A stretch of 56,492 nucleotides of DNA from positions 1-56,492 of the forward strand of contig CAIYTH010000025.1 in assembly GCA_903929135.1 (NCBI GenBank), in the 5' to 3' direction. Source of the DNA: an uncultured Chlorobiales bacterium. Lineage in GTDB: Bacteria > Bacteroidota > Chlorobiia > Chlorobiales > Chlorobiaceae. The translations under genes were made by a program, and so were the position numbers. Below are positions 1 through 56,492 of the stretch, one piece after another. The first letter of the stretch is position 1. The number at the start of each line of letters is the position of its first letter. Below the pieces are notes generated by a model. The model saw only the letters and a list, made by a program, of their open reading frames with translations, was not told the origin of the DNA and did no database searches.

Positions 1-181
1 CAATGCGGACTTTCGGGATCAGGTTAGGAGCGCTCTTCTGGCCTCGATAGAACTCGATATCCTCCTGCCGGCCATGTCCGGTCACCCTGCTGACGGTACT
101 CCTGGTAAGATCGGCCTGAATCAGCGCCTCACGAACATGATCGAGCCTGTCCGGAGGAATAATTGCAGTAATCAGTTTCAT
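1..181 (-). CDS. glnK: P-II family nitrogen regulator (partial, C-terminus outside window)
   Basis: The reading frame starts at ATG 181-179 and runs off the left edge after about 60 codons. The first residues, MKLITAIIPPDRLDHVREAL, are the P-II N-terminal strand and helix, and GHGRQEDIEFYRG is the start of the T-loop. P-II proteins are small trimers that bind ATP/ADP and 2-oxoglutarate and gate ammonium channels or nitrogen-control enzymes. The gene lies 9 bp downstream of amt on the same strand, the classical amt-glnK arrangement, so it probably docks on that channel. The T-loop tyrosine after YRG that is uridylylated in enterics (Tyr51) is not present: the sequence reads YRGQKSAPN. Function is secure at family level; the symbol rests on the amt linkage. 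Confidence 0.88.
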   Translation of the reverse strand, partial: MKLITAIIPPDRLDHVREALIQADLTRSTVSRVTGHGRQEDIEFYRGQKSAPNLIPKVRI

Positions 182-190
182 GGTTCGTAA

Positions 191-1531
191 TTAGTTAGGA
201 TTGATAAGGCCGTAACCCTGCTCGCCGTGCATGCTGTGATCGAGGCCCGACATTTCGTCGTTCTCGCTGATTCGAAGCCCGATGGTTTTTTCGACGATGA
301 AAAGGATGATCAGAGAAGCGACGGCTGCATAAACGACGGTCACACCGACGGCTGTCGCCTGGACGCCAAGCTGCTGCCAGATCGTCCAGCTTTTGGTTAC
401 GGTCTTTCCTGCAGCCTCAACCATCCAGGAGGGACGGATAAAAAAGGTCAGGGTGAGCGCTCCGACGATACCTCCGACGCCATGTACGCCGAAAGCATCG
501 AGACTGTCATCATAACCAAGCTTGTTCTTGACCATGATCGCAAGATAACAGACCGCTGCCGCAATTGCTCCAAGCGCCATTGCACCGACCGGCTGCACGA
601 CTCCGGCGGCCGGAGTGATCGCCACAAGGCCGGCAAGGATGCCCGATGCGACGCCAAGGCTGGTCGCCTTGCCATGCGAGATGATTTCGATCATCATCCA
701 GGTGAATGCGCCTGCTGCAGCGGCCATCTGGGTAACCGTAAGCGCACGGGCAGTCGCAAGATTGCTCGCGATGGCGCTTCCTGCATTGAACCCGAACCAT
801 CCGACCCACAGCAGTCCCGCACCCATGAGGGTCATCACCAGGTTGTTCGGATGCATGACGTTCCTCGGATAGCCGCGGCGAACGCCGAGAAACAGGGCTG
901 CGACAAGCGCGGTGACGCCGGAAGAGATATGGACGACCGTGCCGCCGGCAAAATCGATTGCCCCCATGGGGCCGAGATTGAACAGGAAACCGTCGGAAGC
1001 CCATACCCAATGGCAGATCGGGCTATAGACCAGGATGCTCCACAAGGCGATGAACACGGCATAGCCCTTGAAGTTCACCCGCTCGGCGAATGCGCCGGCA
1101 ATCAGGGCCGGTGTGATGATCGCAAATTTTCCCTGGAACATGGCAAAGACATACTCTGGGATATGCGTCGACATGATCGTATCGTCAATTCCCTGCAGCA
1201 TGAAATAGTTGCTGTCCCAACCCACAAGGCCGCCAAGGATGTTATGGCCGAAACTGAGCGCATACCCGACAGCCGGCCAGAGCACACCGATGATCACCAT
1301 GGCTGCGAAGCTGTGCATCATGGTGCCGATAACGTTTTTTGTCCGTACCAGGCCTCCGTAGAACATGGCAAGCCCCGGAACCATGAGGAGGACAAGCGCC
1401 GTCGATGTCAGCATCCATGATGTCGTTCCGCTATCGGTCGTAACTGCCTCGGCAGCCCATCCCGTTCCGTGAACCAGCATTGCTGTCATCACCAGCAACA
1501 GCGCCCCGCTTACTTTTTTAGCCATAGCCAT
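191..1531 (-). CDS. amtB: Ammonium transporter, Amt family
   Basis: A 446-residue membrane protein whose N-terminus (about residues 1-27) is a cleavable signal peptide ending GWAAE, followed by about eleven hydrophobic segments. Family landmarks include MVPGLAMFYGG near the start, the first pore histidine in GGTVVHISSG and the second in DAFGVHGVGGIVGAL. Length matches usual Amt proteins. It conducts ammonium/ammonia across the inner membrane. ATG 1531 is followed in frame by a second ATG two codons later; AGGAAAGG lies roughly 20 bases upstream, so the ribosome site is not well spaced. A P-II gene follows after 9 bp, implying one transcript and post-translational gating. No GG-N10-GC sigma-54 element was found upstream. 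Confidence 0.96.
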   Translation of the reverse strand: MAMAKKVSGALLLVMTAMLVHGTGWAAEAVTTDSGTTSWMLTSTALVLLMVPGLAMFYGGLVRTKNVIGTMMHSFAAMVIIGVLWPAVGYALSFGHNILGGLVGWDSNYFMLQGIDDTIMSTHIPEYVFAMFQGKFAIITPALIAGAFAERVNFKGYAVFIALWSILVYSPICHWVWASDGFLFNLGPMGAIDFAGGTVVHISSGVTALVAALFLGVRRGYPRNVMHPNNLVMTLMGAGLLWVGWFGFNAGSAIASNLATARALTVTQMAAAAGAFTWMMIEIISHGKATSLGVASGILAGLVAITPAAGVVQPVGAMALGAIAAAVCYLAIMVKNKLGYDDSLDAFGVHGVGGIVGALTLTFFIRPSWMVEAAGKTVTKSWTIWQQLGVQATAVGVTVVYAAVASLIILFIVEKTIGLRISENDEMSGLDHSMHGEQGYGLINPN

Positions 1532-1642
1532 TGAAATAGTTAGGTTGTTACCTTTCCTAAATAATTAACGAGTAAAGAGAGATGATAGTTAAATATTTAA
1601 GCGCCGGCAAGGGAAAAATGCCCTTTTCTTACGAATAAGTAA

Positions 1643-1677
1643 GGCGAGCCTGAAATAGTCGTCATATCAGGCTCGCC
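1643..1677. terminator. 11-bp hairpin between amt and the RRM gene
   Basis: GGCGAGCCTGA at 1643-1653 pairs perfectly with TCAGGCTCGCC at 1667-1677 around a 13-base loop. No U-tract follows on the plus strand; leftward it is followed by a T-rich stretch. No gene to terminate is visible on that side, so it may be an upstream leader element instead. Confidence 0.4.
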
Positions 1678-1921
1678 GGATCATCTGAAGAGGAGATGCG
1701 GAGAGCGCCTCAGGATCGTCATAAATGACCGGCACAGGCGGGATTGGAGACAAGGATATGCGTTTACAGGAGGGAATAATTCAAACCGAAATGTCGAACG
1801 AAAAGCTGAAAAAGAGGTGGAAATGGACTTGAAGAGCTATCTATTTCGCCATATATACGCCGCATGGCATGTTTTTCATTTTGAAAACAGATAGACAATA
1901 AGGTAAATTCATAATTAAATT

Positions 1922-1971
1922 AGCCAGTGGTTGGCTGATCGCTCTCGAATAACTGGTGCCTTTGTTATTCG
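1922..1971 (+). promoter_or_regulatory. Structured 5' leader of the RRM gene
   Basis: Two adjacent hairpins, AGCCA-GTGGT-TGGCT (1922-1936) and CGAATAAC (1946-1953) with GTTATTCG (1964-1971), precede the start codon at 2016. No Shine-Dalgarno sequence is visible directly in front of that start. Together this suggests a leader that influences translation or mRNA stability, possibly by autoregulation; that function is inference. Confidence 0.35.
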
Positions 1972-2015
1972 GTCGCGCCTCTTTCTGTCAAGGCACATGT
2001 TTCTACTGTCCTACA

Positions 2016-2288
2016 ATGAATATTTACATTGGCAATCTGCCGTACAATGTTTCGGAAGAAGATTTACGCGATGCATTCTCTCAGTTTGGGCAGGTGCAAA
2101 GCGCCAACATCATCACTGACAAATTCTCCGGCCGTTCCAAAGGCTTCGGTTTTGTCGATATGCCTAACGACGGCGAAGCCCGTGAAGCCATTGAGTCAAT
2201 GAACGACAAGGACTTCAAAGGCCGCACCATAAAAGTAAACGAGGCAAGGCCCCGTGAAGAAAGGCCGATGAGAAGGGAGCGCTACTGA
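2016..2288 (+). CDS. RRM-type RNA-binding protein
   Basis: A 90-residue protein that is essentially one RNA recognition motif. RNP2 is MNIYIGNLP at the very start and RNP1 is RSKGFGFVDM about residue 44; the tail is short and basic (ARPREERPMRRERY). The longer frame from 1956 would add 20 residues that do not look like this family, so ATG 2016 is chosen, as in cyanobacterial and Bacteroidetes/Chlorobi single-RRM proteins. Such proteins bind single-stranded RNA, often rise in the cold, and may act as RNA chaperones. The gene stands alone and is closed by a strong terminator. No ribosome site is obvious before the start. Confidence 0.93.
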   Translation: MNIYIGNLPYNVSEEDLRDAFSQFGQVQSANIITDKFSGRSKGFGFVDMPNDGEAREAIESMNDKDFKGRTIKVNEARPREERPMRRERY

Positions 2289-2314
2289 TAGCGTCCCGCC
2301 CCGGGAACTCACCT

Positions 2315-2348
2315 ACGGGCGAACCACAAGGTCTCGCCCGTTTTTTTT
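2315..2348 (+). terminator. Rho-independent terminator after RRM gene
   Basis: ACGGGCGA (2315-2322) pairs with TCGCCCGT (2334-2341) and is followed directly by a run of eight T. Confidence 0.9.
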
Positions 2349-2358
2349 CGCACCACGG

Positions 2359-3300
2359 TCACTTACCCTTGCCGACCAGGTCGGACAGTGCATCGTGCAG
2401 CTCGGGCCAGGCGAATCTGTACCCCTGCTTCTTCAGAAAACCCGGAAGTACTTTCTGCCCCTTGACGGCGTAGTCCGCACCTTCTCCAAGGAGGATCTGT
2501 ACTGCGAGCTTCGGCACGGGCAAAAGCGATGGGCGTCCCATGACCGACCCGAGTTCCGCGGCAAAGTCCCGCATGGTGACCGGCTCAGGGCAGACCCCGT
2601 TTATCGGCCCTCTGTAGGCCGTATTGTCGAGCGCCTCGAGGATGATACCGACTTCATCGTCGATATGTATCCATGAAATGCACTGGTTTCCGGAACCGAC
2701 CGGACCGCCCACGAAAAAGCTGAACGGTGTCATCATCTTCTGCAGCATGCCGCTCCTTGTCGACAGCACGATTCCCGTCCTCAGCAGCACAACCCGCACA
2801 CCAAGAGCTTCAGCCGGCAGCGCTTCGCGCTCCCAGTCCCTGCATACTTTGGCGAGGAAATCATTTCCTGCGCCCGCCGACTCGAGCAGGCCTTCGGTGT
2901 CATCACATCGATCGAACGCCCCGTAATAACCGATCGCGGAAGAGGAGATGAATACCTCGGGCTTTTTCGACAGGTTCTTCATAGCCGACACCAGTGCACG
3001 GGTACCCCTGATGCGGGAATCGTAACAGGCGTTCTTGTGCTCTTCGGTCCAGCGCGCATCGAGCAATGGCTTGCCGGCAAGATGAATGACTGCGTGGGCA
3101 CCCTCCAGGGCCCCGGTCCATTCGCCGCTTTCCATGTCGGCATCCCACCGGACATAACCCGCCGCACCTGAAATCTTTGCGGCTGCAGCCTGGGGGGACC
3201 TGGCAAAAACAACCACGCTTTTTCCGGAATCGATCAACCTGCGTGCAAGTTCAGAGCCGATGATGCCCGTGGCTCCGGTAATGATGATATGACCTTCCAT
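2359..3300 (-). CDS. TIGR01777/YfcH-type NAD(P)-dependent epimerase
   Basis: A 313-residue extended short-chain dehydrogenase-like protein. The start MEGHIIITGATGIIGSELA gives the Rossmann glycine motif (GATGIIG) right at the N-terminus, which decides for ATG 3300; the open frame runs 54 codons further upstream but without homology-like content. Other landmarks are VIHLAGKPL, SSSAIGYYG with the catalytic-type tyrosine, SWIHIDDEV and a C-terminal DUF1731-like tail ending LVGKGK. Family members are widespread sugar-nucleotide-epimerase-like proteins of unknown substrate, sometimes linked to cell division or oxidative stress. It is transcribed convergently with the RRM gene and has no operon partner. 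Confidence 0.9.
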   Translation of the reverse strand: MEGHIIITGATGIIGSELARRLIDSGKSVVVFARSPQAAAAKISGAAGYVRWDADMESGEWTGALEGAHAVIHLAGKPLLDARWTEEHKNACYDSRIRGTRALVSAMKNLSKKPEVFISSSAIGYYGAFDRCDDTEGLLESAGAGNDFLAKVCRDWEREALPAEALGVRVVLLRTGIVLSTRSGMLQKMMTPFSFFVGGPVGSGNQCISWIHIDDEVGIILEALDNTAYRGPINGVCPEPVTMRDFAAELGSVMGRPSLLPVPKLAVQILLGEGADYAVKGQKVLPGFLKKQGYRFAWPELHDALSDLVGKGK

Positions 3301-3639
3301 GGGGAAACTATTTTGAATGGTTCTGACAGACGAAGCATGACGCCTCTTTCGACAAACAACCGGCGGGCCTGATGAAATAATTCCCGTTCCCGGAGCCGGA
3401 GTTTTGCCTATGAGTTTTCTGCGGACACGTTCGAGGATGAAATCAATACCAGGCACCGCCACACGTCAAAACAGCCGTCAAGGTTCGTTTATCGGGGAAA
3501 TAATGCCCTATATTTTTTCTGGCCTGCTCTTTGCCAGCCCGCCGGCGGCGATGGGAGTGAGCCATGAATGCCAGCTCCCGATCTACCCCTCAGGCATAGT
3601 CCGGCCAATTCACCCAGATGATGTATGAAAAAGAGAACC
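3301..3639. other. Divergent intergenic region
   Basis: About 340 bases between the leftward epimerase gene and the rightward flavodoxin-like gene. Several small open frames overlap here but none has a ribosome site or recognisable content. Only promoter function for the two genes can be supposed. Confidence 0.5.
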
Positions 3640-4221
3640 ATGAAAGTAGTCGCCATCAACGGCAGTCCTCGCTCGGACGGAAACACTCATATCCTTATAA
3701 GTTCTGTACTTGAGGAATTGCAGAAAGCCGGAATCGAAACGGATATCATCCAGCTTGGCGGTGAGGTTGTTCGCGGATGTTCCGCCTGCAACAGGTGCTG
3801 GAAAAATCAAAACCGTCGCTGCGACCTGGAAAACGACTGCGTCAGTTTCTGCATCGAGCAGATGGCGAATGCCGACGGAATAATCATAGGTTCACCAACC
3901 TATTTCGCGAATGTCACGACCGAAATAAAAGCTTTGATCGACCGCGCAGGATCGGTCGGGTGTGCCAACAGGAACATGTTCAGGCGTAAAGTGGGCGCTG
4001 CTGTGGTGTCGGCAAGCAGGGAGGGCGCAATACATGTCTTCAACTCGATTACTGATTTCTTTTTGATCGAAGAGATGATCGTTCCCGGGTCCGGATTCTG
4101 GAACACAGGCATCGGCTTCGACAAGGGTGGGGTGCTTGAAGACGAAGAGGGTATGAATACACTACGGACTCTCGGACAGAACATGGCATGGCTGCTGCAG
4201 GCAACCCGACGGAGCATGTAG
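3640..4221 (+). CDS. Flavodoxin-like NAD(P)H-dependent FMN reductase
   Basis: A 193-residue protein beginning MKVVAINGSPRSDGNTHIL, the phosphate-binding loop of the multimeric flavodoxin/WrbA/iron-sulfur-flavoprotein superfamily. GSPTYFANVT around residue 90 is the second FMN-binding loop. A cysteine-rich stretch (GCSACNRCW followed by RRCDLENDC) occupies residues about 47-68, as in iron-sulfur-flavoprotein-like members; whether it binds a cluster cannot be told. ATG 3640 is preferred because AAAGAGA lies 6-8 bases upstream; an in-frame ATG at 3625 would add five residues. Likely a cytosolic flavin-dependent electron-transfer protein; partner unknown. Confidence 0.85.
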   Translation: MKVVAINGSPRSDGNTHILISSVLEELQKAGIETDIIQLGGEVVRGCSACNRCWKNQNRRCDLENDCVSFCIEQMANADGIIIGSPTYFANVTTEIKALIDRAGSVGCANRNMFRRKVGAAVVSASREGAIHVFNSITDFFLIEEMIVPGSGFWNTGIGFDKGGVLEDEEGMNTLRTLGQNMAWLLQATRRSM

Positions 4222-4415
4222 CGCAAGCTCCGAATCTAAACGTCCTGCTCATCCTGCAGCATCCTGAGCCGGCCCGATATCTTATGCTATTTTTTTACTA
4301 TACTGTAACATACGGTGCCCGTAGCTGTTGTCCTGAAGTACCAAACATTCATCTCAGAAACATAGGCCAACACCACGATGGCCGTGGATAACCTGTTCAT
4401 ATTTTGAGGCGATCC

Positions 4416-6788
4416 ATGGCTAAAGGTCAAGTAAACCGGATGATCTCCATGCCCAAACACGCACAACCCTCAATAGCAGAAGCTGACCCGTTTGACAACA
4501 GCTACCTTGCATTATTTGAACTGATACCTGAGCCCATACTGTTCATTGACCCTTCCGGCACCATCCTTGATGCCAATCCTGCATGCAAGGAAAGGTTCCA
4601 GCGGTTCGGCATGGAGTGCATCGGCGTCAATCTCTTTGAGATGACGATGCCCGATCCTTTACAGCAACTGAAAGTGGCCCAACGGAAGACAATTGCCCAG
4701 GAGGTTTTTCGTACAGGAAAAAGCACATCCTTTGAGGATATGCAGAACGGAAGCATCTGGAAGCACTCCCTCTACCCTATTATTTCTCCTGAAGGCGAGG
4801 TCGTCAAGTTGTGCATCATGGATCGGGATATTACACCGCAAAGAAATGTCGAGCTGCAGTACCGCGATATCCAGTCCCAATTCGATTTCACGCTTCAGAA
4901 TTATCAGCTGGGAGTGTGGGGCATTGATTTAAGGGACAATTCGATTCACCACACACTGGAACATGACCGTATTTTCGGATACGACACCCTTGTCCCGCAA
5001 TGGAACTTTGAGATTTTTGTCAGTCACGTCATTCCGGAAGATCGTCAGGATGTTGAGCAGAAATACTGGGCACTTATCGACAATCCTGACGGATGGAGCC
5101 ATGAATTCCGAATTCGCAGAGTTGATGGCTCGGTTCGGTGGATTCATGATATCGGCGGATGTGAAATGGATGAAAACGGCAAAGCGATTCGCGTTCTTGG
5201 AGTGACCAGAGATATCACCGAGTTGAAAGAAGCCGAGCTGAAACTGAGGGACTTCGATCAAAAATGGGATTTCATTTCTCGCAATGGCCATATCGGGCTA
5301 TGGTCCCTTGATCTCGATACTTTGACCCTGAGCAGAACTGAAGCCCATGCCCGTATTTATGGCGAGGATTTTTCAAGCCAACCAACCTGGAATCTTCAAG
5401 AAACCTCAGAGCACATCTTCATCGATGACCGGCAAAGGGTTTCATCAGTTGTGCAGAAAGCGCTTTCGGACCATCAGGATTACCAGTTCGAAGCTCGTAT
5501 TTATGGAGCCGACAGCACCATTCGCTGGATTCATGTAATCGGGGTATTCAAGTTTGACGAGCAAGGAACAGCAAGATATATACTCGGGACAACGCAGGAT
5601 ATTACGGCTCTTAAAGAGCTCGAGATAGAGCAGCAGATACTTGAAACAAAACTCCAGCAATCACAGAAAATGGAACTGCTGGGACAATTGGCGGGCGGTA
5701 TCGCCCATGACTTCAACAACTCGCTTACCGCTATTCTGGGAAACATTGAAATAGCCCAGGAGATCATTGACGAGAACAATCCGGCTTACGAAAACCTCGT
5801 CTCAATCAGTCATTCCGCGATGCACTCGGCGGAGACGGTAAAGCAGTTGCTTGCGTTTGCGAGAAAAAAAGAGCTGACGCCCCAATCAGTCCTGATCGAT
5901 GACGAACTGAAGAAGATGCGGATATTACTCGGCAATCTGATCAGGGAAAACGTCGAGTTCCGATGGAATCTCAATAGCCACCCGCATCTCGTCAGCCTCG
6001 ATCCGTCATGTTTCGTGCAGATAATCACGAACCTTTGCGTCAACGCTCGTGACGCCATTTCAGACAGGGGGATCATTACCATTGAAACCGATATTGTAAA
6101 TGCGAGCGACTACGACTGGATGACGGCCAACAACGATGCCCCTGTTGTTGATTTATTAAGAATATCGATTTCAGACAGTGGATGCGGCATCTCCCAGAAA
6201 GCACTTCCACATATTTTTGAGCCTTTTTTCACCACCAAGGAGATCGGCAAAGGGACAGGATTGGGCTTATCAACGGTGTATGGGCTCGTCAATCAGAACG
6301 GCGGAGTCGTCACGTGCCAGAGCGAAATCGATAAGGGCACGACGTTCAGCATCCTGTTTCCCCTCTCGCAGATAACCGATACGAAGCAGGAATCAACAAC
6401 GGTCGAGCTGCCTGAGATCACAAGCAATGGGTTGGTTCTTGTCGTTGAAGATCAGCCTCAGATTTTATCGATCATCACGCTCATTCTTCAAAAACAGGGG
6501 CTCAAAGTGCTGTCAGCAGAAAATGCCGAAGAGGCTATAAGGATTTTCGAAGCGCATGAGAATGATATCGGCATTGTGATCTCCGACATCATGATGGCAG
6601 GAATGAACGGCATCCAGATGAGCCATGAAATAATGAAAATGAATCCGTGCACGAAATTCATCTTCATGTCCGGCTATACCGCAGATGCACTTGGAAGTAA
6701 CGCAAGGCTCGACGCAGACACAAAATTCATCTCAAAGCCTTTCGGTGTCTCAGACTTTTTACGGATAGTAAAGTCAGTGCTCAATTAA
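4416..6788 (+). CDS. Soluble hybrid sensor histidine kinase (PAS-PAS-PAS-HisKA-HATPase-REC)
   Basis: About 790 residues with no membrane segment, so probably cytosolic. Three PAS domains lie at roughly 25-140, 150-270 and 280-400; the last two resemble each other (SVRWIHDIGG and TIRWIHVIGV) and look like a tandem duplication. The H-box GGIAHDFNNSLTAIL places the phospho-histidine at about residue 431. N, G1 and G2 boxes follow (NLCVNARDAI, SDSGCGIS, GKGTGLGLSTVYG). A C-terminal receiver domain (about 670-790) has its acidic pair in VVEDQ, the acceptor Asp at about residue 724 in VISDIMM and the lysine in FISKPFG. ATG 4416 has GAGG 6 bases upstream; a TTG at 4404 would add four residues. No output regulator is adjacent, so it is an orphan. 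Confidence 0.92.
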   Translation: MAKGQVNRMISMPKHAQPSIAEADPFDNSYLALFELIPEPILFIDPSGTILDANPACKERFQRFGMECIGVNLFEMTMPDPLQQLKVAQRKTIAQEVFRTGKSTSFEDMQNGSIWKHSLYPIISPEGEVVKLCIMDRDITPQRNVELQYRDIQSQFDFTLQNYQLGVWGIDLRDNSIHHTLEHDRIFGYDTLVPQWNFEIFVSHVIPEDRQDVEQKYWALIDNPDGWSHEFRIRRVDGSVRWIHDIGGCEMDENGKAIRVLGVTRDITELKEAELKLRDFDQKWDFISRNGHIGLWSLDLDTLTLSRTEAHARIYGEDFSSQPTWNLQETSEHIFIDDRQRVSSVVQKALSDHQDYQFEARIYGADSTIRWIHVIGVFKFDEQGTARYILGTTQDITALKELEIEQQILETKLQQSQKMELLGQLAGGIAHDFNNSLTAILGNIEIAQEIIDENNPAYENLVSISHSAMHSAETVKQLLAFARKKELTPQSVLIDDELKKMRILLGNLIRENVEFRWNLNSHPHLVSLDPSCFVQIITNLCVNARDAISDRGIITIETDIVNASDYDWMTANNDAPVVDLLRISISDSGCGISQKALPHIFEPFFTTKEIGKGTGLGLSTVYGLVNQNGGVVTCQSEIDKGTTFSILFPLSQITDTKQESTTVELPEITSNGLVLVVEDQPQILSIITLILQKQGLKVLSAENAEEAIRIFEAHENDIGIVISDIMMAGMNGIQMSHEIMKMNPCTKFIFMSGYTADALGSNARLDADTKFISKPFGVSDFLRIVKSVLN

Positions 6789-6871
6789 GCGCCGGCGTAC
6801 CTCGAGAGAGGCTTGTTACTATCAGTTATGATCTAGTCATCCTGTCTTATCTAACACCCGCATTCAAACGA

Positions 6872-6900
6872 CAGCAAGCGTGTCCGGAACACGCTTGCTG
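6872..6900. terminator. Perfect 12-bp hairpin between convergent genes
   Basis: CAGCAAGCGTGT (6872-6883) and ACACGCTTGCTG (6889-6900) form a perfect 12-bp stem with a 5-base loop. It sits between the ends of the kinase and glmS. Neither side has a strong U-tract, but its position suits a bidirectional transcription barrier. Confidence 0.6.
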
Positions 6901-6941
6901 CAGGTTGAAACGAAGCCGAAGCTCATGTAGTCATCGCGCCA

Positions 6942-8786
<1,845 letters not shown>

Positions 8787-8885
8787 AGACCCATTCCCTT
8801 GTTAAGGATTACCGTTGTCTGCCTGACCCCGAGCATGGGGGAGAGATGGGGGCGCGACTGAAATACATGTATTTAACGATCCGAA

Positions 8886-9722
8886 TTATACAAAATCCTT
8901 CAATATTCCGCTCATTCCGCCATGAAGGTTTTTTGCTTCCCTGTTGACGGCAGCTTCGAACTCCTCGACAGTCCGGAACTCCCCTTTCGGAAAAATGAGG
9001 GCCCTGCTGACATTGACCACTGCGCTCCGGCGAGAGGCATCCGCCCCCTGGGTTACGGCATCGTGCAGCGATCCGCCCTGGGCGCCGACTCCGGGAATAA
9101 GGAAAAAGAGGTCGGGTGCTTCGCGTCGAAGCTCTTCGAGCAACCCGGGCTTGGTCGCGCCGACGACGATCCCGGCATTGCCGTTCCGCTGCCAGGCGCG
9201 CACCCTGTCGAGCACGGCCCGATAGAGCGGACGTCCGTCCTGCATCACCTGCTCCTCGAAGTCCTGAGACCCCGGGTTCGAGGTCAGGCACAAGACAAAG
9301 ACAAGTTTGTCGTCATACTCGAAGAAGGGCTCGAGCGAATCGAAGCCCATGTAAGGTGCCACGGTGATCGAATCGAACGGCCATGACTCGAAAAAGGCCT
9401 TCGCATACTGCATGCTGGTATTGCCGATGTCGGCACGCTTTGCATCGGCTATGCTCAGGCACTCCGGAGGCAGCGCTTCGAGCGTCTCCCCCAGATCCCG
9501 CATGCCGGCGATGCCGCGGGACTCGTAAAACGCGGTATTGATTTTGTACGCTACGGCGTGGGCGCTGGTGGCCCTTATGACGGAACGGTTGAACTCAAGT
9601 ACCGGCCTGTCCATGGAGCTGAACACCGCCGGTATTCTGGACGGGTCGCTGTCAAGCCCGACGCAGAGCATCGATTTCAGGGAGGCGATCCGTTCGTTCG
9701 TCTTGATCCTTGCTGAACTCAT
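8886..9722 (-). CDS. pyrF: Orotidine-5'-phosphate decarboxylase (type 2)
   Basis: A 278-residue enzyme of the longer type-2 PyrF group found in actinobacteria, myxobacteria and Chlorobi. Key elements are LCVGLDSDPSRIP near the N-terminus, the catalytic D-x-K-x-x-D-I array in IADAKRADIGN at about residue 90, and the phosphate-binding FFLIPGVGAQGG. ATG 9722 (MSSARIKTNE) is chosen; the frame extends 14 codons upstream without family character. It decarboxylates OMP to UMP in pyrimidine synthesis. It precedes glmS on the same strand, both feeding nucleotide-sugar precursors, though the 99-bp gap leaves cotranscription open. Confidence 0.95.
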   Translation of the reverse strand: MSSARIKTNERIASLKSMLCVGLDSDPSRIPAVFSSMDRPVLEFNRSVIRATSAHAVAYKINTAFYESRGIAGMRDLGETLEALPPECLSIADAKRADIGNTSMQYAKAFFESWPFDSITVAPYMGFDSLEPFFEYDDKLVFVLCLTSNPGSQDFEEQVMQDGRPLYRAVLDRVRAWQRNGNAGIVVGATKPGLLEELRREAPDLFFLIPGVGAQGGSLHDAVTQGADASRRSAVVNVSRALIFPKGEFRTVEEFEAAVNREAKNLHGGMSGILKDFV

Positions 9723-10072
9723 GGTGATAACTGCAGATAATTCTTCGAAGGGCCACCGTTGCATGACCGGTTGCCGATCACGTGATATTCGTTACAATAT
9801 AATACATGGCCCGTGACCGTACCCGACAATTCCGACCTCATCACCGAGAGAAGCATGACCCGGGCCGTTCCATCGAGACAGCACAGCCGGTTTGAAACTA
9901 TTAGGAGGAACAATACATTTATCGTTTGCGGTTACGTATCTTGTATATCAATCCGATTAAATTGCTTTTATTTTACCCCGTAATCACTGATTCACGTACG
10001 GTTTCCCCTCGAGTAATGATGCTCAGGAACGATGGACCATGTCTGTGAATTTTTCAATCATGAGTGTTTTCG
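9723..10072. other. Divergent intergenic region pyrF/ftsH
   Basis: About 350 bases without a supported gene. A strong Shine-Dalgarno-like AGGAGGA at 9903-9909 is not followed by ATG, GTG or TTG at a usable distance. The region must carry the divergent promoters of pyrF and ftsH. Confidence 0.5.
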
Positions 10073-12187
<2,115 letters not shown>

Positions 12188-12196
12188 AACCGCACC

Positions 12197-12478
12197 ATGG
12201 AAAAAAGGGTCAGCGTCACGGTTCGAGGGTTGGTCCAGGGTGTAGGCTTCCGCATGTTCATCGTGCGTGAAGCCTCGGCCCGGAAGCTTTCGGGATGGAC
12301 ACGAAACCACCTGGCGGACGGATCGGTGGAGATTGAGGCGCAGGGTCCGGCCGGACTGGTTGACGATCTGGTACGCCAGGCGAGCATCGGCCCGTCGAGA
12401 TCCAGGGTCACATCGGTGACCGTTCGGGATATCGGGTTGTCAGACGGGCAGGAGATCGGATTCAGAATCCTCTCCTGA
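12197..12478 (+). CDS. acyP: Acylphosphatase
   Basis: A 93-residue protein of the usual acylphosphatase size and fold. VRGLVQGVGFRMF carries the phosphate-binding loop and catalytic Arg; GWTRNHLADGSVEIEAQG has the catalytic Asn. It hydrolyses carboxyl-phosphate bonds such as acetyl phosphate or 1,3-bisphosphoglycerate. It starts 9 bp after ftsH stops and is probably cotranscribed with it. Confidence 0.96.
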   Translation: MEKRVSVTVRGLVQGVGFRMFIVREASARKLSGWTRNHLADGSVEIEAQGPAGLVDDLVRQASIGPSRSRVTSVTVRDIGLSDGQEIGFRILS

Positions 12479-12553
12479 ACCACACAGGGCAAGGCTGACA
12501 AGCCGGATCCGGCGAAATCGAAACGTGGATAAGAGGATAGGGAAGGAAAGGTG

Positions 12554-12627
12554 TGGGTCCCGAGGGATTCGAACCCCCGACCTACTGGGTGTAAACCAGT
12601 CGCTCTAACCAGCTGAGCTAGAGACCC
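12554..12627 (-). tRNA. tRNA-Val (anticodon UAC)
   Basis: The reverse complement folds as a complete 74-nt tRNA: acceptor GGGTCTC with GGGACCC plus discriminator A, D-arm GCTCAGCTGGTTAGAGC, anticodon stem ACTGG/CCAGT with loop TTTACAC (anticodon TAC), and T-arm CGGGGGTTCGAATCCCTCG. CCA is not encoded. It lies alone between acyP and dxr on the opposite strand. Confidence 0.96.
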
Positions 12628-12778
12628 ATCGAAAGGCCATCATAATAACACATTTTCAAAAGATAACAAACGAGGACGGGGCATTTTGCACCGCGCCTTA
12701 CGGAAGCCTGTTTGTATGCCTTCCGTAAAAAGCATAAATTCAGGCCGACAAAGCACCGGCAACCTCGTCCCAACCACC

Positions 12779-13927
12779 ATGAAATCAATCGCTATCCTCG
12801 GAAGCACCGGCTCGATAGGCGTCAGCACCCTCGACGTCGTCAGGCAGCATCCCGACCGCTTTTCTGTCTCCGGCCTCGCCGCCGGAAACAACGTCGCACT
12901 CCTGGCAGAGCAGATCAGGGAGTTCCGGCCCCGCCTGGTCTCGGTTCGTGATGCAGCTTCCGCAGCCAATCTCAAGGCGATGGTCGGCGAAGGTTGCCCC
13001 GAGATCCTGCACGGCACCGAAGGCGCCTGCGCCGTCGCCGCGACCGACGAGGCCGAACTGGTCATCTCGGCCATCGTCGGTGCCGCCGGCCTCGTACCTA
13101 CCGTAACGGCCATCAAGGCGGGCAAGCATATCGGCCTTGCCAACAAGGAGACCATGGTGGTCGCAGGTCGACTGGTTTCGGACCTAGCCCGCAAACACGG
13201 CATCGAGATACTCCCGGTCGACAGCGAGCATTCGGCCATCTACCAGTCGCTCGCCGGACACCGCCACGAGGACGTGCTCCGCGTCATCCTCACCGCCTCC
13301 GGGGGCCCGTTCCTGAACACCCCGGCTGAAGAGATCCTCAAGGTCACTCCCGCCCAGGCGCTCAAGCACCCCAAATGGAACATGGGCGCGAAGATCACCA
13401 TCGACTCGTCCACCCTGATGAACAAGGGGCTCGAAGTGATCGAGGCCCACTGGCTGTTCGACATGCCCGCCGAAAAGATCGGCGTGGTGGTCCACCCCCA
13501 GAGCATCATCCACTCCATGGTCGAATATGTCGACGGCTGCGTCATGGCACAGCTCGGCGTACCTGACATGCGCGCCCCGATCGCCTATGCCATGGCCTGG
13601 CCAGAACGGTGTCCGAGCGGCATCGACCGCCTCGACCTGACCAGGATGGGCAGCCTCACCTTCCAGGAGCCCGACCCGGTGAGATTTCCCTGCCTGCGCC
13701 TCGCCTACGACGCCCTGAAAGCCGCCCAGACCTACCCCGCCGTACTGAACGCAGCCAACGAAATCGCCGTTGCGGCATTCCTTGACGGCCGGATCGGCTT
13801 CACCGGCATACCCGAGCTCGTTGACAGGACCATGCAGGCGCATGAGGCCTGGGCCCCGGTCGAGCTCGACGAATACCTCAAGGCGGACCAGTGGGCCCGA
13901 AGCACGGCTGAACAGCTCATCGCCTGA
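12779..13927 (+). CDS. dxr: 1-deoxy-D-xylulose-5-phosphate reductoisomerase
   Basis: A 382-residue DXR. The N-terminal NADPH-binding motif is [26 protein letters not shown], the metal and substrate region [12 protein letters not shown], and TASGGPF follow, then the [14 protein letters not shown] segment. It converts DXP to MEP in the non-mevalonate isoprenoid pathway, which supplies the bacteriochlorophyll tails, carotenoids and quinones of a phototroph. ATG 12779 is chosen over an upstream frame from 12686 because it places the Rossmann motif at residue 6. It heads a dxr-rseP-prfA run on one strand with small gaps, a pairing of dxr and rseP that is common in bacteria. Confidence 0.97.
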
Positions 13928-13973
13928 CACAGCCGGCACAAGCCGGAGACATCAATGAACTACTGAAAACAAC

Positions 13974-15335
13974 ATGGATCTGATCAATACCATATTCTAC
14001 TTCATCGTCGCCATCTTCATTCTCGTCACGGCGCACGAGTTCGGCCACTTCATCACGGCCAGGATCTTCGGTATGCGGGTCGACCGGTTCTTCATCGGTT
14101 TCGACTTCTTCGGCATCAAGCTCTGGCAGAAAAAGATCGGCGAAACAGAGTACGGCATCGGGGCCTTCCCGGTCGGCGGATACGTGAAGATCGCCGGCAT
14201 GGTCGACGAAAGCCTCGACACTGACTACGTGAACACCCCGCCCCAGCCCTGGGAATTCAGGGCCAAACCGGCATGGCAGCGCCTGGTTGTGCTCGCCGGA
14301 GGCGTGGGCATGAACATGGTGCTCGCTGCGATCATCTTCATCGGCATCACCGCCGTATTCGGAGAATCGCGAACCCCAATCGGAACCCCGGCCTTCGTCG
14401 AGCCAAAATCGGTCTTCGCCTCCATGGGCGTCGAGACCGGCGACCGCATGGTTGCCGTCAACGGCCACAAGCTCGTCTTCTGGGAAGAGGCCATCGATCC
14501 CGAGCGCCTCACCTCACAAGGGTTGCAATACACCATCGAACGCAACGGCAGGCTGATCACGGTCAACGCACCCGGTAACATCCTGACCCGGATCAACGAC
14601 AGCCAGTCGATCGGCATCAGGCCGGTCATGCCCCCGCTCGTCGACCAGGTCCTCAAGGGCGATCCGGCTGCGGCCTCCGGCATAAAACCGGGCGCGCTCA
14701 TCACCGCCGTCGACGGCAAGCCGGTCTCCGACTGGACCGAAGTGGTCGGCGTCATCTCGAAAAGCGCCGGCAGGAAGATTGCCGTCACCTGGATGTACCT
14801 CCCTTCGCCGGTCTCCGGCACCGTCACGCCCGACATGGTCCGAAACAACGGCCAGACCGTAACGTCGGTCGTGGTCCCGAACAAATCGGGCAAGATCGGC
14901 ATTTCGCTGAAACAGACCGTCCCGACCGAACGCAGGAAGCTCGGCCCTGTAGAATCGGTGACCAGCGGGCTCGGCCAGACCTGGAAAACGACCGTCATGA
15001 CCGTCCAGGGCTTCGCGAAGCTTTTCACCGGCCAGGAGGATGTCCGCAAGTCGGTCGGAGGCCCCATCAAGATCGCGCGCATGGCCAACCAGAGTGCCGA
15101 ACAGGGTCCGGTCAGCTTCATGTATTTCGTCGCCGTGCTCTCGATTTCGCTCGCCGTCATCAACATCCTGCCTATCCCGGCGCTCGACGGAGGGCAGTTC
15201 ATGCTCAATGCCGCCGAGGGGATCATGGGGAAGGAGATCCCTTTCGAGGTCAAGATGCGCATCCAGCAGGTCGGCATGGCCATCCTGCTGTCCATCTTCG
15301 CCCTCTTCATGATCAACGACATCCTCAACAAGTGA
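13974..15335 (+). CDS. rseP: RIP-type zinc metalloprotease (site-2 protease)
   Basis: A 453-residue membrane protease. HEFGH at residues 21-25 in the first membrane helix is the zinc motif; a PDZ-like region spans the middle (two repeats, with QSIGIRPV and [14 protein letters not shown]), and [12 protein letters not shown] near the C-terminus supplies the third ligand Asp. RseP cleaves membrane-anchored anti-sigma factors and remnant signal peptides within the bilayer. Its gene begins 47 bp after dxr and ends 22 bp before prfA. No anti-sigma substrate gene is nearby. Confidence 0.96.
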
Positions 15336-15356
15336 GCCAAAGGGCCGCGACCGACC

Positions 15357-16430
15357 ATGTTCGACAAGCTTCAGTCCATCAAGGATAAATACCAGACCCT
15401 CGAGCAGCAGCTCTCAGACCCGGAAGTGGTCTCCGACCAGTCGCGATTCAGAAAGCTCAACAAGGAGTACAGCAGCCTGAAAGAGATCGTCCAGGCCTAC
15501 GACGCATGGGCGAGCGCCAAAACGCAGCTCGCAGATGCCCATCAGATGATGAAGAACGAGCATGACCACGACATGCGGGAACTGGCGCAGGCCGAGGTCA
15601 ACGAGCTGCAGGAGCAGATGCCGAAGCTTGAACAGGAGCTCAAGGTGCTGCTGCTGCCCAAAGAGGAGGCCGATTCCCGCAACGCCATCCTCGAGATCAG
15701 GGCAGGCACCGGCGGCGATGAAGCCGCGCTCTTCGCGACCGATCTCATGCGCATGTACCAGCGCTACGCCGAACGGCAGGGATGGTCGTGCCAGCTCCTG
15801 GACGCCAGCGAAGGCTCCGTGCCCGGCAGCCTCAAGGAGGTCGTGCTCGAGATCACCGGCCACGACGTGTACGGCATCCTGAAGTTCGAAAGCGGCGTGC
15901 ACCGCGTCCAGCGGGTACCCGATACGGAAACCCAGGGCCGCATCCACACCTCCGCCGCCACGGTGGCCGTCCTCCCCGAAGCCGAAGAGGTCGACGTCGA
16001 GATCCGTAAGGACGACCTGCGTGTCGACACCTTCCGCAGCGGCGGAAAAGGCGGCCAGAACGTCAACAAGGTAGAAACGGCCGTCAGGATCACACACATG
16101 CCCAGCGGCATCGTGGTCGCCTGCCAGGAGGAGCGTTCGCAGCTCCAGAACCGCGAACGGGCCATGAAGATGCTCCGCTCGAAGCTCTACGACATCCAGA
16201 TCGCCGAACAGCAGAAGCATCGCGCCGACATGCGGCGCTCGATGGTCACCACCGGCGACCGGAGCGCCAAGATCAGGACCTACAACTTCCCTCAGTCGAG
16301 GGTCACGGACCACCGCATCGGCTTCACGAGCCACGCTCTTCCCCAGATCATGCAGGGCGAACTCGACGGCGTCATCGAAGCCCTCCGCCTGCACGACCAG
16401 GCCGAACGGCTCCAGGCCGAAACCGCCTGA
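15357..16430 (+). CDS. prfA: Peptide chain release factor 1
   Basis: A 357-residue RF1. The GGQ loop is in [17 protein letters not shown] and the stop-codon-reading P-x-T tripeptide is PDT in [14 protein letters not shown], the RF1 rather than the RF2 signature (SPF). It releases completed peptides at UAA and UAG. It is the last gene of the dxr-rseP-prfA run and starts 22 bp after rseP. Confidence 0.97.
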
Positions 16431-16851
16431 CCCACCCGCATCAAACCACAAAGCACCCCTTCGGAAGAGGGGGTTTCGAGTTGTCATGCTGGGCATTGCA
16501 AAGCGGATGGAAGGCTCCATCAGGCCCAAGACTCAGCGCTTATCACAGAAATAATAATGGCTTGTGAAAGTTCGGACGGATATTTCCGAGACAGGTTCTT
16601 TGTTCATGACTGACCCCTTCATTTTTTTTAAGTGGAATTTTACCAACCGTTAATACCCGCTTAAGAAACGAAGGCTACTATGTAAGAAGTTGGTTGAGCA
16701 TTTGTCGCATGACTGACTGATTCGGTACAGGTAATCGGGATGCGCCTGCTTCAGTACCACGGAACGGCATCGGATATGTTCTCCGGTGCCCGTTCGCCTG
16801 ACCTGCGTTCCTGTGCCTGTCAAATGAACAACGCTTAACATGGAGGCATCT
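16431..16851 (+). other. Intergenic region with weak hairpin and a multi-repeat promoter
   Basis: About 420 bases without a gene. A small hairpin (16455-16476, CACCCC/GGGGGT around a CTTCGGAAG core) may end the prfA transcript. The second half contains the four-repeat operator and candidate -10 box listed separately, leaving an untranslated leader of about 160 bases before the DUF1566 gene. Confidence 0.6.
16627..16681 (+). promoter_or_regulatory. Four 11-bp-phased TTAAG-type half-sites plus -10 box
   Basis: Half-sites TTTAAG (16627), TTTTAC (16638), GTTAAT (16649) and CTTAAG (16660) recur at exactly 11-bp steps with 5-base spacers. Ten bases after the last one lies TACTAT (16676-16681), a -10-like hexamer with no separate -35 box. 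This is the arrangement of OmpR/PhoB/PmrA-type activator promoters. The same layout recurs at 21923-21977. Confidence 0.6.
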
Positions 16852-17358
16852 ATGAAAACCATCATGAATCCTATTCTTTCGAAAGCAGGCAAAGGCCTTG
16901 CAAAAATCGTACTGTTCTGTTCGGTGCTCGCTCCGGTTTCACTGCCCGCAGCAAATGCCACAAGCCAATCCAGACTTGATATCGGCGACAACTTCGGCGG
17001 CGGAAAGGTGGCCTACATCTTCAAGCAAGGCGATCATGGTTATGTTGCAGGGCAGACCCACGGCCTGATCGCTGCAAAAGGGGATCTGAGTTACAATGAT
17101 ACCTGGAAAAATGCGATGAAGGCCTGCAGGGAATATCGGGCAGGCGGATTCAGCGACTGGCGCCTGCCGAAGAAGGATGAACTGCCGAGACTTTACAGCA
17201 ACAGGTTCGAAATCGGCGGATTCAAGGAACACCACTACTATTGGTCAGGCACCGAAAGCGACCTGAATGACGTCTGGGACCTGAGCTTCGTTACCGGCAA
17301 ACGTAATCTCGCCTACAAACTGGATCACGAATATGCCAGGCCGGTGAGGACATTCTGA
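16852..17358 (+). CDS. Exported DUF1566 (Lcl C-terminal-like) protein
   Basis: A 168-residue protein with a signal peptide of about 35 residues (hydrophobic core IVLFCSVLAPVSLPA, probable cleavage near ANA). The mature part carries DUF1566 hallmarks: GKVAYIF early on, ACREYRAGGFSDWRLPKKDEL in the middle, YYWSGTESD and ARPVRTF at the end, with the regularly placed Trp and Gly of the family. Members are secreted or surface proteins related to lectin-like/FGE folds; no function is known. ATG 16852 is chosen because GGAGG sits 5 bases before it; an ATG at 16840 lies upstream. It is a single-gene unit with its own operator-like promoter and a strong terminator. Confidence 0.85.
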   Translation: MKTIMNPILSKAGKGLAKIVLFCSVLAPVSLPAANATSQSRLDIGDNFGGGKVAYIFKQGDHGYVAGQTHGLIAAKGDLSYNDTWKNAMKACREYRAGGFSDWRLPKKDELPRLYSNRFEIGGFKEHHYYWSGTESDLNDVWDLSFVTGKRNLAYKLDHEYARPVRTF

Positions 17359-17425
17359 GCGAAGATGAACATGACCCCAATGGTATGCCAACTGCAAGCG
17401 ATGAGATAATCAAACAGAAACGATG

Positions 17426-17470
17426 ACAACAGATAACCCCGGTGATGAGCCGGGGTTATCTGTTGTTTAT
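17426..17470 (+). terminator. Strong 17-bp stem terminator
   Basis: A perfect 17-bp stem (17426-17442 with 17450-17466, ending TGTTGT) around the 7-base loop TGATGAG, followed by a short T-rich tail. It ends the DUF1566 gene. Confidence 0.85.
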
Positions 17471-17608
17471 GCCGAACAGGAGCGGAAGGGCATTTTCCGC
17501 CAGGATCTGTCCGGAAATCACGAATCCTGCCGGTTTGCCTTGGCAATTGCAATTCTCTGTTATTACCTTCTATACTGTACCCTCCCAATCACTTATCGGT
17601 AACACCCA

Positions 17609-18199
17609 ATGAAAATATCATTGAGACCCGCGATGGTCGCGGCCTGCTTGAGCTTCGCCTCTCCGAGCGCCTTTGGCGCCGGAAGAGTTACCGGGACGAT
17701 TGAAGGAAGCATGGACAAATATACGAAAGGCGCCGTCGTCTATCTGAAAGGTGTCCCGGGCAGGATCAGCCCGAAAGAGGCGGTCGTCGAACAAAAAAAC
17801 CTGCAGTTTATCCCTCATGTCATCGCCGTACCGGTGGGATCGACGGTTTCGTTCATCAACCGCGACAAAGTGAACCACGACATCTATTCGGCAGATTCGA
17901 CCAAGGCGCTGGATATCAACACCAGCAAACCCGGAATATACCAGAAAGAGGTATTCGACAAACCCGGAGTGGTGAACCTGCTCTGCACCATTCACGCTGA
18001 AATGTCCGGGTACATCGTCGTCATCAACAGCAACCACTACGCAGTAACCGGGGCGGACGGCAGGTTCTCCATCAGGAACGTGCCCCCCGGCAGGTATGAG
18101 GTGGTGGTCTGGAGCGAAAAGCTGAAAGCGCTGGAGGAAACGGTCGTTACCGTCAAGAACGGGCAGAACTCGAGGGTGGCGATCACGATCGGGAAATAA
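17609..18199 (+). CDS. Exported cupredoxin-like (plastocyanin-type) protein
   Basis: A 196-residue protein with a signal peptide (MKISLRPAMVAACLSFASPS, cleavage near AFGA) and a copper-binding cupredoxin fold. The likely ligands are His90 (VNHDIY), Cys126, His129 and Met132 in LLCTIHAEM, the C-x2-H-x2-M arrangement of type-1 copper. A short carboxypeptidase-regulatory-like (CnaB-type) domain follows, with GRFSIRNVPPGRYEVVVWS. Such proteins are often labelled methylamine-utilisation-like and act as periplasmic electron carriers or copper proteins. A second copy 4 kb downstream has lost half these ligands. It precedes the DUF1997-like gene by over 300 bases. Confidence 0.88.
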   Translation: MKISLRPAMVAACLSFASPSAFGAGRVTGTIEGSMDKYTKGAVVYLKGVPGRISPKEAVVEQKNLQFIPHVIAVPVGSTVSFINRDKVNHDIYSADSTKALDINTSKPGIYQKEVFDKPGVVNLLCTIHAEMSGYIVVINSNHYAVTGADGRFSIRNVPPGRYEVVVWSEKLKALEETVVTVKNGQNSRVAITIGK

Positions 18200-18532
18200 G
18201 GTACGGCAGCAAATGGCTCACACATCAGTGATGAAGTCACATGAAACCGATCTTTTCAAGACCCGCCATCACTGCACCGTCGATGATCGACCGGCGGCTT
18301 GAACCCCCGAAATGCGTATATTTCCCCCTGAACAGCAATCATCGAAGACGCATCGAAACGGGTTTTCAGCAGGAATTGCAAACGTTCTGCAGCGTCTCGA
18401 CCTGAAAACCATTACGTGAGGCAAGCTGAGGAATGAGTATATTTTGCTCACCTTGTCACCAGACATTCAGAGAATCTGACATCACAGATGAAGGCGGCCG
18501 ATGCCGCCCGACGATCGGGAGAGCACGTTATC
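18200..18532. other. Intergenic region
   Basis: About 330 bases between the cupredoxin gene and the DUF1997-like gene. I see no gene, long hairpin or clear operator in it. Confidence 0.5.
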
Positions 18533-19144
18533 ATGGAAATGGAAGCCACAGGCAAGAGCCACGGACAATGGATATTTCACGGTGATTTCGACCGGACGGT
18601 CAACTACCTTTCCGACCAGAAGAAAATCCTCGGGTTCAACCCCTTCTGCCACAGCGTCGAACCGCTCGGCCCCGACGACACCTACCGGTGGCTATTCAGG
18701 GTGACGGACCCGCAGAACAACCCGTTCGACGTGATCTTCAACGTGAAGCAGGAAAACGAGCTGCTGCTAGAGATTCCCGTGGATATCGAAGGCATCGACG
18801 TCGAAGAGCTGACCGAGGAGATGATCAGCGAATACACGGTCGGCAAGAAAGTCACGTGGCGCCACTTCCCGCTTCCCGACTCGCTGGAAAACCCCGAGAA
18901 GTACCTTTTTGAAGGCAAAGCAACTGCCGACATGCTCTTCCTTCCGCTGGCCGGAGAGAAGACCAGGGTCGATTTCGACCTGAAGATCGACGTGAAGTTC
19001 ATACTGTACCCGGCGTTCCGCATCATCCCCGAGCAGATCATCCGGGTCATGACCAACGCCGGCATGTCGCTTATCATGCAGACCGCGACCAACAAGATGT
19101 TCCAGAGCATCTCGAACGACTTCGGCACCGTCCGCCAGATGTGA
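18533..19144 (+). CDS. DUF1997-like protein
   Basis: About 204 residues, no signal peptide or membrane span. The sequence is rich in beta-strand patterns ([49 protein letters not shown]) and resembles the DUF1997/SRPBCC-like family of cyanobacteria and Chlorobi, where members associate with photosynthetic organisms; function unknown. ATG 18533 (MEMEATGKS) is preferred, though a frame from 18488 would add 15 residues. GGGAG lies 11 bases upstream, slightly far. The channel gene follows after 34 bases on the same strand. Confidence 0.7.
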
Positions 19145-19178
19145 ACGCCGCCCCGAAAACCTTCACGATCACTGCCCA

Positions 19179-20204
19179 TTGATAAAGGACAACCAACAGT
19201 TTTCCGCACTTCGCCGCTTTTCGATCTCCATCGTCAGCGTGGCGCTGCTGATCCTTTCCGGCACGATCGGCTACATGTACATCGAGCGAATGTCGCTGCT
19301 CAACGCCGTCTACATGACGGTCATCACGGTGGCAACGGTCGGGTTCAGCGAGGTCCACCCGCTGAGCGACGCCGGAAAGATATTCACCATCACGCTGATC
19401 ATCGGCGGCACCGGCCTGTTTTTCTTCACCCTGACCAATGTCGCGGTCTTCCTCCTCTCGGGCGAATGGCGCGAACACTGGGAACAACAACGCAACGAAC
19501 GCATGCTGCGCAAGCTGAAAGACCATTTCATCGTCTGCGGCTACGGCCGTCTCGGCGGCAACGTTGCCGAGGAACTCAAGGCGAAAGGAATCCCCTTCGT
19601 CGTCGTCGACAACACCATCGAACCGGTGCTCCGCGCCCGTGACAACGGCGACCTCGCCATCAAGGGCAATGCCGCCGACGAAAGCGTGCTCGTCGACGCC
19701 GGCCTCGACCGCGCCAAGGGGCTGATCGCCGCCGCCGGCAACGATGCTGAAAACGTCTTCATCGTCCTGACCGCCAGGAACCTGAAACCGGACCTGCACA
19801 TCGTCGCCAAGGCCGACTGTGAAGAGTCCGAAAGCAAGCTTCTGCGAGCCGGCGCCGAAAAGGTCGTGCTGCTCTACCGCTCCGCCGGCAAACGCATGGC
19901 CAACCTGCTGATCGAACCCGAACTCGAAGAGTACCTCGACGAACTCAGCGACGCGAGCAACCTCAACCTCAGGATCGCCCAGTTCCTCATCAGCGATACT
20001 TCGACGCTCGTCGGCAAGTCGTTCCAGGAGGTCGACCTCTACAACAACCACCGGATCAACGTCGTCGGGTACAAGCTTCCCGGCGGTGAACTGCACACGA
20101 CTCCGCGTCCTGCCGAAATCATCCAGAAGAACGGCACCATCATCGCCATCGGAAAGGGCGGCGATCTCGAAATACTGAACCATCTCGCACAAGGAGGAAA
20201 CTGA
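19179..20204 (+). CDS. Two-helix potassium channel with RCK (TrkA-N/TrkA-C) domains
   Basis: A 341-residue channel subunit. Two membrane helices (about 15-35 and 65-95) flank a pore loop, MTVITVATVGFSEVHPLS, whose filter is TVGFSE where TVGYGD or TVGYGE is usual. The cytosolic part begins with a Rossmann TrkA-N domain (FIVCGYGRLGGNVAEEL, about residue 115) and ends with a TrkA-C domain (about 255-335). These channels form tetramers gated by nucleotides or Ca2+. The start is TTG 19179, as no in-frame ATG precedes the first helix. The nitroreductase gene follows after 2 bases. Confidence 0.9.
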   Translation: MIKDNQQFSALRRFSISIVSVALLILSGTIGYMYIERMSLLNAVYMTVITVATVGFSEVHPLSDAGKIFTITLIIGGTGLFFFTLTNVAVFLLSGEWREHWEQQRNERMLRKLKDHFIVCGYGRLGGNVAEELKAKGIPFVVVDNTIEPVLRARDNGDLAIKGNAADESVLVDAGLDRAKGLIAAAGNDAENVFIVLTARNLKPDLHIVAKADCEESESKLLRAGAEKVVLLYRSAGKRMANLLIEPELEEYLDELSDASNLNLRIAQFLISDTSTLVGKSFQEVDLYNNHRINVVGYKLPGGELHTTPRPAEIIQKNGTIIAIGKGGDLEILNHLAQGGN

Positions 20205-20206
20205 CC

Positions 20207-20722
20207 ATGAACCTGCACGACCTCATCGCCTCGCGGAACAGCGTCCGCGCATTTGACCCTTCAAGGCCTGTTCCATCGGACGTGATGACCCGAATCCTCG
20301 ACTCCGGCCGGCTCGCACCCTCCGCCAAGAACCTCCAGCCGTGGAAGTTCCTCGTCATCAGCTCGGATGAGATGCGCAGCAGGGTCTACGACTGCTACCA
20401 GCGCGACTGGCTCCGGCAGGCCCCGCACATCCTGGTCGTCAAGGGCGACCGCAACTCCGCCTGGGTTCGCGCTTCCGACGGATGGAACTCGCTCGAAACC
20501 GACCTGGCCATCGTCATGGACCACCTCATCCTCGCAGCCCATGCCGAAGGCCTCGGCACCTGCTGGATCTCGGCCTTCGACGCCGCCCTCCTGGGCAGGA
20601 TTCTGGAACTCTCCCCCGACGAGGAGATCTTCGCCATCACGCCGCTCGGCTTCACCGCCGATGGCTACGTTCCCGTACCCAAGACCCGGAAACCCCTCGA
20701 AGAGGTTGTCGAGTACCTGTAA
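20207..20722 (+). CDS. Nitroreductase family protein
   Basis: A 171-residue FMN-dependent oxidoreductase. SRNSVRAFDPSRPVP near the N-terminus and RLAPSAKNLQPWKFLVI give the FMN-contacting part; LAAHAEGLGTCWISAFD and the C-terminal PLGFTADGY-x-P motif complete the fold. Homodimeric flavoproteins of this type reduce nitro compounds, quinones or flavins; the substrate cannot be told from sequence. The gene starts 2 bases after the potassium-channel gene and is followed by the hydrolase gene after about 25 bases, so the three are probably one transcript. Confidence 0.92.
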   Translation: MNLHDLIASRNSVRAFDPSRPVPSDVMTRILDSGRLAPSAKNLQPWKFLVISSDEMRSRVYDCYQRDWLRQAPHILVVKGDRNSAWVRASDGWNSLETDLAIVMDHLILAAHAEGLGTCWISAFDAALLGRILELSPDEEIFAITPLGFTADGYVPVPKTRKPLEEVVEYL

Positions 20723-20747
20723 GAACCAAATACGGCGAGTACGCCAC

Positions 20748-21779
20748 ATGCATCGCATCGCCAAAACCCTTCTCCTCTCGACCCTGCTCGCATCGGCATC
20801 GACGCCTTGCATGGCGCTCAGGCCAACGCCCATCAAGGTATCCGGACAGATCGTCGCCGACGACCGGCTGCCGCGACCCAGCCTCAGCCTCGGCAACGTC
20901 ACCATCCTCACCGACGTCACCTACGGGTCGATTCCCGGCTACCGGCCGATGCTGCTCGACCTCTACCTGCCGGCCGGCAAGGGCCCGCACCCGCTGGTCG
21001 TCTACGTGCACGGAGGAAGCTGGACCAGCGGATCGAAACGCGTGACCGGCCACTTCAGCGACTTCCCCGGGCTCCTCGCCACGCTCGCCGGCAAAGGCTT
21101 CGCCGTCGCTTCGGTCGATTACCGGCTGAGCAGCGAAGCGAAATTCCCCGCCGCCATCCAGGACGTCAAGGCCGCCATCCGCTTTCTGCGCGCCAACTCG
21201 GGGAAATTCAGCATCGACCGCAACCGCGTTGCGCTGTGGGGTGCATCAGCCGGCGCACATCTCGCCGCCATGGCTGCCGTTACGGGCGACGACCCGGCAT
21301 TCGAAACCGCCGACAGGAGCAATGCCGACCAGTCCGACCGCATCCAGGCTTTCGTCGGGTGGTACGGCCCCTACGACATGGCGGCCATGTTCAGGCAGGC
21401 CATGTCGTCACCAGCGCCCTCCGCCACGACCATGACTCCCGAAGCCGCCGCCGAGGCGTCCGGCCCGCTCAACTTCTTCGGCTGCACCACGGAAGGCTGC
21501 CCGCCCGGTGTGCTGGAAAAGGGAAGCCCCACCACCTGGATCGACAGGGACGACCCGCCAGCGCTGCTCATCCACGGCACCGCCGACGCCACCGTCTCCC
21601 CGGACCAATCCATCGCATACTACAACCGCCTCAAGGCAGCCGGTGTCAAAGCCGACCTCCTGCTGATCGACCGTGCCGACCACAGCTGGAGCGGCCCCGA
21701 TCGGAAATCCACCGTTGCCGCTTCCCGCAAGGCCGTCGTGGCGACGTTCGAGTGGCTGGACAAAATGCTCCTGAAATGA
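20748..21779 (+). CDS. Exported alpha/beta hydrolase (esterase/BD-FAE-like)
   Basis: A 343-residue hydrolase with a signal peptide (MHRIAKTLLLSTLLASASTP). The oxyanion region is YVHGGSWTSGSK, the nucleophile Ser is in the elbow WGASAGAHLAA, the acid Asp in HGTADATVSP and the His in RADHSWSG, a complete triad. The fold and HGG motif match the BD-FAE/hormone-sensitive-lipase-like esterases; the substrate is unknown. The open frame extends back into the nitroreductase gene, but ATG 20748, with the signal peptide directly after it, is the sensible start. It is likely exported to the periplasm. Confidence 0.9.
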   Translation: MHRIAKTLLLSTLLASASTPCMALRPTPIKVSGQIVADDRLPRPSLSLGNVTILTDVTYGSIPGYRPMLLDLYLPAGKGPHPLVVYVHGGSWTSGSKRVTGHFSDFPGLLATLAGKGFAVASVDYRLSSEAKFPAAIQDVKAAIRFLRANSGKFSIDRNRVALWGASAGAHLAAMAAVTGDDPAFETADRSNADQSDRIQAFVGWYGPYDMAAMFRQAMSSPAPSATTMTPEAAAEASGPLNFFGCTTEGCPPGVLEKGSPTTWIDRDDPPALLIHGTADATVSPDQSIAYYNRLKAAGVKADLLLIDRADHSWSGPDRKSTVAASRKAVVATFEWLDKMLLK

Positions 21780-22167
21780 CTCCCGCCTGACACCTGCCGA
21801 CAGATACCAGCTCGACCTTTCACGCCGGTAATGCCCCGAAAAAGCATTGCCTCGCCCCCCTCTTCGCGAATCACCGTTTGCCGGAACAACCGTGATGCCC
21901 TGCCGCAGGAATAAACTTAAAATTTAAGCGGATTTTGAGGTGCGCTTAAGGCAGGCTTAAGGTTCGACCGATATTTTATTCATGTAGATCGGAATTATCG
22001 ACAGGATTTCAACCCTTGCCGTAATCACTGTTTTTCAGTCGACCCCTTCCGTCCTCGCTGTCTATCCTGCATGATCATACGTATGCCTCTTGATGATCTC
22101 TGGCAGGTCAATAACGAATAACCACGGGGCACACCCCCGTAACCCACGTAAAAAAAGGAGAGTGGCT
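21780..22167 (+). other. Intergenic region with multi-repeat promoter and leader
   Basis: About 390 bases without a gene. It includes the four-repeat operator (21923-21977), a candidate leader of roughly 180 bases, and a small hairpin ACGGGG/CCCCGT at 22124-22140 shortly before the ribosome site of the next gene. Confidence 0.6.
21923..21977 (+). promoter_or_regulatory. Four 11-bp-phased TTAAG-type half-sites plus -10 box
   Basis: TTTAAG (21923), TTTGAG (21934), CTTAAG (21945) and CTTAAG (21956) lie at exact 11-bp steps with 5-base spacers. Ten bases after the last is TATTTT (21972-21977), at the same offset as in the array at 16627-16681. CTTAAG-N5-CTTAAG equals the box known for PmrA-type regulators. 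Confidence 0.65.
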
Positions 22168-22770
22168 ATGTTTAAAAAGACGAGTATGTTCATCAGGGCT
22201 GCATTACTGCTGGCCGGTTTCGGGTTCATGACGTCGGAAGCCTATTGCCTCGGGACCATCAGCGGATCAGTCATTTCTGACCTGCAGAGAAACAAGGGCG
22301 ACGTCGTCGTCTACCTGAAAGGTGAGGTCGGGCCGGTCCATCACAAGACTGAAGTCCTGGAGCAGCATCATCTGACGTTCATTCCGAAAGTCATGGCCAT
22401 ACCGGTCGGCTCCAATGTCATGTTCACCAACCACGACAAAATCGATTCCGATGTGTTTTCGGTAAGCGAAGACAACAAATTCAACCTGGAGTCCACCAAG
22501 CCGGGCACACAGGGGAAAATCACCTTCAACAAACCCGGCGCGGTCAATGTGCTCAGCAAGATGCACCCCGAGATGTCGGCCTGGATCGTGGTCACCGACA
22601 ACCAATACGCATCGGTGTCAAACAGGACAGGCTCGTTCACGATCCCGAACGTTCCTGCCGGCACCTACCAGCTCGCTTTCTGGAGCGAAAAGCTCAAATC
22701 GCAGGGAAGCACCACGGTGAAGGTCGAGGATGGAAAGATCGCCAAGGTTTCCCTGAAGCTTGAAGATTGA
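22168..22770 (+). CDS. Exported cupredoxin-like paralogue lacking two copper ligands
   Basis: A 200-residue protein with a signal peptide (hydrophobic core MFIRAALLLAGFGFM, cleavage near AYC-LG). It aligns along its length with the protein at 17609-18199, including the C-terminal GSFTIPNVPAGTYQLAFWS domain. At the ligand positions it has Ser94 (KIDSDVF) for His and Ser130 for Cys in VLSKMHPEM, keeping only His133 and Met136. It is therefore unlikely to bind type-1 copper. ATG 22168 has AAGGAG 6 bases upstream; longer upstream starts are not credible. It is a single-gene unit between its own operator-like promoter and a strong terminator. Confidence 0.85.
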   Translation: MFKKTSMFIRAALLLAGFGFMTSEAYCLGTISGSVISDLQRNKGDVVVYLKGEVGPVHHKTEVLEQHHLTFIPKVMAIPVGSNVMFTNHDKIDSDVFSVSEDNKFNLESTKPGTQGKITFNKPGAVNVLSKMHPEMSAWIVVTDNQYASVSNRTGSFTIPNVPAGTYQLAFWSEKLKSQGSTTVKVEDGKIAKVSLKLED

Positions 22771-22804
22771 TTGTCGATGTGTGTGTGACTGCTGCTTGAA
22801 CAAG

Positions 22805-22837
22805 CTGCAAAAACCCGGCATGTCCGGGTTTTTGCAG
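22805..22837. terminator. 14-bp stem bidirectional terminator
   Basis: A perfect 14-bp stem (22805-22818 with 22824-22837) with loop CATGT. The stem contains A5 and T5 runs, so it can act for the paralogue gene rightward and for the convergent peptidase gene. Confidence 0.85.
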
Positions 22838-22869
22838 TTATCACCATCCCCCATTTCCTGCATGAATGC

Positions 22870-24990
22870 TTACCAGATGGCGACCCGCTCTTCCGGAGCG
22901 AGGTAGAGCTTCCGGTTCGGCGTGACGCCGAAGGCCTCGTACCAGGGCCCGAAATTGCGCACGACGCCGTTGACCCTGAACTCTCCAGGGCTGTGCGGAT
23001 CGGTCATAGTGATCTTTCTGAGGAAATCGTCGGCCGCGAGCGTGCGCCAGAGCTGGGCATAGCCGATGAAGAAACGCTGGTCGCCGGTAAAGCCGTCGAT
23101 CACCGGAGCCTTGCCATGGTACTCGGACTCCACGAACTTCCGGTAGGCGCTCCAGGCTATGGTCAGCCCGCCAAGGTCGCCGATGTTTTCGCCCAGGGTA
23201 AGCTGGCCGTTCATGTGCAGGCCGGGAATCGGCTCGTACTGGTTGTACTGCGCCACAAGCTTCGCGGTCCGTACCTCGAAGTTGCGGCGTGACTCTTCTC
23301 CCCACCAGTTCCTCAATGCGCCGGTAGCGTCATACCTGCTGCCCTGGTCGTCGAAACCGTGGCCGAGCTCATGGCCGATCACCATGCCGATGGCGCCGAA
23401 ATTGACCGCAGGATCGGCTTTGGGATCGAAGAACGGAGGCTGCAGGATGGCCGCCGGGAAAACGATCTCCGCACCGGTCGGCGAATAGTAGGCGTTGACC
23501 ACCTGCGGATACTTGTACCACTCCCACTTCCGGACCGGCTCGCCGAGCCTGGTGCGCGAATCCTTCCGGACCCACTCGTGATAGCGATGGACGTTGCCGA
23601 CGAGCTCCTCCCGCGTTACCTTCATCAAGCTGTAGTCATGCCATTTTGTCGGGTAGCCGATCTTGGTGGTGATAGCCTCGAGCTTGACGATGGCCTCCTT
23701 GCGGGTGGCATCGTCCATCCACTCGACGTTTGCCAGGCGCTCACGGAAAGCCACGATCAGAAACTTCACCAGTTTGTCGATCCCGGCTTTTGATTCTGGC
23801 GGGAAATAGCGCTCAACGTAAAGCTTGCCGAGCTGCTCCCCGACGATCGCGTTCAGGAACTCCACGGCCCGCACCTCCAGCGCCCGCTGCTCCCTGACCC
23901 CGGAAACGCGGCGATTGAACAGCTCGAAATGGGCATCGACCCACTCGTCCGACAGCAGCGTTGCGTGGTTGTTCAGGTAGTGGAACGCCAGCCATGCCCG
24001 AAGGGTCTCGACCGGGGTCGTCGCGAACAGCTTCGCCAGCTGCCTCACGGCGGAGTCGGTATTGACGTCCACCCGTTCGACGTCACCGAAACCCGCTTCG
24101 CCCAGGAACGCATCCCAGTCGAACCCCGGCGCATAGGCCGCCAGGGCCTTCACGGTCATGGGATGGTGGTTCTTCACGGCATCCCGCGACTGCTCCGGCG
24201 TCCATTGCCTCAACGCGACCGCCTTCTCGAAGGCGAGGATCTCCGCAGCCTTTTTACCGGCCTCCTTCACGCCGGCACGCTGCAGCGCCCCTTCGATGTA
24301 CTTCACATAAGCCGCTCGCAGTTCGACATAATGCTTCTCCCTTTTCAGGTAGTAATCGCGTCCCGGCAATCCGAGGCCGGACTGGGCGAGCGTCAGGATA
24401 TAGCGTTCCGGGTTGCCCGGATCCAGCTCCACGTCGCAACCGACCAGCGAGGTGTACCCGATCCCGGCCATGCGGCGCGCAACCTCACGACGATCCCTCA
24501 CCTTCAGTATGGCGTCCAGCTCCGGCTTCAGCATGCTGCAGCCGAGCGCGTTGCGCCGCTCCATATCCATGTAGCTCGCGCGCATGTCCGAAATCTGCTG
24601 GGCAGGCGAGCCCGGTTCCGACGGGTGCGACGTCACGTCGTCGATCAGCCCCTGCACCTGCTTTTCCGTCCGAAGCATCAGTTCGACGAAAGCGCCGTCC
24701 AGTGGAAACCCGGCAGGAATCTTCGCCTTGTCCAGCCAACCCTTGTTGACATAGCGGTAGAAATCATCCCCCGGCGCGATGGACTCCGTCAGATATTGCG
24801 TTTCGACACCCCACGTGCCGAACTCTGCCTTCGCACTTCCCTCCGCATTCGCCGATCCGGGAGATCCCATGCCCGCGCCCAGCGCAAAGGAAAGACCTGC
24901 GATACCGACATATCGAAGCAGGCAGCTGACGTTGTGATGGATAAGGAGGCTGGCACCCGGCTGGCACCCCTCAATGCTCGCATGACTCAT
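22870..24990 (-). CDS. M13 family metallopeptidase (neprilysin-like)
   Basis: About 706 residues. The zinc motif HELGH is in VIGHELGHGFDDQG, the third ligand Glu in GENIGDLGGL, and the conserved NAYY motif precedes them (VVNAYYSPTGAEIVFPA). The N-terminal PGDDFYRYVNKGW is the M13 signature opening. A hydrophobic segment (YVGIAGLSFALGAGMGSPG) suggests export or membrane anchoring. ATG 24990 is taken as start; the frame is open to a GTG at 25062, only 3 bases after the lysozyme stop, so the true start is uncertain. M13 enzymes cleave oligopeptides in the periplasm. The gene lies directly downstream of a lysozyme gene on the same strand. Confidence 0.93.
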   Translation of the reverse strand: MSHASIEGCQPGASLLIHHNVSCLLRYVGIAGLSFALGAGMGSPGSANAEGSAKAEFGTWGVETQYLTESIAPGDDFYRYVNKGWLDKAKIPAGFPLDGAFVELMLRTEKQVQGLIDDVTSHPSEPGSPAQQISDMRASYMDMERRNALGCSMLKPELDAILKVRDRREVARRMAGIGYTSLVGCDVELDPGNPERYILTLAQSGLGLPGRDYYLKREKHYVELRAAYVKYIEGALQRAGVKEAGKKAAEILAFEKAVALRQWTPEQSRDAVKNHHPMTVKALAAYAPGFDWDAFLGEAGFGDVERVDVNTDSAVRQLAKLFATTPVETLRAWLAFHYLNNHATLLSDEWVDAHFELFNRRVSGVREQRALEVRAVEFLNAIVGEQLGKLYVERYFPPESKAGIDKLVKFLIVAFRERLANVEWMDDATRKEAIVKLEAITTKIGYPTKWHDYSLMKVTREELVGNVHRYHEWVRKDSRTRLGEPVRKWEWYKYPQVVNAYYSPTGAEIVFPAAILQPPFFDPKADPAVNFGAIGMVIGHELGHGFDDQGSRYDATGALRNWWGEESRRNFEVRTAKLVAQYNQYEPIPGLHMNGQLTLGENIGDLGGLTIAWSAYRKFVESEYHGKAPVIDGFTGDQRFFIGYAQLWRTLAADDFLRKITMTDPHSPGEFRVNGVVRNFGPWYEAFGVTPNRKLYLAPEERVAIW

Positions 24991-25065
24991 GGATGTTGGG
25001 CTTATTTTTCTCGTTGGGAAGCCTGCATGTTGAATCTCCCGATGATCATCTCCTGATTTCACCGA

Positions 25066-25515
25066 TTACACCGACTTCACGAAAAGATCTCGTTCGCGAC
25101 CCCGACGCGTAATGAGGCCACCAAGTTTCTTGCCTCCGCCGTAGACCCATTTTCCGAACTCGTCGGCGGCCTGGTCGTATTGGCCCTGGTTGAGCTTCCT
25201 GAGCAGGGTGCTGGTCTTGAGGTTTTGCGTACCTGCGTTGTAGGCGAAATCGACGAGGGCGTCGAACTGGTTCTGGTTGATCGGCACGACGACGTAGCGG
25301 TTGACGGCGTCCTCATAGGAGCCGAGGGTCGCGCGCATGATGTCGTCGGCCTGCTCTTCGGTGATCGGCGGATCGGTCAGCTTGACCGGAGTTCCGTCGA
25401 CGTAGCGGGTGGAGCCGTAGCCGATCGTGGGCATGCCGGCGGGGCAAAGGTAGGGTTTCGACCTGAAGCTCTCGCTCTGCTTGATCAGGTTGAGGCAGTT
25501 GTCGGACGCTTGCAT
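25066..25515 (-). CDS. GH24 lysozyme (phage-type muramidase)
   Basis: A 149-residue T4/RrrD-type lysozyme. The catalytic array is Glu15-x8-Cys24-x5-Thr30 (QSESFRSKPY, LCPAGMPTIGYG), the E-D/C-T triad of endolysins, and ALVDFAYNAGTQNLKTSTLL and GLITRRGRERDLF complete the GH24 fold. It has no signal peptide, so unless released by lysis or a holin its target is unclear. AGGAG stands 6 bases before ATG 25515. No other phage genes are nearby, so it looks like a domesticated or stranded gene. The first about 27 codons and the upstream 150 bases recur as a degenerate copy near 26.63-26.86 kb. Confidence 0.92.
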   Translation of the reverse strand: MQASDNCLNLIKQSESFRSKPYLCPAGMPTIGYGSTRYVDGTPVKLTDPPITEEQADDIMRATLGSYEDAVNRYVVVPINQNQFDALVDFAYNAGTQNLKTSTLLRKLNQGQYDQAADEFGKWVYGGGKKLGGLITRRGRERDLFVKSV

Positions 25516-25711
25516 CTCTTCTCCTGTCTGGTTAGCGTGTATGGGGAAAACCGGTCAGCAGAGGCTATCGTCACTTGCAAGGCTGCATCGCGGTTATATG
25601 CGGCCCCTGTATCAAGTAACGTAACGATTAGGATATGATATTTCAATCGGCTTCTATCCTATATTCACCCGGAGCTGCCTGAACGAAGGTCGCTGTGACA
25701 GACCCCGTTCA

Positions 25712-26590
25712 TCATCGCCGTGCCGGTTCGATTTCGTTACAAAACAAGGGCGCCGGCTTGCGCTTTCTGAACCGGTATAATCCCAGCCCTATGGCACTGT
25801 AGACAACGATACTTATGATCGACTCCGGACCCGGAGAGACGAAAATATCCGCGCCCGGGGATATCCTGATAAAACCATTAAGAAAAAGCGGCGTGGCAAA
25901 TGCATTGCTGACCGTATGCATAAGGAGCGCCGGCCATACCGATCTGGTCAGGAGCCGGATTTCGCCATAGATCATTGAGAGTGCGACAACGCCGAAAAAA
26001 AACATGGGGAAAAAGGTGATGAAGCCCTGTGTGGTGTACGCTGCAAACAAGGCGTGGTCGAAGAAAAAGAGGTAATAGGGCATATGCCAGCCTGCCCAGA
26101 TCAGGCCAACCAGAATGTGACCAGCGAGATCCGGCAAGCCCAGCGACGAGACTCTTGGTGCGAGATAACCTCGCCATGCGAACTCCTCGAAGATGTTCTT
26201 GATGCAGGAGGGGAGAATGCCGAGCAGAACCAGCTGTAGATACTCGCCGACCCTTGCGGGTGAAATACCGGGAAACCTGGTGACTCCGGCCAGAAAGCCG
26301 GTACCCAGTACAACGACAGCACAGGCAGGAAAAACCAGCAGAGAGAAAGCGTACCATACGGCACCCCTCTTCAGTCCAGGACGGAACCCGAAATCCTCCC
26401 AGCCGTCGCCGGCAAAAGTTCGCAGGAGCACCATCGTCATCAGGGGCGTGACAATCCAGAGCAGCTGGCCGATCCCCTGTGCGTGCGAGCCCCCCGTCAG
26501 GATATCCAGTCCCGATCCGATCCAGCCCGCCGAGAGCACAGCGAATGCGAAGATCGCCAGGTTTCGGATGGTTCTCCGATTCTGAATCAC
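25712..26590 (-). CDS. CPBP-family intramembrane protease
   Basis: A 292-residue membrane protein with about eight hydrophobic segments. CPBP/Abi motif 1 is EEFAWRGYLAPR (Glu135, Glu136, Arg140), motif 2 LIWAGWHMPYY and motif 3 MHTVSNAF. Such proteases act like the type II CAAX-processing enzymes; bacterial members often serve in bacteriocin self-immunity or exopolysaccharide functions, and this one has no linked substrate. GTG 26590 is chosen because AAGGAAGGGG lies a few bases upstream; a TTG at 26644 would add 18 residues that derive from the lysozyme-like remnant. The gene sits between the intact lysozyme and that remnant. Confidence 0.85.
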   Translation of the reverse strand: MIQNRRTIRNLAIFAFAVLSAGWIGSGLDILTGGSHAQGIGQLLWIVTPLMTMVLLRTFAGDGWEDFGFRPGLKRGAVWYAFSLLVFPACAVVVLGTGFLAGVTRFPGISPARVGEYLQLVLLGILPSCIKNIFEEFAWRGYLAPRVSSLGLPDLAGHILVGLIWAGWHMPYYLFFFDHALFAAYTTQGFITFFPMFFFGVVALSMIYGEIRLLTRSVWPALLMHTVSNAFATPLFLNGFIRISPGADIFVSPGPESIISIVVYSAIGLGLYRFRKRKPAPLFCNEIEPARR

Positions 26591-26624
26591 GAGTTCCCCT
26601 TCCTTGTTTACGATTTCAGCGATA

Positions 26625-26712
26625 AGGGATATCCGGCGGGGCAACGTTATGGGTTCAGCCTGAAGCTCCCGCTTTGCCTGATCAGATAGAGGCTGTTGTC
26701 GGACGTTTGCTT
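26625..26712 (-). pseudogene. Degenerate 5' fragment of a lysozyme gene
   Basis: Translated leftward from 26712 the fragment reads QTSDNSLYLIRQSGSFRLNP, a stop, then RCPAGYP, matching QASDNCLNLIKQSESFRSKP, YL, CPAGMP of the lysozyme at 25515. The start codon has become AAG, the catalytic Glu is Gly, and a stop replaces the Tyr after residue 20. Similarity breaks off after about 27 codons, where the CPBP gene begins. Confidence 0.8.
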
Positions 26713-26860
26713 CTTTTCTCCTGCCTGGTTTGCGTAGGTGGGGAACACCATTCGGCAGAAGAGCTCGCCATAGGGGGCTGTATCGCAGTTATAGAGCCCC
26801 CCTGTATAAAATAACGTAATGATTCGAAGCTGATTTTTCAATCTGTATCGGTTTGGGAGA
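26645..26860 (-). repeat. Partial duplication of the lysozyme start and upstream region
   Basis: This stretch aligns, same orientation, with about 25440-25660. Besides the coding fragment it keeps the ribosome site AGGAGAAAAGA and the upstream blocks CCCCTGTAT and AACGTAA(C/T)GATT. The copies flank the CPBP gene. Confidence 0.75.
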
Positions 26861-26887
26861 AAGGTGATGGAGGGCGGCATTCTCTTA

Positions 26888-26907
26888 CCCCGGGCTGAAG
26901 CCCGGGG
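26888..26907. repeat. REP-like hairpin, copy 1
   Basis: CCCCGGGC-TGAA-GCCCGGGG, followed by CAAT. The same TGAA-loop hairpin recurs at 27013-27032 with a compensating C-G to T-A pair change next to the loop. Confidence 0.8.
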
Positions 26908-26941
26908 CAATTGAAAGTAGGATGGTTAAGTGTCCGTCGTC

Positions 26942-26953
26942 CCGACATGTCGG
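26942..26953. repeat. 12-bp perfect palindrome
   Basis: CCGACATGTCGG, lying between the two REP-like hairpins. Confidence 0.5.
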
Positions 26954-27012
26954 AACTCCTTGGTATGGGAGGTTCAAGACCGGCCAGGAATTGTTGGATG
27001 GGTCTTCAATGG

Positions 27013-27032
27013 CCCCGGGTTGAAACCCGGGG
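27013..27032. repeat. REP-like hairpin, copy 2
   Basis: CCCCGGGT-TGAA-ACCCGGGG, followed by GGCAAT, in the same orientation as copy 1. Confidence 0.8.
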
Positions 27033-27104
27033 GCAATGAGGATTTCGAGTACCGTCTGACGAGGCTATCGGACCGCGCAACAGATCCGGGGCACTGCGAG
27101 GCAA

Positions 27105-27263
27105 TCAGGAGTGTCCGCCGGCGACAATTCGTATCATCTTGATGTTCAGGATGACGAACCTGATGAGCTGCCACGGCACGAACTTGCGCCAGAACAGCGT
27201 AGACTTGTCCGGCACAGGAGGATAGGCCTCGTCGTAATATGCCTTGATCTTGTAGTTACCCAT
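27105..27263 (-). CDS. Small conserved-looking protein downstream of sqr
   Basis: A 52-residue frame starting ATG 27263 and ending TGA 27105, 57 bases after sqr on the same strand. It begins MGNYKIKAYYDEAYPPVPDK, then STLFWRKFVPWQ, and a hydrophobic stretch interrupted by basic residues, LIRFVILNIKMIRIVAGG. The composition (several Trp, Tyr, Pro early, amphipathic membrane-like end) looks like a real small protein, not random sequence, and suggests peripheral membrane attachment. No Shine-Dalgarno is clear. It may be a partner or assembly factor of the membrane-bound sulfide oxidase; that is inference from position. Confidence 0.65.
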   Translation of the reverse strand: MGNYKIKAYYDEAYPPVPDKSTLFWRKFVPWQLIRFVILNIKMIRIVAGGHS

Positions 27264-27320
27264 GGCTCATGAGTTTTAGGTTGAAATCAAATTACCGGTT
27301 TTTTCCTATTCGACACTCCC

Positions 27321-28778
27321 TTATTCAGGAATCAGATACCAGAACGGATACCCCTTCGCCTTGTGGAAGAAGAGGTAGTGCAGGATGAATTTCAGCCAGT
27401 GGCCGGCAAGACCGGCTTCGCCGACCGAATAGGTCATGTCGCGGCCCCAGTCAGGGTACTTCTCCCAGTCGGGCACGATCGGGAAGATGGTCATCGAGGC
27501 GCCGAGTCCGTCGAATGAGCCGAAGCCGCCCGAGACGATGCAGGCGGCGCCCATACGTGCCATCGAGGCCTTGTGGTGGTGCTCCTTGTGGCCGCCCTTG
27601 ATCTGCTCGGCGATGTTGAGGGCGACGATCTTGCCGATAACGCCGGACGGCATGCCGGTGCGTGGCGGGGTCGGGAAGATCTGCCGGCCGTTGGGGCTGG
27701 CCTGGGGCTTGGAGATCGGGTGGGGCGGTGCGAAAGCGATACCTGCAGCGTAGATGTTGTCGTATTTCGGAGTCTGGTAGATCGTGGGCCAGTCGCCGGA
27801 GGCCCACTCATCGAAGGGCTTCGCGGTGTAGTTCGCATCGACTTTCATGAACTTGTTCGGCAGGAACATCTGCTCGGTGATGTCGGCGCCGCTTTTGTCG
27901 AATGCGGTCATGCCTACGCCGGAGAACGAGGGAATCAGCATGGAGAAATCGAACTCCTGCGTCTTCATCTCGCCGTCGAGTGTCTCGTAATGGACGACTC
28001 CCGGCTCGACCTTGTAGACACCGGCTCGCCGGATCCATTTGATGCCGTACTCGGCCAGCAGCGATTCGGTGAAGACCTTGGTCGGGGTGATGTAGCCGCC
28101 GCGCTTGATGAATGCGCCGGCCATACCGAAGTCGCCGAGTTCGTATTCGTTCGAGATCCAGGTGATCTCTGCCATCTTGCTGAGGCCGCGCCTGGAGATC
28201 TCGTATGCCACGTTCAGGATGTACTCGAAGGCCGCGCCCTGGCAGGTGGCCATGGCGTGGCCGGTGCCGATGAGGAAGCGCTGCTTCTGGCCGGCCTGCA
28301 TCTTTTTGATGCTCTCCTGCAGTCGCTCCCAGGCATGCGCCGCGTGGCTGTAGGTGCAGACGGAAAGGGAGTTGTTGTCCGGCCCGAGCCCTTCGGTCGC
28401 CTCGAAGTTCAGCTTCGGACCGGTGGCGTTGACCAGGTAATCGTAGTCGACGATCTCGCTCTGGCCGGCTTTCGTTTCGTCGGTGTATTCTATGGTGACA
28501 TACCCCTTGCCGGTCGAGGCGTCGCCTTCGGGATGGATGGAAACAGCCTTTGCCTGCTTGAAGATGATGCCCCAGCGGTCATAGACCTTCTGCAGCTTGA
28601 AGCGGACCTGATCGATGCTCATCTGGCCGACGCCGACCCAGATGTTCGACGGGATCCACTGGTAGTAGCTGTTCGGGCTGACGACGACGACCTCATGCTG
28701 CTTCCCGAGTTTCTTCTTGAGAAACGAGGCACAGGTATGCCCTGCGACACCCGCTCCCAAAACGACGACCTTTGACAT
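27321..28778 (-). CDS. sqr: Sulfide:quinone oxidoreductase
   Basis: A 485-residue flavoprotein. MSKVVVLGAGVAGHTCASFL is the N-terminal FAD-binding Rossmann motif; IYAAGIAFAPP is the second FAD contact. Cysteines that could form the redox centre are in ATCQGAAFEY (about residue 200) and AACIVSGGFGS near the C-terminus. It oxidises sulfide at the periplasmic membrane face and passes electrons to menaquinone/chlorobium quinone, a central route of anoxygenic photosynthesis. ATG 28778 has GAGG 6 bases upstream; a TTG three codons earlier is unlikely. The N-terminus resembles the SQR subtype present in nearly all green sulfur bacteria (SqrD), but the subtype call is tentative. Confidence 0.93.
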   Translation of the reverse strand: MSKVVVLGAGVAGHTCASFLKKKLGKQHEVVVVSPNSYYQWIPSNIWVGVGQMSIDQVRFKLQKVYDRWGIIFKQAKAVSIHPEGDASTGKGYVTIEYTDETKAGQSEIVDYDYLVNATGPKLNFEATEGLGPDNNSLSVCTYSHAAHAWERLQESIKKMQAGQKQRFLIGTGHAMATCQGAAFEYILNVAYEISRRGLSKMAEITWISNEYELGDFGMAGAFIKRGGYITPTKVFTESLLAEYGIKWIRRAGVYKVEPGVVHYETLDGEMKTQEFDFSMLIPSFSGVGMTAFDKSGADITEQMFLPNKFMKVDANYTAKPFDEWASGDWPTIYQTPKYDNIYAAGIAFAPPHPISKPQASPNGRQIFPTPPRTGMPSGVIGKIVALNIAEQIKGGHKEHHHKASMARMGAACIVSGGFGSFDGLGASMTIFPIVPDWEKYPDWGRDMTYSVGEAGLAGHWLKFILHYLFFHKAKGYPFWYLIPE

Positions 28779-29152
28779 AAGCCTCAAAGTTTACAATTGT
28801 TGATAAATGCGCCTGGGCAGCTGCAACTCTTAGCGCCGGAAGATGTTCCCGACGTGTTGCCGATGGTGGAAATAAGTGCTGCCGAGTGACAACGAGAAGA
28901 CATGAGCTTACGGGGACCGAAAGGGGCTGGAGAGTCCGAAAGCAACGACAATATCCTAATTTTAAGCATAAGCTCATAATAAAGCAAGGCTCTGCCATAT
29001 TTTTCTCGAAACGCATACCGTGCCCGACTGCTGCCGGTAAACGGAATCGGATTTTTTTTTAACTCCCGCGAGAAGGAAAATTTTATGATCTTTAACCATA
29101 ATCAGGCCCTCCGGAGCATCACCGGGGCGTTGCCAATCAGTAAGAACCGCGA
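28779..29152. other. Divergent intergenic region sqr/iorA
   Basis: About 370 bases, AT-richer than its flanks, separating sqr and iorA. It must contain both promoters. I see no operator-like repeat or small gene. Confidence 0.5.
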
Positions 29153-30757
29153 ATGAACCGACAACTACTCCTCGGGGCGGAGGCCGTCGCGCAGGGCGCC
29201 CTCGACGCCGGAATATCGGGCGTTTACGCCTACCCCGGCACCCCATCAACCGAAATCACCGAATACATCCAGCGTTCGAAGCACTCCCGCGAAAGCGGGG
29301 TACGCTCCTCCTGGTCGACCAATGAAAAGACAGCCTACGAAGCCGCGCTCGGCATGTCGTATGCCGGAAAACGAAGCCTTGTGTGCATGAAGCACGTCGG
29401 GCTGAACGTCGCCGCCGACCCCTTCATCAATTCCGCCATCACCGGTGTGAACGGGGGGCTGGTGCTCGCCGTTGCCGACGACCCGTCCATGCACTCCTCC
29501 CAGAACGAACAGGACAGCCGCGTCTACGGACGTTTCGCCATGGTGCCGGTGCTCGAGCCTGCCTCGCAACAGGAGCTGTACGATGCGATGTTCCACGCCT
29601 TCGACCTCTCCGAGGCGGTCCGCCTGCCGGTCGTCGTCAGGATGACCACGCGGCTGTCGCACTCGCGATCAGGCATCGACCGGCGAACCCCGCTCGGCCA
29701 GAACCCGCTCAAAGCCGAGTACGCCCCAGAGCGCTTCGTGCTCATGCCGCACAACGCCAGGGTGCAGTACCGCCACCTGCTCGACCTCCAGCCGATGCTC
29801 GAGGAGCTGTCGGAGTCGTCGTTCCTGAACGAGACGGTGGAGGGCGGAGGAGCTGTCGGCGTCATCGCCTTCGGCATCGGCTGCAACTATGTGATGGAAG
29901 CCCGCCGGGACCACGGAATCGACTGCCGTGTGCTGAAGATCGGCCAGTACCCGCTGCCGAGGAGGCAGGTGAACGAGCTGTTCGATGCCTGTTCGACCGT
30001 GCTGGTCGTCGAGGAGGGCTACCCGGTCTACGAGGAGCTGTTCAGGGGCTATTTCGGCTCGGCGAAGATCAGGGGCAGGATGGATGGCGCCCTGCCTCGC
30101 GCGGGCGAGCTCACGACCGACCTGGTCGCCGCAGCGCTCGGCGTGAAGCTGACCGGGACGGCCGCCGTTCCGGGCATCGTCGTCAACCGGCCGCCGGAAC
30201 TCTGCAAGGGGTGCGGCCACCGGGACATGTTCGAAGCGATCAACCTCGTCATCCGGGAGCACGCAGACCACCACGTCTTCTCCGACATCGGCTGCTACAC
30301 CCTCGGGGCTTTGCCTCCCCACAACGCGATCCACACCTGCGTCGACATGGGCGCATCGATCACGATGGCGAAGGGCGCGGCAGACGCCGGCCTCAGGCCG
30401 GCAGTCTCGGTCATCGGGGACTCGACCTTCGCCCATTCGGGCATGACCGGCCTGCTCGACGCGGTGAACGACCACTCGCCGTTGACGGTCATCATCGGCG
30501 ACAACGCCACCACCGCCATGACCGGCGGCCAGCACTCTTCGGCATCCGGCTCGAAGCTCGTGGACCTCTGCCGCGGTATCGGCGTCGAGGCGGAGCACAT
30601 CAGGATCATCGTGCCGCTCAAGACGCACCTGGCGGAAAACGTCGCGGTGCTGCGCGAGGAGTTCGACTACGACGGGGTATCGGTCGTGATCGCACAGCGC
30701 GAGTGCGTCGAATCGGCAGCAAAGAAAAAACGCCGCGCAGCGGCGACAGGGCAGTAA
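29153..30757 (+). CDS. iorA: Indolepyruvate ferredoxin oxidoreductase, alpha subunit (no C-terminal ferredoxin domain)
   Basis: A 534-residue subunit with the N-terminal pyrimidine-binding region (YAYPGTPSTEITEY), the middle domain and the TPP-binding C-terminal domain (IGDSTFAHSG, GDNATTAMTGGQ). Cysteines LCKGCGH, SDIGCYT and QRECVES match the proximal [4Fe-4S] site of 2-oxoacid:ferredoxin oxidoreductases. The protein stops just after the last of these, so the two-cluster ferredoxin domain that ends most IorA proteins is absent. The enzyme interconverts aryl pyruvates and arylacetyl-CoA plus CO2 with ferredoxin. iorB starts 6 bases downstream, then paaK and an ACT gene. Confidence 0.94.
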   Translation: MNRQLLLGAEAVAQGALDAGISGVYAYPGTPSTEITEYIQRSKHSRESGVRSSWSTNEKTAYEAALGMSYAGKRSLVCMKHVGLNVAADPFINSAITGVNGGLVLAVADDPSMHSSQNEQDSRVYGRFAMVPVLEPASQQELYDAMFHAFDLSEAVRLPVVVRMTTRLSHSRSGIDRRTPLGQNPLKAEYAPERFVLMPHNARVQYRHLLDLQPMLEELSESSFLNETVEGGGAVGVIAFGIGCNYVMEARRDHGIDCRVLKIGQYPLPRRQVNELFDACSTVLVVEEGYPVYEELFRGYFGSAKIRGRMDGALPRAGELTTDLVAAALGVKLTGTAAVPGIVVNRPPELCKGCGHRDMFEAINLVIREHADHHVFSDIGCYTLGALPPHNAIHTCVDMGASITMAKGAADAGLRPAVSVIGDSTFAHSGMTGLLDAVNDHSPLTVIIGDNATTAMTGGQHSSASGSKLVDLCRGIGVEAEHIRIIVPLKTHLAENVAVLREEFDYDGVSVVIAQRECVESAAKKKRRAAATGQ

Positions 30758-30763
30758 CCGGAT

Positions 30764-31339
30764 ATGCAGAAAAACATCATCCTCGCCGGAGTCGGCGGAC
30801 AGGGAATCCTCAGCATCGCGGCAGTCGTCGACCAGGCCGCCCTGAAGGAGGGGCTGAACATCCGCCAGGCGGAAGTGCACGGCATGAGCCAGCGCGGAGG
30901 GGCGGTGCAGTCGCACCTCAGGATCTCGGACCGTGAAATCTTCGCCGACCTGATCGCGCTCGGCAATGCCGACCTGATCCTGTCGGTCGAGCCGCTCGAA
31001 GCGCTGCGCTACCTGCCCTGGCTGGCACCGGGAGGCAGGGTAGTGACCTCGCTCGACCCGTTCGTGAACATGCCCGGCTACCCGACGATGGAGGAGATCA
31101 TGTCGGAACTCGGAAAGACGGAGAGGCCGGTGCTCGTGCATGCGGCGGAGCTTGCCAGGGAAGCCGGAAGCGCACGGGCGTCGAACATGGTCATGCTCGG
31201 TGCAGGCGCGCCGTTCACCGGTATCGAACAAGGACGGCTCGAAGAAGCGATCGGGGCCCTGTTCGGGGCGAAGGGCCAGGAGGTGGTCGACATCAACATC
31301 AGGGCGTTCCGCAAGGGACTGCAGCTCTCTAACATTTAA
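30764..31339 (+). CDS. iorB: Indolepyruvate ferredoxin oxidoreductase, beta subunit
   Basis: A 191-residue gamma-type subunit of 2-oxoacid:ferredoxin oxidoreductases. The N-terminus has the motif [18 protein letters not shown], and [16 protein letters not shown] is the subunit's conserved loop that contacts CoA/TPP. Size is normal for IorB. It pairs with IorA (gap 6 bases) to form the catalytic unit and is followed after 11 bases by paaK. Confidence 0.95.
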
Positions 31340-31350
31340 CGCATTCACCC

Positions 31351-32652
31351 ATGATCTGGAACGAGCATCACGAGTGCATGGAACGCGGCCAGCTGGCTTC
31401 GCTGCAGGGCGAACGGTTGAAGGCGATGGTGGAACGGGTCTATTTCAATGTGCCGTTCTACCGCAACAAACTGCAGGAGATGGGCATCGAGCCGGGCGAC
31501 ATCCGCACCGTCGAAGACCTTAAGCTGCTGCCCTTCACCACCAAGCAGGACCTGCGCGACAACTACCCCTTCGGGCTGTTCGCCGTCCCGCAGCAGGATG
31601 TGGTGCGTCTCCACGCATCGAGCGGCACCACCGGAAAGTCGACCGTGGTCGGCTACACCCATAACGACATCATGATGTGGGCCGAAGTGGTCGCCCGCTC
31701 GCTCACCATGGCCGGCATCACGAAAAGCGACATCGTCCAGGTCGCCTACGGATACGGCCTCTTCACCGGAGGGCTCGGTCTCCATTACGGCGCTGAAAAG
31801 GTAGGGGCATCGGTCATCCCGATCTCCGGCGGCAACACCAAAAAGCAGCTCCAGCTCCTGGAGGACTTCGGATCGACAGCCATCGCCTGCACCCCCTCCT
31901 ACGCAGCCTACCTCGGCGAGGCGCTCGACGAAGAGAAGGTCGACCGTTCGAAGCTCAAGCTCAGGGCCGGCATCTTCGGTGCAGAACCGTGGACCGAGGA
32001 GATGCGCGCCCAGATCGAAAAATCCCTCGGCATCAAGGCCTACGACATCTACGGACTCTCGGAGGTGATCGGACCCGGCGTCTCCATGGAGTGCTCCTGC
32101 CAGAAGGGCATGCACATCTTCGAAGACCACTTCATCCCCGAGATCATCAACCCTGAAAGCGGCGAGGTGCTGCCCTACGGCGAGCTCGGAGAGCTGGTCT
32201 TCACCACGGTCACCAAGGAGGCGATGCCGCTCATCCGATACCGCACACGGGACCTGACCCGCCTGCACGTCGGCACGTGCGAATGCGGCCGGACGCTGGC
32301 GCGCATGGAGAAGTGCGTCGGCCGTTCGGACGACATGCTCATCATCCGCGGCGTCAACGTCTTCCCTTCACAGGTCGAATCGGTGCTGCTCGAAATGAGC
32401 GAAACCCGGCCGCACTATCTGCTCGTGGTCGACCGCGACAATAACCTCGACACCCTGGAGATCCAGGTCGAGGTCGAAGACCAGTTCTTCTCCGACGAAG
32501 TCAAGGAGCTCGAAGCGCTCCGCAAACGCATCGGTTCGAACCTGACGAGCATCCTCGGTCTGCACGCCACGGTCAGGCTGGTCGAACCCGGCACGATCGA
32601 ACGCAGCATGGGCAAGGCGCAGCGCGTCGTCGACAAACGCAAACTCAAATAA
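31351..32652 (+). CDS. paaK: Phenylacetate-CoA ligase family protein
   Basis: A 433-residue adenylate-forming ligase. [14 protein letters not shown] is the ATP phosphate loop; [17 protein letters not shown] and YRTRDLTRL carry the AMP-binding Tyr/Gly and hinge Asp; the C-terminal domain ends [15 protein letters not shown] with the catalytic-type lysine. It should activate phenylacetate or another arylacetate (for example indoleacetate) with ATP and CoA. No ring-oxidising paa genes are nearby; instead it is flanked by iorAB (11-base gap) and an ACT gene (15-base gap), so CoA esters probably feed or drain IorAB. Confidence 0.93.
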
Positions 32653-32667
32653 CCGGAAGGAGCCACC

Positions 32668-33096
32668 ATGATCATCAAGCAACTCTCGGTGTTTCTCGAA
32701 AACAGGGCCGGGCGACTTACCGAGCTGACCGGCATCCTTGCAGAGAACGACATCAACATCTCCGCCTTCAGCATCGCCGACACGGCGGATTTCGGCATCC
32801 TGCGCATGATCGCCGGAAAGCCTGAACTGGCCGAAAAGGTGCTCAAGGAGAACGGGTTTGCGGTCAAGATCACCGACGTCATCTGCATGACCGTGCCCCA
32901 CAAGCCGGGCGGACTGCACCGGGCGCTGCAGATCCTTTCGGACAACGGGATCTCGATCGAGTACATGTACGCCTTCGCCGCAGCGGCTGACCAGGCGACC
33001 GTCGTCATCCGCACCGACATGCCCCTGAAGGCCATCGAAGTGCTGCAGCTGCACAAGCTGGAGTTGCTCAAGGCGGGCGATGTCTACCAGCTTTAA
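32668..33096 (+). CDS. Tandem ACT-domain protein
   Basis: A 142-residue protein made of two ACT domains: the first opens QLSVFLENRAGRLTELTGIL, the second VPHKPGGLHRALQILSDNGI. ACT domains bind amino acids, typically at domain interfaces. It has no catalytic or DNA-binding part. GGAAGGAG precedes the ATG by 6 bases. Sited directly after iorAB-paaK, it probably senses an aromatic amino acid and modulates PaaK or IorAB; that is inferred from the linkage, which recurs in other anaerobes. Confidence 0.92.
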   Translation: MIIKQLSVFLENRAGRLTELTGILAENDINISAFSIADTADFGILRMIAGKPELAEKVLKENGFAVKITDVICMTVPHKPGGLHRALQILSDNGISIEYMYAFAAAADQATVVIRTDMPLKAIEVLQLHKLELLKAGDVYQL

Positions 33097-33236
33097 GGGA
33101 ACTCGTTTGACCTGTTCCGCATCCTCAGGGCTTCGTTGTCCGGTGCTCGAAATCCTCATGTACTGCATGTACATTCCGGTTTCTCCGCTCCGGCGGCCTT
33201 GCCCTGATGCTGCTCACGACGGTCAAACGAGTTCCC
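33097..33236. repeat. 140-bp inverted-repeat element (MITE- or ERIC-like)
   Basis: GGGAACTCGTTTGACC (33097-33112) is exactly mirrored by GGTCAAACGAGTTCCC (33221-33236). Inner parts also pair partially (GCATCCTCAGGGC with GCCCTGATGC), so the RNA would form one long hairpin. It fills the gap between the ACT gene and the aminotransferase. No coding content is seen. Confidence 0.8.
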
Positions 33237-33277
33237 TCCACAATCGAACATGAAATCCTGAAAACCTGTTGTTCTAG

Positions 33278-34471
33278 ATGCCCCGATTTTCGACCTCCGT
33301 TTCCGCCCTGCGCTCCTCGGCCATCCGGGAGCTCATGAGCCTCGCATCGAGGCCTGACATCATCTCCTTCGCGGGAGGCATGCCGGGCAACGAGCTGTTC
33401 CCGGTGGATGAGGTCGAAGCGCTGTTCAAAAGCCTCGACCTGAAAGCCAAGCAGGCCGCCTTCCAGTACGGGCCCACCCCGGGCCTGCCGTCGCTGCTCG
33501 AATCGCTCGGCGGGTTCCTCGAACGCAAGGGACTGCCGGTGAAAAGCAACCGTCTCCTGATCACCACCGGATCGCAGCAGGCGCTCAACATCCTCGGCAG
33601 GGCCTTCGTGGACCCCGGCGACCGGGTGCTGACCGAATACCCCTGCTTCATCGGTGCCATCGCCGCCTTCCGCTCCTGCGGCGCGGAGATCGTCGCCCTG
33701 CCGGTCGACGAAGAGGGCATCGACATCGCCCGGCTGGTTGAGGAGGTCCGACGGCCCGACCCGGCGAAGTTCCTCTACATCACGCCCTACTTCCACAACC
33801 CTGCCGGCCTGCTCTACAGCTCACTTCGCAAGCGGCAGCTCATCGAAACGCTGCAGGGCAGCGACATCCCGCTCATCGAGGACGACGCCTACGGAGACCT
33901 CTGGTTCAGCGAGGAGGATCGCGACCGGCTTCAGCCGATCAAGTCCATCGACCCCGAAGGAATAGATATCTGCTACACGGGATCGTTCTCCAAGATCCTC
34001 GGCCCCGGCCTGCGCCTCGGCTGGCTGCTCGCCCCTGAATCGATCTGGGAGAAGTGCGAGCTCATCAAGCAGTCCGCTGACGCCTGCTCGCCGAGCTTCT
34101 CCCAGGTCATCGCCGACGCCTTCATCCGGAGCGGAAAGATCGACTCCTACATCGCCTCGGTGCGCCAGGAGTACAAGCGCCGCGCCGCCTGCATGACGGA
34201 AGCCCTCAGGAAACACCTCCCGGACTACGTGAAGTGGAACGAGCCGAAGGGCGGGTTCTACATCTGGCTTACCCTGCCCGAAGGCGCCGACGCCACGGTC
34301 ATCCTCAAGCACGCCATCGAGGGCGGGGCGGTCTTCGTCACCGGCAGCACCTTCGACCCGGATGGAACAAGAAACAACTCCATCAGGCTCTCCTACTGCA
34401 ACAACAACCCGGAAGAGATCGAGCGCGGCATCCCCATCGTCGCCAACGCCATCCGCAAGGTCTGCGGGTGA
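33278..34471 (+). CDS. PLP-dependent aminotransferase (fold type I, aromatic/2-aminoadipate group)
   Basis: A 397-residue aminotransferase. ISFAGGMPGNELFP opens the family fold, ITTGSQQALNILG contacts the cofactor phosphate, YFHNPAG has the conserved Asn-Pro, and the PLP lysine is Lys239 in TGSFSKILGPGLRLGW. The N-terminal arm and this motif set match the LysN/kynurenine/aromatic aminotransferase group with broad specificity. It follows iorAB-paaK-ACT on the same strand, separated by a 140-bp repeat element. It is a good candidate for the transamination step of aryl pyruvates to Phe, Tyr or Trp, but branched-chain or 2-aminoadipate use cannot be excluded. Confidence 0.9.
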   Translation: MPRFSTSVSALRSSAIRELMSLASRPDIISFAGGMPGNELFPVDEVEALFKSLDLKAKQAAFQYGPTPGLPSLLESLGGFLERKGLPVKSNRLLITTGSQQALNILGRAFVDPGDRVLTEYPCFIGAIAAFRSCGAEIVALPVDEEGIDIARLVEEVRRPDPAKFLYITPYFHNPAGLLYSSLRKRQLIETLQGSDIPLIEDDAYGDLWFSEEDRDRLQPIKSIDPEGIDICYTGSFSKILGPGLRLGWLLAPESIWEKCELIKQSADACSPSFSQVIADAFIRSGKIDSYIASVRQEYKRRAACMTEALRKHLPDYVKWNEPKGGFYIWLTLPEGADATVILKHAIEGGAVFVTGSTFDPDGTRNNSIRLSYCNNNPEEIERGIPIVANAIRKVCG

Positions 34472-34473
34472 AT

Positions 34474-34493
34474 GAAAATCTTGCCAGATTTTC
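34474..34493 (+). terminator. Hairpin after aminotransferase gene
   Basis: GAAAATCT (34474-34481) pairs with AGATTTTC (34486-34493) around TGCC, starting 3 bases after the stop codon. AT-rich, without a long U-tract. Confidence 0.5.
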
Positions 34494-34603
34494 TAAAGCT
34501 TATAATCAATCTTATAAATTTTAAAGCCCTTTCATCTAGATTTGTAAATTAGCTGTATAGCAGATTTACTACCTGAACTGTTTTGTCGATAACCCCCAGA
34601 ATT

Positions 34604-35194
34604 ATGGCAATCAGCGCATTTCCGGAGACAATCCTCAACAGCTATGAAATTCATGAGTGGAGGCATGCATCTGCAATTCTTGCTAGTGACTTTCCTGATG
34701 AATTGTCTGACATTCTTGAAGTATTAAGCAGGTTCCGTCTTTGTAAAAATTTCTTAACTACACCTGGCGGCCGTAAATCAAAAGTATCAGAGTGGATTGA
34801 TTCTTCGCTTTACAAAAAAGGGTGGCGTGAAAAAGAGTTTGACACAGCTTTTGTCGTTGACGGCAATCCTATCGAAAGCCCTACTCATGCTGTGGATTGC
34901 TATAAAAATCGAGTTGCCCTTGAAATTGAATGGAACAATAAAGATCCATTCTTTGATCGTGATTTGAACAATTTTAGGCTGCTATTTGAACTCAGAGTGA
35001 TTTCGGTAGGAATAATAGTAACTAGATGCGACTCTCTTCAGGTTATTTTTGACAAACTCGGTCGTGGAAGTTCTTTCGGCGCATCAACAACACACTTGAG
35101 CAAACTTCTGCCCAAAATTGAAGGTGGCGGTGGCGGTGGATGTCCCGTTCTGGTTTTTGGAATCAAAGATACCCTTTATGATGAGAATTGTTAA
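34604..35194 (+). CDS. BglII/BstYI-family type II restriction endonuclease
   Basis: A 196-residue protein that resembles the BglII/BstYI endonuclease family by its central VALEIEWNNKDPFFDRDL and the downstream FELRVISVGIIVTR. The Asp at VDC followed by E-x-E fits the metal-binding core of BamHI/BglII-type nucleases. BglII and BstYI cut within AGATCT and RGATCY; the target here is not known. ATG 34604 is taken; a TTG at 34583 would add seven residues, and neither has a ribosome site. The coding region is clearly AT-richer than its neighbours, and its 3' end overlaps the methyltransferase gene by 17 bases. Confidence 0.82.
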   Translation: MAISAFPETILNSYEIHEWRHASAILASDFPDELSDILEVLSRFRLCKNFLTTPGGRKSKVSEWIDSSLYKKGWREKEFDTAFVVDGNPIESPTHAVDCYKNRVALEIEWNNKDPFFDRDLNNFRLLFELRVISVGIIVTRCDSLQVIFDKLGRGSSFGASTTHLSKLLPKIEGGGGGGCPVLVFGIKDTLYDENC

Positions 35195-35855
35195 CGTTAC
35201 AGAACCGACACCTGCTGAAGACTTGCTGACGAAAGCAACTAGCCGCTATTCCACAATTCTTGCAGACCCACCCTGGCAGTTTCAAAACAGGACAGGCAAG
35301 ATGGCGCCTGAACACAAACGGCTGTTGCGATATCCAACAATGGAGCTTAAAGAAATTCTTGAGTTGCCAGTACCTAAACTTGCCGCAGCGAGGTCTCATC
35401 TTTATTTATGGGTTCCTAACGCCTTGCTTAAAGAAGGTTTACAGGTTATGGAGTCTTGGGGTTTTACTTACAAGACCAATTTGGTGTGGCATAAAATACG
35501 TAAGGATGGTGGCTCGGACGGAAGGGGAGTGGGATTCTACTTCAGGAACGTAACCGAGTTGATTTTGTTTGGTGTCAGAGGTAGCATGCGAACACTTCAA
35601 CCAGGCAGAACCCAAGTAAATCTACTTCCCACCCAGAAGAGAGAACATTCACGAAAACCAGATGAATTGTATGATCTGATCGAAAGATGCTCACCTGGCC
35701 CGTACCTTGAACTTTTCGCAAGATTCAAGCGAGATGGATGGGATCAATGGGGGAATGAAGATGTTGAAAAAAACTCCTTTCATAACATCGCACTTCGTAA
35801 TGGGCATATCGAAATACCAGAGAATCAATTAATGTTGCTGGAAAGCCAAATCTAA
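35178..35855 (+). CDS. MT-A70 family DNA N6-adenine methyltransferase
   Basis: About 225 residues. The catalytic motif DPPW is in ILADPPWQFQN around residue 32; HLYLWVPNALL, GVGFYFRNVTELILFGVRG and RCSPGPYLELFAR are the remaining MT-A70 landmarks, the last being the AdoMet-binding FxGxG-like region. It should methylate adenine in the recognition site of the partner endonuclease. ATG 35178 or the adjacent 35181 both suit. The overlap with the endonuclease gene implies translational coupling. Base composition is AT-rich like its partner, suggesting horizontal arrival. Confidence 0.9.
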   Translation: MMRIVNVTEPTPAEDLLTKATSRYSTILADPPWQFQNRTGKMAPEHKRLLRYPTMELKEILELPVPKLAAARSHLYLWVPNALLKEGLQVMESWGFTYKTNLVWHKIRKDGGSDGRGVGFYFRNVTELILFGVRGSMRTLQPGRTQVNLLPTQKREHSRKPDELYDLIERCSPGPYLELFARFKRDGWDQWGNEDVEKNSFHNIALRNGHIEIPENQLMLLESQI

Positions 35856-35862
35856 TAACCAC

Positions 35863-35890
35863 AAGCCCCCGGAGTCACCGGGGGCTTCTT
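35863..35890. terminator. 10-bp stem terminator between convergent genes
   Basis: AAGCCCCCGG (35863-35872) pairs with CCGGGGGCTT (35878-35887) around AGTCA, followed by CTT. It separates the methyltransferase gene from the convergent lipoprotein gene. Confidence 0.75.
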
Positions 35891-35902
35891 CGTTTGATGA
35901 CC

Positions 35903-36721
35903 CTACTGCTTCTGCTGCTGCATCTTGCGCGCGAACTCCTGCATCTCCTTCAGCTTCTCCTTGCTCATCCCCTTGGGACCACCGGGAGGCATCGTCGGAA
36001 TCTCCATTTTCGTGCAGTTGGCCGGTACCGCGAAGAGCTTGTCGTCAAGCGAGGTCCGTTCGACCTTCGTCAGCTCGGTGACGACCCCCGAAGGCTTGAG
36101 CAAGATCCGGACCGGGAAACCGTCCAGGCCGGCAGCCTTGAGCCGTTCGGCAAGTTTGGGCATGGAACGGTCCCTGGCACCCTGCATGCGGACATAGGTG
36201 AAATAGTCAAGCATGTCCCTGGTGACCCAGAACTCCATCGTCTGTTCCTGTCCAGTCATGGTGATACGGACATGCGTACAGTTGTAGCCGTTGACCGTCT
36301 CATTGCCGAGATTCTCGATCTTCGCGTCCTTGAACGGATCGGCATCGACCTCTTTCGCTTTGGCTTTGCTCATGTCGAACTCCATGCAGGTCCCGGCGGC
36401 CTCATTGACCATGTAGACCTTCTGCGGGGTGTCGGCAGGCGAGATGACGGTCATGGCGACCTTGTCTTTCTGTCCCGGAACGACGGTGGACATCTCGGTC
36501 CGAACCCCCTTGCTGCTGATGAAGAGCTTCATCTCGCTGCTCCCGGAGCCGGGAATCGTGGTCGTCATGTACATGATGCCTTCGAACGGCCCTGCAACGA
36601 CCTGCTTCGGCGTTTCGACGGCGCTTCCGGCGGGAGCCTTCGGACTTTCACCTCCCTTGCAGGCGGACAGAAGGAGGAGTGGCAGCAGGAGCGCTGCGAA
36701 GAGACGTGGTCTGTTTCTCAT
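35903..36721 (-). CDS. DUF4412-like lipoprotein
   Basis: A 272-residue protein with a type II signal peptide: MRNRPRLFAALLLPLLLLSAC, lipobox Cys at residue 21. The mature part contains repeated patterns of the DUF4412 family (GIMYMTTTIPGSGSSEMKLFISSKGVRTE, GYNCTHVRITMTGQEQTMEFWVTRDM), a fold predicted to be LolA-like, and a C-terminal Pro/Met/Gln-rich tail (KEMQEFARKMQQQKQ). Likely anchored in the outer or inner membrane; function unknown. It is convergent to the restriction-modification island and shares its strand with the sigma-54 activator upstream, 140 bases away. Confidence 0.8.
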   Translation of the reverse strand: MRNRPRLFAALLLPLLLLSACKGGESPKAPAGSAVETPKQVVAGPFEGIMYMTTTIPGSGSSEMKLFISSKGVRTEMSTVVPGQKDKVAMTVISPADTPQKVYMVNEAAGTCMEFDMSKAKAKEVDADPFKDAKIENLGNETVNGYNCTHVRITMTGQEQTMEFWVTRDMLDYFTYVRMQGARDRSMPKLAERLKAAGLDGFPVRILLKPSGVVTELTKVERTSLDDKLFAVPANCTKMEIPTMPPGGPKGMSKEKLKEMQEFARKMQQQKQ

Positions 36722-36862
36722 GGTGCTTCACGGTTAATGGTTACGTCAGGACAACGGGAGAAACACAAGGGGAGGGGATAGCGGCCGGACCTTCGCACTG
36801 CGTCAATCCGACATCTTCAATGTACGAAATGCGCCCGGATGCAGGAAACGGTAAACCGGCAT

Positions 36863-38968
<2,106 letters not shown>

Positions 38969-38986
38969 GGGCGAATTCTGTTTTTT

Positions 38987-39030
38987 TCGGAATACCTTTA
39001 TCGGAATATTCCTGATTTATCAGAATTTCC
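38987..39030. promoter_or_regulatory. Candidate enhancer sites for the sigma-54 activator
   Basis: TCGGAATA occurs at 38987-38994 and 39001-39008; GGAATATTCC is a palindrome at 39003-39012; CTGAT-TT-ATCAG is a dyad at 39012-39023. The cluster lies about 85-120 bases upstream of the sigma-54 element, the normal position of upstream activating sequences. Confidence 0.4.
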
Positions 39031-39109
39031 CAAAAACAATTTTCCGGCCAGACAGCACAAAACCCTTTGCTGCCGGGCTTTTCCTGGGATGTAGAGAAAA
39101 ACAGAACTA

Positions 39110-39125
39110 TGGCATAATTATTGCC
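39110..39125 (+). promoter_or_regulatory. Sigma-54 promoter of the efflux operon
   Basis: TGGCAT-AATTA-TTGCC matches the -24/-12 consensus (TGGCAC-N5-TTGCA) with the exact GG-N10-GC spacing. A start about 12 bases beyond would leave a leader of some 25 bases before the tolC-like ATG at 39161. Confidence 0.75.
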
Positions 39126-39160
39126 GTTTATATGGCATCGACATCAACCACTCAAGGATC

Positions 39161-40489
39161 ATGAAGAGAAGCAACAGAAACGCAGCACTGGTCATCCTGG
39201 CAGCCGTCATGGCCGTAACCCGCCCATGCCTTGCGGCGGATGCCGGCGCAAACCCGGCGATGCAGATAACCCTCGACGAGGCTCTGCGCCTCACCAGGGA
39301 TCATAACCCGAGGGCGCTGCAGGCAGCCGAGGAGGTCAGGGCAGCGGAAGCGAAGGTTACCGAAAGCCGCAGCGGCTATTTCCCGCAGGTGTCGGCAAAG
39401 GCCGGCTACACCTATATCGACCCGGTGTCCGAGCTCAATTTCGGCGGGACCATGATGAAGTTCATGCCCAACAACAATTACGATGCGAAGTTCACGGCCG
39501 AAATGCTGCTTTTCGATTTCGGAAGGACGGGACGACAGGTGGATATCGCCCGCTCCGGGAAATACTCGGCGGGAATCAGGAGGGACCTGACCGTCCGTGA
39601 CCTCTCCCTCGCCACCGTAAGGACCTTCTATTCGGTGCTCTTCCTGCAGGAGGCCGTCAAGGTCCAGGATAAGGAGATCGCCGCCCTCGGCCAGAACCTC
39701 GACCATATGCAGAAGCGCTACCATGAAGGGGCCGCGACGCGTTTCGACATGCTGACGACCCAGGTAAGGCTTGCCTCTGCGGGCAACCGCAAAATCGACC
39801 TGCAGAACCAGCTCCAGAACCAGGAGATCACGCTCCGCCGGCTCTGCGGACTGACCGGTGACGCACCGCTCTCCCTGAAGGGGTCGTTCGATGTCGCCGC
39901 CGAAGATGCGGACACGGAGAAAATGACGGTAGCCGCCCTCGATCAGCGCCCCGAAATCGTGCTGTCCCGTGAAAATGCGCGTGCGGCGACGTTCAGAAAG
40001 TCGCTTGCCGCCAAAGAGGGCATGCCCAAAATCGTGGGTGCGGCATCATGGGGCACTGCCAACGGCTATCAGCCCGACATCAACGAAATGCGCACCAACC
40101 TGGCGGCCGGCGTGCAGTTGCAGGTCCCGATCTTCACCGGCTTCAGGACGAGCGCCTCGACCAGTGAAGCCACCGCAATGATGCATGCTGCAGAACAGGC
40201 GCGCATCGATACCGAGGAGCAGGCCAGGGCCGAGGTGAAGCAGTCGGTCAACTCGCTGCGCACGAGCCGCGAAAAAATAGAGACGACGGCACTCCAGGTA
40301 TCCCAGGCAGACCTTGCCGCCCAGCACGCCAGGGCCCGGCACCAGAACGGGCTCGGAACGACGCTGGACCTGCTCGATGCCGAATCTTCACTGGCCCAGG
40401 CGGAGCTTTCGCACCTGCAGGCCCGATACGAATATGTTCTCAACTCGTATGATGTCAGGCGCGCCTCCGGCGACCTCATCATCCATTAA
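39161..40489 (+). CDS. TolC-family outer membrane efflux protein
   Basis: A 442-residue protein with a signal peptide (hydrophobic AALVILAAVMAVT, cleavage near CLAADA). It has the two-repeat coiled-coil pattern of TolC: ITLDEALRLTRDHNPRALQA opens repeat 1, and EQARAEVKQSVNSLRTSREKI begins the second helical part. It forms the outer-membrane channel-tunnel of a tripartite pump. It leads the operon with uspA (14-base gap), emrA-like and emrB-like genes, and lies opposite the sigma-54 activator; its promoter carries a sigma-54 element. Confidence 0.93.
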   Translation: MKRSNRNAALVILAAVMAVTRPCLAADAGANPAMQITLDEALRLTRDHNPRALQAAEEVRAAEAKVTESRSGYFPQVSAKAGYTYIDPVSELNFGGTMMKFMPNNNYDAKFTAEMLLFDFGRTGRQVDIARSGKYSAGIRRDLTVRDLSLATVRTFYSVLFLQEAVKVQDKEIAALGQNLDHMQKRYHEGAATRFDMLTTQVRLASAGNRKIDLQNQLQNQEITLRRLCGLTGDAPLSLKGSFDVAAEDADTEKMTVAALDQRPEIVLSRENARAATFRKSLAAKEGMPKIVGAASWGTANGYQPDINEMRTNLAAGVQLQVPIFTGFRTSASTSEATAMMHAAEQARIDTEEQARAEVKQSVNSLRTSREKIETTALQVSQADLAAQHARARHQNGLGTTLDLLDAESSLAQAELSHLQARYEYVLNSYDVRRASGDLIIH

Positions 40490-40503
40490 CGGATACCGTT
40501 ACC

Positions 40504-40971
40504 ATGACCAAGACGACAACGACTTCGCTGAAGACCATACTCTGCCCGGTTGACTTCTCGCCGTCCTCGGAGAAGGCGCTGATCCATGCCGCCGAACGAT
40601 ACGCGCAACATGCGAATCTGGTCGTCCTCCACGTCGGCCATCCGGCATCCGGCGATCACGGGATGCTCCTGAAAGAGCAGCTGCATCACTTTTCACGGTT
40701 TTCGGACATGCTTTCTGCTTACGATTGCAACATCCGTTTCGCCGTCGAGTACGGATCGCCGGCCGAAGTCATCATCAGGTATGCGAAGAGCCACCATATC
40801 GACCTGATCGTACTCGGCTCACACGGGGCGAACAACATCCCCCGGCTGCTGGTGGGAAGCACGACCGAAACAGTCATGCGCCAGGCATCCTGCCAGGTGC
40901 TCGTGCTCAAATCCCCGGAGCGGGCCGATGCCGTCGCCGGTGTCACCCGGCAGAACAGTGCAGTTTTATAA
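40504..40971 (+). CDS. Universal stress protein (UspA family)
   Basis: A 155-residue UspA domain. ILCPVDFSPSSEKALIHAAE at the N-terminus and the ATP-binding signature G-x2-G-x9-G-(S/T) in GSHGANNIPRLLVGSTTETV classify it with ATP-binding Usps; VLVLKSPERA follows as the last strand. Function: stress-related nucleotide-binding protein. Here it lies between the TolC-like gene (14 bases) and the EmrA-like gene (22 bases), an unusual location inside an efflux operon. Confidence 0.94.
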   Translation: MTKTTTTSLKTILCPVDFSPSSEKALIHAAERYAQHANLVVLHVGHPASGDHGMLLKEQLHHFSRFSDMLSAYDCNIRFAVEYGSPAEVIIRYAKSHHIDLIVLGSHGANNIPRLLVGSTTETVMRQASCQVLVLKSPERADAVAGVTRQNSAVL

Positions 40972-40993
40972 AACCAACAACGATTGATCATCC

Positions 40994-41983
40994 ATGTCAG
41001 AACCGCAGCACCAGAGCAACGAAGCAAAGAAGGGCCCTAAAGCGGCCGGCACTCCGGGGGCCCGTATCCGTATTGCCATATTCGGCGTCCTGCTGGCCGT
41101 GGGCCTCGTCTGGGGAGGAGTGAAGCTGTTCCACTCGTTCAGCTATGTCGAAACCGATAACGCTCAGATCGAAGGCGATGTCTTCCCGGTCATACCGCGA
41201 GTGGCAGGCAAAGTGATCGAGGTATCGGCGAAGGACAACCAGACCGTCGCGAAAGGCGATACGCTCTTCAAGCTCGATCCGGCCGACTTCGAGATCCGCC
41301 GCAACATTGCGGAGGCTGCCCTCACCAATGCGAGAGCGGCCGTTTCGGCCGCCAGGGCGCAGATCAGCGCCGCAGGAGCCACACAAACGAAGCTCGACGC
41401 TGACCTTCGCCGGAGCCGCAACCTGCAGCGCCAGGACGTCATTTCACAGGCCGAACTGGACGCCGTGACCGCGGGTGCGACGGCCTCCTCGGCCCAGCAT
41501 GCCGCTGCCGGCGACCAGTACGAAGCCGCCCTCGCCCAGGTCAAGCTTCGCGAAGCCGAACTGAAGAACGCCGAACTCCAGCTCTCCTGGACGACCGTCA
41601 CGGCGCCGTCAGCCGGCCGGGTTTCGAAAAAGAACGTGGAACCGGGCCAGTACGTCACGCCAGGCCAGCAGCTCATCGCGATCGTCGGCAGCGGCGACCT
41701 CTGGCTCGTGGCGAATTTCAAGGAGACGCAGCTCGAGCACATGCGCCCCGGCCAGCCGGTCACGATCCATGTGGACGCCTTCCCCGGCAAGGAGTTCAAA
41801 GGCCATGTCGAATCGATCTCCGCAGGTACGGGGGCTCACTTCACCCTCCTGCCTCCCGACAATGCCAGCGGCAATTTCGTGAAGGTGACCCAGCGTGTGC
41901 CGGTCAAGATCGTGTTCGACAAACGCCCCGCCGAGCCTCTTGCCGCCGGCATGAATGTCATCGCCGAAGTCAAAGTCAAATAG
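40994..41983 (+). CDS. emrA: EmrA/HlyD-family membrane fusion protein
   Basis: A 329-residue periplasmic adaptor. One N-terminal membrane helix (about 30-50, IAIFGVLLAVGLVWGGVKLF) is followed by the lipoyl-like motif YVETDNAQIEGDVFPVIPRV, an alpha-hairpin rich in Ala and Gln (about 85-170), and the second lipoyl half TTVTAPSAGRVSKKNVEPGQ. It links inner-membrane transporter to outer-membrane channel. Proteins with TDNA(Q/Y) and a matching 14-TM partner are the EmrA type. The transporter gene starts 4 bases after its stop. Confidence 0.94.
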   Translation: MSEPQHQSNEAKKGPKAAGTPGARIRIAIFGVLLAVGLVWGGVKLFHSFSYVETDNAQIEGDVFPVIPRVAGKVIEVSAKDNQTVAKGDTLFKLDPADFEIRRNIAEAALTNARAAVSAARAQISAAGATQTKLDADLRRSRNLQRQDVISQAELDAVTAGATASSAQHAAAGDQYEAALAQVKLREAELKNAELQLSWTTVTAPSAGRVSKKNVEPGQYVTPGQQLIAIVGSGDLWLVANFKETQLEHMRPGQPVTIHVDAFPGKEFKGHVESISAGTGAHFTLLPPDNASGNFVKVTQRVPVKIVFDKRPAEPLAAGMNVIAEVKVK

Positions 41984-41987
41984 CAAC

Positions 41988-43607
41988 ATGGCTGCATCAG
42001 TGACAGAAGTAAAAGGAACCATCACCGACCCGAACCACCAGCTTCCGGCCCACACCTACGAAACCGGAATCAAGAAGGTGATCATCACGGTGACGGTCAT
42101 CATCGCGGCCATGCTTGAACTGATCGACACCACGATCGTCAACGTGGCTCTGAACCATATCAGCGGAAACCTCGGCGCAAGCATCGAGGATGTCTCCTGG
42201 GTGGTGACCAGCTATGCCATCGCCAACGTGATCGTCATTCCGCTCTCGGGCTTCCTCGGCAACCTGCTGGGCCGCCGGAACTACTTCGTCGGCTCGATCC
42301 TGCTGTTCACCCTGGCCTCGCTCTTCTGCGGCCTGTCGACGAACATCTGGATGCTGGTGATCTTCCGGTTCTTCCAGGGTCTCGGAGGCGGAGCGCTCCT
42401 GCCGACCTCCCAGGCCATACTCTACGAAACCTTCAGGCCCGAAGAGCGCGGCACGGCCACAGGCATCTTTTCGATGGGCCTGGTGCTCGGCCCGACCTTC
42501 GGGCCCCTGCTCGGAGGCTACCTTGTCGATTACTTCTCATGGGAGTGGTGCTTCTTCGTCAATATCCCTGTCGGTCTGATGGCTGCGTGGGCGGCGCTCA
42601 CTTTCGTCAAGGAGCCGAAGGTGAGGCAGGCCATCCAGAAGATCGACTGGGCCGGTATCGCCCTTCTCTCCGTGGGCATCGGATCGCTGCAGTTCATCCT
42701 TGAACGTGGCGAGTCCAAAGACTGGTTCCAGACGCCCTATATCACCTTCTTCACGCTCGTCGCCGTCGTCTCGCTGGTGCTTTTCGTCTTGCAGGAGCTG
42801 CGTTCCGACCATCCGGCCGTTGACCTGAGCGTACTCGGGCGAAGCAAGAATCTGGCCATTGCGGCCGTGCTGACCTTCGTCGTCGGCTACGGGTTGTACG
42901 GTTCGCTCTTCGTCTTTCCTGTATTCGTGCAGAGGTTGCTCGGATTTACCGCCCTGCTGACGGGCGAGGTGCTCTTTCCCAGCGCATTGCTCACCGGGAT
43001 CATCTCGATACCGCTGGGCATCGCCATGCAGCGGGGCGTATCCCCCAAGCTGCTCATGGCCATCGGGATGAGCGCGTTCATGTTCTTCTGCTGGCAGCTT
43101 GGCCAGCAGACCCTTCAGTCCGGCTCAGAGAACTTTTTCTGGGTCCTGCTGCTGCGCGGCCTGGCCCTCGGATTCATCTTCATCCCGGTCACCATGCTCG
43201 CCGTCACCGGGCTGCACGGCAAGGACATCGGCCAGGCAACGGGCCTGAACAACATGGTGCGGCAGCTCGGCGGCTCCTTCGGGATCGCGATCACCAACAC
43301 TTATGTAGCCAAACGGGTTGCCGTGCACCGCACCGAAATCCTGAGCCACCTCTCGCCCTATGACCCTGCAGCCGCAATACGGATCGAGGGAATGAAACAG
43401 CTCCTGGGCACGAAGACCCTCTCGCCGGTAGAGGCGCAGAACTCCACCTGGAAGGCTCTCGAAGGCATCGTCACCTCCCAGAGTTACCACCTGGCCTACA
43501 TGGATGCGTTCATGCTGATCGCCACCCTTTTCCTGTGCTGCCTCCCGCTGCTCCTGTTCATCAGGATCGACAAATCCGAGAAACCAGACATCTCATCGGC
43601 CCATTGA
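41988..43607 (+). CDS. emrB: DHA2-family multidrug transporter (EmrB/QacA type)
   Basis: A 539-residue MFS protein with about 14 membrane helices. MLELIDTTIVNVALNHISG is the DHA2 opening motif, SFLGNLLGRR-type motif A is GFLGNLLGRRNYF, and PTFGPLLGGYLVDYFSWEWCFFVNIP is motif C region. It exports lipophilic compounds using the proton gradient. ATG 41988 is chosen, 4 bases after the adaptor's stop; the frame is open a little further upstream. It is the last gene of the operon and is followed by a terminator. Confidence 0.94.
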   Translation: MAASVTEVKGTITDPNHQLPAHTYETGIKKVIITVTVIIAAMLELIDTTIVNVALNHISGNLGASIEDVSWVVTSYAIANVIVIPLSGFLGNLLGRRNYFVGSILLFTLASLFCGLSTNIWMLVIFRFFQGLGGGALLPTSQAILYETFRPEERGTATGIFSMGLVLGPTFGPLLGGYLVDYFSWEWCFFVNIPVGLMAAWAALTFVKEPKVRQAIQKIDWAGIALLSVGIGSLQFILERGESKDWFQTPYITFFTLVAVVSLVLFVLQELRSDHPAVDLSVLGRSKNLAIAAVLTFVVGYGLYGSLFVFPVFVQRLLGFTALLTGEVLFPSALLTGIISIPLGIAMQRGVSPKLLMAIGMSAFMFFCWQLGQQTLQSGSENFFWVLLLRGLALGFIFIPVTMLAVTGLHGKDIGQATGLNNMVRQLGGSFGIAITNTYVAKRVAVHRTEILSHLSPYDPAAAIRIEGMKQLLGTKTLSPVEAQNSTWKALEGIVTSQSYHLAYMDAFMLIATLFLCCLPLLLFIRIDKSEKPDISSAH

Positions 43608-43641
43608 GCCGGGCCTGCCGATCGCAGGCAGGGAATAAGAG

Positions 43642-43667
43642 AAGCCGCAGGATCACTGCGGCTTTTT
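43642..43667 (+). terminator. Terminator after emrB-like gene
   Basis: AAGCCGCAG (43642-43650) pairs with CTGCGGCTT (43656-43664) around GATCA and is followed by TTT. Confidence 0.85.
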
Positions 43668-44213
43668 CGTTTCCTGGCGGTCGGGTTCGAACTCGAGCGA
43701 GGTCGAGTTCATGCAGTATCTCTTGCCCGTGGGAGGCGGACCGTCGTCGAAAAGGTGGCCGAGATGGGCGCCGCAACGGCCGCAGAGCACCTCATTCCTG
43801 ACCATCCCGAACGATGTATCCTTCCTGTAGACGACGCTGGCCGGACGCACCGTCTCAAAAAAACTCGGCCATCCGCAGGTGCTGGCGAATTTCGCATCGG
43901 ACCTGAAGAGGCGGTTGCCGCAGGCCGCGCAGAAATAGGTGCCGATCCCCTCGTAGTCCCAGTACTTGCCGGTAAAGGCCGTGTCGGTCGCACCGTGGCG
44001 CGCCACCTGGTAGAGATCCCGGGAAAGCACCGATTTCCAGACCTTGTCGGGAAGCTCGAGCTTCGTCGTGTCGCTCCTCGAATAGTAGGGGTTTGCCGGA
44101 TGGCTCGCGTCTTGCATGGCTGAAGGGGTTCTTGCGGTCGGTTGATGCGTGCCGGCCCCGCAGGCGGATGCTGCCGCCGAAAGCATCAGGAGGAGAAGGG
44201 CCGCTCTTTTCAT
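43653..44213 (-). CDS. msrB: Peptide-methionine (R)-S-oxide reductase, lipoprotein
   Basis: A 186-residue MsrB with a lipoprotein signal (MKRAALLLLMLSAAASAC, Cys18). Zinc cysteines are Cys95/Cys98 (YFCAACGNR) and Cys144/Cys147 (LCGRCGAHLGHLFDDG); the catalytic Cys167 is in GKRYCMNSTSLEF and a candidate resolving Cys113 in CGWPSFF. It repairs methionine-R-sulfoxide in envelope proteins. Its end overlaps the terminator hairpin of the convergent emrB-like gene. The MFS gene lies 50 bases upstream on the same strand. Confidence 0.95.
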   Translation of the reverse strand: MKRAALLLLMLSAAASACGAGTHQPTARTPSAMQDASHPANPYYSRSDTTKLELPDKVWKSVLSRDLYQVARHGATDTAFTGKYWDYEGIGTYFCAACGNRLFRSDAKFASTCGWPSFFETVRPASVVYRKDTSFGMVRNEVLCGRCGAHLGHLFDDGPPPTGKRYCMNSTSLEFEPDRQETKKPQ

Positions 44214-44263
44214 GGTACCTGTCGTTTACAGGGTCAACGAACCGGCAGGCGAAAGGGTTCCCG

Positions 44264-45580
44264 TTACCCCCCCTCAGCAGCGCGGTAGGTGTCCCAGTCC
44301 TCCGATATCCTCTTTCGTGAACCGATGAGGAACATGGTCGCGACCAGCGTGACGGAGGCGGCGATACGGATGGCGACCGCAGTGCCCAGATGCTCCGCAA
44401 GGATGCCCATCTGGAGGTTGCCGACCGGCATCAACCCCATCAGCACCATCAGGTAAATGCTCATGACTCGGCCGCGGTAGCGATCCTCGACAAGGCGCTG
44501 CACGGTGGCCGTCATGGTGGCGAAGGCCGAAAGCATCCCGAAACCCGACACGTAGAGGAAAAACAGGGCCAGCGACACGTTGCCCGAAAAGGTGAATGCG
44601 ATCAGCGACAGCGAAAAGATGAGGATTCCGCCGATGACCAGGGTGCTGCTTTTTATCCGGTCGCTCGACATCGACACGAAGAAGGTCGCGGTCAGCGAAC
44701 CCATGCCGAACGCCGAATAGAGCGTGCCCATGCCCGACGCGCCAAGCCCGAAGGTCTGCTTGGCCACCACCGGCAGCATGGCCATGAAGGACCAGCCGAA
44801 GATCGAGACTGCCGCGACGAAGAGCACGATGGTCCGGATGAGCGGATGACGCCAGGTATAGGCGATGCCGGCGCGGATCGAACGCAGCGCCGGTTCGTCG
44901 GCGGGTTTAGGCGGAGCCGCAGCGGTCGAAATGGCAAGCAGGGCGATGATAACGGCGACATAACTCAGGCCGTTGGCCATGAATGCCCCGCCGGTGCCGA
45001 TCCAGCTGATCATGAGCCCGGCGATGGCCGGCCCGATGACCCTCGATGCATTGAAGATGGCCGAGTTGAGCGCCACGGCCGAATGGAGCTGGCTTCGGTC
45101 GACCATTTCGCTCAGGAAGGCCTGAATGGCCGGTGTCGCGACCGCGCCGACGCAGCCGAGAAGGAAGGCCAGCACGAGGATGACCGGGAGGGAGATGGCA
45201 TGGGTAAGGGTGAACGTCCCGAGGATGAGGGCCAGAGCCATGGAGAGGGACTGGGTCCAGAGGAGGATGACCTTGCGGGGATAGCGGTCCACGATCACGC
45301 CGCCGATGAGCGACAGGAAAAGGGTAGGAACGGTCGAGGTGGCAGCGGTGACGCCCACCCAGAAGGCCGATCCGGTCATTTCGAGCACCAGCCACCCTTG
45401 TGCGACCATCTGGAGCCAGGTACCGATCATCGAGACGATCTGACCGATGAAATAGAGCCGGAAGTTCCTGCTCCCGAATGCCGGGAAGGCCGAGTGGAGC
45501 TTTGCTTTCATGCCCCGGGGCTGCCCGTCGTCAGCTATGGCTTGCGTGTCGTCGGAAGGTTCTTCGGCTTCTGCACTCAT
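44264..45580 (-). CDS. MFS transporter (EntS-like, MFS_3 group)
   Basis: A 438-residue permease with about twelve membrane helices after a polar, acidic N-terminal stretch of some 30 residues. FRLYFIGQIVSMIGTWLQMVAQGWLVLEM is the opening helix typical of the EntS/DUF894 group, with the motif A-like loop GGVIVDRYPRKVILL and a second-half LVEDRYRGRVMSIYLMV. Such carriers export siderophores, drugs or metabolites; none is indicated by neighbours. It sits just upstream of msrB on the same strand, possibly cotranscribed. Confidence 0.9.
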   Translation of the reverse strand: MSAEAEEPSDDTQAIADDGQPRGMKAKLHSAFPAFGSRNFRLYFIGQIVSMIGTWLQMVAQGWLVLEMTGSAFWVGVTAATSTVPTLFLSLIGGVIVDRYPRKVILLWTQSLSMALALILGTFTLTHAISLPVILVLAFLLGCVGAVATPAIQAFLSEMVDRSQLHSAVALNSAIFNASRVIGPAIAGLMISWIGTGGAFMANGLSYVAVIIALLAISTAAAPPKPADEPALRSIRAGIAYTWRHPLIRTIVLFVAAVSIFGWSFMAMLPVVAKQTFGLGASGMGTLYSAFGMGSLTATFFVSMSSDRIKSSTLVIGGILIFSLSLIAFTFSGNVSLALFFLYVSGFGMLSAFATMTATVQRLVEDRYRGRVMSIYLMVLMGLMPVGNLQMGILAEHLGTAVAIRIAASVTLVATMFLIGSRKRISEDWDTYRAAEGG

Positions 45581-45872
45581 TGGTCGTCGTCATCGTTCGT
45601 GTCCTGAAATACCCTGCTGCTGAAAAGGTATGAAAATCGATCGGATTTCATACAACAACTGCAACGGCGGCCGGATAATTGCCTTCCGCCCGGGGAAAGG
45701 TCTCGGCGGCAAGGCCTCCGCAGTACCCGGCAGGATGAAAACTGACAGAAATGAACATTATTAACGGTAAATTGGAGTCCGGTTTACGGATTTTTCTCAT
45801 GCCCCGGCACCTGAATCGTCCGGGAACCGTGTTCTTCAACTTTAACAACACAATGAGAAAGGAGTACTTCCG

Positions 45873-46418
45873 ATGAATGTAGTCAATCCGGAAGCAATCG
45901 GGGTTTTCGGCCTTATGATGACCGTATGGGTATTCGGAGTGGAGCAGCTCGGGTTCGGGCTGAACAAGGAGACCGACCATGCCAAACTCGGCAGGAGCCT
46001 CGCGCATGTCGCCCTGTGGTTCGGCGGCGTCGCGCAGCTCTTCACGGCCGCCTGCCTGTATCTGTTCGATGTGGGCATGCCTCCCGAAGCCCGTGTCTAC
46101 ATCGGCACCATCTTCGCAACCTACGGGCTCTTCTGGGTCGTGGTGGCAATGCACTTCTACAATCCCGGCGACAAGAAGGTCTACGCTCATTTCTTTCTCG
46201 GCATCTGCTTCATGACCGCACTCTTCAGCTACAAGGCCATCATGCTCGGCAAGATATGGCCACTGGGCACCGTCCTGCTCCTGATCAACGCACTGACCAT
46301 CCTGCTGCCCGTAACCTGGTACAAGCACAACACGGTCATCACGAAGATCTGCGGCGCGCTGAACGTGGCCATCGGCGTCTGCGCCCTCCCGCTGCTGTTG
46401 CACTCGCTCGGCATCTGA
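45873..46418 (+). CDS. Small membrane transporter (GPR1/FUN34/YaaH or AmiS/UreI-like)
   Basis: A 181-residue protein with six hydrophobic segments. It opens MNVVNPEAIGVFGLMMTVW, close to the NPAPLGL motif of the YaaH/SatP acetate transporters, and contains ATYGLFWVVVAMHFYNPGD, also compatible with the AmiS/UreI channel group of similar size. Acetate is assimilated by green sulfur bacteria, so acetate uptake is a reasonable guess, but a urea/amide channel cannot be excluded. AAAGGAG stands 8 bases before ATG 45873. It is a single-gene unit followed by a hairpin. Confidence 0.75.
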   Translation: MNVVNPEAIGVFGLMMTVWVFGVEQLGFGLNKETDHAKLGRSLAHVALWFGGVAQLFTAACLYLFDVGMPPEARVYIGTIFATYGLFWVVVAMHFYNPGDKKVYAHFFLGICFMTALFSYKAIMLGKIWPLGTVLLLINALTILLPVTWYKHNTVITKICGALNVAIGVCALPLLLHSLGI

Positions 46419-46438
46419 CCACACAGCCGGAGCCGTCT

Positions 46439-46464
46439 GCCTTCCCGGGATCTGCCGGGAAGGC
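46439..46464 (+). terminator. Hairpin after the YaaH/AmiS-like gene
   Basis: GCCTTCCCGG (46439-46448) pairs with CCGGGAAGGC (46455-46464) around GATCTG; no clear U-tract. Confidence 0.55.
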
Positions 46465-46735
46465 CGTGGCTTCGGCGCCTGCACGGCGAATCGTCACCGC
46501 TCTCAAGCCCGCGACTCCTATTCACGCCTCCCCTCCCCGCCCGTTGCCGCTTGCGTTCTGACGGAACTTTCGTCACAATTCTCTTTCCGGACACCCTCGA
46601 CCCGGCCGGCCTGCAGGCCTGTCCTGCCCTCATTGCCGTCAGCCGCATCCCTGGGCCTTGAAGCCTTGACCCGGCATCTGAAAAAAAACGGAGAACTGTT
46701 TTCAGGTTCCATCGAAAACCCCTGTATTTCGGCAA

Positions 46736-46774
46736 GCATGGTTCCAGGCATTTCCGGCAATCACGGAACCATGC
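46736..46774. repeat. Inverted repeat GCATGGTTCC
   Basis: GCATGGTTCC (46736-46745) is mirrored by GGAACCATGC (46765-46774) with 19 bases between. Could be a protein-binding dyad or a hairpin; no flanking gene assigns it. Confidence 0.5.
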
Positions 46775-46904
46775 ATCAGTCCTGCCGCCTGTTGAAACGG
46801 TTTGACACGTGAGGGTCTCACTGCACCCGGGGAGCTCAATAATTCAAGAAAGTTGCTGCAGTACTCAGCTCAAGGGGTACAACATGACGCGTCCCGGAAG
46901 ATCT

Positions 46905-47339
46905 TCAATGCGACTGCGTCATCACACCGCTGGCCGCGACCAGAAGCACGACGACCTGCAGGATGGCAATCATCAGGAAAAGGTGGTTTTTCTCCCTGAA
47001 GAAGACGATCACAGCTGTGGCAAGGCACAGGATAGTCGCCATGGAGAGCATGACGACCGAGGCGTAGCTGACGGCATCTCCGTGCAGCAGGAGCGGGAGG
47101 CTCGCGAAACAGCTCCATCCGCTGAAAAGATGAAGTTTGGCCTGAAGCTCCGACGAACTGAGCTGCCAGTTGCCGGCGACCGTTTCGATCGGCACCGAAA
47201 GCGGCAGCAGCTGCATGATGTAGAGCAGATATCCTGCACCGATCACAAGCATGACCGCATGGGCAACGATGTCCAGCGTCTTTGCGTAGGCGAGCTGCAC
47301 CCTGTCGGCGTAGATCTTTTCCCCTTTCTTGTCCGTCAT
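46905..47339 (-). CDS. Small membrane protein linked to TauE/SafE (DUF1634-like)
   Basis: A 144-residue protein with four hydrophobic helices (KTLDIVAHAVMLVIGAGYLL, WSCFASLPLLL, ASVVMLSMATILCLATAVIV, LFLMIAILQVVVLLV) after a charged N-terminus. ATG 47339 overlaps the last codons of the TauE/SafE gene by 4 bases (ATGA), so translation is coupled. DUF1634 proteins of this size accompany TauE/SafE exporters in other prokaryotes; I cannot prove membership. Function unknown, probably an accessory part of sulfite or sulfonate export. Confidence 0.75.
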   Translation of the reverse strand: MTDKKGEKIYADRVQLAYAKTLDIVAHAVMLVIGAGYLLYIMQLLPLSVPIETVAGNWQLSSSELQAKLHLFSGWSCFASLPLLLHGDAVSYASVVMLSMATILCLATAVIVFFREKNHLFLMIAILQVVVLLVAASGVMTQSH

Positions 47340-48292
47340 ATCCCGAGTCCTTTCATCAGAGACCGAAGGCCGGAAAGAACAAGGATGGTGATGACCAGCA
47401 TCCTGATGGTCCTGGAATTGACCTTCGGTAACAGTTTTGCCCCGATCTTCGAACCGAGCATCATCCCGCCGATGGAGGGCACGGCGATCAGCGGCAGCAC
47501 GGCGCCCTTGAAAAGGTAGACCCATGCGGCTGCGGAGCCGTTGATCGAAAGCACCAGGCCGCTGGTTGCAACGGCGACCTTCAGCGGCACGCCCATGAGC
47601 AGGTTGAACACCGGCACGTTGGCGAAACCTGCGCCGAGGCCGAACATGCCTCCGATAAAACCAATCACGAAAAAGAGCGCGATACCCTGCGGCGTGCGAT
47701 GCACCTGCCAGAAGACCTCGTGCTGGCCGAACTCCTCGTAATAGAGGCCGGAGATGCCGAGCATCTGCGACAGGCGGTCAGGCTGGCTGACTTCCGGGTA
47801 GCCGGACCTGCCCGACTTGATCATGATGCCTGCGATGGAGATGATCACGATGCCCAGCAGCAGCTGGACGTTCTGCGCCGGCATCGCCAGGCCGACGAGC
47901 GCCCCGGCGATGGAGCTGACCGAACCGACCAGGGCCATGGGCAGGCCGAGCTTCAGGTCGGCAAGGCCTTTCCTCATAAGCGGAGGGCCGGCCGACAGCG
48001 CGCCGGCAAGCGCCACCAGAAGACCCGCGCCGCGGACATAGTCGAGGTGGAACGGGAAAAACCCGCTCACGATGGGCACGAACAGCACGCCGCCGCCGAC
48101 GCCGGCAAGCACGGCGACGATCCCGAGGAGAAAGGAAAAGAGGAACAGGGCGAGCACCCATACCCACCACGCGGTGTCACCGGCGGCCTGTGGCGCCGCG
48201 GCCAGCAATGGCGTAGCCTGGAGCAGCATGAGCGAGGCTCCGGCCACGATCGCAGCCGGAACCGGCCAGGATATGTTCTGGAAAACCTTCAT
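47336..48292 (-). CDS. TauE/SafE-family anion exporter
   Basis: A 318-residue membrane protein with about nine hydrophobic segments after a short extra N-terminal helix. Family features are LAGVGGGVLFVPIVSGFF and, in the repeat, GFIGGMFGLGAGFANVPVFNLLMGVPLKVAVATS. TauE/SafE exports sulfite, sulfonates or sulfoacetate. It lies 23 bases after the molybdoenzyme gene of a sulfite-oxidising complex on the same strand, an association reported in green sulfur bacteria, so sulfite is the likely substrate. Confidence 0.93.
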   Translation of the reverse strand: MKVFQNISWPVPAAIVAGASLMLLQATPLLAAAPQAAGDTAWWVWVLALFLFSFLLGIVAVLAGVGGGVLFVPIVSGFFPFHLDYVRGAGLLVALAGALSAGPPLMRKGLADLKLGLPMALVGSVSSIAGALVGLAMPAQNVQLLLGIVIISIAGIMIKSGRSGYPEVSQPDRLSQMLGISGLYYEEFGQHEVFWQVHRTPQGIALFFVIGFIGGMFGLGAGFANVPVFNLLMGVPLKVAVATSGLVLSINGSAAAWVYLFKGAVLPLIAVPSIGGMMLGSKIGAKLLPKVNSRTIRMLVITILVLSGLRSLMKGLGI

Positions 48293-48315
48293 AAATGGAC
48301 CGCTGTCGATCTCCG

Positions 48316-51174
48316 TTAGCCCTTGTTGATGTAATAGGTCGATTCATCCGGCCTGAACGGGCGGTTGAGCCAGAGCGGTCGGCGCAGGCCGCCGGGGCCG
48401 GGCGCAGGCCTGGTCATGGCGAGCCACTCCTTGTAGATCGCGAACGAGCGTTCGGTGTCGACGAACACGTCGCCGTAGAGATCGCCTTCGTGCGCCTTCT
48501 CGATCCGGACCTTCTGGTGCCAGCAGTGCATGCCGCTGATCGGATCGGGATGGACCGGGAAGGTGATGTTCTGGTGGACGCCGCCGTCGGACCAGAATAT
48601 CCTCGATGTGTCGGGGTCGTTGCTCTCGAACGGCTTGATGCTCTCCTCGACGCGCATCTTCCACTTGCCCTTGCCCTCGCGAGAAATGCTGACCTTGTTG
48701 GTGGACCATCGGTTGGCGCTCGGGTCCTGTTCCCGCCGCCAGCGGCCGATATGGTGCGAGCAGGCGACCACGCCCGGCCGGATGCCTTCCGTGACCCATG
48801 CCCGGTTGATGAAATAGCCGATATCCGTGTTTACCCTGATGAGGTCGCCGTTCCTGATCTCCAGCGCAGCCGCGTCGGATGCGTTCAGCCATACCGGGTT
48901 GCGGTTGGCGATCTCGGCCAGCCATTTTGCATTGCCGGACCGGGAGTGGATCAGCACCGGCAGGCGGAAGGTAGGCACGAGCACGAATTCACCTTTCCTG
49001 TGGTCCATCCGCTCCTCGTGGATGTGGCTCTTGATGTACCCGGGCAGCCTGTACTCGGGCCACTTCCAGTCGACCATGGTCTGCGAGAAGAACTCCTGCT
49101 TCTTCGACGGGGTCGGAAAGCCTGAACAGGGCTTGCCGTTCACCTCGACACCGAGCGTCCTGCCATCCTTCCGGATGAGGCCCGTTTCGGGGTCGACCGT
49201 CGCTCCGGCCCTATCCGCCGGAGCGACGGGGTTTTCGTTGACGTCGTACACCTTGCTCTCGATCTCGAATGCGCCATACTTCTGCATGTACTGGAGCGGG
49301 TCAAGCCCTTCAGCGGCCGCGGCCGCAGGGAGCTTCGGCACCCGTTCGAAGATGTAGCGGTAGTACTCGTCGATGGTGATCTTCTCGCCGGGGCGGTAGG
49401 GCGACATGCAGTACTGCCGGATGCCCAGGCTGCCGTCAGGGTCGATGCGCCAGGTCAGCTCGATCCAGAACTCGTCCTCTTCCCATACCTCTCCCACGTT
49501 GGCCTGCCAGGTGTAGTCGATCTTCATGCCCATCTTCTTTTTGGCCACTCGAAGCACCGGCTGGCGGAAGGCGATCCATTTTCCTGCATGGGTCTCGTAG
49601 CTGATGATGTCGTGCCTTTCCGGGGAGTGGCCCATCGGCAGCACGTAATCGGCGAAGTAAGCGGTCTCGCTCCAGGTCGGGGTAAGTGCGGCATGCAGGC
49701 CGATCTTCGACTCGTCCTCGAGCGCCTCGATCCAGGAGAAGCCGTCGGGATAGGTCCAGACCGGATTGAACACCCTGGTGAAATAGACGTCGAGCTTTCC
49801 TCGCCCCTCCTTGAGGAAATGCGGCAGCAGGAAGCTCATCTCGAAATGGGCGAGCGGATATTCGTCCGGCAGGTGGAGTTCGTTCCAATAGGTCTGGGGC
49901 TTCGGCTCTGCATGGACGTGCGGCTTGAACTTGTTCCATGCGCTCGGCGCGGTGCCGCCGACCGTTCCGACGCTGCCGGTCAGCACGTTCAGGAAGTGCA
50001 GTGTGCGCGATACCTCCCAACCTCCGAGGTTGCCGCTGCTTGCGCTGCGCCAGACATGGGTGGAGAACTGCGTTCCTGCCTCGCCGATCCTGCGCGCGAC
50101 GTCGATGATCGTTGCGGCCGTTACGCCGCTCTCCTTTTCAGCATACTCGGGGGTGTAGGAGTCATACTCCTTCTTCAGCGCCCCGATGAAATTTTCGAAC
50201 AGGACCGGAGTGCCGGGGTACTCTGCCTGCAGGTACGCCTGCCAGTTCACCCAGTTCTCGAGGTAGTCCCGGTTATACAGCCCTTCGTCGAGGATAACCT
50301 TCGCCATCGCGAGCAGCACGGCCGGTTCGGTACCCGGATAGCTCGGCATCCAGTAGTCCGACATGCTGGCCGTGTTGGAAAGCCGTGGGTCGAGCACGGC
50401 GAGCTTCGCGCCCTTCATGCGGGCCTCGATGATACGCTGTGCATGCGGGTTGAAGTAGTGGCCCGATTCGAGATGGGCGCTCACCAGCAGGATGAAACGG
50501 GCGTTTGCGTGGTCCGGCGACGGCCGGTCGAACCCCTCCCACAGGGCGTAGCCGAACCTGGCTCCCGAAGAGCAGATGTTCGTATGGCTGTTGTGTCCGT
50601 CCACGTTCCATGCCCTGAGCACCCACTCCATGAAGCCTTCGGCTCCCGGGCGGCCGACGTGGTAGGATATCTCGTTGTTCCGGCCCTCCATGATGGCTTT
50701 GCGCATCCGTGCCGCAATGTCGTCGAGCACGCTGTCCCAGCTCACCCGCTCCCATTTGCCGGCGCCCCGCTGCCCGACCCGCTTCATGGGGTAGAGCACT
50801 CGGTCGTTGTCCTCGATCTGGTTCAGCGTTGCAGGCCCTTTGGCACAGTTGCGTCCGCGGCTTGCCGGATGGTAGGGATTGCCGACCAGCTTGCGCATGG
50901 TCATGGTCTCCTTGTCGACGTATGCCAGCAGGCCGCATCCGGCTTCGCAGTTGAAGCACGCCGTCGGCACGATCATGTATGCCTTCTCCCTGCGCTCCGG
51001 CCAGCTCTTCGAGTCGAGCTCGACCCAGTGGTCCCACTTTTCGGGAGGAGGGCAGGACCGCTGTTCGGTTTCAGCCCCCGACGATCTCCCCTGTTCGACT
51101 GCGTGCAGGTCGGGGATGATCTTCAGCTTCTCGGCGACGGTCTCTATGACGGATGGTTTGTGCTTGTAACTCAT
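48316..51174 (-). CDS. soeA: Molybdopterin oxidoreductase, SoeA-like catalytic subunit
   Basis: A 952-residue DMSO-reductase-family subunit. The [4Fe-4S] cysteines are Cys73, Cys76, Cys80 and Cys110 (CFNCEAGC, RGRNCAKGP). YHVGRPGAEGFMEWVL and the C-terminal RNGDLIRV domain belong to the pterin-binding regions. No twin-arginine signal exists, so it faces the cytoplasm, as in the sulfite-oxidising SoeABC of Allochromatium, not the exported polysulfide reductases. In green sulfur bacteria the complex with adjacent TauE has been called PSRLC3 and proposed to oxidise sulfite to sulfate. The fused iron-sulfur/membrane gene lies 21 bases upstream. Confidence 0.88.
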   Translation of the reverse strand: MSYKHKPSVIETVAEKLKIIPDLHAVEQGRSSGAETEQRSCPPPEKWDHWVELDSKSWPERREKAYMIVPTACFNCEAGCGLLAYVDKETMTMRKLVGNPYHPASRGRNCAKGPATLNQIEDNDRVLYPMKRVGQRGAGKWERVSWDSVLDDIAARMRKAIMEGRNNEISYHVGRPGAEGFMEWVLRAWNVDGHNSHTNICSSGARFGYALWEGFDRPSPDHANARFILLVSAHLESGHYFNPHAQRIIEARMKGAKLAVLDPRLSNTASMSDYWMPSYPGTEPAVLLAMAKVILDEGLYNRDYLENWVNWQAYLQAEYPGTPVLFENFIGALKKEYDSYTPEYAEKESGVTAATIIDVARRIGEAGTQFSTHVWRSASSGNLGGWEVSRTLHFLNVLTGSVGTVGGTAPSAWNKFKPHVHAEPKPQTYWNELHLPDEYPLAHFEMSFLLPHFLKEGRGKLDVYFTRVFNPVWTYPDGFSWIEALEDESKIGLHAALTPTWSETAYFADYVLPMGHSPERHDIISYETHAGKWIAFRQPVLRVAKKKMGMKIDYTWQANVGEVWEEDEFWIELTWRIDPDGSLGIRQYCMSPYRPGEKITIDEYYRYIFERVPKLPAAAAAEGLDPLQYMQKYGAFEIESKVYDVNENPVAPADRAGATVDPETGLIRKDGRTLGVEVNGKPCSGFPTPSKKQEFFSQTMVDWKWPEYRLPGYIKSHIHEERMDHRKGEFVLVPTFRLPVLIHSRSGNAKWLAEIANRNPVWLNASDAAALEIRNGDLIRVNTDIGYFINRAWVTEGIRPGVVACSHHIGRWRREQDPSANRWSTNKVSISREGKGKWKMRVEESIKPFESNDPDTSRIFWSDGGVHQNITFPVHPDPISGMHCWHQKVRIEKAHEGDLYGDVFVDTERSFAIYKEWLAMTRPAPGPGGLRRPLWLNRPFRPDESTYYINKG

Positions 51175-51195
51175 GATCGTAACGGTATTTCGCAG

Positions 51196-52767
51196 TTAGC
51201 TTAACGGGACTGACTGAGGAGCCTGGACCCACACCTTTTCGGTAAAGAAGACGCCGGAGAGGCCCAGCAGGGCGGCCACGGCCAGCAATGCCGGCTCGGG
51301 CGTAACCATAGCCGCGAGCAGCGGCAGCAGGTTGCCGAAGACGACGCTCCCGAACCAGAACTGCTGGCTGAGGGCGCCATGCCTGATGATCTCCGCGGCC
51401 CGCTCCGACGATGCCGAGGGGTGCCTGCCGTAGAGTTCGACGCCCATCACGGCAAGGTGCAGTGCGAAGCAGACGGCGAGCAGCGTCCTGACCGCGCCGG
51501 CGATGACCCCCTCGTCGCCGGTCGCGAATACGATGACGGCGAACGCCGATCCGCCGGCGATGAGCGAATTGACGAGCATGTGCATGGAAAGGAGCGGGCT
51601 CTGCCAGAAGTCGCGGCCTTTTGCGGAGCCGAACAGGAACGCCGTATAGACTGCCGTCACGAGCGCGAGCATGGCGCCTCCCCAAAGCGCTGACGTCTGG
51701 ATGGACGGCATGCCGAGGAACTTGCCTGCGCCCCAGAGGGCGAGGAAGGCCCCGTAAACAGCGATGGAATAGCCGCCGCGTACCAGCCAGGAGCTGAACT
51801 GCGGACGGAGCATCACCGATACGAACCGGTCCGGCCGGTCGAGGTCCTTGACGAGCAGCGCCCCGGTCAGGGAGAGGAAGAGCAGGGAAACGCCCCAGGC
51901 TGCCCACTGGAGGGTGTCGGGCAGCGAAAGGCCCATGAGCGCCGTAAGCATGAAGAGCACGAGGAACGAGCCTGCGGAAACGGCTTTCGACCAGACGTAG
52001 GCCGGAACTTCCCAGCCCCAGACCGACCCCTTCGATGGCGCGTCGTAGACCCTTCTGGCGGTCGAGGCTGAGCCCCTGACCGCCTGTGGTTTCTGGGGTG
52101 CCGGAGCCCCGTGATTCGACTTCTCCTCGTCGAGGCAGTATTTAGCGAAATGGCCGACGCCCCTCGACTGGGAACTCCAGTGGTAGGCCTGGGCGGGCGG
52201 GGCCTGCATCGGCTCGAGCGAGGCTCCGTCGCCGTTGATGTAAAACAGTTTGGGCCCGGTGCCCTTTTCCGACTTCCGGACCATGGTCTGCTCGGTGGCA
52301 ACCAGTTTGGAGATCTCGCTCGCCGGATCGTCGAGGTCCCCCGAAACGATCGCCTGCTGCGGGCAGATGGCCACGCAGGCCGGCTTCAGCCCGACCTCCT
52401 TGCGGTGTGCGCAATAGTTGCACTTCGCCGAGGTCTTTGTTTCCGGATCGATGTAGAGTGCGCCGTAGGGACAGGCCTGGCCGCACGCCTTGCAGCCGAT
52501 GCAGCGACGGGCGTCGAAATCGACGATGCCGTCATCCCTCTTGTGCAGGGCTTCGACAGGGCAGATGTCAACGCAGGGAGGCTCTTCGCAATGGTTGCAC
52601 CTCATGACCGTAAAATACCTGCGGGTATTGGGGAAGCTCCCCTTTTCGACATACTTGACCCAGGTCCGGTTCACCCCCAGGGGCACTTCGTTCTCCGATT
52701 TGCAGGCTACCGTGCAGGCATGGCACCCGATGCACTTGCGGGCATCGATCACGAAACCGTATTTCAT
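51196..52767 (-). CDS. soeBC: SoeB-SoeC fusion: four-cluster iron-sulfur protein joined to a DmsC/NrfD-type membrane anchor
   Basis: A 523-residue protein. Residues 1-190 are a ferredoxin-like subunit with four Cys clusters (CIGCHACTVACK, CNHCEEPPCVDICP, CIGCKACGQACP and CNYC with CVAICP). A linker of about 90 residues follows, and residues about 285-520 form eight membrane helices of the DmsC/NrfD type. In most species these are separate genes; here one frame encodes both, with no stop or frameshift. It would carry electrons from SoeA to the quinone pool. ATG 52767 (MKYGFVIDARKC) is chosen; an extra 34 upstream codons lack family content. Confidence 0.92.
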   Translation of the reverse strand: MKYGFVIDARKCIGCHACTVACKSENEVPLGVNRTWVKYVEKGSFPNTRRYFTVMRCNHCEEPPCVDICPVEALHKRDDGIVDFDARRCIGCKACGQACPYGALYIDPETKTSAKCNYCAHRKEVGLKPACVAICPQQAIVSGDLDDPASEISKLVATEQTMVRKSEKGTGPKLFYINGDGASLEPMQAPPAQAYHWSSQSRGVGHFAKYCLDEEKSNHGAPAPQKPQAVRGSASTARRVYDAPSKGSVWGWEVPAYVWSKAVSAGSFLVLFMLTALMGLSLPDTLQWAAWGVSLLFLSLTGALLVKDLDRPDRFVSVMLRPQFSSWLVRGGYSIAVYGAFLALWGAGKFLGMPSIQTSALWGGAMLALVTAVYTAFLFGSAKGRDFWQSPLLSMHMLVNSLIAGGSAFAVIVFATGDEGVIAGAVRTLLAVCFALHLAVMGVELYGRHPSASSERAAEIIRHGALSQQFWFGSVVFGNLLPLLAAMVTPEPALLAVAALLGLSGVFFTEKVWVQAPQSVPLS

Positions 52768-53424
52768 GGACAGGATTGCTCTAGTATTTGGAAACGTTTC
52801 GAAGATATGGCGGAGCGGCACAGGCAAAGACCGTCCGCCGGTCAACCGAAGACTGCAGTGCAGCCACATCAGGGCCGGGAGTACTGTCGCATGGGCAGAA
52901 GACTCCCGGCCTTATCGCATCCGGTCGGCGATTGCCGTCCAGATGCAGGCTCCTCGGACAGCCGGCGCATTGCATGCCGGCCGGTCACAGAAATGAACTC
53001 AGGATGATCACCGAAAGCCGACAGGCCGCCATCGAATACTCATGGTCAGCAGCGATCGGAACGACAGGTTCAGGGATCTTGAAGAAGCGGCGCAGAAAAT
53101 ACGGAAAGCTGATACCGGCACACCATCAGGACCGTATACCTATATAACTAATCAGTAATATATTAATACTTGAAGTGGACACTCCCAAACAATTTCATAT
53201 GCTCTACGAACTTTTCATAAAGTCCGTTAACGGCTGCTATATGATTTATTATATGCAACTTGAGAGCTGCTCTTCATAGACCCGAAGATGAGCCGGAATG
53301 CAGAAAAATTCGCATGGCGGGATTTTTTTCATCCCGCGCGCCCTATTTTGTCGTTATCGGCCGATAGCATCCTCCCGGAAGGCTAAACCGTTATTTTCCC
53401 ATAACTCTCAAAACATGAATCATC
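52768..53424. other. Long intergenic region upstream of the soe operon and dodecin gene
   Basis: About 650 bases. Open frames exist in the first part but are low-complexity in feel and lack ribosome sites. From 53140 on the DNA is AT-rich and should contain the divergent promoters. A hairpin GCGGGAT/ATCCCGC with a 7-base T-rich loop lies at 53317-53337. Confidence 0.5.
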
Positions 53425-53637
53425 ATGAGCGCACACATCTATAAGAAAATCGAGGTCGTCGGATCCTCCCCGAGCAGCATCGAGGAAGCAGTCAACAACG
53501 CCGTAGCGAAGGCGTCAGAATCGGTCAGGAACATCCGCTGGGTCGAGATCGTCGAAACCCGCTGCCACGTGGAAAACCAGAAGATCGCCTACTGGCAGGT
53601 TACCGTGAAAATCGGGTTCACCCTCGACGAGAACTGA
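53425..53637 (+). CDS. Dodecin
   Basis: A 70-residue dodecin. YKKIEVVGSSPSSIEEAVNN is the N-terminal strand-helix, RNIRWVEIVE carries the flavin-stacking Trp, and KIAYWQVTVKIGF the conserved Gln that contacts the isoalloxazine ring. Dodecins form hollow 12-mers that store or buffer FMN/riboflavin and quench excited flavin, useful in an illuminated phototroph. It is a single gene with a strong terminator. Confidence 0.95.
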   Translation: MSAHIYKKIEVVGSSPSSIEEAVNNAVAKASESVRNIRWVEIVETRCHVENQKIAYWQVTVKIGFTLDEN

Positions 53638-53652
53638 TCCATCCGTCCTCAG

Positions 53653-53698
53653 AAACGAACAACGGCGGGCATTGAAGGCCCGCCGTTGTTCGTTTTAT
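53653..53698. terminator. 18-bp stem terminator between dodecin and pckG
   Basis: A perfect 18-bp stem (53653-53670 with 53678-53695) around loop ATTGAAG followed by T-rich sequence. It can serve both converging genes. Confidence 0.9.
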
Positions 53699-53711
53699 GA
53701 CAGTTTCCGGT

Positions 53712-55574
53712 TTACTGCTCGGAGTAGCGCTCGGGAGCCAGTTCCCAATGCTCGGGCGACATCCAGAGCGTCGAGAGCATGAGCTCCCGGATATGGGTGA
53801 ACTCCTTGGGCAGCTTGTCGTACAGTTTCTCGAGCAGCTCCTCGTGAGAGAAGAGCTCCTGCTTCCAGGCTTCGCGATCGACAGACATGAGCTTGGAGAA
53901 CTGTTCGCGGCTGAACTCCTCCTGACCCCTCCAGTCGACAGATTCGTACTTCGGCATCCAGCCCAGCGGGCTTTCGACCGCCGCCGCACGGCCATGCACC
54001 CTGCCGATGATCCATTTGAGCACCCGCATGTTCTCGCCGAAGCCCGGCCAGAGGAATTTGCCGTTTTCATCCTTTCGGAACCAGTTGACCCCGAAAATCC
54101 TCGGCGGCGAGGAAAGGGCGCGGCCGATCTGGAGCCAGTGGTTGAAATAGTCGCCCATGTGGTAGCCGCAGAACGGAATCATGGCATAGGGATCGCGGCG
54201 CACGTCGCCGATCTTGCCGGCTGCGGCCGCGGTCTTTTCAGAGCCCATCGTGGCTGCGAGATAGACGCCGTAGTACCAGTTCGCCGACTGGTAGACCAGG
54301 GGAATGGTGTCGCCGCGTCGACCGCCGAATATAAAGGCCGAAATCGGCACTCCTTCCGGATTTTCCCAGTCAGGATCGATCGAAGGGCACTGGTGGGCCG
54401 GAGAAGTGAACCTCGCGTTCGGGTGAGCCGAAGGCCGTCCGCAATCCGGCGTCCAGGGTTTGCCCTGCCAGTCGATCAGCGATGGCGGAGGTGTCTTGGT
54501 CATATCCTCCCACCAGACATCGCCATCGGGAGTCAGCGCGACGTTGGTGAAGATGCAGTTCGCGTAGAGGGTGGCCATGGCGTTCGGGTTGCTCTTGACC
54601 GAAGTGCCGGGAGCGACGCCGAAAAAGCCGAACTCGGGGTTGATCGCGTGCAGACGCCCGTCCTTGCCGGGTTTGATCCATGCGATGTCGTCACCGATGG
54701 TCGTGATCTTCCACCCCTCCATCGCATCCGGAGGGATCATCATGGCGAAGTTGGTCTTGCCGCAGGCGCTCGGGAACGCGGCCGCCACATAATCCTTTTC
54801 GCCTTCGGGGGATTCGACGCCGAGGATCAGCATGTGCTCGGCGAGCCACCCTTCGTCACGGGCCATCGAGGAAGCGATTCGCAGGGCGAAGCACTTCTTG
54901 CCGAGCAGGGCGTTGCCGCCGTAGCCGCTGCCGAAGGAGACGATCGATCGCTCTTCGGGGAAGTGCACGATGTACTTGGTATCGTTGCATGGCCATGGCA
55001 CGTCCTGCTGCCCGGGTTCGAGCGGAGCGCCGACAGAATGGAGGCAAGGCACGAAGTCCGAATCCTCTTCGAGCAGCTCTACGGCAGCGCGGCCCATCCT
55101 GGTCATGATCCGCATGTTGGTGACCACATACGGGGAGTCGGAAATCTCCACGCCGATATGCGAGATATGCGAACCCAGCGGACCCATGCTGAACGGGATG
55201 ACATACATGGTACGCCCCCTCATGCAGCCGGAAAAGAGCTTGTTCAGTGAGGCTTTCATCTCTTTCGGAGCGACCCAGTTGTTTGTCGGGCCGGCATCCT
55301 GCCTGCGACGGCTGCAGATGAAGGTCCTGTCCTCGACCCTGGCGACGTCGCTCGGATCCGATCGGCAGAGGAAGCTGTTCGGACGTTTCTCCTCCGACAG
55401 CCTGATGAATGTGCCGCTTTCGACCATTTCACCACAGAGGCGGTCGTACTCCTCCTGCGAACCGTCACACCAGTAGACGGAATCCGGCCGGCAGAGCTCG
55501 ACCGTCTCCTTGACCCATTGAAGAAGCTTTCTGTTCCTGACATACGCAGGCTGGTTGAGCGGGATCGATTCCAT
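53712..55574 (-). CDS. pckG: Phosphoenolpyruvate carboxykinase (GTP)
   Basis: A 620-residue GTP-type PEPCK of full length. [13 protein letters not shown] at about residue 270 is the phosphate loop with the reactive Cys typical of the GTP enzyme; [11 protein letters not shown] follows with metal ligands, and [13 protein letters not shown] is the guanine-contact region. It interconverts oxaloacetate and PEP plus CO2. In a green sulfur bacterium it links the reductive TCA cycle with PEP pools. The gene stands alone between two terminators; the thioredoxin-like gene lies upstream on the same strand. Confidence 0.97.
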
Positions 55575-55614
55575 AATAATCGGTTGTTGAGAAGTTTAAC
55601 GGAGAGAAGCGGGT

Positions 55615-55654
55615 AAAAAAGACGCGCCCCGGCAGGGTATTCCCCCCGGGGCGC
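55615..55654 (-). terminator. Terminator after the TlpA-like gene
   Basis: On the minus strand a 9-bp stem (GCGCCCCGG, 55654-55646, with 55632-55624) around a 13-base loop is followed by a run of six T (55620-55615). Confidence 0.88.
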
Positions 55655-55720
55655 TTGAAAGTGAAGTACCTTGTCTGACCTCTTTGGCAGTGGACATGGC
55701 TGGAAACATGATGGTGTCGG

Positions 55721-56266
55721 TCACTTCCCCTGCCGTTTGACGACCGAGGCCTTGATGACCTGATCGAACGCCTCCCGGCTGCGGGGCCCGATGAACACGT
55801 TGGTCAGATTTCCGTTGGCGTCGATGACGAAGGTTGTCGGTATGCCGCTGATACCTCCCTCGACGAAGCTGTTGAAGCTTGCGACAAGGGCCGGGGTCGC
55901 CATGATCACAGGATAATTGATGCCGTTGCTTTTCATGAAGCCTTTCACTGCCGGTTCGGTTTCATTGACCGCAATGCCGATGAAGGTGAACCCTTTCGGC
56001 GCCCAGATCTTCTGGATTGCAACCATGTCTGGGATTTCCGACCTGCAGGGAGGGCACCATGTCGCAAAGAAGTTGACGATATAGGCCTTGCCGTTGAGGG
56101 ATGTTGATGATATCTGTTTGCCGTCGATGGTGACCCCGGTGAATGCCGGCGCCTTGACCGGTGCCTTGGCCGGCGCAGCCGTGGCCGTCATTGCAAGCGT
56201 GATGCTCGCGAAGACAAGCGTCAGGACATGTATGAGGCCGCGCAGTCGAAAAGAGGTGATTTTCAT
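55721..56266 (-). CDS. TlpA/ResA-like periplasmic thioredoxin
   Basis: A 181-residue protein with a signal peptide (hydrophobic LIHVLTLVFASITLAMTATA) and a short Ala/Pro/Lys linker before the thioredoxin fold. The redox motif is Cys71-Pro-Pro-Cys74 in NFFATWCPPCRSEIP; GISGIPTTFVIDANG holds the cis-proline. Such proteins reduce disulfides for cytochrome c maturation or other extracytoplasmic thiols. GGAG lies 5 bases before ATG 56266. No cytochrome-maturation gene is adjacent in the window. It ends in its own terminator before pckG. Confidence 0.93.
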   Translation of the reverse strand: MKITSFRLRGLIHVLTLVFASITLAMTATAAPAKAPVKAPAFTGVTIDGKQISSTSLNGKAYIVNFFATWCPPCRSEIPDMVAIQKIWAPKGFTFIGIAVNETEPAVKGFMKSNGINYPVIMATPALVASFNSFVEGGISGIPTTFVIDANGNLTNVFIGPRSREAFDQVIKASVVKRQGK

Positions 56267-56458
56267 GATAACTCCGTTAAAAGCTCACAAATGTAATGAA
56301 ACTTGCCAAAGTTAAAGATCCTTCAGTCATGAATAATAGAAGAATCTGCGATTTTTTTCAACCTTTGAAGCCTCCGGATAATTCTTTGTGTTTTGAAAAC
56401 AATTAAAGTATATTTTGGCTTTGATTTTGCAGCCTGGACGGACGGGCAACCTTTTCAA

Positions 56459-56492
56459 GCCACCTTAGCTCAGTTGGTAGAGCAACTGTTTC
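56459..56492 (+). tRNA. tRNA (5' half, cut by window edge; probably tRNA-Thr)
   Basis: GCCACCT acceptor strand, TA, D-arm GCTCAGTTGGTAGAGC and the 5' anticodon-stem ACTGT followed by TTC are present; the window ends at the first anticodon base, C. The overall sequence matches tRNA-Thr, with CGT the most likely anticodon, but the remainder must be read to confirm. Confidence 0.8.

Follow-up and report, generated by a model that had tools for sequence, protein, structure and literature searches.

In Pseudomonas aeruginosa, the two-component system BqsRS/CarRS responds to ferrous iron, and its operator has the form TTAAG-N6-TTAAG (PMC4682146). One BqsR promoter is described as having four such pentamers, the most downstream of which overlaps the -35 element, and operator clusters of up to five pentamers are described as well (PMC4682146). 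The BqsS kinase contains a periplasmic E45xxE48 motif, in which E48 binds Fe2+. The PmrA box of Enterobacteria is given as CTTAAG-N5-XTTAAT (PMC3973317), and PmrA is described as reading bases with Asn188 and Asn196 (K. pneumoniae numbering; PMC4660055). Searches of listings and abstract openings in the open-licence literature brought to light no regulator acting on the electron-donor genes or envelope redox genes of green sulfur bacteria, and no description of the regulon presented here.

The window, the whole 56,492-nucleotide stretch of an uncultured Chlorobiales bacterium that was analysed, carries two operators of this kind. Both very probably belong to an OmpR-type response regulator (RR) whose gene lies on contig C22 of this genome, and to a conserved envelope regulon of the Chlorobiaceae that may answer a BqsS-like Fe(II), metal or redox signal.

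Two phased operators and promoters

Each operator consists of four TTAAG half-sites with an exact 11 bp period, followed by a -10 box whose first base lies 16 bases beyond that of the last half-site. All of these elements lie where the initial annotation had placed them.

16627..16665, + strand: operator 1 (TTTAAG, TTTTAC, GTTAAT, CTTAAG; half-sites at 16627, 16638, 16649 and 16660), from sequence reading and genome scan
16676..16681, + strand: -10 box of promoter 1, TACTAT
16682..16851, + strand: leader of promoter 1, predicted start near 16688
16852..17358, + strand: product of promoter 1, a DUF1566/Lcl_C-domain protein (Pfam Lcl_C), putatively secreted as judged from its N-terminus
21923..21961, + strand: operator 2 (TTTAAG, TTTGAG, CTTAAG, CTTAAG; half-sites at 21923, 21934, 21945 and 21956), from sequence reading and genome scan
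21972..21977, + strand: -10 box of promoter 2, TATTTT
21978..22167, + strand: leader of promoter 2, predicted start near 21984
22168..22770, + strand: product of promoter 2, a cupredoxin-like protein with a C-terminal carboxypeptidase-regulatory-like domain

Operator 1 matches YTTAAK at 21 of 24 positions, and operator 2 at 23 of 24. Leaders of 160-180 bases had been proposed; measured from the predicted transcript starts to the ATG codons at 16852 and 22168, they come to about 164 and 184 bases. A consensus scan of the + strand returned no ordinary sigma-70 promoter at either site, and Rfam, at the gathering threshold, returned no known RNA in 16400-22400, which includes both leaders. A nearly identical operator and leader precede the DUF1566 paralogue on contig C22. 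Operator 1 is thus a duplicate, and it and its C22 counterpart are not independent.

The cupredoxin-like product of promoter 2 had been called ligand-depleted; aligned with the paralogue encoded at 17609, it has Ser replacing both the Cys and the first His of a type-1 copper site. The 17609 gene itself has no operator in the scan and is preceded by a 17-pair hairpin (17426-17466); it was therefore left out of operon 1.

The operator and its probable regulator in the host genome

The host genome (2.14 Mb, taken as Chlorobiaceae) was scanned with the operator pattern, with the pattern read backwards as control. The strict two-half-site consensus occurs near chance genome-wide (2 forward and 1 reverse matches, against 1 and 1 in the control), and we therefore based the test on four half-sites together with the -10 box. 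Allowing up to three mismatches, four half-sites gave eight rows, corresponding to five distinct places in the whole genome, and the backwards pattern gave one match. Three half-sites combined with TANNNT at +16, at the same tolerance, recovered exactly these five places and none in the control. The signal is carried by the four-fold repeat and the -10 box.

Three of the five places fall within 3.8 kb around a single RR-kinase operon on contig C22, so that the cluster surrounds one of the four Trans_reg_C genes of the genome. The operon, in the order DUF4405-RR-HK, carries an operator of its own. The RR (3694-4377) combines a receiver with Trans_reg_C, and the histidine kinase (4377-5849) comprises HAMP, HisKA and HATPase_c; every one of these domains scores above its Pfam gathering threshold. 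With residues counted from the conserved MSLRNR start, the kinase has E45xxE48 in 27 of 31 distinct N-termini, that of the window genome included, and in 29 of 29 members of an aligned set overlapping these 31.

Among the 25 NCBIfam models listed, the RR reaches no cut-off. For both proteins the best models are those of heavy-metal subfamilies, CzcR/SilR/CopR for the RR and CzcS/SilS/CopS for the kinase, each below its cut-off (RR 218.4 against 279.2; kinase 251.3 against 292.55). Assignment to CzcRS/SilRS/CopRS was accordingly rejected, as were the PhoB equivalog (RR 203.9 against 296.2), the PmrA equivalog (154.4 bits against 330) and QseB (149 bits against 345).

Co-occurrence of operator and regulator

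The first set comprised 61 family genomes, 55 with a C22-type RR and 6 without. The operator is present in all 55 RR-bearing genomes (378 matches against 39 in the control) and in one of the six others (1 match against 1), a co-occurrence with a Fisher p of 1e-6, uncorrected for phylogeny. A second set of 24 RR-bearing family genomes gave 176 matches against 19, with a match in 22 of 24, and 12 RR-less genomes from other families of the order gave 23 against 24 for the reversed control. The excess over control is thus about tenfold in RR-bearing genomes. The two RR-bearing genomes with no match at three mismatches are G061, in which a four-mismatch operator with a -10 box lies upstream of the RR, and G066, in which the contig ends too near the RR for an upstream operator to be judged. 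One genome, G080, has three operator matches and no detected RR, and is 85% complete.

This distribution bears on which regulator uses the operators. Given four Trans_reg_C genes, another OmpR-type regulator (C47, C41 or C54) could bind a similar sequence, and the C22 RR would then be merely another target. We consider this unlikely: the six first-set genomes that lack a C22-type RR yield one operator match in all, although five of them still have RR matches at 38-40% identity (G048 has none).

The position of the -10 box provides a further measure, as it was not part of the operator search that gave the family-genome matches. Of 123 sites, 111 have TANNNT beginning at +16 or +17 relative to the last half-site (background 2.6%), and the other 12 lack it. 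A direct-repeat operator in the -35 position at a fixed distance from the -10 box, as is characteristic of the OmpR/PhoB family, is therefore found at these 111 sites. The exact +16 spacing asserted for the window holds for both of its promoters; across the family, +17 is the commoner offset (78 sites, against 33 at +16).

A chance resemblance of AT-rich intergenic DNA to phased TTAAG repeats might be suspected from the near-chance frequency of the strict half-site pair, and from the outgroup matches, which equal their controls. For the operator set as a whole this is refuted, and we regard it as highly improbable in view of the roughly tenfold excess with the RR, the -10 box fixed outside the search, and the operators upstream of DUF1566 genes described below. 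Single sites, above all those lacking a -10 box, may be chance matches. Together with the RR-kinase operon bearing its own operator, these results uphold the proposal of an OmpR/PhoB-family two-component regulon, which thus passes the computational checks suggested along with it.

Genes downstream of the operator

Among the genes downstream of the operators are the RR operon, TlpA-DUF3570-ApbE, and genes for multihaem cytochromes and for DUF1566, cupredoxin-like and Cyc2-like proteins. The multihaem cytochrome c occurs together with a membrane protein. All 14 close DUF1566 homologues have an upstream operator (12 of 12 in the homologue scan and two further), and so have 9 of 17 Cyc2-like genes, the same test being negative in 8. 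Among the cupredoxin-like homologues, 8 of the 29 examined have an operator, 7 of these with the full -10 box; the named relative L013 has none. In this comparison of upstream regions, which the initial annotation had suggested, the operator is thus kept by the close homologues of the first window gene throughout and by those of the second in a minority of cases. In three family genomes, a BOF-type gene, a DUF4405-like gene, the RR and the kinase lie behind one operator (in L119 in the order BOF, DUF4405-like, RR, kinase).

The regulon had been envisaged as one of exported proteins. Its targets do appear to be directed to the envelope, with the correction that, by position, they also take in thioredoxin-type proteins, cation transporters and one zinc-ribbon protein.

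Proposed mechanism and signal

We infer regulator binding, promoter activation and the identity of the signal from these observations. In the proposed mechanism, the phosphorylated C22 RR would bind the TTAAG half-sites, spaced every 11 bp, as head-to-tail dimers. The last half-site, 10-11 bases upstream of the -10 box, would replace the -35 element and help to recruit RNA polymerase. The DUF4405-RR-kinase operon would be autoregulated by the C22-type RR, and the regulon would be aimed at the envelope. It would cover a membrane protein and the multihaem cytochrome c that accompanies it, along with TlpA-DUF3570-ApbE, DUF1566 and cupredoxin-like proteins, and would extend to a Cyc2-like protein in some species. 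By analogy with BqsS, the kinase would sense its signal through ExxE. This signal is most likely Fe(II) outside the cytoplasm, or else a metal or redox state related to it, with Fe(II) itself as our best guess.

The two-component system may be identified correctly and yet respond to something else: to another metal (Cu, Zn or Mn), to oxidative or thiol stress, or to the envelope redox state. We give this nearly even chances. The best NCBIfam models, though below cut-off, are heavy-metal Czc/Sil/Cop subfamilies; the positional targets include a cation-efflux protein, a P-type ATPase, Redoxin-family proteins and what we have named thioredoxin/thioredoxin reductase; and some cupredoxin-like targets have a complete type-1 copper site. 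Furthermore, ColRS is described as responding to several metals (PMC4074579). Against this, the operator sequence, the four-pentamer layout and the position of the kinase motif fit BqsRS best, and the targets take in Cyc2-like genes. On the Fe(II) reading, a BqsRS-like ferrous-iron sensor might govern extracellular electron transfer in green sulfur bacteria, including the iron oxidase Cyc2 in part of the Cyc2-bearing species, a proposal that we advance tentatively.

Were it true, Chlorobiaceae would have a first candidate for the regulator that controls photoferrotrophic iron oxidation, recognisable from DNA alone by its four-pentamer operator. If the signal is Fe(II), how photoferrotrophs turn on iron oxidation becomes directly testable. 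In all 55 RR-bearing genomes of the first set, operator, RR and kinase are found side by side, and the targets resemble an envelope electron-transfer programme. Genes of unknown function (DUF1566, DUF4405, DUF3570, cupredoxin-like) are thereby assigned a candidate regulator and testable promoters.

Comparison with known systems

QseBC of E. coli resembles the Chlorobiaceae system in its regulator (38% identity to the RR) and in the adjoining BOF-family gene ygiW, as in three Chlorobiaceae genomes. We know of no multihaem cytochrome regulon for QseBC.

PmrA/BasR shares the YTTAAK half-sites, the 5-base spacer and the OmpR/PhoB domain order. The Chlorobiaceae RR is, however, 36% identical to E. 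coli BasR and has Ser and Phe at the positions of Asn188 and Asn196, as aligned via E. coli BasR with the numbering carried over by helix sequence. The PmrA boxes described consist of two half-sites (PMC3973317), whereas the Chlorobiaceae operator has four.

The likeness to BqsRS comprises the same pentamer, the 11-bp period, the four-pentamer layout and the placement of the last pentamer at -35. The kinase ExxE likewise falls at 45/48, a match of the motif as such, although 4 of the 31 distinct Chlorobiaceae kinase N-termini lack it (L113, L119/L122, L130 and L147). Compared with CarR (PDB 8gc6) over the receiver domain, the RR gives an E-value of 1.3e-21, ranked below many other receivers. 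The system had been proposed as undescribed; as BqsR already shows this operator sequence in its four-repeat layout, and PmrA the half-sites, the regulon alone is new. It differs from that of BqsRS in belonging to another phylum and in its targets, which are cytochromes, flavinylation and Cyc2-like proteins, and the BqsR/PmrA operator type would thus work outside Pseudomonadota.

Operators in the window genome

The two operators of the window, four-half-site TTAAG-type arrays upstream of the DUF1566 gene and of the cupredoxin-like gene at 22168, are probably part of an OmpR-family two-component regulon. This proposal of the initial annotation is supported by the co-occurrence of operator and response regulator, the -10 offset, a regulator operon with its own operator, and orthologous promoters. 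Rereading the sequence reproduced both arrays as annotated, with their coordinates, half-sites, exact 11-bp period and -10 hexamers 16 bases from the start of the last half-site (+16). Agreement with YTTAAK extends to 21/24 positions in the C25:16627 array and 23/24 in the C25:21923 array, C25 being the window contig.

The genome scanned comprises 2.14 Mb in 62 contigs (91.67% complete). The two-half-site consensus suggested initially occurs near chance across it; an excess over the control, the pattern read backwards, appears with four half-sites or with half-sites plus a -10. Four half-sites with at most 3 mismatches gave 8 matches at 5 distinct places, versus 1 for the backward pattern, and three half-sites plus TANNNT at +16 gave exactly the same five places (control 0). 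When the -10 is set at +17, a single mismatch is left in the C22:3021 register and the remaining matches have 3; those on C32 and C53 are likely chance, since the controls give 1 + 1.

Operator places in the window genome, with -10 and genes behind them
C25:16627; TACTAT; DUF1566 protein
C25:21923; TATTTT; cupredoxin-like protein (22168)
C22:2099; TATTAT; DUF1566 paralogue
C22:3010; TAACTT at +17; DUF4405 protein (3141), response regulator (RR, 3694-4377), histidine kinase (4377-5849)
C22:5859; TATCTT; membrane protein (5953), multihaem cytochrome c (6541-7716)

Leader sequence as well as operator is common to the promoters at C22:2099 and C25:16627, which by this resemblance are paralogous copies. 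Four Trans_reg_C genes were found in the genome, one of them amid the three C22 operators. In the Pfam scan, RR and kinase have complete domain sets; the membrane protein at C22:5953 is without a match and looks cytochrome b-like. On C22 (L014, 573-1970), this locus is immediately preceded by genes for an ECF-like factor of the sigma-70 family and for a membrane protein that matches nothing in Pfam.

Co-occurrence of operator and regulator

Operator and close RR (at least 60% identity) were both sought in 61 genomes of the family. The operator is found in 55/55 genomes with RR (378 matches versus 39 in the control); those without RR (G007, G008, G014, G034, G040, G048) hold one match, in G008, against a control total of 1 (Fisher p 1e-6, with genomes treated as unrelated and phylogeny ignored). 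RR-less genomes are found in both genera. At class level, RR (E up to 1e-70) is present in 79/98 genomes, comprising 79/86 of the family and 0/12 of other families.

A second set of 37 genomes, 24 with RR, yielded 176 matches versus 19, with at least one in 22/24; its 12 outgroup genomes (other families, RR 0/12) gave 23 versus 24. The operator scan (up to 3 mismatches) was without a match in RR-bearing G061 and G066. G061 has a four-mismatch operator with a -10 upstream of RR, and in G066 the contig ends ~350 bases from RR, so that the upstream operator region is not readable. G080 has 3 operator matches, with RR undetected at 85% completeness. G050 carries a second RR copy (65% identity), as do several other genus-g2 genomes (60-65%); on its contig C56 (L162), an RR-kinase pair lies behind a Cyc2-like-signature gene that has its own operator.

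Position of the -10

The 118 places from the 61-genome scan and the five of the window genome make up 123 sites in 31 genomes. Their half-sites are conserved by construction, because the search asked for half-sites; the -10 was not part of the search. TANNNT stands at +16 in 33 sites and at +17 in 78, versus 0 to 12 at any other offset from 6 to 59. Altogether, 111/123 sites have it at +16 or +17, against a background of 2.6% for a neighbouring offset pair. The 12 without a -10 include the only match in G008, which has no RR, and three from a repeat in G005. The latter (L131; G005 C117 13805, 13978 and 14149) are near-identical operator copies, ~172 bases apart, and precede a protein that looks repeat-rich by eye.

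Promoters of homologous genes

DUF1566 homologues (at least 54% identity) have the operator in 14/14 cases: 12/12 in the main upstream scan, C22:2099 as the thirteenth and G020 C74 as the fourteenth. For the cupredoxin-like gene, conservation held in part. The operator (p 0.01 or less) precedes 8/29 homologues, the 29 being those of the 54 matches listed that had loci, minus one fragment. One of the eight, in G020, is without a full -10; three further operator-linked matches (G037 C11, G037 C18, G050 C9) lie outside the 29. A single relative of the 22168 protein was found in the named collection, in a Chlorobiaceae MAG (its own genome was possibly excluded from the search); on this basis the window genome is assigned to a green sulfur bacterium. 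No operator was found upstream of the cupredoxin-like gene of the named relative L013.

Alignment bore out the annotated ligand depletion of the 22168 protein, in which Ser replaces Cys and one His of the type-1 copper site. All four copper ligands are kept in the operator-linked homologues L159 and L186 and in the window paralogue at 17609-18199. The operator scan of the window found none upstream of this paralogue, whose promoter may be the sigma-70-like match at 17547-17576. A 17-pair hairpin at 17426-17466, between the DUF1566 and 17609 genes, is possibly a terminator. By eye, a palindrome like TTAACAATTGTTAA is seen upstream of several operator-less cupredoxin-like homologues (L198, L199, L201, L202, L204, L013), as if these were controlled by another regulator.

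Genes behind the operators

Targets were read at 116/123 sites as the first open frame of at least 80 codons, and clusters were named from Pfam scans of representatives.

Target clusters and number of sites
DUF4405-like; 22
Cytochrome b-like membrane protein, no Pfam match in the scan; 18
TlpA/Redoxin-thioredoxin; 13
DUF1566; 10
Zinc-ribbon; 6
TPR; 6
Cupredoxin-like; 5
DUF3570; 3
Cytochrome c; 3
BOF; 3
Unnamed, probably an out-of-frame reading; 3
Remaining; two clusters of 2 and 20 single frames, some surely not genes

Wherever read, the gene following the 18-site cytochrome b-like cluster encodes a multihaem cytochrome. By position, further targets are ApbE, DsbD-N, cation efflux and P-type ATPase proteins, and a pyridine-nucleotide oxidoreductase taken for thioredoxin reductase. 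DUF3570 of Chlorobium luteolum is a proven ApbE flavinylation substrate, clustering with a thioredoxin-like protein, DUF4266 and DsbD (excerpt of PMC8238504).

Two proteins encoded first behind an operator, L143:400-1719 and L162:1769-3097, bear the Cyc2 signature AXPXFAR[Q/K][T/Y] + CXXCH (excerpt of PMC8406198), the former with Ser for Ala, the latter without the PXL part; neither matches Pfam or NCBIfam. Searching the 61 genomes with the L143 protein returned 17 homologues, all in genus g2, with none in the window genome and the L162 protein not among them. The signature (Ala or Ser allowed) is present in 11/17, and Tyr replaces Phe in 6/17. An operator scoring beyond 100 shuffles lies in the 1.3 kb upstream of nine of the 17 genes (full -10 in 7), sometimes with another gene intervening; by the same test, 8/17 have none within that distance.

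Signal and comparison with known systems

BqsS binds Fe2+ via E48 of R44-E45-x-x-E48-N49 (excerpt of PMC12666569). Among Chlorobiaceae kinases with an MSLRNR start, the only ones counted, numbering from that start places E45xxE48 in 27/31 distinct N-termini, window genome included; ExxE is at the same position in 29/29 of an aligned set overlapping the 31. Because of this BqsS-type motif, Fe(II) would be the likeliest signal of the RR-kinase pair. The resemblance is one of motif, and ColRS responds to several metals (excerpt of PMC4074579); another signal is the alternative. Asp and Asn abound in the periplasmic loop that follows the ExxE helix of many genus-g2 kinases, and Asp/His-rich C-terminal tails occur on some DUF4405-like and multihaem proteins; loop and tails could bind metal.

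Head-to-tail half-site recognition is the general manner of OmpR/PhoB regulators, and the operator is of a kind already known. PmrA binds its two half-sites head to tail (excerpt of PMC3973317). The P. aeruginosa BqsR operator is TTAAG-N6-TTAAG. Four such pentamers make up the array at the PA14_04180 promoter, where the last one covers the -35; pentamers 3 and 4 are required, and 1 and 2 raise output (excerpt of PMC4682146). By sequence comparison, the Chlorobiaceae operators share this anatomy. No earlier description of the regulon was found in the accessible portions of open-licence papers; as far as literature searches show, regulator lineage, phylum and regulon are new. The RR shares 38% identity with QseB and 36% with BasR, reaches no cut-off of the NCBIfam models shown (best model CzcR/SilR/CopR) and, in the alignment, does not keep the base-reading Asn residues of PmrA. 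We therefore describe the pair as probably working like BqsRS, and as a possible member of that class.
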